DNA of 45,482 bases, taken from assembly GCA_003818495.1 (NCBI GenBank), contig RPRK01000015.1, positions 1 through 45,482 of the forward strand. The letters run 5' to 3'. Shown piece by piece: positions 1-45,482 of this stretch. This stretch comes from Burkholderiales bacterium. GTDB lineage: Bacteria > Pseudomonadota > Gammaproteobacteria > Burkholderiales > Burkholderiaceae_E. A model generated the notes under the pieces. The model did no database searches. It worked only from the letters and a program-made list of their open reading frames with translations, and was not told the origin of the DNA. Within the stretch, counting starts at the first letter, position 1. Each line of letters starts with the position of its first letter. The translations under genes and the position numbers were made by a program.

Positions 1-30
1 TCAAGTGCCCGCGGATCACGCGGCAGCGGC
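1..30 (-). other. Possible start of the next gene at the window edge
   Basis: After the permease stop codon the minus strand reads into GTG ATC CGC GGG CAC TTG and then leaves the window. In many proteobacteria a small exported protein follows this ATPase-permease pair, so this could be the first codons of a third operon member. Six codons are too few to identify anything. Confidence 0.2.
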
Positions 31-1230
31 TCACTCGTCGGCGAGCGCCCCGGCGAGCGGCGTGCGCGCGGCGAGCCAGGCCGGCACGGCTGCGGCGAGG
101 CCGCCCAGGACGAGTGCACCCGCCGCATACACGAGCTCGATGGTATCGAAGTCGGCGCCGGTCAGCGTCCATTCCCCGTGCCCGGCGAGGAGACGGCCGG
201 CCGCCTCGACCGCGGCATGTCCGATCGCCGTGCCGAACACGATGCCGATCGCGGTCAGCACGAGGCCCTCGCCGAGCAGCAGTGCGAACAGGCGCGTGGG
301 CGAGGCGCCGAGCAGACGCATGAGCGCGAGCTCGCGGCGCCGGTCCGACAGCGCCTGGAACAGCGCGACGAACACCGACAGCGCAGCCGTCGCGAGCAGC
401 AGCACGCCGAAGGCGCGCAACCCGTCGAGCCCGACCCCGGCGAGACGGAACAGCCGCGCCGACTCGAAGGCCGGCGACGCGGCCTGCAGGCGGTCCGACG
501 CGTTGATCGCGCGCGGCAGCGTCGCGGCGGCGATCGGCGAGGCGTAGCGCACCAGCGCGAGCGTGATCTCGCGATCGGCCTCGAGCATGCGGCGCTCGTC
601 CTCGTCGGCCGGCTCGCCCTCATGGGTGAGCCACACCGACTCCAGCGGCGTGAGCACCAGACGGTCGATCACGCCGCCGGTGGGCGCGAGCACGCCGACC
701 ACGGTGAACGGGTCGTCGCCGTGTTCCGGGCCGCCCGGCGCGAGGCCGTGCGAGCCGACGAAACGCGAGCCGGGCGCGAGCCCGGTCTCGGCGGCCACGC
801 GTGCACCGATCACCGCCTGCATCGGCGCGACGAAGCGCTCGCCGAGCGCGAGCCGAGCGCCGTGCAGATCGAGGAAGGCGGGCTCGGTGCCGACGATGCG
901 AAAGCCGCGGAAGCTGTCGCCGAGCGACAGCGGGATCGCCTGTGCGACCAGCCGGTTGCCCCGCAGATCGGCGAGCGCGGCGAGCGGCACGTTGCCCGGC
1001 GGCACGTCGAGGTGATAGACGCCGGCCAGCACCAGCTGCAGCGGCGAGCCCTTGGCGCCCACCACGAGGTCGATCCCGGCGGCATCGCGCACGAGCCGCT
1101 CCTCGGCCTGATTCGTCACGAGCGTGACGATCGTCGTCGTCGCCACGCCGAGCGCCACCAGCAGCACCGTCAGCAGCGTGGTCAGCGGCCGCGCGCCGAG
1201 GTAGGCCCACAGCAGGCGTGCGGTGCTCAT
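31..1230 (-). CDS. ABC transporter permease, FtsX/MacB-type
   Basis: This 399-residue inner-membrane protein has the layout of the LolC/LolE/MacB permease family: an N-terminal transmembrane helix (about residues 15-38, rich in L, T and V), a long periplasmic MacB-like core domain, and C-terminal FtsX-type membrane segments near residues 265-290, 315-340 and 360-385. The ATG was chosen because it overlaps the stop of the upstream ATPase gene as ATGA and is followed at once by the first membrane helix; the frame is open further upstream but codes arginine-rich, non-membrane sequence. The pair probably forms an ATPase-permease complex moving a lipophilic molecule or lipoprotein, or acting mechanically on the envelope. 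The substrate cannot be read from the sequence. Confidence 0.88.
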   Translation of the reverse strand: MSTARLLWAYLGARPLTTLLTVLLVALGVATTTIVTLVTNQAEERLVRDAAGIDLVVGAKGSPLQLVLAGVYHLDVPPGNVPLAALADLRGNRLVAQAIPLSLGDSFRGFRIVGTEPAFLDLHGARLALGERFVAPMQAVIGARVAAETGLAPGSRFVGSHGLAPGGPEHGDDPFTVVGVLAPTGGVIDRLVLTPLESVWLTHEGEPADEDERRMLEADREITLALVRYASPIAAATLPRAINASDRLQAASPAFESARLFRLAGVGLDGLRAFGVLLLATAALSVFVALFQALSDRRRELALMRLLGASPTRLFALLLGEGLVLTAIGIVFGTAIGHAAVEAAGRLLAGHGEWTLTGADFDTIELVYAAGALVLGGLAAAVPAWLAARTPLAGALADE

Positions 1231-1931
1231 GGCGCCCTCGTCGGGACGCCGGCGGCGGCGCGCGCCGGCAGCGCGAGCACCGTCTCGAAGCGGGCGCACA
1301 CGCGCGCGTCGTGGGTCGCGACCAGCAGCGTCGCGCCGGCCTCGGCGGCGCGCGCGGACAGCACGTCGAGCGCCTGTGCGGCATTCGCGTCGTCGAGGTT
1401 CGCGGTCGGCTCGTCGGCGAGGATCAGTGCCGGGCGATTGACCAGCGCACGCGCGAGCGCGACGCGCTGCTGCTGGCCGCGCGACAGCTCGCGGGGCCGG
1501 CGACGCTCGAGCCCGGCGAGGCCCAGCCGATCGAGCAGCGCGAGCGCCGCGTCGCGCTCCGGGGGCAGCCCGGCGAAGTGCCGCGCCGCGAGCAGGTTGT
1601 CGAGCACGTCGAGCACGCCGAACAGCATCGGCTGCTGCGGCACGAGCCCGACCGTCCGGGCACGGAAGCGATCGAGCGCGGCGTTCCCGCGCGCGGCGAC
1701 CTCGGCGAGGTCGGTGTCCGCGACCCTCACCCGCCCCGCTTCGGGGACGAGCAGCCCGGCCAGCACCGCGAGGAGCGTCGTCTTGCCGCAGCCCGAGGGT
1801 CCGACGACCGCGCCCTGCGCGCCGGCGGGCACGTGCAGCGCGGTCACCTCGAGCACGCTGCGGCCACCGCGCATCACCCGCAGCCCGTCGATCGATACAC
1901 CCGACCGCGCGACCGCTTGCACGCCGGTCAC
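1227..1931 (-). CDS. ABC transporter ATP-binding protein, LolD/MacB-type
   Basis: A 234-residue ATPase with Walker A (GPSGCGKTT, about residues 43-51), the ABC signature (LSRGQQQRVALARAL) and Walker B (LILADEPT) in order, plus an ATHD switch histidine near the end. The family energises MacB/LolCE-type permeases, and the gene overlaps the permease start by four bases. The first in-frame start is GTG at 1931, with no clear ribosome binding site. An ATG about 20 codons further in would remove the first beta strand, so GTG is preferred but not certain. It follows the dksA terminator with about 25 bp between, so it must have its own promoter or rely on readthrough. Confidence 0.9.
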   Translation of the reverse strand: MTGVQAVARSGVSIDGLRVMRGGRSVLEVTALHVPAGAQGAVVGPSGCGKTTLLAVLAGLLVPEAGRVRVADTDLAEVAARGNAALDRFRARTVGLVPQQPMLFGVLDVLDNLLAARHFAGLPPERDAALALLDRLGLAGLERRRPRELSRGQQQRVALARALVNRPALILADEPTANLDDANAAQALDVLSARAAEAGATLLVATHDARVCARFETVLALPARAAAGVPTRAP

Positions 1932-1955
1932 CGTCGGGCGTCCGCGCGGAAAACG

Positions 1956-1982
1956 AAAAAGGCGGGGAGCCCCGCCTTTCTC
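1956..1982 (-). terminator. Intrinsic terminator after dksA
   Basis: On the minus strand an AAAGGCGGGG arm pairs with CCCCGCCTTT around a very short loop and is followed by TTTTTCGTTTT, a classic rho-independent terminator about 50 bases after the dksA stop. The plus-strand U-run is short, so it works mainly for the leftward transcript. Confidence 0.85.
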
Positions 1983-2030
1983 GCGAACCGGTCGCCGCCG
2001 GCCGCCGAACGCACCGGCCTCACGGCCCCG

Positions 2031-2459
2031 TCAGTCGCCGTAGAGCTTCTGACGCAGCTCGCGACGCTGCTGGGCCTCGAGCGACAGCGTCGCCGTCGGC
2101 CGCGCGAGCAGACGCGGGATCCCGATCGGGTCGCCCGTCTCCTCGCACCAGCCGTAGTCGCCGGAATCGATCCGCGACAGCGACTGGTGGATCTTCTTGA
2201 GCAGCTTGCGCTCGCGGTCGCGGGTGCGCAGCTCGAGCGCGTGCTCCTCCTCGATCGTGGCGCGATCCGCCGGATCGGGGACGATCACCGTCTCGCGCAG
2301 GTGCTCGGTGGTCTCGCCGGCGTTCGCCAGGAGGTCGCGCTCCATCTGCTGCAGCCGTGCCCGGAAGAACGCCATCTGCACGTCGTTCATGTAGGCCGAC
2401 TCCGGCATCGCGAGCAGCTCGGCCTCGGTCACCAGCTTGGGAGTCTTGGTCACTGCCAT
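2031..2459 (-). CDS. dksA: RNA polymerase-binding transcription factor DksA, zinc-finger cysteines mostly missing
   Basis: DksA enters the RNA polymerase secondary channel and, with ppGpp, resets transcription during starvation. The 142 residues match the family: an N-terminal segment, a long coiled coil carrying the tip motif DPADRA (D62, D65, A67, matching DxxDxA), then the globular C-terminal domain. Of the four cysteines that bind zinc in Escherichia coli DksA only the first remains (C105 in GWCEETGDPIG); the others are replaced by T, S and A. The protein should therefore fold without zinc, as described for DksA2-type proteins. It ends the leftward gene train that includes a Zur-like regulator and two CobW GTPases, a context that fits a zinc-independent form. 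An AGGA box lies just before the ATG. Confidence 0.95.
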   Translation of the reverse strand: MAVTKTPKLVTEAELLAMPESAYMNDVQMAFFRARLQQMERDLLANAGETTEHLRETVIVPDPADRATIEEEHALELRTRDRERKLLKKIHQSLSRIDSGDYGWCEETGDPIGIPRLLARPTATLSLEAQQRRELRQKLYGD

Positions 2460-2500
2460 GTTCTTGTCCTAGGTGGGGCGCTCGGCGCGGGGGCGCGCCG

Positions 2501-3478
<978 letters not shown>

Positions 3479-3492
3479 GGCGTGTGCCCTGA

Positions 3493-4578
<1,086 letters not shown>

Positions 4579-4583
4579 GGCCC

Positions 4584-5192
4584 TCAGCGCCCGGCGGCGA
4601 CCGCGAGCGCGGCGCCTTCGCCCGCATCGCCGGTCGCGGCGGCATGCCCGTGGGGCGCAGTGGCCTCGGCGGCATGCTCATGGGGCGCAGTGGCCCCGGC
4701 GGCATGCGCATGGGGCGCACCGGACTCGGCGGCGGCGCACTCGGCGCAGCGCCCGACGACGGTGAGCTCGACGGCGTCGCCGTCGAATCCGTCGGGCAGC
4801 ATGCCGCGCACCGTGCTGGCCAGCCGCGACGACGACTTCATGCAGAACATCCGGTCGCAGCGACGGCACTTGAAGTGGCCGTGCTGGGCGCCGTGCGCAT
4901 GGCCGGTGCCGGCCGGGGCGCCGTCGCCGTGGGCGGAGAAGCGCCAGACGCGGTCCGGCCCGGATACCCGGTGCGCGAGCCCCGCCTCGACCAGCCACTC
5001 GAGCACGCGGTACAGCGTCACACGGTCGAGCAGGTCGTGGGCCTCGCCCTGCTCCAGGCGGCGCTGGACCTCGGTGTGCATCAGTGCCTCGTCGGCCTGC
5101 AGCAGCACCGCCAGCACCTTGACGCGCGCAGCGGTGACCCGGGCACCGGTCGCCCGTACCCGCTCACGTGCCTGTTCGAGGATCGAGGCCAA
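4584..5192 (-). CDS. Fur-family transcriptional regulator, probably Zur, with histidine-rich tail
   Basis: A 202-residue Fur-family repressor. The N-terminal half is a winged helix (ARVTAARVKVLAVLLQ then DRVTLYRVLEWLVEAGL). The C-terminal half has the metal-site residues HGHFKCRRCDRMFC and a second cysteine pair CAEC. The start is taken as TTG at 5192 because GGAGG lies nine bases upstream; no ATG fits. The last 40 or so residues are not part of the normal fold: three 10-residue units of the form xxAPHxHAAx, encoded by three 30-bp repeats. Two CobW GTPases follow within a few bases, which favours zinc sensing (Zur) over iron (Fur). The gene probably belongs to the long leftward transcript, since only 32 bp separate it from rlmI and I find no clear Zur palindrome there. 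Confidence 0.85.
   Translation of the reverse strand: MASILEQARERVRATGARVTAARVKVLAVLLQADEALMHTEVQRRLEQGEAHDLLDRVTLYRVLEWLVEAGLAHRVSGPDRVWRFSAHGDGAPAGTGHAHGAQHGHFKCRRCDRMFCMKSSSRLASTVRGMLPDGFDGDAVELTVVGRCAECAAAESGAPHAHAAGATAPHEHAAEATAPHGHAAATGDAGEGAALAVAAGR
4638..4727. repeat. Three tandem 30-bp repeats coding the His-rich tail of the Zur-like protein
   Basis: Three head-to-tail units of 30 bp (4638-4667, 4668-4697, 4698-4727) share the core ggcggcatg...tggggcgca and differ at a few bases. Being a multiple of three, the array stays in frame and encodes three 10-residue units, each with an APHxH metal-ligand motif. Copy number may vary between strains. Confidence 0.9.
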
Positions 5193-5224
5193 GCGTGATG
5201 CCCTCCGCGTCGCAGCGCCCGAGT

Positions 5225-6412
5225 TTACATCCGGCGCAGCATCAGGCCCTTCAGGTACTCCCCTTCCGGATGGGTCATCGCCATCGGATGGTCGATCCCG
5301 GCGGCCAGGTGCCGGAGCAGCTGCGCGTCGACCCGCGCGTCGACGACCGCGCCCGCCACGATCCTGCGGAAGAGGTCGGCATCGATGGCGCCCGAGCACG
5401 AGAAGGTGAACAGCAGCCCGCCTGGAGCCAGCAGGCGCAGCGCCTTCAGGTTGATTTCCTTGTAGGCGCGGGCCGCGGCGTCGACGTGCTGCGCCGACGG
5501 CGCGAACTTGGGCGGGTCGAGCACGATCAGGTCGAACTGCCGGCCTTCCGCGAGCAGGGTCTTGAGCGCATCGAACACGTTCGCCTGCAGCCAGGTCGAC
5601 GGTGCCTCGAAGCCGTTGTCGCGCTCGTTGGCGGCGGCCATCGCGAGCGCCTCGCCGCTGGCGTCGATGGAGGTCGCCTCGGTCGCGCCACCGTGGCGCG
5701 CGGCGAGCGTGAACCCGCCGGTGTAGCAGAAGCAGTTCAGCACCCGCCGGCCGGCCGCATGCTCGCGCACCAGCGCCCGGCTGTCGCGCTGGTCGATGTA
5801 GAAGCCGGTCTTGTGACCGGCCACGACGTCGACCCGGTAGCGGACGCCGTGCTCGACGATCGGCACCGGCGCCGGCACGTCGCCGCGGATCGGTCCGCTG
5901 CGCAGGGCGAGGCCTTCGCGCTCGCGGGCCGACGCGTCCGAGCGTTCGTAGACGGCGGCGCAGCCGGTGGCCGCGACCAGTGCGTCGACGATCGTGTCGC
6001 GCCAGCGCTCGACGCCGGTCGACAGGAACTGGACCACGAGCTGGTCGCCATAGCGGTCGACGACGCAGCCGGGCAGCCCGTCGGCCTCGCCGAACACCAG
6101 GCGCAGCGCGTCCGAGGCGGGCATCAGGGGCGCGCGGCGCGCGACGGCGGCGTGCACGCGGGCGGCGACGAAGGCCGCGTCGACCGTCTCGGCCTCGTCG
6201 AAGGTCCAGACCCGCGCCCGGATCGCCGAGCTCGGACTGAAGGCGGCGTGGGCGAGGAAGCCCCCGTCGGCACCGAGGACGCGCACGGTGTCGCCCGCCG
6301 CGGGCCGGCCGCCGACGCGCTCGACCGCACCCGCGTAGACCCACGGATGGCGCCGATGCAGCGATCCGTCCTTCTTCGGCTTGAGGTGCAGCGTCGGCGC
6401 GTCGCGGTTCAA
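5225..6412 (-). CDS. rlmI: 23S rRNA (cytosine-5)-methyltransferase RlmI family
   Basis: A 395-residue class I SAM-dependent methyltransferase, the same length as Escherichia coli RlmI (396), which makes m5C1962 in 23S rRNA. It has an N-terminal PUA-like RNA-binding region (HPWVYAGAVERV), a central YGDQLVVQFLS region, a SAM-binding FCYTGGFT motif and the catalytic-loop motif LDPPKF; a cysteine sits in TFSCSGAI. The start is TTG at 6412, overlapping the xerC stop as TTGA; translational coupling would explain the weak start. RlmI-like proteins are hard to separate from related RlmK-type enzymes by eye, so the exact target base is inferred from family likeness. Confidence 0.85.
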   Translation of the reverse strand: MNRDAPTLHLKPKKDGSLHRRHPWVYAGAVERVGGRPAAGDTVRVLGADGGFLAHAAFSPSSAIRARVWTFDEAETVDAAFVAARVHAAVARRAPLMPASDALRLVFGEADGLPGCVVDRYGDQLVVQFLSTGVERWRDTIVDALVAATGCAAVYERSDASAREREGLALRSGPIRGDVPAPVPIVEHGVRYRVDVVAGHKTGFYIDQRDSRALVREHAAGRRVLNCFCYTGGFTLAARHGGATEATSIDASGEALAMAAANERDNGFEAPSTWLQANVFDALKTLLAEGRQFDLIVLDPPKFAPSAQHVDAAARAYKEINLKALRLLAPGGLLFTFSCSGAIDADLFRRIVAGAVVDARVDAQLLRHLAAGIDHPMAMTHPEGEYLKGLMLRRM

Positions 6413-7419
6413 CCGGGCTCTCCGGATCGGCGCCGGGCGCGGGCCCTCGGGTGGGCGGCGTCGTAGACGGCGGCGAGCCGCTGGAAGTCGAGCGAGGTGT
6501 AGACCTGCGTGGTCGCGATGCTCGCGTGCCCGAGCAGTTCCTGCACGGCCCGCAGATCGCCGCTCGACTGCAGCAGGTGGCTGGCGAACGAATGGCGCAG
6601 CACGTGCGGATGCACGTCGGACGGCACGCCGCGCGCCACGCCCAGTCGCTTGACCAGCCGCTGCACCGCCCGGCCGGACAGCCGGGCCCCGCGGCGCGAC
6701 AGGAACAGCGCGTGTGCATCGGCGCCGGGCGTCGCCGCCACGAAGGCCGCGCGCAGCGCGAGCCAGGCATCGAGCGCGGCCAGCGCGGGACCGCCCACCG
6801 GCACCGTGCGCCGCTTGCCGCCCTTGCCCAGCACCTGCACCTCGGCCTCGTCGCGGATCAGCCAGCCGCTCGAGCGGTACGGCCCGAGCTCGGCATAGCG
6901 GGCATCCAGCCCGGTGAGCTCGGACAGGCGCAGCCCGCTCGAATACAGCAGCTCGACGATCGCCTGGTCGCGGACGCGCGCGAACGGATCGTCGTCGGGG
7001 CCGTCGGCGGCGTCGACGGGCTGCACGAAGCGCAGCGCGAGATCGGGCGGCAAGGCCTTGGGCAGCCGCTTCGGGCGCCGGGGGGCGCGCACGCCGCGCA
7101 CCGGATTGGCCTGCACGTCGCCCCGCAGCGCGAGCCAGTCGAGGAACCCGCGCCAGGCCGACAGCCGGCGCGCGATCGAGCTGGGCGCGAGCCCGGCCCG
7201 GGCGGCGGCGGCGACCCAGCGACGCACGTCGGCCTCGGTCAGTTCGGCCCAGCCGCGCCCGTCGGCCAGCCGGCGCAGCTCGGCGATCTCGCGGCCGTAG
7301 GCCTCGACGGTGCGGAGCGAGTACGAGCGCTCGGTGCGCAGCTTGGCGAGCCAGCCCGCGACCGCGGCCTCGCCTTCGGCGCCGGCCGCCGGTCCGGGGA
7401 TCTGCGGGGTGTCCGTCAC
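6409..7419 (-). CDS. xerC: Tyrosine recombinase XerC
   Basis: With XerD, XerC resolves chromosome dimers at dif. The 336 residues comprise an N-terminal SAM-like core-binding domain (residues 15-110) and a C-terminal catalytic domain with all active-site residues: R in SSGLRLSELTGLD, K in VLGKGGKRRTVPV, H and R in HVLRHSFASHLL, H in LLGHASIATTQ and the nucleophile in VYTSLD. GTG at 7419 was chosen because the domain begins shortly after it; the open frame continues upstream through the DUF484 gene as an antisense-like shadow. The DUF484-xerC order is common in proteobacteria. It overlaps rlmI by four bases. Confidence 0.93.
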   Translation of the reverse strand: MTDTPQIPGPAAGAEGEAAVAGWLAKLRTERSYSLRTVEAYGREIAELRRLADGRGWAELTEADVRRWVAAAARAGLAPSSIARRLSAWRGFLDWLALRGDVQANPVRGVRAPRRPKRLPKALPPDLALRFVQPVDAADGPDDDPFARVRDQAIVELLYSSGLRLSELTGLDARYAELGPYRSSGWLIRDEAEVQVLGKGGKRRTVPVGGPALAALDAWLALRAAFVAATPGADAHALFLSRRGARLSGRAVQRLVKRLGVARGVPSDVHPHVLRHSFASHLLQSSGDLRAVQELLGHASIATTQVYTSLDFQRLAAVYDAAHPRARARRRSGEPG

Positions 7420-7448
7420 GGGCCCGGCGCCGGCACCGCCGTCCGGGT

Positions 7449-8123
7449 TCAGGGCAGCAGCCGGGACAGCGCGGCGCTGCCGATCTCGGCGATCCGCTCG
7501 AGGAACGCGGTGCCCATGCCCGCCTGGAAGCGGGCCGGATCGGGCGAACCGAGCACCAGCAGGCCGAACGCCTCGGGCGCGGCCCCCACCCGCATCGGCA
7601 GCAGCGCGATGGAGCGGGTCTGACCGCCGCCGCCCGGCAGCCAGGCCGCCACGCTCAGTTCGGCGTTCGGGCCGCAGTACGGCTGCTTGACGCTGTCGGC
7701 CAGCGCGAGCACCTCGGGCTCGACCTCGGCCGCGGCCGGCAGGTCGGCGTGCACCGCATCGAGCCGCCACAGGCGCAGGGCCACCTGCGGCACCGAGAAC
7801 TCGGCCGCCATGCCGTCGACGACGCGGGCCGGCAGCTCGCGCACGTCGCGCACGCGCAGCAGCTCGCGCGTCCAGTGCTGCAGCTTCGCGGCGATCGCGT
7901 CGTTCTCCTGGCCGATGCGCAGCAGCTCGGCCAGGCGCATCTCGAGGGCCTTGTTCTTGTCGCGCAGCAGGTCGACCTGACGCTCGACGAGCGAGACCGC
8001 GCGGCCGCCGTGCGGATGCGGCACGGTGATCGAGGCGAGCAGCTCGGCGTTGGCGTCGAAGAAGCCGGGGTTGTCGCGAAGGTACTGCGCGACCTGGTCG
8101 GCGCTGGCGTCGGGGGAGGTCAT
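7449..8123 (-). CDS. DUF484 family protein, GAF-like
   Basis: This 224-residue cytoplasmic protein belongs to the DUF484 family found between dapF and xerC in many proteobacteria. The N-terminus (VAQYLRDNPGFFDANAELL) is the family signature, followed by a helical linker (about residues 45-80, likely coiled coil), then a GAF-like domain with PYCGPNAELS and a small-residue-rich core. No catalytic residues are evident. Function is unknown; conserved linkage to xerC suggests a link with chromosome or cell-cycle processes, but that is only context. Confidence 0.88.
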   Translation of the reverse strand: MTSPDASADQVAQYLRDNPGFFDANAELLASITVPHPHGGRAVSLVERQVDLLRDKNKALEMRLAELLRIGQENDAIAAKLQHWTRELLRVRDVRELPARVVDGMAAEFSVPQVALRLWRLDAVHADLPAAAEVEPEVLALADSVKQPYCGPNAELSVAAWLPGGGGQTRSIALLPMRVGAAPEAFGLLVLGSPDPARFQAGMGTAFLERIAEIGSAALSRLLP

Positions 8124-8154
8124 CGGGGGTGTTCCAGTGTCGGGACGGGGCGGG

Positions 8155-9042
8155 TCAGCGGGCGCCGGAGGGCGCCGCGTCGGCCGCGCCGGATCCGTCG
8201 AGCTCGATCTCGCCGGTGAAGACCGAGACGGCCGGGCCGGTCATCATGACCGAGGCGCCGTGCCACTCCAGGGTGAGCACGCCGCCGCGGGTCTCGACGT
8301 CGACGCGGGCATCCAGCAGGCCGCGGCGGATGCCCGCGACCACCGCCGCGCAGGCGCCGCTGCCGCAGGCCAGCGTCTCGCCGACGCCGCGCTCGAAGAC
8401 GCGCAGCCGCACGCGCGAGCGCGAGACGACCTGCATGAAGCCCGCGTTCACGCGGCGCGGAAAGCGCGCGTGCGACTCCACCAGCGGCCCCTCGGTGCCG
8501 ACCGGCGCGGTGTCGACGTCGTCGACCACTTGCACCGCGTGCGGGTTGCCCATCGAGACCACCGAGATCCAGCGCTCGCCGCCCGGCAGGGCCAGCGGCC
8601 ACAGCAGGTCCTCGCCTTCGGGGCGGCCGGCGAGCCCGGCCGCGTCGAAGGGCACGCGCGCGGGCTCGAGCACCGGCACGCCCATGTCGACGGTGACGCG
8701 CCCGTCGGCCTGCATGCGGGGCTCGATCACGCCGCCCATCGTGCGCACGCGCACCGACGGCTTGTCGGTCAGGCCCTGGTCGCGCACGAAGCGCACGAAG
8801 CAGCGCGCGCCGTTGCCGCACTGCTCGACCTCGGCGCCGTCGGCATTGAAGATCCGGTAGACGAAGTCGACGTCGGGGCCGTCGGCGGGCTCGACCAGCA
8901 GCATCTGGTCGGCGCCGACGCCGAAGTGCCGGTCGGCGAGCGCGCGCCACTGCTCGGGCGCGAGCGCCACGCGCTGGCGCACGCCGTCGAGCACGACGAA
9001 GTCGTTGCCCGCGCCCTGCATCTTGGTGAACTTGAGCCGCAT
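8155..9042 (-). CDS. dapF: Diaminopimelate epimerase
   Basis: DapF converts LL- to meso-diaminopimelate for lysine and peptidoglycan synthesis without a cofactor. The 295-residue protein starts with the typical [16 protein letters not shown] and carries both catalytic cysteines, one in EQCGNGARC (about residue 80) and one in LACGSGACA (about residue 230), in the expected pseudo-symmetric halves. The ATG at 9042 is 14 bases after the acyltransferase stop. The protein has a slightly long alanine-rich C-terminus. It sits between the lipid A acyltransferases and DUF484 in an envelope-oriented operon. Confidence 0.96.
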
Positions 9043-9056
9043 CCGACGATTATCGC

Positions 9057-9962
9057 TCAATCGACGTAGGGGCTCGGCTCCCCGGGCGGCCGCGTCTTGA
9101 AGCGCTTGTGCGACCACAGGTACTGCGCCGGCAGTTCCCGGACCCGGGCCTCGATGAAGGCGTTCATCCGCGCCGTCGCCGCCTCGACGTCGGGGCCGCC
9201 GGCGTCGGTGAGCGGCGGATAGAACGTCCCGACGTAGCCCTCGGGGGTCATCCGGGTGACGAAGGGCAGCACGGTGGCGCCGGTCAGCTGCACGAGCCGC
9301 GCGGTCGCCGTCACCGTGGCCGCGGAGACACCGAAGAAGGGCACGAACACCGCGTCCCGGGCCCCCAGATCCATGTCGGGAAGGTAGTAGAACGGCACGC
9401 CCTCGCGCATCACCCGGACCGCCGCGCGCACGCCCTGCTGGCGCGACAGCACGACGCCGGGGAAGCGCTCGCGCCCGCGCCGCATGGCCGCGTCGACCAC
9501 CGGGTTCTTCTGGCGCTGGTACATGGTCACGAACCGGGACTTCATCGCGAGGCGCAGGCCACCGGCGTCGAGCGCGACGAAGTGCGGCGCGAGGATGATC
9601 ACCGGCTTGCCGAGCAGCTCGTTCAGCACCTCCTCGCCCTCGATGCGGACCAGCGCGCGGATCCGTTCCGCCGGCCCGAACCAGAAGATGAATCGCTCGA
9701 GGATGCTGCGCATGAACCACTGGAAATGCTCGCGGCCCAGCCGGTGCCGCTCGTGCTCGCTCATGTCGGGGAAGCACAGCCGCAGGTTGACCAGCGTCAC
9801 GTGCCGCCGCGGCCGGGCGAGCCACCAGGCGAGGGTGCCGAGCACCCCGCCCAGCACCCGCAGCACGGGCAGCGGCAGGCGGGAGACTGCGGTGAGGAGC
9901 GCGAGGCCGAGACGCGTTCCGAAGTAGCCGCGGACGGGCGGGTCCGCCGCCGCACCGCTCAA
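9057..9962 (-). CDS. Lysophospholipid/lipid A late acyltransferase, LpxL/HtrB family (second copy)
   Basis: A 301-residue membrane-associated acyltransferase that adds a secondary fatty acyl chain to lipid A. The N-terminus is hydrophobic ([22 protein letters not shown], split by charged residues), followed by the catalytic H(X4)D motif HFVALD, the [10 protein letters not shown] loop, a [16 protein letters not shown] segment and the terminal [12 protein letters not shown], all typical for LpxL/LpxM. The only in-frame start near the upstream stop is TTG at 9962, which overlaps that stop as TTGA. Which position it acylates cannot be told from sequence. Confidence 0.88.
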
Positions 9963-10822
9963 GCGGCGCCCCCGGAGCCGTCGCCCGCCGCCGGCGAACG
10001 CGCCGGCCCGCCCGCGCGCGGCGGCGTCTTGTAGCGGTTGTAGCCCCAGAAGTACTGGTCGGGAATGCGTCGGATCATGGTTTCCATCGCGCGGTTGACC
10101 GCTTCGGGCGAGGCGTCGCCCTCGAGCGGCTCGAAGCGCACCCGCCAGCCCGCGCCGTCCGGCAGCCGTTCGCCGCAGGCCAGCAGCACCGAGGCGCCGG
10201 TGGCTCGGGCGAGCCGCTGCGGCAGGGTCATGGTGTAGGCGGGCCGGCCGAAGAACGGCGCCCAGACGCCGTCTCCGTCGCTCGGCACCTGGTCGGGCAG
10301 CACGCCGATGGCCTCGGCGCGCTTGAGCGCGCGCAGCAGGCCGCGCACCCCGGAGGCGCTCGCCGGCACCGGCCGCACGCCCGGCGATTCGCGCCCGGTC
10401 TCGACGAGCCGGCGCACCGCGGGCAGGCGCGGCGGCTTGTAGAGCACGGTGATCGGGCCGCTGCGGGCCACCGCACGGGCGGCCGCCTCGAAGCATCCGA
10501 GGTGGGGCGTCAGCAGGATCACGCCGCGGCCGGCGGCCCGGGCCCGGTCGAGCGCCTCCTGGCCCTCGACGCGGATCAGCGCCTCGACGCGCGCGTCGTC
10601 GCCGAACCAGACGAACGGCGTCTCGCCGGCGGCGCGGCCGGCCTCCTCGGCGCTGCGCCGCAGCCGCTGCGCATCGAGCAGTCCGGCGAGGGCGAGGTTG
10701 TCGGCGGACTTGCGGCGAAAGCCCGAGGACAGCGCCAGCGCCAGCCGACCGAACGCCGCACCCATCGCCTGGGACCAGCGCAGCGGAAGGCGGGCGACGA
10801 GGCGTGCGAGCCAGACGAGCAT
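9959..10822 (-). CDS. Lysophospholipid/lipid A late acyltransferase, LpxL/HtrB family (first copy)
   Basis: A 287-residue homologue of the following gene. It shows an N-terminal amphipathic anchor ([16 protein letters not shown]), the catalytic motif HLGCFE (the acidic residue is E rather than D, which is common in this family), [30 protein letters not shown] and [13 protein letters not shown] near the end. The two tandem acyltransferases probably act at different secondary positions of lipid A. The gene is divergent from metK across 231 bp, as in many betaproteobacteria, and is the probable first gene of the leftward train. Confidence 0.9.
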
Positions 10823-10865
10823 GGGAGTTCGTTGAATAACGCTACCTGCGGCCCCTTATCCGGGC

Positions 10866-10892
10866 TTGGAAAGCAGGCCGGTTGTCTATAAT
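10866..10892 (+). promoter_or_regulatory. Sigma-70 promoter for metK
   Basis: A perfect -10 box TATAAT lies at 10887-10892. A -35-like TTGGAA lies at 10866-10871; the spacer of 15 bp is short. The predicted transcription start is near 10899, exactly where the first stem of the SAM-II-like leader begins, which supports both calls. Confidence 0.7.
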
Positions 10893-10898
10893 GAGCGG

Positions 10899-10955
10899 GC
10901 CGCCGAGTTAATCGGGACAACTTGCAGGGCGGCATAGAAGTACTGCTAAAGCGTC
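10899..10955 (+). promoter_or_regulatory. SAM-II-like (SAM-alpha) riboswitch candidate upstream of metK
   Basis: The leader can fold as an H-type pseudoknot like the SAM-II class. P1 is a perfect six-base pairing, GCCGCC (10899-10904) with GGCGGC (10928-10933). Inside its loop CTTGCAG (10921-10927) offers GCAG to pair with CTGC at 10943-10946, and GAC (10916-10918) can pair with GTC (10953-10955). The hallmark SAM-II strings CUUGCAG and GCUAAA are both present; the usual GAUUU segment appears as GAGUU. It begins at the predicted transcript start. The aptamer lies about 100 nt before the start codon and I see no U-tract terminator, so how it would control metK is open. Confidence 0.62.
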
Positions 10956-11053
10956 GCCGCTTCTCCGGAGCCGGCAACGCCGATCCGGTTCGATGTCCGC
11001 CCGTTCGGCGGCCATCTTACCGGCTGTCCGTCGCCCTTCATGGAGAACGCATC

Positions 11054-12220
11054 TTGGCCAAGGACTTCCTCTTCACCTCGGAATCGGTTTCCGAGGGCCA
11101 CCCCGACAAGGTCGCCGACCAGATCTCGGACGCGATCCTCGACGCCATCTTCACCCAGGACAAGTACTCGCGCGTCGCCGCCGAGACCCTGGTGAACACC
11201 GGCCTCGTGGTGCTCGCCGGCGAGATCACGACCGGCGCGCACGTCGACTACATCGACGTCGCCCGCGAGACCATCAAGCAGATCGGCTACGACAACACCG
11301 AGTACGGCATCGACTACAAGGGCTGCGCGGTCCTGGTCGCCTACGACAAGCAGAGCCAGGACATCGCGCAGGGCGTCGACGAGGGCCGGGGCATCGACCT
11401 CGACCAGGGCGCCGGCGACCAGGGCCTGATGTTCGGCTACGCGTGCAACGAGACCCCGGTGCTGATGCCGGCGCCGATCTACTACGCGCACCGGCTGGTC
11501 GAGCGCCAGTCGGACCTGCGCCGCGACGGCCGCCTGCCCTGGCTGCGCCCGGACGCGAAGTCGCAGATCACGATGCGCTACGTCGACGGCATGCCGCACT
11601 CGATCGACACCGTGGTGCTGTCGACCCAGCACGCGCCGGACATCGAGCACGGCAAGCTGACCGAGGCGGTGATCGAGGAGATCGTCAAGCCGGTGCTGCC
11701 CAAGGAACTCATCAAGGGCGAGATCCGCTACCTGATCAACCCGACCGGGCGCTTCGTCATCGGCGGCCCGCAGGGCGACTGCGGCCTGACCGGCCGCAAG
11801 ATCATCGTCGACACCTACGGCGGTGCGGCCCCGCACGGCGGCGGCGCGTTCTCCGGCAAGGACCCGTCGAAGGTCGACCGGTCGGCGGCCTACGCGGCGC
11901 GCTACGTCGCGAAGAACATCGTGGCCGCGGGCCTGGCGCGCAACTGCCTCGTCCAGATCAGCTATGCGATCGGCGTGGCCCGTCCGACCTCGGTCATGGT
12001 GACCACGGAAGGCTCGGGCAAGGTCTCCGACGAGCGGCTGGCGGAGCTGGTGCAGGAGCACTTCGACCTGCGCCCGAAGGGCATCGTGCAGATGCTCGAC
12101 CTGCTGCGGCCGATCTACCGCAAGACGGCGGCCTACGGCCACTTCGGACGCGAGGAGCCGGAGTTCACCTGGGAGCGCACGGACAAGGCGGCAGCGCTTC
12201 GGGCGGCCGCGGGGGTCTGA
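11054..12220 (+). CDS. metK: S-adenosylmethionine synthetase
   Basis: MetK makes S-adenosylmethionine from methionine and ATP. The 388 residues carry the family signatures: [17 protein letters not shown] at the start, [12 protein letters not shown] for ATP and tripolyphosphate binding, and [16 protein letters not shown]. The start is TTG at 11054, placed by GGAGA seven bases upstream and by alignment of the second residue onward (AKDFLFTS) with the family; the frame is open further upstream only because the leader lacks stops. An ATG at 11040 is out of frame. Transcription likely begins near 10899, giving a leader of about 155 nt with the SAM-II-like element. Three terminator repeats follow. 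Confidence 0.97.
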
Positions 12221-12241
12221 GCCGGCCTCCGGCCGACTGAC

Positions 12242-12331
12242 GACGAAACGCCCGGACATCCGGGCGTTGTGGACGAAACGCCTGGGTCTCCGGGCGTTCT
12301 GAACGAAACGCCCGGATCTCCGGGCGTTTTG
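12242..12331. terminator. Three tandem 30-bp terminator-like repeats between metK and a convergent regulator gene
   Basis: Units at 12242-12271, 12272-12301 and 12302-12331 each contain an inverted repeat of the form aacgcccgga-tc-tccgggcgtt. The third ends in a short run of T, making it the best plus-strand terminator; on the minus strand each hairpin ends in TTTCGT. The array lies between the convergent 3' ends of metK and the response regulator and can plausibly stop transcription both ways. Confidence 0.85.
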
Positions 12332-12366
12332 TCGTGGCGGGCCCGGTGGGCCGGAGCCCGACCGCG

Positions 12367-13023
12367 CTAGACCAGCCCCGCCGTCACCGCGTACCGGGTC
12401 AGCGTGGCCACGTCGTGGATGTCGAGGCGCTGCATCAGCTGCGCACGATGGAACTCGACCGTCTTCGGACTGATCGCCAGCTCGCGGGCGATCTCCTTGT
12501 TGGACAGTCCGCGGGCGACGCACCTGAGCACCTCGAGCTGTCGCCCGGTCAGGCCGCCGGGGGCGACCTCGGGCGTCTCCGGCGCGTTCATGGCCTCGAC
12601 CAGCACGTTCGAGATGCGCGGGCTCAGGTAGCGCTGACCGGCGCTGACCGCATCGAGCGCGAGCTCGAGCTCCGAGAGCACGAAGTCCTTCGACATGAAG
12701 CCGTCGGCGCCGGTCTGCAGCGCTCGCGTGACGAACTCGCGCGAGTCCTGGGAGGACAGGAACACGATGCGGACCGCCGGGTCGATCGCCCGGATCCGGG
12801 CCACCGCCTCGATGCCGGACATGTCCGGCAGCATGATGTCGAGCAGGAGCAGCGGCGGCTGGAGCGCGCGCATCAGCGCCAGGCAGCCGGCCACGTCGGC
12901 CGCTTCGCCGACCAGCCGGTAGCGCGAGGACGCCTCGAGGAGCGTGCGCAGCCCCGCCCTGACGAGCACGTGGTCGTCGGCGATGAGGACGCCCCGCCTG
13001 AGGTCGGGAAAGGGACCGGACAT
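12367..13023 (-). CDS. NarL/FixJ-family response regulator, LuxR-type HTH
   Basis: A 218-residue two-component regulator. The receiver domain (residues 10-125) has the acidic pair in VLIADDHVLVR, the phospho-acceptor D in LLLDIMLPDMSG, the switch serine in VFLSSQD and the conserved K in GFMSKDF. The C-terminal LuxR-type helix-turn-helix reads LTGRQLEVLRCVARGLSNKE then SPKTVEFHRAQLMQRL. Upstream on the same strand, after a 158-bp gap, lies a histidine-kinase-like protein that may be its partner. The gap suggests a separate promoter; TAGACT just before the ATG is a possible -10 box. Target genes unknown. Confidence 0.92.
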   Translation of the reverse strand: MSGPFPDLRRGVLIADDHVLVRAGLRTLLEASSRYRLVGEAADVAGCLALMRALQPPLLLLDIMLPDMSGIEAVARIRAIDPAVRIVFLSSQDSREFVTRALQTGADGFMSKDFVLSELELALDAVSAGQRYLSPRISNVLVEAMNAPETPEVAPGGLTGRQLEVLRCVARGLSNKEIARELAISPKTVEFHRAQLMQRLDIHDVATLTRYAVTAGLV

Positions 13024-13181
13024 GGCGCCGAGTCTAAAGCAGCGACCCGGGGCCGATCCGTCGAACTGCCGGCCGCGACGGCCGTTCATCCTGCATTCCG
13101 CGTCGGCCGAGGCAGCGCGGTGCCGCGCGCCCGCGTCCGGTCGACCGTGCGTCGGTCGCGACGGACCGTCGGTCGGCCGGC

Positions 13182-13865
13182 TCAGCCGAGCCGTGCGATC
13201 ACTCGGAGCGTGTTCGGGCGACCGGCGCCCCGGAGCACTTCGAGCCGGGCGCCGTTGACCGCGGCGAGCAGCGCCGCGATCGGCAGCCCGAGCGCCAGGC
13301 CGGTCGGATCGCCGACGCCGGTGGCCGGGCGTCCGGGGCGCAGCGCGGCCAGCGCCCAGCGCGGCAGCGGGGCACCGGGATTCGTCACCGAGATCTGGTA
13401 GCCGCCCAGCCCGGGCGCGCCGCGGACCCGCACCGTCGCGCCCGCCGGCGCATGCCGGCACGCGTTGTCGACCAGTTCGCCGAGCAGCCGGGCGAGGTCC
13501 TCGAATTCGAAGCGCACGGTCGCGGGCACGACGTCGATCGCGAGCGAACGGCCGCCGGGCAGCGGCGCCAGCATGCGGCGCACCGAGACGTCCGGCGCCA
13601 CGGCCGGCACGAAGCAGCCGGGGGTGTCGGGCACGAGGAGCGGCGCGATCGCGGCCATGATCCGGGCGGTGTCGAGGCGAGCCGGCGGCGGGAAGGCCTC
13701 GCCGACCACCGGCCCGGACGCGAGCCGCTCCTGCAGCGCGGTCCGCTCGAGGAAGCGCGACGCGTAGCGCGACGGCACCACGCCGGCCGCGGCCGCCTGG
13801 ATCGGGCCGCGCAGCGCGCTCGGCAGGGTCTCGGGACGGTTCGCAGCATGCAGGTGCAGGGACAT
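13182..13865 (-). CDS. Histidine-kinase-like ATPase domain protein lacking a clear phospho-acceptor histidine
   Basis: A 227-residue soluble protein. The C-terminal half (about residues 110-225) is a HATPase_c domain with an N-box ELVDNACRHAPAG and a late glycine-rich GLALGLPIAALLAAVNGA segment. The N-terminal half is helical (SRYASRFLERTALQERLASG) and resembles a dimerisation helix, but the expected histidine followed by E/D is missing, and there are no membrane segments or sensor domain. It may be a degenerate or cut-down kinase, or an anti-sigma/phosphatase-like ATPase. It precedes the NarL-type regulator on the same strand, so a functional link is likely but unproven. Confidence 0.7.
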   Translation of the reverse strand: MSLHLHAANRPETLPSALRGPIQAAAAGVVPSRYASRFLERTALQERLASGPVVGEAFPPPARLDTARIMAAIAPLLVPDTPGCFVPAVAPDVSVRRMLAPLPGGRSLAIDVVPATVRFEFEDLARLLGELVDNACRHAPAGATVRVRGAPGLGGYQISVTNPGAPLPRWALAALRPGRPATGVGDPTGLALGLPIAALLAAVNGARLEVLRGAGRPNTLRVIARLG

Positions 13866-13884
13866 CGCGGAGGCCTCGGAGGGG

Positions 13885-13902
13885 GCCGGTCGTCGGACCG
13901 GC
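13885..13902. repeat. Short inverted repeat upstream of the kinase-like gene
   Basis: GCCGGTC (13885-13891) pairs with GACCGGC (13896-13902) around four bases, about 20 bp upstream of the ATG of the leftward kinase-like gene. It may be an operator or just a GC-rich hairpin. Confidence 0.4.
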
Positions 13903-14008
13903 GGAACGTGAAGCGATCGTAGGGATGCGCCGCCCGCCGCGCACCCGGGTCGATACCGGGGAAACGCCCCCGTTCGATGCCTTGCAGGACATCGGTCACG
14001 TCCGCACC

Positions 14009-14022
14009 GTGACGCGCGTCAC
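14009..14022. promoter_or_regulatory. Perfect 14-bp palindrome, candidate operator
   Basis: GTGACGCGCGTCAC is a perfect palindrome in the 427-bp region between the divergent kinase-like gene and ahcY. A further GTCACG at 13995-14000 forms a second inverted pair with CGTGAC, giving three half-sites in about 28 bp. The spacing to the ahcY -10 box (70 bp) fits an upstream activator or a repressor of the divergent gene. The binding protein is unknown. Confidence 0.4.
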
Positions 14023-14091
14023 ACGATCGTCCGCGTGTCCGAAGACCCCGCGACCGATGGCCGGTGCTTTCGGCCCGTTCGCGAAGGCGGC

Positions 14092-14097
14092 TATACT
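14092..14097 (+). promoter_or_regulatory. -10 box of the ahcY promoter
   Basis: TATACT at 14092-14097 is a good sigma-70 -10 element; the -35 region (TTTCGG at 14068-14073) is weak. The predicted start near 14104 coincides with the 5' strand of the SAH aptamer. Confidence 0.6.
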
Positions 14098-14103
14098 CCG
14101 CCC

Positions 14104-14160
14104 TGCCGAGGAGCGCTGCGACCCGCATGGGCCAGGCTCGGCAATCACAACTGCGCTCGC
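14104..14160 (+). promoter_or_regulatory. S-adenosylhomocysteine (SAH) riboswitch
   Basis: The sequence matches the SAH (ahcY) riboswitch closely. P1 pairs GCCGAG (14105-14110) with CTCGGC (14137-14142). A small hairpin pairs CCC (14122-14124) with GGG (14129-14131). The pseudoknot pairs GAGCGC (14111-14116) with GCGCTC (14153-14158). The strings GAGGAGCGCTGC and CCAGGCTCGG are class hallmarks. Known members bind SAH, discriminate against SAM and turn genes on. It precedes ahcY, the enzyme that removes SAH. Confidence 0.95.
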
Positions 14161-14195
14161 AACGGTCATCCGACCCTTGCGGGCGTTTTGTTTTT
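14154..14195 (+). terminator. Riboswitch-controlled intrinsic terminator before ahcY
   Basis: CGCTCGCAA (14154-14162) pairs with TTGCGGGCG (14177-14185), nine base pairs with one G-U, around a 14-nt loop, and is followed by TTTTGTTTTT (14186-14195). Its 5' arm reuses five of the six bases (14154-14158) of the SAH pseudoknot strand, so aptamer and terminator cannot form together. This gives an SAH-on, transcription-level switch. Confidence 0.85.
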
Positions 14196-14292
14196 CCGGC
14201 GTGTCCGGGCCGTACGGCCCGCCGCCGGGCGAACACCGCGCTCGCCCAAGCCAGCGGCGCCTCCGGGCGCCCGAACCTGACGGAGCGAATCA

Positions 14293-15717
<1,425 letters not shown>

Positions 15718-15730
15718 GCCCGGCCGTCCC

Positions 15731-16522
15731 TTGGGGCGCGCCGACGTCGAGCTGGTCGCACGCGGCCTGGCCGCGTCGCGCAGCGCCGCGCAGCGGCTGA
15801 TCGCCGACGGCGCGGTGACCCGGGCGTCCGGCATGCGGATCGAGCGGCCCTCCCAGCAGGTGGGGCCGCTCGACGAGCTGCGGGTCGCCGCGTCGGACGA
15901 GACCCGGTTCGTGTCGCGCGCGGGGGCCAAGCTGGCCCACGCGCTCGCCGAGGCGCAGATCGATCCGTCGGGGCGCACCGTGCTCGACCTGGGGATGTCG
16001 ACCGGCGGCTTCGCCGACTGCCTGCTGCAGTCGGGCGCGGCGCGGGTGATCGGCATCGAGGTCGGCCACGGTCAGCTGCATCCGCGGCTGCGCGCGGATC
16101 CGAGGGTCTGCTGCATCGAGCGGCTCAACGTGCGCGACGCCACCCCCGAGGTGATGGGCGCACGGGTGCCCGACGCGCCTCCGGAAGGCTTCGACATGGC
16201 GGTCGCCGACCTCTCGTTCATCTCGCTCGCGAAGGTGCTGCCCGCGGCCGACGCGCTGCTCGCGCCCGGCGCGACGGTGCTGCTGCTGGTCAAGCCGCAG
16301 TTCGAGCTCGGCCCGTCGGCGCTCGACGGCCGCGGCATCGTCACCGACGCGGCCGACCATGCACGCGCCTCGACCCTCGTGGCCGAGGCGTGCCGCGGGC
16401 TCGGCTGGACGGTGCAGCGGGCCTTCGACAGTGCGCTGCCCGGCGGTGACGGCAACCGCGAGTCCTTCATCCATGCGAGCGTGCCCGTCGCACGCCTGCC
16501 CAGAACCCGGATCACACGATGA
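15731..16522 (+). CDS. TlyA-family rRNA 2'-O-methyltransferase
   Basis: A 263-residue protein with an N-terminal S4-like RNA-binding domain (ADVELVARGLAASRSAAQRLI) and an FtsJ/RrmJ-like methyltransferase domain. The K-D-K-E residues expected for a ribose 2'-O-methyltransferase are present: K in SRAGAKLAHAL, D in VADLSFIS, K in LLVKPQFELG and E in NRESFIHASV; the SAM loop is LDLGMSTGGFADCLLQ. TlyA proteins methylate rRNA cytidines and were first named haemolysins. The start is TTG at 15731 without a clear ribosome binding site. It sits 13 bp after ahcY and overlaps metF by ATGA. Being SAM-dependent, it is a plausible beneficiary of SAH removal. Confidence 0.88.
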   Translation: MGRADVELVARGLAASRSAAQRLIADGAVTRASGMRIERPSQQVGPLDELRVAASDETRFVSRAGAKLAHALAEAQIDPSGRTVLDLGMSTGGFADCLLQSGAARVIGIEVGHGQLHPRLRADPRVCCIERLNVRDATPEVMGARVPDAPPEGFDMAVADLSFISLAKVLPAADALLAPGATVLLLVKPQFELGPSALDGRGIVTDAADHARASTLVAEACRGLGWTVQRAFDSALPGGDGNRESFIHASVPVARLPRTRITR

Positions 16523-17355
16523 CCCCGTCCACCGTCCCGGTCAGCTTCGAATTCTTCCCGCCGAACACGCCCGAGGGCCTGACCAAGCTGCGCGAGACGC
16601 GTCGCCTGCTCGCGCAGCTCGAGCCCGAGTTCTTCAGCGTCACCTTCGGCGCAGGCGGCTCGACCCGCGACAAGTCGCTCGGCGTCGTCGACGAGATCGC
16701 CACCGAGGGCCATGCGGTCGCTCCCCACCTGTCGTGCGTCGGCGCGACCCGCGACGGCATCGCCGAACTGCTCGAGCACTGGCGCGGGCGCGGGGTGCGC
16801 CGGCTGGTCGCGCTGCGCGGCGACCTGCCCTCCGGCATGGTCGACGCCGGCGAGTTCCGCTATGCCTCCGATCTGGTCGCGTTCGTGCGGGAGCGCACCG
16901 GCGACTGGTTCCGCATCGAGGTCGCCGCGTATCCCGAGGTCCATCCGCAGGCGGCCTCGGCCGATGCCGACCTCGAGGCCTTCGTGCACAAGGTCCGTGC
17001 CGGCGCCGATGCCGCGATCACGCAGTACTTCTTCAACGCCGACGCCTACTTCAGCTTCGTCGAGGCGGCGCGCGCCCGCGGCGTGACCGTGCCGATCGTG
17101 CCCGGCATCATGCCGATCATGAACTACACGCAGCTCGCCCGGTTCTCCGACGCCTGCGGCGCCGAGATCCCGCGCTGGATCCGGATGCGCCTGTCCGGCT
17201 TCGGGGACGACGTCGAGTCGTTGCGCGCCTTCGGTCACGACGTGGTCACGGCGCTGTGCGCGCGGCTGCTGGAGGGCGGCGCACCGGGCCTGCATTTCTA
17301 CACGCTCAACCAGCCCGGACCGAGCCGCGCGATCTGGCAGGCCCTGGCTCGCTGA
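16519..17355 (+). CDS. metF: Methylenetetrahydrofolate reductase
   Basis: MetF reduces 5,10-methylene-THF to 5-methyl-THF, the methyl donor for methionine synthesis. The 278-residue FAD-binding TIM barrel has SFEFFPPNTPEG at the start (catalytic E), SVTFGAGGSTRD, FRIEVAAYPEVHPQA, DAAITQYFFNADAYFSFV and PGIMPIMNYTQL. The length agrees with bacterial MetF without the eukaryotic regulatory domain. The ATG overlaps the tlyA stop (ATGA). Together with ahcY it completes the homocysteine-to-methionine side of the cycle. Confidence 0.97.
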   Translation: MTPSTVPVSFEFFPPNTPEGLTKLRETRRLLAQLEPEFFSVTFGAGGSTRDKSLGVVDEIATEGHAVAPHLSCVGATRDGIAELLEHWRGRGVRRLVALRGDLPSGMVDAGEFRYASDLVAFVRERTGDWFRIEVAAYPEVHPQAASADADLEAFVHKVRAGADAAITQYFFNADAYFSFVEAARARGVTVPIVPGIMPIMNYTQLARFSDACGAEIPRWIRMRLSGFGDDVESLRAFGHDVVTALCARLLEGGAPGLHFYTLNQPGPSRAIWQALAR

Positions 17356-17448
17356 CCGCGGGCTGACCGTCCGCTGACCGTCCGCGACCGGGCCCCGCCC
17401 GCCCGTCGGACAGCGTTGCGGTCGGCCCGCCGCCCGCCCGTTATTCAA

Positions 17449-17477
17449 TTGGTTCGACCGTGGTGGCTGGCTACCAT
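17449..17477 (+). promoter_or_regulatory. Candidate sigma-70 promoter for the c-di-GMP gene pair
   Basis: TTGGTT (17449-17454), a 17-bp spacer and TACCAT (17472-17477) lie about 60 bp before the HD-GYP start in the 182-bp gap after metF. It sits in a locally AT-richer patch. Confidence 0.45.
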
Positions 17478-17537
17478 GGACCGGCAAAGCGGCCCGACGA
17501 GGCGGCCGTGCCCCCTCTTGAATGACTGGACGGATCG

Positions 17538-19187
17538 GTGCAGGACAGTTCCGAGCGATTGATGGATTCCGACAACGCGGCAGCGCTCATCACGGCGAGC
17601 CGGCGCTATCAGATCGCATCCGAAGACCTGCAGCTCGGGATGTTCATCGCCGAGCTCGACCGGCCCTGGCTCGACACGCCGTTCCTGCTCCAGGGCTTCC
17701 TCGCCGACAGCCAGGTCGAGATCGACACGCTGCGCAAGTACTGCAGCTACGTCTACGTGGACCTGGAACTCTCGAGCCCAGAGGTCGCCGACACGATCCG
17801 CCGCTCGGAGGTCCGCGGGGACGCGCCGACGCCCGCACCGAGGATCCGCAAGGCCGCCGAGTCCGACGGGCCCGCGACGCGTCCGCTGACGCCCTCGGCG
17901 ACCGATGCGGCCACGGCCCAGGTGGAGCGGCGCCGCGCCACCGCCGGCCGGGTCTACAAGACCCGCGCGGACGTGCGCATCAGCACCGACACGCGCCAGC
18001 GCTTCCGGCAGTTCGTCCGCCAGACCTCGGGCACCTCGAAGGACGCCGACGAGGCCGGTCCGATCGACCGCATGATCGGCTGGATGCGCCAGCTGCTGCG
18101 CCGTGGGGACGCCGCGGGGGCGATGCTCGGCGAGCGCGAGCGCACCAGCCGCGATGCGATCCGGGCCTGGCTGCCCGGCGACATCGAACTGGAGACCTAC
18201 GAGGACTCGCACTCGCTCGAGCAGGAGCTGCCGCGCGCGCGCTCCGCGTTCGGACACAGCGAGGACGTGCTCAAGACCCTGGTCACCGACGTGAAGGCCG
18301 GCCGGGTCCCGCAGGTCAGCGAGGTGGCCGGCGCCGTCGACGACATGGTCTCGAGCATGATCGACAACCCCGATGCGCTGCTGTGGGTGGGCCGGCTGCG
18401 CGAGGAGGACGTCACCACCTACAACCACGGGGTCAAGGTCGCGCTGTACCTGATCGCCCTGGGTCGGCAGCTCGGCTTCCCGAAGCGCGAGCTCGGCCAG
18501 CTCGGCATGATCGGCATGCTCGCCGACGTCGGCAAGATCCGCCTGCCGCGCGCGCTGCTCGACAAGCCCGGCATGCTCACGAATGCCGAGTACGGGATGA
18601 TCAAGGAGCACGTTCGCCTCGGCCTCGACGCGCTGCGCGAGGCCGGCGGCCTGCCGACCGAGGTCGAGCTCGGCATCGCGCAGCACCACGAGCGTCTCGA
18701 CGGCAGCGGCTATCCCAAGGGGCTGAAGGGCAACGACATCAGCATCTTCGGGCGCATGGCCGCGATCGCCGACAGCTTCGCCGCGCTGATCACGCCGCGC
18801 GCCTATGCGAATCCGTCGGCGCCGCAGGACGCGCTGATGAATCTCTACGAGTGGGCCGGCAGCTCGTTCCACGAGCCGCTGGTCGAGCAGTTCGTGCAGG
18901 CCGTGGGCGTGTTCCCGGTCGGCAGCCTGGTCGAGCTCTCGAGCGGCGAGGTCGCGATCGTCGTGGCGCACAACCGCGTGCGCCGCCTCGAGCCGCGCGT
19001 GCTCGTGCTCACCTGGCCCGACAAGGCACCGCTGTCCGAGCCCGTCGAGCGCGACCTGCTGACCGCGCCGCGGTCCGGCACCGGGCGGCTGCGCATCGTC
19101 CGCGGCCTGCCCTCGGGCGCCTACGGACTCAAGCTGCGCGACTTCTACCTGTCGGGAATCGCCCGCGCCAATGGCCTCCCGGGCTGA
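17538..19187 (+). CDS. DUF3391/HD-GYP-type protein with altered HD motif
   Basis: A 549-residue cytoplasmic protein. The N-terminus (QIASEDLQLGMFIAELDRPW) is the DUF3391 domain common before HD-GYP domains. A variable linker follows, then an HD-GYP domain at about residues 270-430. The GYP part is intact (HHERLDGSGYPKGLKG), as are the first histidine (YNHGVKVA), KEHV and the later AD of AIADSF. The HD dyad, however, reads LADVGKIRLP, so the histidine is alanine. Standard HD-GYP proteins hydrolyse c-di-GMP; this one may bind three metals poorly and could be a c-di-GMP effector. GTG at 17538 or ATG at 17562 could be the start. The EAL gene overlaps its end by 17 bp. Confidence 0.88.
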   Translation: MQDSSERLMDSDNAAALITASRRYQIASEDLQLGMFIAELDRPWLDTPFLLQGFLADSQVEIDTLRKYCSYVYVDLELSSPEVADTIRRSEVRGDAPTPAPRIRKAAESDGPATRPLTPSATDAATAQVERRRATAGRVYKTRADVRISTDTRQRFRQFVRQTSGTSKDADEAGPIDRMIGWMRQLLRRGDAAGAMLGERERTSRDAIRAWLPGDIELETYEDSHSLEQELPRARSAFGHSEDVLKTLVTDVKAGRVPQVSEVAGAVDDMVSSMIDNPDALLWVGRLREEDVTTYNHGVKVALYLIALGRQLGFPKRELGQLGMIGMLADVGKIRLPRALLDKPGMLTNAEYGMIKEHVRLGLDALREAGGLPTEVELGIAQHHERLDGSGYPKGLKGNDISIFGRMAAIADSFAALITPRAYANPSAPQDALMNLYEWAGSSFHEPLVEQFVQAVGVFPVGSLVELSSGEVAIVVAHNRVRRLEPRVLVLTWPDKAPLSEPVERDLLTAPRSGTGRLRIVRGLPSGAYGLKLRDFYLSGIARANGLPG

Positions 19188-20529
19188 CGACGACGACGCC
19201 GCGAGCCCTGCCCGCCATCCGCGCCGGATGCGGGTCGAGTCGCTCGAGCGTCATGTGCTCGAACGGCTCAAGGCCGGCGACGGGCGCCGTCCCGCGCTCA
19301 TCTCGATCGGCCTGGCGCGCGGCGACCGGATGCGCGCGCTGTCCCGGCGCCCCGACACCATGGCGCTGCTCGCGACGCTGCTCGACCGCGTCGAGGAGAC
19401 GCTTCGTCCGGAGGACCGCTACGCGGTGGTGTCCGTCGACGAGATCTGGGTGGTGATCGACGACGCCCCCGGGGAATCGATCGTGCGGCTGGCCGCCAGC
19501 GCGCTGCGCAGCGGCGTCGAAGGCTTCTATCCCGGGCGCCACGACGACGGCACCGAGTGGAGCGTGCCGGTGCGCGTGTCGATCGGCGGTGCTTGGGTCG
19601 ACCGGCCGCTGCGTTCGCCGACGGACCTGATCCTGTCGGCGGGCCGCGCGTTCGCGGAGGCCCGCGGCGCCGAGGACCGGATCGTCATCCTGCCGGCGAG
19701 CGACGACCCGCACCAGTCGCGCGCCCGGCTCGAGGGACGCGTGCGCGCCGCGCTGGCCAGCAACGAACTCGAGCTGTGGTACCAGCCTCAGGTGCACATG
19801 CCCGAGCGCCATTGCGGCGCCGTCGAAGGCCTGATCCGGTGGCCGAACCAGGCGCCCGGCCTGCCGAACGTCAACCCGGCGATGCTGGTCGAGGTGTGCG
19901 AGGAGAGCGGCCAGATCGGCGAGCTCACCCGCTTCATCCTGAACACCGCGCTGCGCAACCTGATGACCTGGCAGTCGCTCGGCATCGAGGTGCAGGTGAG
20001 CCTGAACCTGTCGGCCCGCACCCTCGAGGACACGAACTTCCCCACCCAGGTGGCCCAGGCCTGCGAGACCTGGGGCGTCGATGCGTCGCGGCTGCTGTTC
20101 GAGCTGACCGAGAGCTCGATCGCGCGCAACGAGAAGACCACGATCGAGTTCATGCACCGGCTGCGCGCCCTGGGCTGCGAGCTGGCGATCGACGACTTCG
20201 GCACCGGCTACTCGTCGTTCGCCTACCTGCGGAGCTTTCCGGTCAACGAGCTGAAGATCGACCGGGCCTTCATCAAGGACATGACGCAGCAGGTGGGGGA
20301 CCGCCGGATCGTGAAGGCGCTGATCGAGGTCGCGCATGCCTTCGGGCTGCGCGCCCTGGCCGAGGGCGTCGAGGACGCCGACGCCGCCGCCTTGCTGGGG
20401 ACGCTCGGCATCGACGCGATCCAGGGCTGGTACTTCGCCAAGGCGATGCCGGCCGCCGAACTGCCGGCCTGGCTGGCGCGCTTCAACGCGCAGGGACTGC
20501 GCGCCGCAGAAACGCTCGGGACGGCGTGA
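19171..20529 (+). CDS. Degenerate GGDEF-EAL c-di-GMP phosphodiesterase
   Basis: A 452-residue protein with no membrane segments. The N-terminal 180 residues look like a GGDEF fold in which the signature is lost (SVDEIWVVID in its place). The C-terminal EAL domain (about residues 190-440) keeps the catalytic set: EGLIRW (variant of EAL), LNLSART, the E of LFELTESS, IDDFGTGYSSF, LKIDRAFI and AEGVED. It is therefore a likely active c-di-GMP phosphodiesterase with a regulatory GGDEF-like domain. The start lies inside the end of the HD-GYP gene, implying translational coupling. The 3' end overlaps the convergent cyclo-ligase gene by 47 bp. Confidence 0.92.
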   Translation: MASRADDDDAASPARHPRRMRVESLERHVLERLKAGDGRRPALISIGLARGDRMRALSRRPDTMALLATLLDRVEETLRPEDRYAVVSVDEIWVVIDDAPGESIVRLAASALRSGVEGFYPGRHDDGTEWSVPVRVSIGGAWVDRPLRSPTDLILSAGRAFAEARGAEDRIVILPASDDPHQSRARLEGRVRAALASNELELWYQPQVHMPERHCGAVEGLIRWPNQAPGLPNVNPAMLVEVCEESGQIGELTRFILNTALRNLMTWQSLGIEVQVSLNLSARTLEDTNFPTQVAQACETWGVDASRLLFELTESSIARNEKTTIEFMHRLRALGCELAIDDFGTGYSSFAYLRSFPVNELKIDRAFIKDMTQQVGDRRIVKALIEVAHAFGLRALAEGVEDADAAALLGTLGIDAIQGWYFAKAMPAAELPAWLARFNAQGLRAAETLGTA

Positions 20530-21115
20530 CCACCGCGTCGAGCGCGCGGTCGGTCGGCAGCGGCTCGAACCCCTCCAGCAGCGCCTCGTCCCACGCCACG
20601 CCGATGGCCCGCGGCCGGCCGCCGCCGTCCGCGTCGAGCGCGGCCAGGCTGCGGTCGTAGAAGCCGCCCCCATAGCCCAGCCGCTGGCAGTCGGCATCGA
20701 ACCCGACGCACGGAACGACCAGCAGCGTCGGTCTGAGCGCGACGGCCGCCACCGGACGCGGGATGCCCCAGGCGCCCGCCACCGTCGCATCGCCAGGACG
20801 CCATCCGACGAAGCGCAGGGGCGCGCCCGGGGCCTCGACGACGGGCAGCGCGAGTCGCGCGCCGGCGTCGGACCAGCGCTGCGGCAGGGGATCGAGCGCG
20901 GGTTCGCCGCGGATCGGCCAGTAGATCGCGATCGACTCGCCCGCGACGTCCCCGAGCAGCGCACCGAGTCGTTCGACGAGGGCATCGTTCGCCATGCGTC
21001 GCCCCTGCGCGAGCGGCTGTCGGCGAGCCTCGAGAAGGGCCGTCCGAAGGGCTGTCCTCGCCGGATCCGGCACGGGGCTGCGTGCTATTCTCGATTCGTC
21101 TCTACGGTCCGTCAT
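20483..21115 (-). CDS. fau: 5-formyltetrahydrofolate cyclo-ligase
   Basis: This 210-residue enzyme converts 5-formyl-THF to 5,10-methenyl-THF using ATP, salvaging a storage folate. The family signature LVVPCVGFDADCQRLGYGGG followed by FYDRSL is clear, along with IYWPIRGEPALDPL and an arginine-rich N-terminal nucleotide region. The ATG at 21115 fits the usual start 15-20 residues before the first helix; sequence upstream in this frame lies inside the divergent transglycosylase gene. Its last 47 bp overlap the EAL gene tail to tail, and its start is 38 bp from the divergent transglycosylase start. Confidence 0.92.
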   Translation of the reverse strand: MTDRRDESRIARSPVPDPARTALRTALLEARRQPLAQGRRMANDALVERLGALLGDVAGESIAIYWPIRGEPALDPLPQRWSDAGARLALPVVEAPGAPLRFVGWRPGDATVAGAWGIPRPVAAVALRPTLLVVPCVGFDADCQRLGYGGGFYDRSLAALDADGGGRPRAIGVAWDEALLEGFEPLPTDRALDAVVTPSRAFLRRAVPAR

Positions 21116-21153
21116 GGCCTTCGGTCGGGCCCCCCTCCCTCGCAGCGCACAGC

Positions 21154-23244
21154 ATGAAGTCCCCAGCACCTCTCCGGCACGTCGGGCGGCTCCTGCCGGC
21201 GTTGATTGTAGGCGCGATCGCGCTCGGCTCCGGGCCGAGGCCGGCGACTGCGCAGCCGGCGAGCGCGCCCCCCAAGTCGGCCGCGAAGTCGGCCGCCAGG
21301 CCCGCGTCCAAGCCGGCGCCGCAGCCTGCGGCGCCCCCACGCGCCACCGAGCCTTCGGGCCCCGACGACGCCTTCATGCAGGCCCGTGCCGCCGCCGCGC
21401 GCGGCGACACCGCGCGCATCGAGCAGCTCGCCCCGCAGGTCGGCGACACGCATCCGCTCGCCGCCTACCTCGACTACTGGCGCCTGCGCGCCCGGCTCGC
21501 GGAATCCCGTGGCGACACCGCGGGCCCGCTCGACGCCGAGGCGCGCGCCTTCGCCGCGAAGCACGCGGGCGCGCTGGTCGGCGAACTGGCACGCCGCGAC
21601 TGGCTGGCGTCCCTCGGCCGCAGACAGGTCTGGGGCACCTTCGACGAGGCGCTGCCCGAACTCGTCGGGCGCGACGACCTCGCCATGCGGTGCTACGCGC
21701 TGCAGTCGCGCGCCGCCGGCAACGAGGCGGTGGCGCCCGAGGCACGCGAGCTGCTGATGCGGCCGCGCGAGCTGCCCGACGCCTGCAACGGCCTGCTCGG
21801 CGCACTGGTCGCCGCCGGACAGCTCGGGGCGCAGGACCTGTGGTGGCGGCTCGAGGCCGCCCTCGAATCCGGGTCCGTGCCGGCGGTACGCCGCGCGGCC
21901 AATGCAGCCACCCCGCGCCTCGAGCCCAAGCAGCTCGATGCGGCGCTCGCCCGACCGGCCTCTGCACTCGACGGGACGCCCTCGCGCGAGCTCACGGTCA
22001 TCGCGCTCGTGATGCTCTCGCGGGCGGACCCGACCGACGCCGCCGCTCGCCTGAGCGAGGTGGGCGCGCGGCTGCGGCCCGCCGACCGCAGCTTCGTCTG
22101 GTCGCAGATCGCGGCGGGCGGCATGCGCCGGCTGCTGCCCGAGTCGCATGCGTGGGCCCGGGAGGCCCGCGGTGCACGTGCGAGCGACGAGACGCTGGCG
22201 TGGCACACCCGCGCGGCGCTGCGCGCCGGCGACTGGCCGACGGTGCGGACCACCATCGAGCGGATGAGCAATGCCGGCCGGGCCGATCCGACCTGGACCT
22301 ACTGGCTCGGCCGCGCCCTCGCCGCGGACACCGCACGGCCCGAGTCGATGCACGAGGCGCGCGTGCTGTTCACGTCGATCGCGGGTCGGGCCGACTTCTA
22401 TTCGCAGCTCGCCGGCGAGGAGCTCGGCCTGAAGCTCGAGCTGCCCGAGACCGCCACGCCGCCCAGCGAGACCGAGGTCGCCGATGCACGCGCCACGCCG
22501 GGCATCGTGCGCGCGCTCAGGTTCTACGATCTCGGGCTGCGGTTCGAGGGCAACCGCGAGTGGAACTTCGCCGTCCGCGGCATGGGCGATCGCCAGCTGC
22601 TCGCGGCGGCCGAGCACGCCCGTCGGCTGGGACTGCTCGACCGGACGGTCAATGCCGCCGATCGCACCCGCGTCGAGCACGACTACGCGTTGCGCTTCCC
22701 GGCCCCGTTCGCCGAACGCCTCAAGCCGATCGCACGGGCCCAGGGCCTCGATCCGGCGTGGGTCTACGGACTGATCCGCCAGGAGTCCCGCTTCGTCAGC
22801 GACGCCCGCTCGCACGTCGGCGCCTCCGGGCTGATGCAGATCATGCCGGCGACCGCGAAATGGATCGCGCGCAAGATGGGCGTGCGCGACTTCACGCCGT
22901 CGCAGATCAACGAGCTCGACACCAACCTGCAGTTCGGCAGCTTCTACCTGAAGACGGTGTTCGACGACCTCGACCGGTCGCCGGTCCTCGCCTCGGCGGG
23001 CTACAACGCCGGGCCCGGGCGGCCCCGGTCGTGGCGCGGCACGCTGCCCCAGACGGTCGAGGGCGCGATCTTCGCCGAGATCGTCCCCTTCAACGAGACG
23101 CGCGGCTACGTCAAGCACGTGCTGTCCAACGCGATCTGGTACGGCGCCCTGTTCACCGGGGAGCCGCAATCGCTCAAGGCCCTGCTCGGCGACGTGCAGC
23201 CCGGACCGAGCGTCGCCGCGACCGCCTCGCCGGGCGGCGACTGA
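21154..23244 (+). CDS. Soluble lytic murein transglycosylase, Slt70-like
   Basis: A 696-residue periplasmic enzyme that cleaves peptidoglycan between MurNAc and GlcNAc to form 1,6-anhydroMurNAc. A signal peptide (hydrophobic LLPALIVGAIALGSG, likely cleaved after ATA or AQP) is followed by an alanine/proline/lysine-rich linker, a superhelical U-domain with alpha-helical repeats (about residues 75-540), and a C-terminal lysozyme-like SLT domain with catalytic E in GLIRQESRF, then GASGLMQIMPATA and SAGYNAGPGRPRSW. Length and order match Slt70 (about 645) with a longer N-terminus. The frame is open upstream, but ATG at 21154 directly precedes the signal sequence. Confidence 0.93.
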   Translation: MKSPAPLRHVGRLLPALIVGAIALGSGPRPATAQPASAPPKSAAKSAARPASKPAPQPAAPPRATEPSGPDDAFMQARAAAARGDTARIEQLAPQVGDTHPLAAYLDYWRLRARLAESRGDTAGPLDAEARAFAAKHAGALVGELARRDWLASLGRRQVWGTFDEALPELVGRDDLAMRCYALQSRAAGNEAVAPEARELLMRPRELPDACNGLLGALVAAGQLGAQDLWWRLEAALESGSVPAVRRAANAATPRLEPKQLDAALARPASALDGTPSRELTVIALVMLSRADPTDAAARLSEVGARLRPADRSFVWSQIAAGGMRRLLPESHAWAREARGARASDETLAWHTRAALRAGDWPTVRTTIERMSNAGRADPTWTYWLGRALAADTARPESMHEARVLFTSIAGRADFYSQLAGEELGLKLELPETATPPSETEVADARATPGIVRALRFYDLGLRFEGNREWNFAVRGMGDRQLLAAAEHARRLGLLDRTVNAADRTRVEHDYALRFPAPFAERLKPIARAQGLDPAWVYGLIRQESRFVSDARSHVGASGLMQIMPATAKWIARKMGVRDFTPSQINELDTNLQFGSFYLKTVFDDLDRSPVLASAGYNAGPGRPRSWRGTLPQTVEGAIFAEIVPFNETRGYVKHVLSNAIWYGALFTGEPQSLKALLGDVQPGPSVAATASPGGD

Positions 23245-23421
23245 CCGGCCCCTGCCCCGTCCGGCCTACCCTCGCGCGAATTCGCGGCCGACTGCCCGTA
23301 CTGAGGGCATGCGCGAGACAGGCGGCGCCGTGGCTTCGCGCTACGATGGCGGGAACGGCCCTGCGCTGGCCCCGATACCGACCTCCTCTCTCTGTGCCGC
23401 CCCGTGCGGAATCACCCGTCC

Positions 23422-24399
23422 ATGCTCCATTCGCGCATCCTCGTCCTCGGCGGCTCCGGCTTCATCGGCACCCATGTGGTGTCGCGGCTGTCGGCGCAGG
23501 GCCGCCGGGTCATCGTGCCGACCCGGCACCGCGAACGCGCCCGGCACCTGATCCTGCTGCCGACGGTCGAGGTGGTCGAGGCCGATACCGCCGATCCGCG
23601 GGCGATGGCCTCGCTGGCGGCGGGCTGCGACGCCGCGATCAACCTGGTCGGCGTGCTGCACGGCAGCGCGGGCACCGGCGCCGACCGATGGGGCCCGCAG
23701 TTCGGCCGGGCGCACGTCGACGTTCCGGCCGCCCTCGTCGAGGCCTGCCGCACGCAGGGCGTGCGCCGGCTGGTCCACGTGAGCGCGCTCGGCGTCACCG
23801 ACGGCGGCAAGAACACCCTGCCCTCGCGCTACCTGCGCTCCAAGGCGGCGGGCGAGGAGAAGGTGCGCCAGGCGCGCGACCTCGACTGGACGATCCTGCG
23901 GCCGTCGGTGGTGTTCGGCGCGGAGGACAGCTTCCTCAACCTGTTCGCGCGCATCCAGCGGGTGCTGCCGGTGCTCGCGCTCGCCAAGCCCGAGGCGCGG
24001 TTCCAGCCGGTCTGGGTCGGCGACGTCGCGCAGGCGATCGTCAACGTGCTCGACGCCCCCGCGACCACCGGCAAGACCTGCGCGCTCGCCGGCCCGGAGG
24101 TCTTCACGCTGCGCCAGCTCGTGCGTCTGGCCGGGACCTGGAGCGGGCATCCGCGCCCGATCGTCGCGCTGCCGGCCGGCCTCGCCCGGCTGATGGCGAT
24201 GCTGATGGAATGGGCCCCGGGCGAACCGCTGATGACGCGCGACAACCTCGACTCCATGGCGCTCGACAACGTCAGCGCGCGCCCGATCGATCCGGACCTC
24301 GGCATCACGCCGGCGTCGCTGCGCGCGATGGGCCCGTCGCTGTACGGCCCCGGCGACGGCGCCCGCTACGACGGCTGGCGCTCCCAGGCCCGACGCTGA
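23422..24399 (+). CDS. NDUFA9-like NAD(P)-binding oxidoreductase (atypical SDR)
   Basis: A 325-residue member of the complex I NDUFA9/atypical short-chain dehydrogenase group. It has a Rossmann glycine motif ILVLGGSGFIGTHVV at the start, INLVGVLHG, VHVSALGV, and YLRSKAAGEEKVR with the conserved lysine; the active tyrosine is in SRYLRSK. The bacterial relatives often sit beside transglycosylase and cca genes, as here. The biochemical role is unknown. A GTG six codons upstream (23404) is an alternative start; ATG at 23422 leaves the usual short lead before the first strand. Two bases separate its stop from the cca GTG. Confidence 0.87.
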   Translation: MLHSRILVLGGSGFIGTHVVSRLSAQGRRVIVPTRHRERARHLILLPTVEVVEADTADPRAMASLAAGCDAAINLVGVLHGSAGTGADRWGPQFGRAHVDVPAALVEACRTQGVRRLVHVSALGVTDGGKNTLPSRYLRSKAAGEEKVRQARDLDWTILRPSVVFGAEDSFLNLFARIQRVLPVLALAKPEARFQPVWVGDVAQAIVNVLDAPATTGKTCALAGPEVFTLRQLVRLAGTWSGHPRPIVALPAGLARLMAMLMEWAPGEPLMTRDNLDSMALDNVSARPIDPDLGITPASLRAMGPSLYGPGDGARYDGWRSQARR

Positions 24400-24401
24400 G
24401 C

Positions 24402-25652
24402 GTGACCGCCTCCGGTCTCGAGTGCTACGAGGTCGGCGGTGCGGTGCGCGACGCGCTGCTCGGCCTGCCGGTCCACGACCGCGACTGGGTGGTGGTGGGC
24501 ACGACGCCCGAGCGGATGACCGAGCTGGGCTTCCGGCCGGTGGGCCGCGACTTCCCGGTGTTCCTGCACCCGGTCACCCATGAGGAATACGCGCTCGCTC
24601 GAACCGAGCGCAAGACCGGCCGCGGCTATCGGGGCTTCGTCGTGCAGTGCGCACCGGAGGTCACGCTCGAGGATGACCTGCGCCGGCGGGACCTGACGAT
24701 CAACGCGATGGCGCGAGCCGCCGACGGCACGATCGTCGACCCCTGGGGCGGCGGCCGCGACCTGCGCGACCGCGTGCTGCGCCACGTCAGCGAGGCGTTC
24801 GCCGAAGACCCGGTCCGGATCCTGCGGGTGGCGCGGTTCGCGGCCCGCTTCGAGGGCTTCACCCTCGCCCCGGAGACCTTCGAGCTGATGCGCACGATGG
24901 TCGCGGCCGGCGAGGTGGACGCACTGGTGCCCGAACGGGTCTGGCAGGAAGTCTCGCGCGGGCTGATGGAGCGCCGGCCGTCGCGGATGCTGGCCGTCCT
25001 CCACGCCTGCGGCGCGCTGGCCCGCCTGGTGCCCGAACTCGATGCGGTCGCTCGGAGCGGGCGCGGTCCGGCGCCGCCCGATCCGACGGATCCCGCCGCG
25101 GCCGGCCTGGGCCGGGTCGTCGATGCCACTGCCGCCGCCGGCGACCCGTTGCCGGTGAGGGTCGCCGCGCTCGCGCTCGAGCCCGGCGACGCGGCGGGCC
25201 CGGCGGGCGCCGGGAGCGGCACCGACACCGACGCCGCGGACCGCGCTCGGCGCATCGCCGAGCGCCTGAAGGCGCCCAACGACGGTCGCGAGCTCGCGGT
25301 GATGGCGGCTCGCGAGCGATGCGGTCTTCGCCGCGCCGACGACCTAGACGCCGCGGGGATCGTCGCGCTGCTGGAGCGCTGCGACGCGCTCCGAAAGCCC
25401 GCACGCTTCGAAGGGATGCTTCGGGCCTGCGACGCGGCGGCATCGCTCGCGACCGAGCCGGCGCGGCGACATTCCGATCCCGGCTCCCGGCTGCGCCGAG
25501 CCCTCGACGCAGCACGCGCGGTCGACGCGGGCGCGATCGCGGCGCGTGTCGCCGCATCACCCGGCGCGGGGCCCGCGGCGATCGGCGAAGCCCTGCGAAA
25601 CGCGCGTATCCAGGCTGTCGACGCGGCCTCGCGGCACGACCGGGCCGACTAA
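24402..25652 (+). CDS. cca: CCA tRNA nucleotidyltransferase, HD motifs lost
   Basis: This enzyme adds or repairs the 3' CCA end of tRNA. The 416 residues begin with the class II nucleotidyltransferase core: VGGAVRDALLG (G12-G13), the metal DxD in HDRDWVVVG (D26, D28), LEDDLRRRDLTINAMA and EDPVRILRVARFAARF. Beyond residue 210, where bacterial enzymes of this type carry an HD phosphohydrolase domain (HxMMVLD, LVHDLGK), the aligned stretch reads VRVAALALEPGDA, with no HD pair, and no histidine replaces the metal ligands. The PNDGRELAVMAARE segment after it is conserved. Start is GTG at 24402, two bases after the preceding stop. Confidence 0.92.
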   Translation: MTASGLECYEVGGAVRDALLGLPVHDRDWVVVGTTPERMTELGFRPVGRDFPVFLHPVTHEEYALARTERKTGRGYRGFVVQCAPEVTLEDDLRRRDLTINAMARAADGTIVDPWGGGRDLRDRVLRHVSEAFAEDPVRILRVARFAARFEGFTLAPETFELMRTMVAAGEVDALVPERVWQEVSRGLMERRPSRMLAVLHACGALARLVPELDAVARSGRGPAPPDPTDPAAAGLGRVVDATAAAGDPLPVRVAALALEPGDAAGPAGAGSGTDTDAADRARRIAERLKAPNDGRELAVMAARERCGLRRADDLDAAGIVALLERCDALRKPARFEGMLRACDAAASLATEPARRHSDPGSRLRRALDAARAVDAGAIAARVAASPGAGPAAIGEALRNARIQAVDAASRHDRAD

Positions 25653-25858
25653 GCACGGGGCTGCCGGCGCCGCGATCCGGCGCACGGCTCGGCCCTCGCC
25701 GCCACCGCGAGCCGGAGCGTCCCGGGCGGGTCGACGGCCGGCGGAATGGGCGACGGTTCCATTTGAGCATCGCCTCGCATAGCATCCTTCCGGGATCGGC
25801 CCCTTCCGGATGACGTGCCGCGCGGCGAACGCTGGCCGACGATACAAATCCGTGATTA

Positions 25859-25878
25859 AGTGTCGCGCTCCCGACACT
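25859..25878. repeat. Perfect 7-bp inverted repeat upstream of the 7TM sensor
   Basis: AGTGTCG (25859-25865) and CGACACT (25872-25878) are perfect inverted copies around CGCTCC, 16 bp before the ATG at 25895. The position fits an operator or a leader hairpin that overlaps the ribosome binding region. The remainder of the 242-bp gap after cca shows no convincing promoter. Confidence 0.45.
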
Positions 25879-25894
25879 CCGCTCCCCACATTTG

Positions 25895-27166
25895 ATGACC
25901 CCGCAGGTCGACCTGCAGGTGCTCTACCTGCTCGCGACGATCGTGACGCTGTTCGGGCTCGCAGCGATGGCCGGATTCGGCCTGCATGCCCGAAGGCAGG
26001 CGGTCGGCCGCGCGTTCGCGGCCGTCTCGGCGATGTCGGCGTGCTGGACCGCGAGCATCGTCCTGCTGGCGCTGTCGACGCCGGCCGCGGGTCCGTTCTG
26101 GCTGAACGTCAAGTATGCGTTCATCTCGTTCACGCCCGTGACCGTCGCCTGGTTCGCGCTGGAGTTCACCGGCTGGATGCCGCGGCGCCGCGCCTGGCTG
26201 CTCGCAGCGATCTCGGTGGTGCCCGCGCTGCGGCTCGCGATCCTGTGGACAGACGCGAGCCGCGGCTGGCTGCTGCGCGAGACGGTGTTCGAGCGTACCG
26301 GCACGCTCACCCATCTCGCCCAGGTCACCTACGGGCCGCTGCATCCGTACGCGATCGGCTACAACTACCTGCTGATCATCGGCAGCATCGTCATGGTGCT
26401 GATGTGGGCGGCGCGCACCGGTCCGCTGGCCCGTCCGCAGGGGCTCGCCCTGGCCGGCGCCGCGATTGCGCCGGTCGTCGCCAACACCATGGCGCTGCTC
26501 GGCGCGGCGCCGCCCGCCATCGACCCGATGCCGCTCGCGCTCGCCGTGACCGGTGGCCTGATCGGCTGGACGGTGCTGCGCCACCGCATGCTCGAACTCA
26601 CCCCGATCGCGCGCGACATCCTGCTCGACGCGATCGAGGACGGCATGCTCGCCACGGACGCCCACGGCCGCGTGATCGACATGAACCGCACGATGTCGGG
26701 GCTGCTCGGCGTACCGGTGGCCGACGCCCTCGGCCGGCCGGCGTCGGCGCTGTTCGCGGCGGTCGGCGGCGAAGCCGCCGGACTCGCGGCCGATCAGTCC
26801 GCGCCGTTCGTGACGCTCCAGGCGCGGCACTTCGCGGTCCGCTCGGTGCCGCTCGACGCCGGCCACGGCGTGCCGGCAGGCAGCCTGCTGCTGCTGCACG
26901 ACCTGACCGCGCGGGTGCGCATGGAGGACGAGCGCGAACTGCTGATCACCGAGCTGCGCCATGCGCTCGCGCAGGTCCGCACGCTGAGCGGGATGCTGCC
27001 GGTGTGCGCGTCCTGCAAGTGCATCCGCGACGGGGAGGGCTCGTGGCGCCCGGCCGACGAGTACCTGCGCGACAACTCCGACGCGACCGTCTCGCACGGC
27101 ATGTGTCCCGACTGCACGCAGCGGCTGTACCCGGCCGCCTACCGCGAGGCGCAGCGTGCCGACTGA
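25895..27166 (+). CDS. 7TM-PAS sensor protein without a kinase domain
   Basis: A 423-residue inner-membrane sensor. Residues 1-220 form about seven membrane helices of the histidine-kinase N-terminal 7TM type (YLLATIVTLFGLAAMAGFGL, MSACWTASIVLLALS and others). A PAS domain follows (ILLDAIEDGMLATDAHGRVI, MNRTMSGLLG). A short helix (MEDERELLITELRHALAQV) leads into a cysteine-containing end, LPVCASCKCIRDGEGSW and SHGMCPDC, a motif seen at the C-termini of several bacterial sensors and regulators, probably a zinc knuckle. There is no HisKA or HATPase domain, so output is likely by protein contact. A CheY-like gene follows 15 bp later. ATG at 25895 preferred over TTG just before it. Confidence 0.85.
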   Translation: MTPQVDLQVLYLLATIVTLFGLAAMAGFGLHARRQAVGRAFAAVSAMSACWTASIVLLALSTPAAGPFWLNVKYAFISFTPVTVAWFALEFTGWMPRRRAWLLAAISVVPALRLAILWTDASRGWLLRETVFERTGTLTHLAQVTYGPLHPYAIGYNYLLIIGSIVMVLMWAARTGPLARPQGLALAGAAIAPVVANTMALLGAAPPAIDPMPLALAVTGGLIGWTVLRHRMLELTPIARDILLDAIEDGMLATDAHGRVIDMNRTMSGLLGVPVADALGRPASALFAAVGGEAAGLAADQSAPFVTLQARHFAVRSVPLDAGHGVPAGSLLLLHDLTARVRMEDERELLITELRHALAQVRTLSGMLPVCASCKCIRDGEGSWRPADEYLRDNSDATVSHGMCPDCTQRLYPAAYREAQRAD

Positions 27167-27181
27167 CGGCCGCGGCGCGCG

Positions 27182-27562
27182 ATGAGCCGGCACCTGCTGA
27201 TCGCCGAGGACGATCGGGTCGTCGCCTACCTGCTCGAGCAGGTGCTGGTCGAGGCCGGCTATTCGGTGCTGGTGGCCCAGGACGGACTCGAGGCGATCGA
27301 TCACCTGAATGCCGGTGCCGACCGCTTCGCCATGGCCGTGCTCGACCTGGTGATGCCGCGCGCCGACGGCGCGGCGGTGCTCGCCGTCATCGCGACCGTG
27401 TGCCCCGGGCTGCCCGTGGTGCTCAGCAGCGGCTACCCGGAGGCCTATGTCCGCTCGCGGATCGGCGACGCGCCGATCGTGGCCTTCCTCCCCAAGCCGT
27501 GGCGGCCCGAGGCCCTGCTCGACGTCGTCGGGCGGGTGCTCGGACCCGGCCGGCCTACCTGA
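27182..27562 (+). CDS. CheY-like single-domain response regulator
   Basis: A 126-residue receiver domain with no output domain. Acidic residues in LLIAEDDRVVAYLL, the phospho-acceptor in VLDLVMPRADG, the switch serine in VVLSSGYPEAY and the lysine in FLPKPWRP are all present, so phosphorylation is expected. It lies 15 bp after the 7TM-PAS sensor and is presumably its partner, although that sensor has no kinase domain; a kinase encoded elsewhere must act. The 3' end overlaps the convergent MaoC gene by 8 bp. Confidence 0.9.
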   Translation: MSRHLLIAEDDRVVAYLLEQVLVEAGYSVLVAQDGLEAIDHLNAGADRFAMAVLDLVMPRADGAAVLAVIATVCPGLPVVLSSGYPEAYVRSRIGDAPIVAFLPKPWRPEALLDVVGRVLGPGRPT

Positions 27563-28022
27563 AGGTCAGGCGGACCGCCTCGGCCACGCAGGCCGGCTTC
27601 TCCGAGCCCTCGATCTCGATCGTGGCGCGCATCACCAGCTGCAGGCCGGGCCGTCCGCCCGGACCGCCGTCGGCCGGCGTGCACGACTGCAGCACGAAGC
27701 GCGCGCGGACCCGCGAGCCGCAGCGCACCGGCGACGGGAACCGGACCTTGTTGAGTCCGTAGTTGATCGACATCGTCTCGTCGTCGATCGACAGGTTGCG
27801 CTGCGAGAACCCCGCCAGCAGCGACAGCGTCAGGTAGCCGTGCGCGATCGTCGCGCCGAACGGACCGCTCCGGGCGCGCTCGGCATCGACGTGGATCCAC
27901 TGGTGGTCGTCGGTCGCGTCCGCGAACCGGTCGATGCGGTCCTGCGTGATCTCGAGCCAGTCGGTCAGTGCGATCTCCTGGCCGACCAGGCCGGGGAACT
28001 GGGCATGCACGTAGTGCTGCAT
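27555..28022 (-). CDS. MaoC-like (R)-specific enoyl-CoA hydratase/dehydratase
   Basis: A 155-residue hot-dog-fold protein. The catalytic segment DDHQWIHVDAERA provides the D and H of the MaoC dyad, and IAHGYLTLSLLAGF is the second family signature. Such enzymes hydrate trans-2-enoyl-CoA; nodulation NodN relatives have the same length. GAGGAG lies about eight bases before the ATG. A 58-bp gap separates it from the DUF2905 gene. Substrate unknown. Confidence 0.92.
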   Translation of the reverse strand: MQHYVHAQFPGLVGQEIALTDWLEITQDRIDRFADATDDHQWIHVDAERARSGPFGATIAHGYLTLSLLAGFSQRNLSIDDETMSINYGLNKVRFPSPVRCGSRVRARFVLQSCTPADGGPGGRPGLQLVMRATIEIEGSEKPACVAEAVRLTFR

Positions 28023-28080
28023 CGGGGCGTCTCCTCGTTGGGGTCTCGTTGGAATCTCGTCGGGATCGCGTGGCTCGGGG

Positions 28081-28272
28081 CTAGATCAGGCGCGCGATCA
28101 GCGCCGCCGTGATCGACAGCACGATCGTCGACATCAGCGGGATCGACCACTCCCGGCCGAACAGCCGGAAGTTGAAGTCGCCCGGCAGGCGGCCGATCCC
28201 GAGCCTTCGCAGCCACGGCATCGCACCCGAGAACAGGACCAGCGCGACCGCCGTGGCGATCAGCCACTTCAC
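28081..28272 (-). CDS. DUF2905 small membrane protein
   Basis: A 63-residue protein with two membrane helices (WLIATAVALVLFSGAMPWL and IPLMSTIVLSITAALIARL) joined by the family motif LGRLPGD-like IGRLPGDFNF and REWSIPL. The DUF2905 family is widespread in bacteria and uncharacterised. The start is GTG at 28272, overlapping the stop of the upstream methyltransferase gene (GTGA), which explains the lack of a separate ribosome binding site. Confidence 0.88.
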   Translation of the reverse strand: MKWLIATAVALVLFSGAMPWLRRLGIGRLPGDFNFRLFGREWSIPLMSTIVLSITAALIARLI

Positions 28273-29501
28273 AGCGAGCCGCTCCGGTCGCCGCGCACGA
28301 AGCCGAGCGGGACCGGCGGCAGGCCGCGACCGAAGGCGATCGCCTTGAACAGCTCGCCCATCTCGGCCTCGGACAGCAGCGTCTGCGCCGCGCTGAGCGC
28401 CCGGATCGACCCGGGGTCGACCGCGCCGCCCCGGGTGGTCTCGGCCAGCCGCTCGAGCAGTCCGCAGTTCATCAGGAAGCGCGCCTGCGAGGTATAGCCG
28501 AGCAGAACCAGCCCCTCGCCGGTCGCGGCCCGGGCGATCGCGCTGAAGTCGACGTGCGCGGTGACGTCCTGCAGTCCCGGCCAGCGCAGGATGTCGCCGT
28601 GCGCATGGTGGCGCCGGTGCGCGATCAGCGTGCCGCCGTCGCGCTGCGGGTGGTAGTACTCGCGCGCCGGAAAGCCGTAGTCGACGAGCAGCATCGCGCC
28701 GCGGCGCATCGCGCGCCCGACGGTCGCGACCCAGGCGGCGGCCTGCAGGCCGAGCTCGGAGCGGTACCGGCCGGGCCCGAGCAGCGACCACGGCGCGCCG
28801 TCGTGCCCGACCGGATCGTCCGGCGCATCGGGGTCGGTCCGCAGCGCCGCGCGCAGCGACTCGGCGAGCGCCGAGCGCAGGCCGGGGTCGGCCGGGCGGC
28901 CGGCCCAGCGGATCACGCCGTCGTCGTCGAGGGCGACGCCGAGCTCGTCGAGCGCGCCGTGGCCCGCGTGCTCGAAGACGCGCACCGGCATCGCGTCGAG
29001 CACCTCGTTGCCGAGGACCACGCCGTCGATCGACGCGGGCAGGGCATCCAGCCACTCGACCGTGCCGAGCGACTCGGGCACCAGGCGGGCGAGGGTCTCG
29101 CGCTGCTGCGCGCGCAGCGTGCCCGAGAGTTCGACGATCGCGTACCGGTGGGCGGGACGGCCGAGCGCGCGCAACCCGGCGAGCACCCCGGCGGCGAGCC
29201 GACCGGTGCCCGCGCCGAACTCGACGACGACCGGGTCGCAATGGGCGAACCACTCGGCGACCTGGGCGGCGACGCATTCGGCGAAGGCCGGCGAGAGTTC
29301 GGGCGCGGTGACGAAGTCGCCGCCCGCGCCGAACGGATGCGCGCCCCCCGCGTAGTAGCCGAGTCCGGGCTCGTAGAGCGCACGGGCCATCCAGGCGTCG
29401 AACGGCAGCCATCCGCCGGCGGCGCCGATCGCGTCGGCGATCCGGCCGGCGAGCACCGCGCTGTGCGCGAGCGCCTGCGGATCGGGCTGCGGCATCGTCA
29501 T
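28269..29501 (-). CDS. MidA/NDUFAF7-type SAM-dependent methyltransferase
   Basis: A 410-residue class I methyltransferase of the PF02636 family. Signatures are LPFDAWMARALYEPGLGYY, GGDFVTAPELSPAF, the SAM loop VEFGAGTGRLAAGVL, VLGNEVLDAMPV and LLVDYGFPAREYYHP. The mitochondrial homologue NDUFAF7 methylates an arginine of a complex I subunit; the bacterial role is less certain. Two ATGs (29501 and 29495) are possible. It is divergent from the pteridine reductase gene across 64 bp, an arrangement common in betaproteobacteria. Confidence 0.9.
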   Translation of the reverse strand: MTMPQPDPQALAHSAVLAGRIADAIGAAGGWLPFDAWMARALYEPGLGYYAGGAHPFGAGGDFVTAPELSPAFAECVAAQVAEWFAHCDPVVVEFGAGTGRLAAGVLAGLRALGRPAHRYAIVELSGTLRAQQRETLARLVPESLGTVEWLDALPASIDGVVLGNEVLDAMPVRVFEHAGHGALDELGVALDDDGVIRWAGRPADPGLRSALAESLRAALRTDPDAPDDPVGHDGAPWSLLGPGRYRSELGLQAAAWVATVGRAMRRGAMLLVDYGFPAREYYHPQRDGGTLIAHRRHHAHGDILRWPGLQDVTAHVDFSAIARAATGEGLVLLGYTSQARFLMNCGLLERLAETTRGGAVDPGSIRALSAAQTLLSEAEMGELFKAIAFGRGLPPVPLGFVRGDRSGSL

Positions 29502-29565
29502 GGGCCCGATTCTCGCATGGCGCCCGCAGGGTGGAGCGCGGGGGCGCGGGTACACTTCCGGCTCC

Positions 29566-30354
29566 ATGCCGCCGCCCGCCGTCCCCCTCCCGCAGGTCGC
29601 CCTCGTCACCGGCGCCGCCCGCCGCCTCGGCCGCGAGATCGCGCTCACGCTCGCGCGCGCCGGCTGGGACATCGGCGTGCACTACGGGGCCTCGCGCGAC
29701 GACGCCGAGGACACGGTCGCCGCGATCCGCGCGCTCGGGCGGCGCGCCGTCGCCCTGCCGGCGCGGCTGCAGGACGAGGCCGAGGTGCTGGGACTGCTGC
29801 CGGCGCTCGCCGACGCGCTCGGCCCGGCCACCTGCGTGGTCAACAATGCGTCGCGCTTCGAGTTCGACTCGGCCGCGGACATCGGCTTCGCATCGTTCCA
29901 GGCCCACCTGCTCCCCAACCTCGCCGCACCGGTGCTGCTGGCGCGCGAGCTGCACCGGCGACTGCCCGACGGCGCCGAGGGCGTGGTGGTCAACCTGCTC
30001 GACCAGAAGCTGTGGGCGCAGAACCCCGACTTCCTGTCGTACACGCTGTCGAAGGCCGGCCTGGCCGCCGCGACCACCATGCTCGCCCAGGCGCTCGCCC
30101 CGCGCGTTCGGGTGGTCGGCGTGGCGCCGGGGCTGACGCTCCCCAGCTACCTGCAGGACGACGCGACCTTCGCGCAGGCACACCGCTCGCACTCGCCGCT
30201 CGGCCGCTCGAGCACCGCCGCGGACGTCGCCGCCTCGGTCGCGTTCGCGGTCGCCAACCGCTCCCTCACCGGCTCGACCATCCTGTGCGACGGCGGCCAG
30301 CACCTGCGTCCGCTGCCGCGCGACGTGAGCTTCATGCCGCCCGAAGGCTCCTGA
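29566..30354 (+). CDS. Short-chain dehydrogenase, FolM/PTR1-like pteridine reductase
   Basis: A 262-residue classical SDR. The cofactor motif [20 protein letters not shown] has the arginine-containing TGxxRRLG pattern of pteridine reductases (PTR1, FolM), which binds NADPH. The NAG-equivalent reads NNASRFEFD, and the catalytic YxxxK is in [15 protein letters not shown]-terminal [14 protein letters not shown] closes the fold. FolB follows two bases after its stop, so reduction of dihydrofolate or dihydromonapterin is the likely job. The frame is open upstream of the ATG at 29566, but only as the overlapping promoter region. Confidence 0.9.
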
Positions 30355-30356
30355 CC

Positions 30357-30722
30357 GTGGACACCCAGTCGATCTTCATCCGCGGCCTGCGCATCGATGC
30401 GCAGATCGGCGTGCACGCGCACGAGAAGAACCGCACGCAGCCGCTCAAGCTCGACGCCGAGCTGCAGATCGCCGACACCCGCTTCCATCCCGCCCGCGAC
30501 AAGCTCGACGAGGTGTTCGACTACCAGACGATCCGCGCCGCGATGATCGAGGTGGTCCGCGACGGGCACATCAACCTGCTCGAGACGCTGGCCGACCGCG
30601 TGGTCGAACGCCTGCTCGCCATGACCGACGTGCGTGCGGTGCGGGTGCGTGTCCACAAGTACACCGCGTTCGACGACGTCGAGGAGGTCGGCGTCGAGAT
30701 CCACCGCAGGAAGCCGGAATGA
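30357..30722 (+). CDS. folB: Dihydroneopterin aldolase
   Basis: FolB cleaves 7,8-dihydroneopterin to 6-hydroxymethyl-dihydropterin and glycolaldehyde in folate synthesis. The 121-residue tunnelling-fold protein has [20 protein letters not shown] with catalytic E, then [25 protein letters not shown] and [18 protein letters not shown] with the catalytic lysine. Start is GTG at 30357, two bases after the reductase stop. Its stop overlaps the ttcA ATG (ATGA), so ttcA translation is coupled. Confidence 0.95.
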
Positions 30723-31684
30723 ACGCCGCCGTCCAGGCCACCCCGCCCTCCCCGCCCGCCACCCGCGCGCAGCAGAAGCTCGAGCACGAGCGCAACAAGC
30801 TGCACAAGCGGCTGTGCCGCCAGGTGGGCGAGGCGATCGGCGACTTCGGGATGATCGAGGACGGCGACCGCATCATGGTCTGCATGTCGGGCGGCAAGGA
30901 CAGCTACGCGCTGCTCGACCTGCTGCGCACGCTGCGCGAGCGGGCGCCGATCTCGTTCGAGCTGATCGCGGTGAACCTCGACCAGAAGCAGCCCGGCTTC
31001 CCGGAGCAGGTGCTGCCCGACTACCTGCGCTCGATCGGCGTGCCGTTCCGGATCGAGGAGCAGGACACCTACTCGATCGTGCGCCGCGTGATCCCCGAGG
31101 GCCGCACCACCTGCTCGCTGTGCTCTCGGCTGCGGCGCGGGATCCTGTATCGGGTGGCCGACGAACTCGGCGCCACGAAGGTCGCCCTCGGGCACCATCG
31201 CGACGACATCCTCGAGACCTTCTTCCTGAACCTGTTCCACGGCGGCAAGCTCAAGGGCATGCCCCCGAAGCTGGTGTCCGACGACGGGCGCCACGTGGTG
31301 ATCCGCCCGCTCGCCTACGTGAAGGAGGCGGACCTCGAGGCCTACGCCGACTGGAAGGCCTTCCCGATCATCCCCTGCAACCTGTGCGGCTCGCAGGAGA
31401 ACCTCAAGCGCCGCGACGCCAAGGCGATGCTGCGGGACTGGGAGCGCCGCTTCCCCGGCCGCGTCGAGAGCATCTTCTCGTCGCTGTCGAGCATCGTGCC
31501 GTCGCACCTGATGGACCGCGAGGCCTTCGACTTCGCCGGTCTCTCCCCCACCGGCGTGCCCGACCCCGACGGTGACATCGCCTTCGACGTCGACCCGGTG
31601 CAGGAGCCCGATGCACCGGCCCCGACGATCGACGCCGGCGCGATCCCGATCCGTCGCCGCACCGACCCGGAGCCTCCCCGATGA
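30719..31684 (+). CDS. ttcA: tRNA 2-thiocytidine(32) synthetase TtcA
   Basis: TtcA uses an iron-sulfur cluster to thiolate cytidine 32 of some tRNAs. The 321 residues show the PP-loop [14 protein letters not shown] (about residue 59), the CxxC pair in [31 protein letters not shown] and a third cysteine in [11 protein letters not shown], all as in the family. The tail after residue 270 is rich in D, P and A and varies in the family. It is coupled to folB upstream and to the FAD-linked dehydrogenase downstream by ATGA overlaps. Confidence 0.96.
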
Positions 31685-33090
31685 ACGCACCCGCCGCCCT
31701 CCCCGAACGCGCCGCAGCGGTGCTCGCCGCGCTGCGCGCCGAACTCGATCCCGCCGTGCTCGAGGCCGGGCCCGTCGATCCGCGCCACCTTCGCGACTGG
31801 AACGTGCCGGCCGAGGCGGGCTGCGCGCCGGTCGCGCTGGTGCGGGCCCGCACGGCGGAGGACGTCGCGGCCGTCATGCGGATCTGCGACGCCCACCGCC
31901 ACCCGGTGGTGCCGCAGGCCGGCCTGACCGGTCTGACCGGCGGCGCCACGCCGATGGCCGACTGCGTGGTGCTGTCGCTCGAGCGGATGGCCGCGATCGA
32001 GGCGCTCGATCCGGACGGCTCGACGATCACCGTGCAGGCCGGGGTCACGCTGCAGGCCGTGCAGGAGGCCGCCGACGCCGCCGGTTTCCTCTTCCCGCTC
32101 GACATCGGCGCGCGCGGCTCGTGCCGAATCGGCGGCAACGCATCGACCAACGCCGGCGGCAACCGCGTGGTGCGCTTCGGCATGATGCGCGACCTGATCC
32201 TCGGCGTGGAGGCGGTGCTGCCCGACGGCACGGTGGTGAGCGCGCTCAACACCATGCTCAAGAACAACGCCGGCTACGACGTCAAGCAGCTGTTCATCGG
32301 CAGCGAGGGCACGCTCGGCGTGATCACGCGGCTGGTGCTGCGCCTCTACCCCAAGCCGCGCAGCGTCTCGACCGCGCTGGTCTCGCTGCCCGACTACGGC
32401 GCGGTGCTGCGGCTGCTGCGGATCGCCCGCGAGCGGCTCGGTCCCACGCTCGCCGCCTTCGAGGCGATGTGGCCGGACTTCTACGCCTTCGCCAACGCCC
32501 AGCTGCCCGCCGCGCCGCCGCTCGCGCAGGACGGCTCGCTGCACGTGCTGCTCGAGACCATGGGCACCGACCCGGCGCGCGACGACGCGCTGTTCGAGGA
32601 CACCATCGCCGCGGCGCTCGAGGACGGCTGCGCGAGCGACGCGGTGATCGCGCAGTCGGAGGCGCAGCGCCGCTCGATCTGGGCGGTCCGCGACGCCTCC
32701 TCCGAGCTCAAGCGCGCCTTCTCGCCGCACGTCGACTACGACGTGAGCCTGCCGATCGGCCGCATCGGTGCCTTCGTGCCCGAGTGCGTGGCGCGCCTTC
32801 GCGCGGCCTGGCCCGAGGTCGGCATCGTCAACTTCGGCCACGTCGCCGACAGCAACCTGCACGTGAGCGTGCAGACCCGCGAAGGCGTGTTCACCAAGTA
32901 CGACTGCGACCGCATCGTCTACGGCTGCGTCGCCGAATGGCAGGGCTCGGTGTCGGCCGAGCACGGCATCGGGCTGCTCAAGAAGGCCTACCTCGGCCAC
33001 TCGCGCAGCGAAGCCGAGATCGCGCTGATGAAGCGGCTCAAGGCGGCGCTCGACCCGAACGGGATCCTGAATCCGGGGAAGGTGTTCTAG
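31681..33090 (+). CDS. FAD-linked 2-hydroxyacid dehydrogenase (GlcD/D2HGDH-like)
   Basis: A 469-residue vanillyl-alcohol-oxidase-type flavoprotein. The PCMH FAD domain includes [37 protein letters not shown] and [18 protein letters not shown]. The C-terminal domain has the metal-site motifs [12 protein letters not shown] and [11 protein letters not shown] (two histidines and a glutamate), as in D-2-hydroxyglutarate and D-lactate dehydrogenases. Substrate cannot be fixed further; with no GlcE/GlcF partners nearby, the single-subunit D2HGDH/DLD type is most likely. A GC hairpin without a U-run (33112-33133) follows the stop. Confidence 0.9.
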
Positions 33091-33151
33091 AGAGACGGGA
33101 ACGCCGCAGGCGGGGCGGCACGACGACCGCCCCGGGAAGACCGAGCGATAT

Positions 33152-33188
33152 CCTTGCAATTTGAACACCGCATGTTCAAAATGCAAGG
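33152..33188. promoter_or_regulatory. 15-bp-arm palindrome abutting the DUF4143 ATPase start codon
   Basis: The left arm 33152-33166 and right arm 33174-33188 are inverted copies with one mismatch, CCTTGCAATTTGAAC against GTTCAAAATGCAAGG, around the loop ACCGCAT. The last base is immediately before the ATG at 33189. On RNA this would be a long hairpin burying the ribosome binding region; on DNA it is a plausible operator for autoregulation. Its A+T content is far above the surroundings. Confidence 0.75.
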
Positions 33189-34343
33189 ATGTTCGATCGA
33201 ATCGCCAGAGCCCGGCTCGACGCGGCGCTTGCCCGCAGTCCGGCCGTGGCCGTCCTCGGCCCCCGGCAGGTCGGCAAGACGACGCTGGCCCGCGCTGCGG
33301 CCGCCGCGAGACCCGGCGCGGTCTACCTCGACCTCGAGACGGCGGCCGATCTGGCCCGCCTCGCCGACCCGGCGCGTTTCCTGGCGAGCCGGCGCGACCG
33401 GCTGGTCGTGCTCGACGAGGTGCAGAACGCCCCGGAGCTCTTCGGCGAGCTGCGCGCCGAGATCGATGCGGACCGACGCAGCGGGCGATTCCTCATCCTG
33501 GGCTCCGCCTCGTTCCGACTGCTTCGCCAGTCGCAGACCCTCGCCGGGCGGCTGGCGGTCGTCGACATGTCGCCGCTGCTGCTCGCCGAGATCGCCGCAC
33601 GCTTCGAGGACATCGAGCGCCTGTGGGTCCGAGGCGGCTTTCCGGGCAGTTTCACCGCCGGCTCGGACGCGGACTCCTGGGGCTGGCGGCAGGATTTCGT
33701 CCGGCACTTCCTGAACATCGACCTGGCCGCCTTCGGCATCGCCGTCGACCCGCCGAGCATGGGCCGGCTCTGGCGGATGCTCGCCCACCTGCACGGACAG
33801 CTGCTCAACGCCTCCGCGCTGTCGCGCTCGCTCGGCGTGTCCGCGCCGACCGTGGGCCGATGGATCGACCATCTGGTGGACGCGCTGGTCGTGCGCCGCC
33901 TGGAGCCGTTCCACGCGAATCTCGGCAAGCGCCTGGTCAAGTCTCCCAAGCTGTACCTGCGCGACAGCGGCCTGCTGCACGCGCTGCTCGGCGTCTCCGA
34001 TGCGGACGCGCTCGCCGGCCACCCGGGCGCCGGTGCCTCGTGGGAGGGCTTCGTGATCGAGCAGATCTGCGCCCGGCTGCCCGCTCATGTGCCGGTGAGC
34101 TTCTACCGGACGGCCGCGGGCGCGGAGCTCGACCTCGTGATCGAGGCGGGCGGCATGCGCATCGGCATCGAGGCGAAGCTCTCGTCGGCGCCGACGGTCA
34201 CGAAGGGGTTCTGGCAGGCCTGCGAGGACGTCGGCGTCTCGCAGGCCTGGGTCGTGGCCCCGGTGAGGGACGGCTGGCCGATCGGCGACGGCGTCGAGGT
34301 CGTCTCGCCCCTTGCGCTGCCGGTAGAAGGGTGGGCGGCCTGA
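33189..34343 (+). CDS. AAA ATPase with DUF4143 domain
   Basis: A 384-residue protein of the AAA_14/DUF4143 family. The N-terminal ATPase has Walker A LGPRQVGKTTLARAA (about residues 23-37), Walker B DRLVVLDEVQNAPELF and the sensor LILGSASFRLLRQS. A winged-helix-like linker (LSRSLGVSAPTVGRWIDHL) precedes the DUF4143 domain with SPKLYLRDSGLLHALLG, WEGFVIEQI and the nuclease-like ELDLVIEAGG plus IGIEAKLS (PD-(D/E)xK-type residues). These genes are mobile, often single, and of unknown function, perhaps defence or addiction related. This copy is preceded by a palindrome and followed by a nested palindrome and is unrelated to its neighbours. Confidence 0.92.
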   Translation: MFDRIARARLDAALARSPAVAVLGPRQVGKTTLARAAAAARPGAVYLDLETAADLARLADPARFLASRRDRLVVLDEVQNAPELFGELRAEIDADRRSGRFLILGSASFRLLRQSQTLAGRLAVVDMSPLLLAEIAARFEDIERLWVRGGFPGSFTAGSDADSWGWRQDFVRHFLNIDLAAFGIAVDPPSMGRLWRMLAHLHGQLLNASALSRSLGVSAPTVGRWIDHLVDALVVRRLEPFHANLGKRLVKSPKLYLRDSGLLHALLGVSDADALAGHPGAGASWEGFVIEQICARLPAHVPVSFYRTAAGAELDLVIEAGGMRIGIEAKLSSAPTVTKGFWQACEDVGVSQAWVVAPVRDGWPIGDGVEVVSPLALPVEGWAA

Positions 34344-34361
34344 GCGCGGTACCCCCCTCCC

Positions 34362-34484
34362 GAAGCCGTGAAGACACCGTAGCGAGCAGGCCCGAGCCGG
34401 CGCCGAGGAGCGCAGCCGTACTTCAGGTACGGCGGGCACCGCAGGCGCCGGCTCGGGACGCGCAGTCGGTTCATTCACGGCTTC
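34362..34484. repeat. Large nested palindrome (three stacked inverted repeats)
   Basis: Three perfect inverted repeats share one centre. Outer arms of 11 bp are 34362-34372 and 34474-34484 (GAAGCCGTGAA). Middle arms of 14 bp are 34391-34404 and 34444-34457 (CCCGAGCCGGCGCC). Inner arms of 7 bp are 34415-34421 and 34427-34433 (GCCGTAC) with loop TTCAG. The loop between inner and middle arms is exactly 10 by 10 bases. Single-stranded segments repeatedly show a GCGCAG/GAGCAG-like string. The right outer arm includes the last codons of the LysR gene. Candidate structured RNA, repeat element or end of an inserted cassette. Confidence 0.85.
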
Positions 34485-35379
34485 CGTGCATAGGCCAGGC
34501 CGCCCGCAGCCGACCGACCAGCGCCCGCGCCGCCTGCGGCAGGGCGTCCGGGTCGCGCACCACCACGCAGATCAGCGGATGCGCCCACGGCTCGTCGAGC
34601 GGCACGAAGCGCAGCCGGTAGATCGGTCCGTGGGTCGGCGCGAGGAAGGACGGCCCGACCCCGATCCCCATGCCCGAGCCGATCATCCGGCACACGCTCT
34701 CGAAGCCCATCGCGCGGATCCGCGTGCGCTTGACCGCGCCGGCCTGCGCGGCGGCCGCGTCCAGCAGCGTCGACAGCGCGCTGCCGTAGGTGAGGTCGAC
34801 CTGGTCCCAGTCGAGGGTCTGCGCGTAGCGCACGGTCTCGCGCCCCGCCAGCGGATGGTCCTCGGGCACCACCGCGCACAGGTCGTAGCGGTGGTAGGGG
34901 AACACCTGGAGCTCGTGGCGGACGATGTCGGGCGCGATGCCGATGTCGGCATGGCCTTCGGCGACCTGCCGGAACACCTCGGGCGTGTCCTGCTCGACGA
35001 GGTCGAGCTTGACGCCCTCGTGCTCGCGCACGAAGCCCTGCAGCAGCGCGGGCAGCCCGGCGGCGAGCGAGGAGGCGCTCGCCCGCACGCGGACGTGACC
35101 GCGCACGCCGGCGCGGTACTCGGACATCTCCACGTCGAGCCGCTCGATCGTGCGCAGCAGCAGCCGGGCGTGATGGACGAGCGCCTCGCCGGCCGGCGTC
35201 GGCCGCACGCCCCGGGGTCCTCGCTCGACCAGCGTCACCCCGAACATCGCCTCGAGCTCGGCGAGCCGCCGGCTCACGGCGGAGGGCACGATGTGCTCGC
35301 GCGCCGCGGCCCGGGCGATGCTTCCGGCCTCGACGATCGCGACGAAGAGCCGGGCGGAGGTGGGGTCGATCCGATGCAT
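34471..35379 (-). CDS. LysR-family transcriptional regulator
   Basis: A 302-residue LysR regulator. The N-terminal winged HTH (LFVAIVEAGSIARAAAREHI, VPSAVSRRLAELEAMFGVTL) and a substrate-binding domain (residues 95-295, with EQDTPEVFRQVAEGHADIGI) are typical. It is divergent from an HMG-CoA-lyase-like and CoA-transferase pair and probably controls them in response to a dicarboxylate or its CoA ester. ATG at 35379 was chosen; a TTG seven codons upstream is possible. Its end runs into the outer arm of the nested palindrome, so the last residues (HGSRE) are encoded by the repeat. Confidence 0.93.
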   Translation of the reverse strand: MHRIDPTSARLFVAIVEAGSIARAAAREHIVPSAVSRRLAELEAMFGVTLVERGPRGVRPTPAGEALVHHARLLLRTIERLDVEMSEYRAGVRGHVRVRASASSLAAGLPALLQGFVREHEGVKLDLVEQDTPEVFRQVAEGHADIGIAPDIVRHELQVFPYHRYDLCAVVPEDHPLAGRETVRYAQTLDWDQVDLTYGSALSTLLDAAAAQAGAVKRTRIRAMGFESVCRMIGSGMGIGVGPSFLAPTHGPIYRLRFVPLDEPWAHPLICVVVRDPDALPQAARALVGRLRAAWPMHGSRE

Positions 35380-35543
35380 GGGCAGGAGCAGGCTGGGCAA
35401 AAGCAGGCCTTCAGGTCAGCCGTCTCGGATCGAGAGGGGGGAGGTCCCGATCGGTCGCTTGCAGGCCGAGGTCATCGCCGCCAGAATCCGCAATGGAAAC
35501 GCCTGCATCATAGTGCCGTACGGTCCGGGGAGGGCCGACGGCA

Positions 35544-35600
35544 GCCGTCTTGGACCGAGACGGCCTGGACGACACGACCCCTGCGGCACGACCGCAGGGG
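35544..35600 (+). promoter_or_regulatory. Two adjacent hairpins in the leader of the lyase operon
   Basis: GCCGTCT (35544-35550) pairs with AGACGGC (35558-35564) around seven bases. Just after it CCCCTGCGG (35578-35586) pairs with CCGCAGGGG (35592-35600) around CACGA, ending 19 bp before the ATG. Both are perfect. They may be operators for the divergent LysR protein or a leader element; there is no U-run, so neither is an intrinsic terminator. The rest of the 240-bp divergent region shows no clear -10/-35 pair. Confidence 0.5.
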
Positions 35601-35619
35601 CACTTCCGGAGCCCTTCAC

Positions 35620-36606
35620 ATGACGCATTCCGCCCCCACCGGCGCGACCGCGCCGCGCATGGCGCGCGACCCCGCGGACCGCCGGATCACCGTGATCGAG
35701 GTCGGCACCCGCGACGGGCTGCAGATCGAATCGACCCTCGTGCCGACCGCCCGCAAGATCGAGATCGTCAACGCGATCATCGACAGCGGCGTGCGAGAGA
35801 TCGAGGTCACCTCGTTCGTGTCGCCCAAGGCGGTGCCGCAGCTCGCCGACGCCGCCGAGGTGCTGGAGGGGATCCGCAAGCGGCCCGACACCTACCTGAT
35901 GGCACTCGTGCCGAACGTGAAGGCCGCCGACCGCGCCGCCGACACGCCGCTCGACGGCGGCCTGCTGCTGGTGTCGGCCTCCGAGACGCACAACCGCAAG
36001 AACCTGAACCGCGACATCGCGGCCTCGCTCGCCGGCATGGGGGCGACCGCCGACCGGCTGCGCGCGGCCCGGATCGACGTGATGGCCGCGATCGCCGTCG
36101 CCTTCGGCTGCCCCTTCGAGGGCGACGTGCCCTACGAGCGCGTCGTCGGCATCGCCCGCGCCTATGCGGACCTCGGCGTCGACCACATCACGCTCGGCGA
36201 CACCACCGGCATGGCGACGCCGTCGAACGTGCGCGGCCTGCTGCGCGCGCTGAAGGCCGCGCTGCCGCAGGTGGAGTTCGTCCTGCACCTGCACAACACG
36301 CGCGGCGTCGGCCTGGCCAACGTGCTGGTGGGGCTGGAGGAAGGCGTGCGGCGCTTCGACGCCTGCGCCGGCGGCCTCGGCGGCTGCCCCTTCGCGCCCG
36401 GGGCGACCGGGAACATCTGCACCGAGGACCTGGTCTACCTGCTGCAGGAGAGCGGCTGGGAGACCGGCGTCGACCTCGAGCGCTCCATCGGCGTGGCGAT
36501 GATGATGGAGGAGACCCTCGGCCGCCGGCTGGTCGGGCAGGTGATGCGGGCGGGCCCGCGGCTCAAGCTGCACGCCGTCGACGCGGTGCGCACCGCGCAG
36601 GGATGA
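35620..36606 (+). CDS. Hydroxymethylglutaryl-CoA lyase family protein
   Basis: A 328-residue TIM-barrel lyase that splits HMG-CoA (or a relative such as citramalyl-CoA) into acetyl-CoA and a keto acid. The DRE-TIM motif EVGTRDGLQ (R31, D32), the metal histidines in VLHLHNTRG (H223, H225) and the catalytic cysteine loop GGLGGCPFAPGATGN (C256) are present, as is AFGCPFEG. GGAG lies about eight bases before the ATG. The following gene is a family III CoA-transferase, coupled by ATGA. Activation of a free dicarboxylic acid to its CoA ester followed by cleavage is the obvious pathway; the substrate is an inference. Confidence 0.93.
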   Translation: MTHSAPTGATAPRMARDPADRRITVIEVGTRDGLQIESTLVPTARKIEIVNAIIDSGVREIEVTSFVSPKAVPQLADAAEVLEGIRKRPDTYLMALVPNVKAADRAADTPLDGGLLLVSASETHNRKNLNRDIAASLAGMGATADRLRAARIDVMAAIAVAFGCPFEGDVPYERVVGIARAYADLGVDHITLGDTTGMATPSNVRGLLRALKAALPQVEFVLHLHNTRGVGLANVLVGLEEGVRRFDACAGGLGGCPFAPGATGNICTEDLVYLLQESGWETGVDLERSIGVAMMMEETLGRRLVGQVMRAGPRLKLHAVDAVRTAQG

Positions 36607-37793
36607 GCGGCACTCCGGCCAGGCAGCCGCTCGACGGCATCCGCGTCGTCGACCTGACCCGCATCCTCTCGGGTCCGTTCTGCACGATGCTGCTCGGCGA
36701 CATGGGCGCCGACGTCGTGAAGATCGAGGACGACCGCGACGGCGACCCGATCCGCCACATCGGCGCGGGCCGCGACGGGATGTCGTGGTACTTCGCCTCG
36801 TTCAACCGGAACAAGCGCTCGATCGCCCTCGACCTCCGCGGCGCCGAGGGCCGCCAGGTCCTCGCGCGGATGCTCGAGCGCGCCGACGTCCTGGTCGAGA
36901 ACTACCGCCCCGGCGTGCTCGCCGAGATGGGCTTCGACGAGGCCCGGCTCAAGGCCCTGAACCCGCGGCTGGTGGTGGCGAGCATCAACGGCTACGGGTC
37001 CGACGGCCCGTACGTCGAACGGCCCGCGTTCGACTTCGTGATCCAGGCGATGAGCGGGTTCATGAGCGTCAACGGCGAGCGCGACGGGCCGGCGCTGCGC
37101 AGCGGCCTGCCGATCACCGACCTCGTCGCGGGCCTGTATGCCGCGTTCGGGGTGGTCAGCGCGCTGCGCGCGCGGGACCTCAACGGCGGCGGGCAGCGCG
37201 TCGAGGCGCCGATGATGAGCGGCATCATGAGCCTGTTCGCCTACCTGGCATCGGACCACCTCGCCACCGGAACGCTGCCCGAGCGCACCGGCAACGACCA
37301 CCCGATCGCCTCGCCCTACGGGCTGTTCCACACCGCCGACGGCGACATCGCGGTCGCGCCCAGCACCGAGGCGATCCTGCGCAAGTTCCTGGGCGCGCTC
37401 GACCTCGAGCACGTGCTCGCCGAGCCGCGCTTCGCGACCAACACGCTGCGCCTGCAGAACCGGGCCGCGCTCAACGTGCTGATCGAGGCGCGGCTCGCCG
37501 CCGACGGGCGCGAGTCGTGGGTGCGGCGGCTCAATGCGGCGGGCGTGCCCTGCGGCCTGGTGCAGGACATCGGGCAGGCGTTGGCCGACCCGCAGGTGGT
37601 GCACCGGGGCATGGTCATGGACGTCGAGCATCCGGGCCACGGCACGGTGCGCATGCTCGGCTTCCCGGTCGCGCTGTCCGACACGCCGTGTCGCGTCCGG
37701 CACCCGGCCCCGGACCATGGCGCGCACACGCGCGAGGTGCTCGACGAGATCGGCTGGCCGGCGCGGCCGCCGGCGGCGCCCTACCAGCGGTAG
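36603..37793 (+). CDS. Family III CoA-transferase (CaiB/BaiF)
   Basis: A 396-residue family III CoA-transferase. Signatures are GIRVVDLTRILSGPFCTMLL near the start, FASFNRNKRSIALDLR, VLVENYRPGVLAEMG and the catalytic aspartate D173 in RSGLPITDLVAGLYAAF. Homologues include succinyl-CoA:HMG CoA-transferase (SUGCT) and the itaconate enzyme. The ATGA overlap with the lyase gene implies joint translation and supports a dicarboxylate pathway. Its last 13 bp overlap the end of the convergent outer-membrane protein gene. Confidence 0.93.
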   Translation: MSGTPARQPLDGIRVVDLTRILSGPFCTMLLGDMGADVVKIEDDRDGDPIRHIGAGRDGMSWYFASFNRNKRSIALDLRGAEGRQVLARMLERADVLVENYRPGVLAEMGFDEARLKALNPRLVVASINGYGSDGPYVERPAFDFVIQAMSGFMSVNGERDGPALRSGLPITDLVAGLYAAFGVVSALRARDLNGGGQRVEAPMMSGIMSLFAYLASDHLATGTLPERTGNDHPIASPYGLFHTADGDIAVAPSTEAILRKFLGALDLEHVLAEPRFATNTLRLQNRAALNVLIEARLAADGRESWVRRLNAAGVPCGLVQDIGQALADPQVVHRGMVMDVEHPGHGTVRMLGFPVALSDTPCRVRHPAPDHGAHTREVLDEIGWPARPPAAPYQR

Positions 37794-38461
37794 GACACGC
37801 CCACCGACAGCACCGGCAGGCCGACGACCTTCGCGGTCGTGTCGCGCACCGTCTGCAGCTCGCGCTCGAGCTCGGCCTGCGGATCCCCGCCGGTCGCCGC
37901 GATCTTCGCGCTCAGGCTCGGCGACAGCGAGCCGGTGACCTTCGGGGTGCCGATCAGCAGGCCGACGTCGGCCTGCGCGCCCCAGCCCTTGGCGGGCGTG
38001 TGGCCCCAGCCGAGGCCGAGGTAGGGCATCGCCGAGGGGAACTCGATGGTCGAATCGTAGCGGTCGGCCGGCCCGACGCCGACCGTCGTGCCGCCGATGG
38101 TGATCGAGGTGCCGGTCGACGGTGCGCCCGCGAACGAGCCCGACGTCTTGCCGCCGGACAGGCCCGCGCTGAGGCGGAACACGCCGCTGAACGGATGCCA
38201 GTCGGCCAGCGCCGCGAAGCGGGTGCTCTTGATCTCGCCCGAGTAGTCGATCCCGTCCTGCTCGAACGAGCGCGAGAGCGTCGGCACCAGCGAGACCTCG
38301 GCGCGGGCGCCGAGCTGCGGGGAGTAGGCGTGCGCGTAGCCGAGCGTCGCGCCGGTCGTGCCGAGACCGGCGTAGATCGACTGCGCGGCGACGGGCGCGG
38401 CGGCGAACGCGGCGGCGACCAGGGCGGCCGAAGTGTGGACGATCAGGCGGGAGCGGGACAT
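37781..38461 (-). CDS. Outer-membrane beta-barrel protein (hypothetical)
   Basis: A 226-residue exported protein. A signal peptide (LIVHTSAALVAAAFAAAPVAAQS, cut after AQ) leads to a beta-rich domain with alternating polar and aromatic strands (GLGTTGATLGYAHAY, RFAALADWHPF, MPYLGLGWG, QADVGLLIG) and the C-terminal aromatic residue of VGVSYRW, as in outer-membrane barrels. A stretch of helix (QAELERELQTVRDTTAK) sits before the last strand. It resembles small barrel families found in proteobacteria, but I cannot name it. The function is unknown. Confidence 0.75.
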   Translation of the reverse strand: MSRSRLIVHTSAALVAAAFAAAPVAAQSIYAGLGTTGATLGYAHAYSPQLGARAEVSLVPTLSRSFEQDGIDYSGEIKSTRFAALADWHPFSGVFRLSAGLSGGKTSGSFAGAPSTGTSITIGGTTVGVGPADRYDSTIEFPSAMPYLGLGWGHTPAKGWGAQADVGLLIGTPKVTGSLSPSLSAKIAATGGDPQAELERELQTVRDTTAKVVGLPVLSVGVSYRW

Positions 38462-38635
38462 GGCGCGATCCGGGAGGGTGACGGCCGACTGTAGACGGGC
38501 CGCCCGCGAGGGCCGGCGACCGGCCCGATCGGCGGTCGGCCGGTGCCGCCCTGCGCCGCCCTGCACGGCGCCCTCCCCGCGGCCGGTACAATCGCCCCGG
38601 CACCCGCCCTGCCCCCCGGTGCCAGGCCCCCTACC

Positions 38636-40195
38636 GTGCGAATCAGCCGACTCTCCCGCATCCTCGTCGTCGCCTGGCGCCACGGTCTCGACGAGATCGC
38701 CGTCACCGAAGCCCAGGCCACGCTCGGCTGGCGCTGGATGCTGGGCCTCGGGCGGCTGATGCGCCTGGGCCGGCGCCTCGAGGCGCCGCGCGGCGCGCGG
38801 ATGCGCATGGCGCTGGAGTCGCTCGGCCCGATCTTCGTGAAGTTCGGCCAGGTGCTGTCCACCCGCCGCGACCTGCTGCCGCCGGACGTCGCCGACGAGC
38901 TCGCCCGCCTGCAGGACGACGTGCCGCCCTTCCCGTCGGCGGTCGCCATCGCCGAGATCGAACGCGGGCTCGGCCGGCGCATCGACGAGATGTTCTCGGA
39001 GTTCGACGCCGAGCCGGTCGCCTCGGCCTCGATCGCGCAGGTGCACTTCGCGAAGCTGCACGACGGCACCGAAGTGGCCGTGAAGGTGCTGCGCCCCGGC
39101 ATGGCCGACGTCATCGACAACGACCTCGCGCTGCTGCGCACCGCCGGCTCGCTGGCGGTGCGGCTGTCGGCCGATGCGCGCCGGCTGCGCCCGCTCGACG
39201 TGATCGACGAGTTCGACCACTACCTGCACGACGAGCTCGACCTGGTGCGCGAGGCCGCCAACGCGAACCAGCTGCGGCGCAACTTCGCCGATTCCACGCT
39301 GCTGCGCATTCCCGAGATGTTCTGGGACTTCTGCGCGCAGAACGTGATCGTCATGCAGCGCGTCCGCGGCATCCCGATCGGGCGGATCGACCGGCTGGTG
39401 GAGGCCGGCATCGACCTGAAGAAGCTGTCGCGCGACGGCGTGGAGATCTTCTTCACGCAGGTCTTCAAGCACGGCTTCTTCCACGCCGACATGCACCCCG
39501 GCAACATCCTGGTCGGCGACGCCGGCGAGGACTTCAACCGCTACATCGCGCTCGACTTCGGCATCGTCGGCACGCTGTCGGACTTCGACAAGAACTACCT
39601 GGCGCAGAACTTCCTGGCGTTCTTCCGCCGGGACTACCGGCGCGTCGCCGAGCTGCACGTCGAGTCGGGCTGGGTCCCGCCGAGCACCCGCGTCGAGGAG
39701 CTCGAGGGCGCAGTCCGCGCGACCTGCGAGCCGTTCTTCGACCGGCCGCTCAAGGAGATCTCGCTCGGGCTGGTGCTGCTGCGCCTGTTCCAGGCGTCGC
39801 GCCGCTTCAACGTGTCGATCCAGCCTCAGCTCGTGCTGCTGCAGAAGACCCTGCTCAACATCGAGGGCCTGGGCCGGCAGCTCGACCCGGACCTCGACCT
39901 GTGGGTCACCGCCAAGCCGATCCTCGAGCGCTGGATGAACGAGCAGATCGGCACGCAGGGTCTGGTCGACCGGCTGCAGCAGGAGATGCCGCAGTGGGCG
40001 CAGCTGCTGCCCTCGATCCCGCGGCTCGCGCACCGGGCGCTCACCGCGGCGGGCGAGCGGCGCGACGACCGCGCCCAGGAGCGGCTGCTCGCGCAGATCG
40101 TCCGCGAGCAGCGCGGCATCCGGCGCGCGCTCTGGGTCGGCATCGTGCTGCTCGCCGCGCTCGCCGGGCTGCAGGCCTGGCGGCTGTGGCCCTAG
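38636..40195 (+). CDS. ubiB: UbiB-family ubiquinone biosynthesis protein kinase-like protein
   Basis: UbiB is an atypical ADCK/COQ8-type kinase-like ATPase needed for ubiquinone synthesis. The 519 residues contain the KxGQ motif [33 protein letters not shown] with the A-rich loop, [32 protein letters not shown] and two C-terminal hydrophobic helices (about residues 470-515) that anchor it. The start is GTG at 38636. A possible -10 TACAAT lies at 38587-38592. Here it is not next to ubiE and ubiJ, unlike in many proteobacteria. Confidence 0.95.
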
Positions 40196-40198
40196 ACG

Positions 40199-40246
40199 CG
40201 GTCGATTTCCCGGTCGATTACCCGGTCGATTACCCGGTCGATCCCC
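40199..40246. repeat. Four tandem 12-bp repeats after ubiB
   Basis: Units at 40199-40210, 40211-40222, 40223-40234 and 40235-40246 all begin cggtcgat; the second and third are identical, cggtcgattacc. The array lies just after the ubiB stop in the 198-bp gap before the symporter gene and has no clear coding role. It may be a variable-number repeat. Confidence 0.8.
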
Positions 40247-40309
40247 TGGCCACCCCCTGCCCGATCGCGCCCGGTTTCCGGATTCGGCGCCGCAGGCGTA
40301 CGGGAATGG

Positions 40310-40338
40310 TTGTCGTCCCGCGCGCCGTCCGCTAGCTT
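40310..40338 (+). promoter_or_regulatory. Weak candidate promoter for the symporter gene
   Basis: TTGTCG (40310-40315), a 17-bp spacer and TAGCTT (40333-40338), about 55 bp before the ATG at 40394. The -10 matches poorly; given only because spacing and location fit. Confidence 0.3.
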
Positions 40339-40393
40339 CGCTTTCGCTCCCCTCGCGCTCCTTCGTGCCTCGATCCCGCCTGAGGTCGCCGCC

Positions 40394-41923
40394 ATGATCA
40401 TCGCCGCCGTCTCCGCCTACCTGCTGCTCACCATCGCCATCGGCTGGTACGCCGCCCGACGCGTACACAGCGCGCAGGACTACTTCGCCGCCGGCCGCAG
40501 CCTGCCGCTCTACATGAACTTCGCGACAGTGTTCGCGACCTGGTTCGGCGCCGAGACCGTGCTGGCGGTGTCGTCGACCTTCCTGAAGGACGGCCTGTCG
40601 GGCGTGATCGCCGACCCCTTCGGCGCGTCGGCGTGCCTGATCATCGTCGCGCTGGTGTTCGCCCGCCGCTTCTACCGCCTGAACCTGCTGACCATCGGCG
40701 ACTTCTACCGCAAGCGCTACAACCGCACGGTGGAGATCGGGACCGGCGTCGCGATCACCCTGTCGTACCTCGGCTGGGCCTCGGCCAACCTGCTGGCGCT
40801 GGGCATCTGCTTCAACGTGCTGTCGCAGGGCGCGCTGACGCTCGAGCACGGGATCATGCTCGGGGCGGCGGTGCTGGTGGTCTACCTGTTCTTCGGCGGC
40901 ATGTTCGCCGTCGCCTTCACCGACCTGTTCCAGACCATCGTCATCGTCTGCGGCCTGCTCTACATCGCGTTCACGTTCGGCGACAAGGCGGGCGGCTTCG
41001 ACCGCGTGCTCGCGGCCGCCGCGAGCGAGGACAAGCTGGTGCTCGTGCCCAGCATGGAACCGCGCGACCTGATCGCGCTGTTCGCCGCGTTCATCACGAT
41101 GGCGCTCGGCTCGATCGCGCAGCAGGACGTGTTCCAGCGCGTGACCTCGGCCAAGGACGAGAAGACCGCGGTCCGCGGCACGCTGCTCGGGGGCATCTTC
41201 TATTTCGTGTTCGCGTTCATCCCGATGTTCATCGCGGTCACGGCGCTGCTGGTGGACCCCGAGGCGGTGAAGGTCGGCCTGGGCAGCGAAGGCCGCGAGT
41301 TCCAGCTGATCCTGCCGAACCTGATCATGAACCACGCGTCGGGCTTCATCCAGGCGCTGTTCTTCGGCGCGCTGCTGTCGGCGATCCTGTCGACCGCCAG
41401 CGGCGCGCTGCTCGCCCCGACCGCGATCTTCACCGAGAACATCCTCAAGCCGATGACCGGCGGGCGCATGGGCGACCGCCAGCTCGTGACCACCGCGCGG
41501 GTGATGCTGGTGGTGTTCGCCGGCTCGACCATGCTGTTCGCGCTGAACAGCGAGGCCTCCATGTACGAGATGGTGCAGAACGCCTACAAGGTCACGCTGG
41601 TGGCCGCGTTCACGCCGCTGGCGCTGGGCATGTTCTGGCGCGGCGCGACGCCCCAGGGCGCGGGGCTGTCGATCGTGCTCGGCCTCGGCACCTGGATCCT
41701 GATGGAGCAGATCGCCCCCGAGGGGCTGCTGCCGCCGCAGCTGGTGGGCCTGGGCGCGGCGCTGTTCGGCATGATCGCCGGCTCGCTCGCGCCGCAGGTG
41801 GTGGGCGGGCGCGGGCATCCGGAAGTGGTGGACGAGGCGGTGACCGGCAAGCCGGCGCATCCGCACGGGCACGGCCATGGACAGGCCCACGGACACGGCA
41901 CGGCGGCCCGCAAGCAGCCCTGA
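40394..41923 (+). CDS. Sodium:solute symporter (SSS family) with His-rich tail
   Basis: A 509-residue membrane transporter of the SSS fold with about 13 helices. The start ISAVSAYLLLTIAIGWYAAR-like first helix, RSLPLYMNFATVFATWFGAE and the LGWASANLLALGI, GSIAQQDVFQRVTSAKDE and LLSAILSTASGALLAPT segments are typical for the PutP/PanF group. The first twelve residues give the short loop of this family. The C-terminus is rich in histidine and glycine (HPHGHGHGQAHGHG), unusual for the family and possibly metal binding. The substrate could be proline, an amino acid or an organic acid; not determinable. Confidence 0.92.
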   Translation: MIIAAVSAYLLLTIAIGWYAARRVHSAQDYFAAGRSLPLYMNFATVFATWFGAETVLAVSSTFLKDGLSGVIADPFGASACLIIVALVFARRFYRLNLLTIGDFYRKRYNRTVEIGTGVAITLSYLGWASANLLALGICFNVLSQGALTLEHGIMLGAAVLVVYLFFGGMFAVAFTDLFQTIVIVCGLLYIAFTFGDKAGGFDRVLAAAASEDKLVLVPSMEPRDLIALFAAFITMALGSIAQQDVFQRVTSAKDEKTAVRGTLLGGIFYFVFAFIPMFIAVTALLVDPEAVKVGLGSEGREFQLILPNLIMNHASGFIQALFFGALLSAILSTASGALLAPTAIFTENILKPMTGGRMGDRQLVTTARVMLVVFAGSTMLFALNSEASMYEMVQNAYKVTLVAAFTPLALGMFWRGATPQGAGLSIVLGLGTWILMEQIAPEGLLPPQLVGLGAALFGMIAGSLAPQVVGGRGHPEVVDEAVTGKPAHPHGHGHGQAHGHGTAARKQP

Positions 41924-41935
41924 CCCCGGACGCCC

Positions 41936-42871
41936 TCAGCGCGTCGCGGTCACCGTAGGCGGTGCCGCAGCGGGCGTCGACGCGGTCTGCGCCGGCTTGA
42001 GCGACTGCACGATGTCGATCCATTCCTGCAGCTTGCGCTGCAGGTGCTGGCGCTGCTTCGGCGTCGCGCGGGCCAGCATCGCGGCGCCCATCGCGTCGCC
42101 CGCCGCCAGCGAGGACTCGGCGCCCACGCGATCGGGTCCGTCGCGCACCTGCGCATAGCGCATCAGGTGCTCGCGCATCCAGCGCGTGGCCGTCGCGTCG
42201 TCGGGCCGCTCGACGCGGATGCGCTCGAGCAGATCGAGCAGGTCCTGCTGGCGGCCGAGCCGCTGCGCGAACCAGACGTCCTCGGTGTCCGGCGCCTCGG
42301 ATGCGATGCGCCGCGCGAACTGCTTCTGCTCGGTGGTGAGGGACCCCAGGAACAGCTCGGCGCGCTCGATGTAGCGCTTCGTGCGCGTCTCGATCCGGTC
42401 GGCACGGCCCGGCGGCATCCACTCGCGGCGCATCTTGTCGTTGTCGCGATCGATCTCCTCGCGCATGCGCACGAGCTGGGCCGGCGCGAGCGTGCCGGCG
42501 ACCTCGGCGGCCATCGGCGCCACCTGTTCGGCGATCGGCTTCCAGCGTTCGAACGCGGCGACCCGCCAGGCGCGGATCTGCGCCTCGTCGACATCCCCGG
42601 CCGCGACGCGGCGCTGGACCTCCTGGAGAAAGGCCTGGTAGTCGTCGAGCTGGGTCCGCCGGTGCCAGGCGTGCAGCGACTCCATCCGGCGCGACGCGAG
42701 CGCGCGCTGGTCGGCATTCAGGGCGAGGTAGCTGTCTGCTCGCCAGGCGGCCAGCGTGGGCAGATTCTCGTAGCCCAGCCTCGCCATGGAGCAGCCCGAT
42801 GCAAGCAGACAACTGGCGACGAACGGCACACAGACCCTCAGGAGTCGCGTGCTAACATGTTCGGAGCCCAT
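41936..42871 (-). CDS. DUF6279-like outer-membrane lipoprotein (hypothetical)
   Basis: A 311-residue lipoprotein. The signal peptide ends in the lipobox LLASGC followed by SMARLGYENLPTLAAW, and the mature part is almost all helix with many charged residues (ALASRRMESLHAWHRRTQL, EEIDRDNDKMRREW). The family has no known function; many proteobacteria have a copy. The start is ATG at 42871, placed by the signal peptide. It is divergent from glmU across 42 bp. The stop is 12 bp from the symporter stop. Confidence 0.8.
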   Translation of the reverse strand: MGSEHVSTRLLRVCVPFVASCLLASGCSMARLGYENLPTLAAWRADSYLALNADQRALASRRMESLHAWHRRTQLDDYQAFLQEVQRRVAAGDVDEAQIRAWRVAAFERWKPIAEQVAPMAAEVAGTLAPAQLVRMREEIDRDNDKMRREWMPPGRADRIETRTKRYIERAELFLGSLTTEQKQFARRIASEAPDTEDVWFAQRLGRQQDLLDLLERIRVERPDDATATRWMREHLMRYAQVRDGPDRVGAESSLAAGDAMGAAMLARATPKQRQHLQRKLQEWIDIVQSLKPAQTASTPAAAPPTVTATR

Positions 42872-42913
42872 TGAAAAACTCACTCTAACCCGTTGATTCA
42901 TAAGAAGAATTCG

Positions 42914-44320
<1,407 letters not shown>

Positions 44321-44325
44321 TCCGC

Positions 44326-45482
44326 ATGTGCGGCATCGTCGGCGCAGTCGCGCAACGCAACGTCGTCCCCATCCTGATCGAGGGACTGAAGAAGCTCGAG
44401 TACCGCGGCTACGACTCCGCCGGCATCGCGATCGTCAACGGCACGATGTCGCGCGTGCGCGCCGTCGGCCGCGTCGCCGATCTCGAGGCGCTGACCACCG
44501 AGCAGCGCTCCGACGCGCCCACCGGCATCGCGCACACGCGCTGGGCCACCCACGGCGGCGTCACCGAGACCAACGCCCACCCGCACTATTCCGAAGGCGC
44601 GGGCATGCAGGTCTCGGTCGTGCACAACGGCATCATCGAGAACCACGAGGCGCTGCGCGCCGAGCTGCGCGCCCGCGGCTACGTGTTCCAGTCCGAGACC
44701 GACACCGAGGTCATCGCGCACCTCGTGCATTCGCTCGTCAGCGACGGCGCGCGGCTGTTCGAGGCCGTGCAGCAGGCGGTGCGCCGCCTGCACGGCGCCT
44801 ACGCCATCGCGGTGGTCAGCACCGCCGAGCCCCACACCGTGGTCGGCTCGCGGCGCGGCTCGCCGCTGCTGCTCGGCGTCGGCCGCGACGGCACCGGCCG
44901 CGGCGAGAACTTCCTCGCCTCCGACACCTCCGCGCTGCTGCAGGTCACCAAGTTCGTGACCTATCTCGAGGAAGGCGACGTCGTCGAGATCGGCGTCGAC
45001 GGCTATCGCATCGTCGACGCCGACGGTGCCGCGGCCAAGCGGCCCATCGTCGAGAGCCAGCTCTCGGCCGATGCCGTCGAGCTCGGCACCTACGCGCACT
45101 ACATGCAGAAGGAGATCTTCGAGCAGCCGGGCGCCATCGCCAACACGCTCGAGATGGTCACCAGCGCCGCCTCGATCTCGCCCGGCCTGTTCGGCGCCGA
45201 GGCCGCCGAGGTGTTCGGGCGCACGAAGCAGCTGCTGATCCTCGCCTGCGGCACCAGCTTCCACGCCGGCATGGTCGCCAAGTACTGGATCGAGGCGATC
45301 GCCAAGGTGCCGGTGTCGGTCGAGATCGCGAGCGAGTACCGCTACCGCGAGTCGGTGCCCCAGGACGGCACGCTGGTGATGACGATCTCGCAGTCCGGCG
45401 AGACCGCCGACACGCTGGCCGCGCTGCAGCACGCGAAGTCGCTCGGCATGACCGACACGCTGACCATCTGCAACGTGCCGGA
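44326..45482 (+). CDS. glmS: Glutamine-fructose-6-phosphate aminotransferase, 3' end beyond window
   Basis: GlmS makes glucosamine-6-phosphate, the precursor used by GlmU. The 385 residues in the window start with CGIVGAVAQRNVVPILIEGL (C2 is the glutaminase nucleophile), with RGYDSAGIA, HTRWATHGGVTE, NAHPHY and VVHNGIIENH; the SIS sugar-isomerase domain begins near residue 290 with LACGTSFHAGMVAKYW and TISQSGETADTL. About 220 residues are missing beyond the edge. AAGGAG at the glmU stop gives a good ribosome site. The glmU-glmS order is usual in proteobacteria. Confidence 0.97.
   Translation, partial: MCGIVGAVAQRNVVPILIEGLKKLEYRGYDSAGIAIVNGTMSRVRAVGRVADLEALTTEQRSDAPTGIAHTRWATHGGVTETNAHPHYSEGAGMQVSVVHNGIIENHEALRAELRARGYVFQSETDTEVIAHLVHSLVSDGARLFEAVQQAVRRLHGAYAIAVVSTAEPHTVVGSRRGSPLLLGVGRDGTGRGENFLASDTSALLQVTKFVTYLEEGDVVEIGVDGYRIVDADGAAAKRPIVESQLSADAVELGTYAHYMQKEIFEQPGAIANTLEMVTSAASISPGLFGAEAAEVFGRTKQLLILACGTSFHAGMVAKYWIEAIAKVPVSVEIASEYRYRESVPQDGTLVMTISQSGETADTLAALQHAKSLGMTDTLTICNVP

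Follow-up and report, generated by a model that had tools for sequence, protein, structure and literature searches.

What is the long palindrome that overlaps the 3' end of a LysR-family regulator gene in a Burkholderiales contig: a terminator, a structured RNA or a mobile repeat? The window, that is, the whole stretch of 45,482 nucleotides that was analysed, had been described in an earlier note as carrying three inverted repeats with a common centre and a TTCAG tip at positions 34362-34484. The window sequence bears this out, and the palindrome and its two neighbouring genes are laid out as follows.

34362-34484, + strand: whole element, 123 bp; + is the strand with the favoured folding (the row strand)
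34362-34378, + strand: left outer arm (terminal inverted repeat), own-genome family consensus GAAGCCGTGAAGAAACC
34379-34390, + strand: left outer internal loop GTAGCGAGCAGG, nearly invariant
34391-34404, + strand: left middle arm, a covarying stem
34405-34414, + strand: left inner loop GAGGAGCGCA, conserved
34415-34433, + strand: tip hairpin GCCGTAC-TTCAG-GTACGGC
34434-34443, + strand: right inner loop GGGCACCGCA, conserved
34444-34457, + strand: right middle arm
34458-34467, + strand: right outer internal loop ACGCGCAGTC, own-genome consensus ACGCGCAGTA
34468-34484, + strand: right outer arm, containing the LysR stop codon (34471-34473) in the window copy
34471-35400, - strand: LysR-family regulator gene, whose 3' end extends 14 nt into the element
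33189-34343, + strand: AAA_14/DUF4143 gene, the convergent neighbour, ending 18 nt left of the element

As read from the window sequence, the outer arms (11 bp, 34362-34372/34474-34484), the middle arms (14 bp, 34391-34404/34444-34457) and the tip arms (7 bp, 34415-34421/34427-34433, enclosing TTCAG at 34422-34426) are each perfect. The note's further claim of perfect arms over 123 bp does not hold, as the longer ungapped arms are only 74% and 83% complementary. The inner loop is 10 x 10 (34405-34414/34434-34443), and the strands of the outer internal loop measure 18 and 16 nt when counted from the perfect arms. The similar strings that had been noticed in the unpaired loops are indeed present and vary hardly at all within the hairpin family, and the end of the LysR protein is indeed encoded within the palindrome, inside which its gene terminates. 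The 151-nt stretch 34350-34500 folds at -86.9 kcal/mol, compared to -62.65 +/- 4.36 for its shuffles (z -5.56; reached by 0/200 shuffles). No named RNA class could be assigned, in agreement with the note: the best Rfam match at the element scored 17.4 bits where the gathering score is 44, and Rfam gave no match above threshold at the elements of 18 related loci.

Lying between convergent genes, the window copy might be taken for an ordinary intrinsic terminator of that gene pair. We consider this extremely unlikely. The U-run that follows the stem of a Rho-independent terminator is absent 3' of the palindrome in the window sequence and, as judged by eye, from the flanks of other copies, as expected from the note's remark that this is not a simple terminator. 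In addition, 59/106 copies among the matches listed lie between tandem genes, and many closely similar copies occur genome-wide.

These copies establish the repeat family that the note had proposed. A search of the window's own genome (5.34 Mb, 572 contigs) showed that the element is not single-copy but occupies about 27 places, with one decayed fragment besides; 20 of the places cover most of its length, three have an insert in the tip and four are partial. Three pairs of places (C163/C305, C23/C144 and C222/C291) have common flanks or sequence and look like the two contig ends of one copy, which leaves roughly 24 copies. The 19 full copies align with a mean column identity of 92%. Being short, multicopy and without a transposase gene, and having terminal inverted repeats in its 17-bp outer arms, the 123-bp element has the properties of a MITE. 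Among 12 genomes of the genus, with the best 88 candidates scored per genome, covariance-model hits were found in G000 (24), G007 (11), G009 (15) and G011 (11), where a few hits repeat a listed copy on its reverse strand; the other eight gave none. Carriage of the element within the genus is patchy.

The element is non-coding and mobile. We compared 12 own-genome loci with 40 orthologous stretches from six genomes (G003, G005, G007, G008, G009 and G011), scoring presence by motif, and found 7 stretches filled and 33 empty, one of the latter, at the window locus, being without left-hand synteny. At four loci, the element is flanked on both sides by TCA where the empty site has a single TCA (L015 versus G007, L013 and L012 versus G011, and L009 versus G005). 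TCA flanks both sides in 7 of the 21 own copies with a left flank and is absent in 14, including the window copy, whose flanks are ccc and cgt. The filled and empty sites and the location at gene ends agree with the note's impression of a repeat that had landed at a gene end. When window positions 33091-34484 are compared with the corresponding locus of sister genome G011 (L383), the LysR gene end there adjoins the end of an FAD-oxidase gene directly, and G011 lacks the AAA_14/DUF4143 gene as well as the element at this locus. Directly 5' of the AAA_14/DUF4143 gene, the window also contains a near-perfect inverted repeat, CCTTGCAATTTGAACACCGCATGTTCAAAATGCAAGG (33151-33187), a possible operator.

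A candidate mobiliser was found in a relative of the same order, G332 (3 contigs). Here, the arm motif also bounds eight copies of a 1258-bp element, with ends such as GGCCACCTCGAATAACC and GGGAACCTCGAAAAACC compared to GGGCACCTCGAAAAACC for the arms of the palindromic elements. Identical 4-bp flanks were seen in 7/8 copies of the 1258-bp element and, of 11 palindromic elements examined, in 5 of the 8 whose two arms could be located. The 347-aa product of the 1258-bp element scores 273.5 bits to the IS5-family model NF033581 (cut-off 140) and also matches DDE_Tnp_1. By association, this resident IS5-family insertion sequence is likely the mobiliser in this one relative. In G257, YTAR duplications flank 5/9 longer relatives (CTAA, TTAA, TTAG, CTAG, CTAG) and 3/3 near-identical 143-nt copies (TTAG, CTAA, TTAA), YTAR being the target of IS5. 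The window's own genome yielded no insertion sequence with matching ends, all 41 arm matches falling in element copies of an assembly whose 572 contigs could lack such a partner; the end string for a partner in the genus is GAAGCCGTGAA. Of the 12 genus genomes, one encodes a relative of the G332 transposase at E<=1e-5, with 30% identity. With no arm partner in the own genome and a single distant transposase relative in the genus, the mobiliser of this lineage is one that we infer.

We regard it as probable that the palindrome is a non-autonomous element, a MITE mobilised in trans by an IS5-type transposase and inserting at short targets, flush at gene ends. Such a MITE would keep a conserved hairpin core, and its outer arms would serve as terminal inverted repeats for a trans-acting DDE transposase, most likely an IS5-family one. 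Insertion would duplicate short targets, TCA in the own genus and 4-bp YTAR-like sites in the two relatives. The lack of a matching insertion sequence in the own genome (41/41 arm matches in copies) and of a duplication in 14/21 own copies overall, the window copy among them, count against this reading, as do an orientation bias that target choice leaves unexplained and the recurrence of the same gene ends across genera, both described below. The arms and 4-bp duplications that the G332 element shares with an IS5-family insertion sequence resemble those of IS5-family-derived MITEs, which are likewise non-coding. Unlike in these MITEs, a hairpin core is conserved while the arms differ between lineages (GAAGCCGTGAAGAAACC in the own genome, GGGCACCTCGAAAAACC in G332 and CAGGCCGTTGAAAAACG in G257), and no partner was found in the own genome.

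Another class of mobile palindromes, the REP/REPIN elements, has a GTAG-tagged hairpin and depends on a RAYT (Y1) transposase. The element here is likewise palindromic, intergenic and multicopy, with GTAG at the core edge in many copies, and carriers G000, G009 and G011 have one Y1_Tnp gene each. However, GTAG is replaced by GTCG in many other copies, the element is much longer than REP/REPIN elements, and target duplications of three to four bases, which do not agree with the Y1 mechanism, were found. Y1_Tnp genes are present in 10/12 genus genomes searched, including 7/8 members without the element, and are absent from carriers G007, G014, G015 and G018. Since this phyletic pattern does not support a link to RAYT, we rejected the association, and a REP/REPIN-type origin is highly unlikely. 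In the own genome, the Y1_Tnp-domain gene (L063, 3311-4012) sits amid a housekeeping gene cluster with neighbours that we take to be dgt and gltB; no element copy was seen in the stretch read around it.

The hairpin structure is under selection. In a model alignment of 69 sequences (A2, which omits L093, L138 and some others), 90.6% of the cells of a 47-pair structure are paired, compared to 69.1% after shuffling. Changes on both sides affect 33 pairs, with 723 such cells versus 224 in the shuffled alignment. The covariation score of 0.545 exceeds both the shuffled value (0.150) and the best slide (0.135), and 0/500 shuffles equalled or surpassed it. The stems thus covary strongly, where the note had named arms that do not covary as a reason to abandon a structured element. 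Across the family, the loops are nearly invariant while the stems are free to vary, although the invariance of the tip follows from its use as the search pattern.

Unexpectedly, selection acts in favour of the fold formed by the strand that is antisense to the flush gene. With one copy counted per group, stem mismatches on this strand are G.T in 54 cases and A.C in 9, and the G.T excess by copy is 20 to 1 (sign test p 2.1e-5). Mid-stem counts of G.T to A.C are alike whether the setting is tandem (76 to 15) or convergent (42 to 7). The same strand folds better in 101/106 copies (-72.0 versus -63.8 kcal/mol), and is also favoured in the opposite-orientation copies found (L096, L163 and L037) and, in the sister class described below, in 4/5 opposite-orientation copies, the fifth being a tie. 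The favoured fold is therefore not that of the upstream mRNA. Of the new structured RNA that the note had suggested, the structure is upheld by covariation, whereas the RNA nature is called into question because the favoured strand is antisense to the flush gene; the element may thus matter as DNA.

We take the strand asymmetry to be a property of the element as such, perhaps one of a single-stranded intermediate. Alternatively, it may reflect selection against a too stable mRNA hairpin, against which the few opposite-orientation copies argue weakly. A bolder and rather doubtful extension is that selection maintains the core as a module in its own right. The module would exist as a folded intermediate, either ssDNA or antisense RNA, always of the polarity antisense to the flush gene, and would swap outer arms to ride whichever IS5-type transposase its host carries. 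If true, it would be a class-wide parasite built on structure and not on transposase sequence. The strand-specific selection on folding observed here also offers a way to ask if repeats of this kind work at the DNA or the RNA level.

Copies of the element are usually found at gene ends. The right-hand gene is antisense to the element in 21/21 own copies where one was called, and in 18 of these its stop lies within 2 nt of the element edge. Gene contexts were called approximately by a frame-aware script, and 16/118 places were dropped since the core edge was not located. Among the 106 copies from named-species loci in the matches listed, 76 are flush (<=8 nt) with an antisense gene and 4 are flush in the opposite orientation, 2 copies being counted in both. 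The 143-nt class and G332 show a less marked bias: 11/29 copies of the former are flush in the usual orientation and 5 in the opposite one, and 2/8 copies of the latter are flush in the usual orientation, which counts against the gene-end reading.

Much of this placement is explained by target choice. In sampled stretches of the own genome, an antisense gene has its stop codon at 36/52 of the noncoding YTCAG sites that lie apart from elements (46/69 when sites beside elements are included). In GC-rich genomes, targets of this kind outside coding sequence would largely be stop codons, so that inserted copies would end up directly beside gene ends without disrupting the gene. The bias in orientation is not accounted for by target choice and calls for selection or for an insertion complex that is itself asymmetric. 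An inserted copy would probably be co-transcribed with the upstream gene, yielding a long 3' hairpin that may alter mRNA stability or termination.

It is possible, though we lean against it, that the element is primarily a 3'-end element selected for its benefit to the host, either a terminator without a U-run or a hairpin with a role in mRNA stabilisation or processing, with mobility being secondary. This would be compatible with the MITE reading. It could account for the strong covariation over at least 25 named genera and for the stops of antisense genes within 8 nt in 76/106 of the copies in the matches listed. In three loci, from Variovorax, Pseudacidovorax and Pelomonas, the element also begins 3-4 nt beyond the tRNA-Sec 3' end. 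It begins 1 nt past SRP RNA in one locus, and lies 3' of ftsZ in three loci, of rplL in three and of pstB in two tested loci. The return of the same gene ends (ftsZ, rplL, pstB and tRNA-Sec) in different genera may indicate retention for function. Conversely, 8/12 genus genomes are without a copy and 33/40 orthologous sites are empty, so the element is not needed there; the U-run is absent, and the strand with the favoured fold differs from that in the mRNA of the upstream gene. Small mobile hairpins reshape gene ends, and copies of the present one lie behind ftsZ, rplL, pstB, tRNA-Sec and SRP RNA in some genomes. The covariance model, the known filled and empty sites and the candidate transposase of one relative make its movement directly testable.

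We determined how widespread the family is by searching species genomes for the tip as an exact pattern, GCGCAGCCGTACN{3,9}GTACGGCGAGCAYCGCA, which matched at least 116 stretches. The named matches were sorted into at least 27 groups, at least 25 of them named genera and nearly all betaproteobacterial, with a family length of about 121-123 bp. Carriers include Ralstonia, Cupriavidus, Massilia, Herbaspirillum, Janthinobacterium, Zoogloea, Thauera, Aromatoleum, Variovorax, Ramlibacter, Roseateles, Rubrivivax and Chromobacterium, among others. Outside the betaproteobacteria, the pattern was found in the gammaproteobacterium Solimonas and in one Spirochaetaceae bin, where two short contigs (L093 and L138) carry the tip motif in a different setting and binning contamination is possible. 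No exact match occurred in viral contigs, and no match to the element was found with three queries against plasmids and two against phages. In a limited literature search of open-licence papers, we found no description of the hairpin family, which is apparently unnamed so far.

A longer sister class, of about 143 nt and with composites that reach 370 nt, is found in other genomes of the phylum; sequence comparison by itself relates it to the 121-nt class. The HMM built for the 121-nt class hit 17 times at E<=1e-3 among 30 loci of the 143-nt class (best 2.2e-8) and had no hits at this threshold on reversed sequence, while the reverse comparison, from the 143-nt class to the 121-nt class, gave 58 hits (best 7.3e-13). 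With the best 9 candidates scored per genome, model R1 had a hit in 39/398 genomes of the phylum. Since R1 is permissive, scoring the wrong strand of true copies at up to 57.9 bits and an unrelated hairpin at 25.4 bits, we trust only the 12 of these 39 genomes with more than 58 bits and treat the weaker hits as leads. The strand comparison with R1 covered 100 of the at least 116 loci with the tip pattern. Matches in G002, G013, G016 and G017 appeared spurious on reading.

Among known repeats, ERIC (enterobacterial repetitive intergenic consensus; IRU, RU-1; 127 bp) is, by analogy, the nearest relative in behaviour. Both are dispersed, mobile, non-coding repeats of similar size that form a single long imperfect hairpin and are associated with a target duplication. 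De Gregorio 2005 reportedly found that stop-adjacent ERICs prefer one orientation, which is also true of the element here, if less so of its 143-nt class and G332. The row strand is the stabler one in 19/19 ERIC copies as well. Beyond behaviour, a true homology, with both descending from one ancient proteobacterial family, is unlikely. The hosts differ, R1 and R2 score at most 13.5 and 10.5 bits at ERIC sites, and sequence HMMs found nothing at E<=1e-3 in either direction, so that homology could not be demonstrated by sequence or covariance models. Most of the 19 ERIC copies compared are not flush with a stop codon. Furthermore, the target duplication of ERIC is TA (PMC2759123), compared to TCA or 4 bp here. 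In Yersinia, ERIC has an orientation-dependent effect on upstream mRNA, according to a source that also describes Correia/NEMIS (Neisseria) and YPAL/RU-2 (Yersinia) as small non-autonomous elements with long stem-loops and target duplications, like those of the element here by description (PMC2229807). Bor-1 of Bordetella is an intergenic stem-loop repeat of similar length in the Betaproteobacteria, with model lengths of 117 in B. bronchiseptica and 93 in B. pertussis (PMC2267715); compared by this description, it may or may not be related to the hairpin family. Overall, the element is a MITE that moves and whose hairpin core is conserved to an unusual degree; it is common in Betaproteobacteria and, in one relative, tied to an IS5-family transposase by association.

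Several variant arrangements were also observed. A hairpin family of about 123 bp (GAGAACCGGAGCGGAGCGTAC...GTACGTGAGCACCGGAAGCGCAG) in genomes of 6-7 Mb (L241, L242, L269-L274, L277 and L278) looks like a distant relative and is kept as a lead, the best sequence HMM E-values of 0.021 and 0.001 being non-significant. Composite copies in L028, L030, L031 and L032 carry about 70 bp with additional hairpins in the tip, and those in G257 reach 370 bp with unchanged ends. In L118 and L064 (G015) and L065 (G014), the element occurs in head-to-tail arrays with a spacing of about 125 bp.
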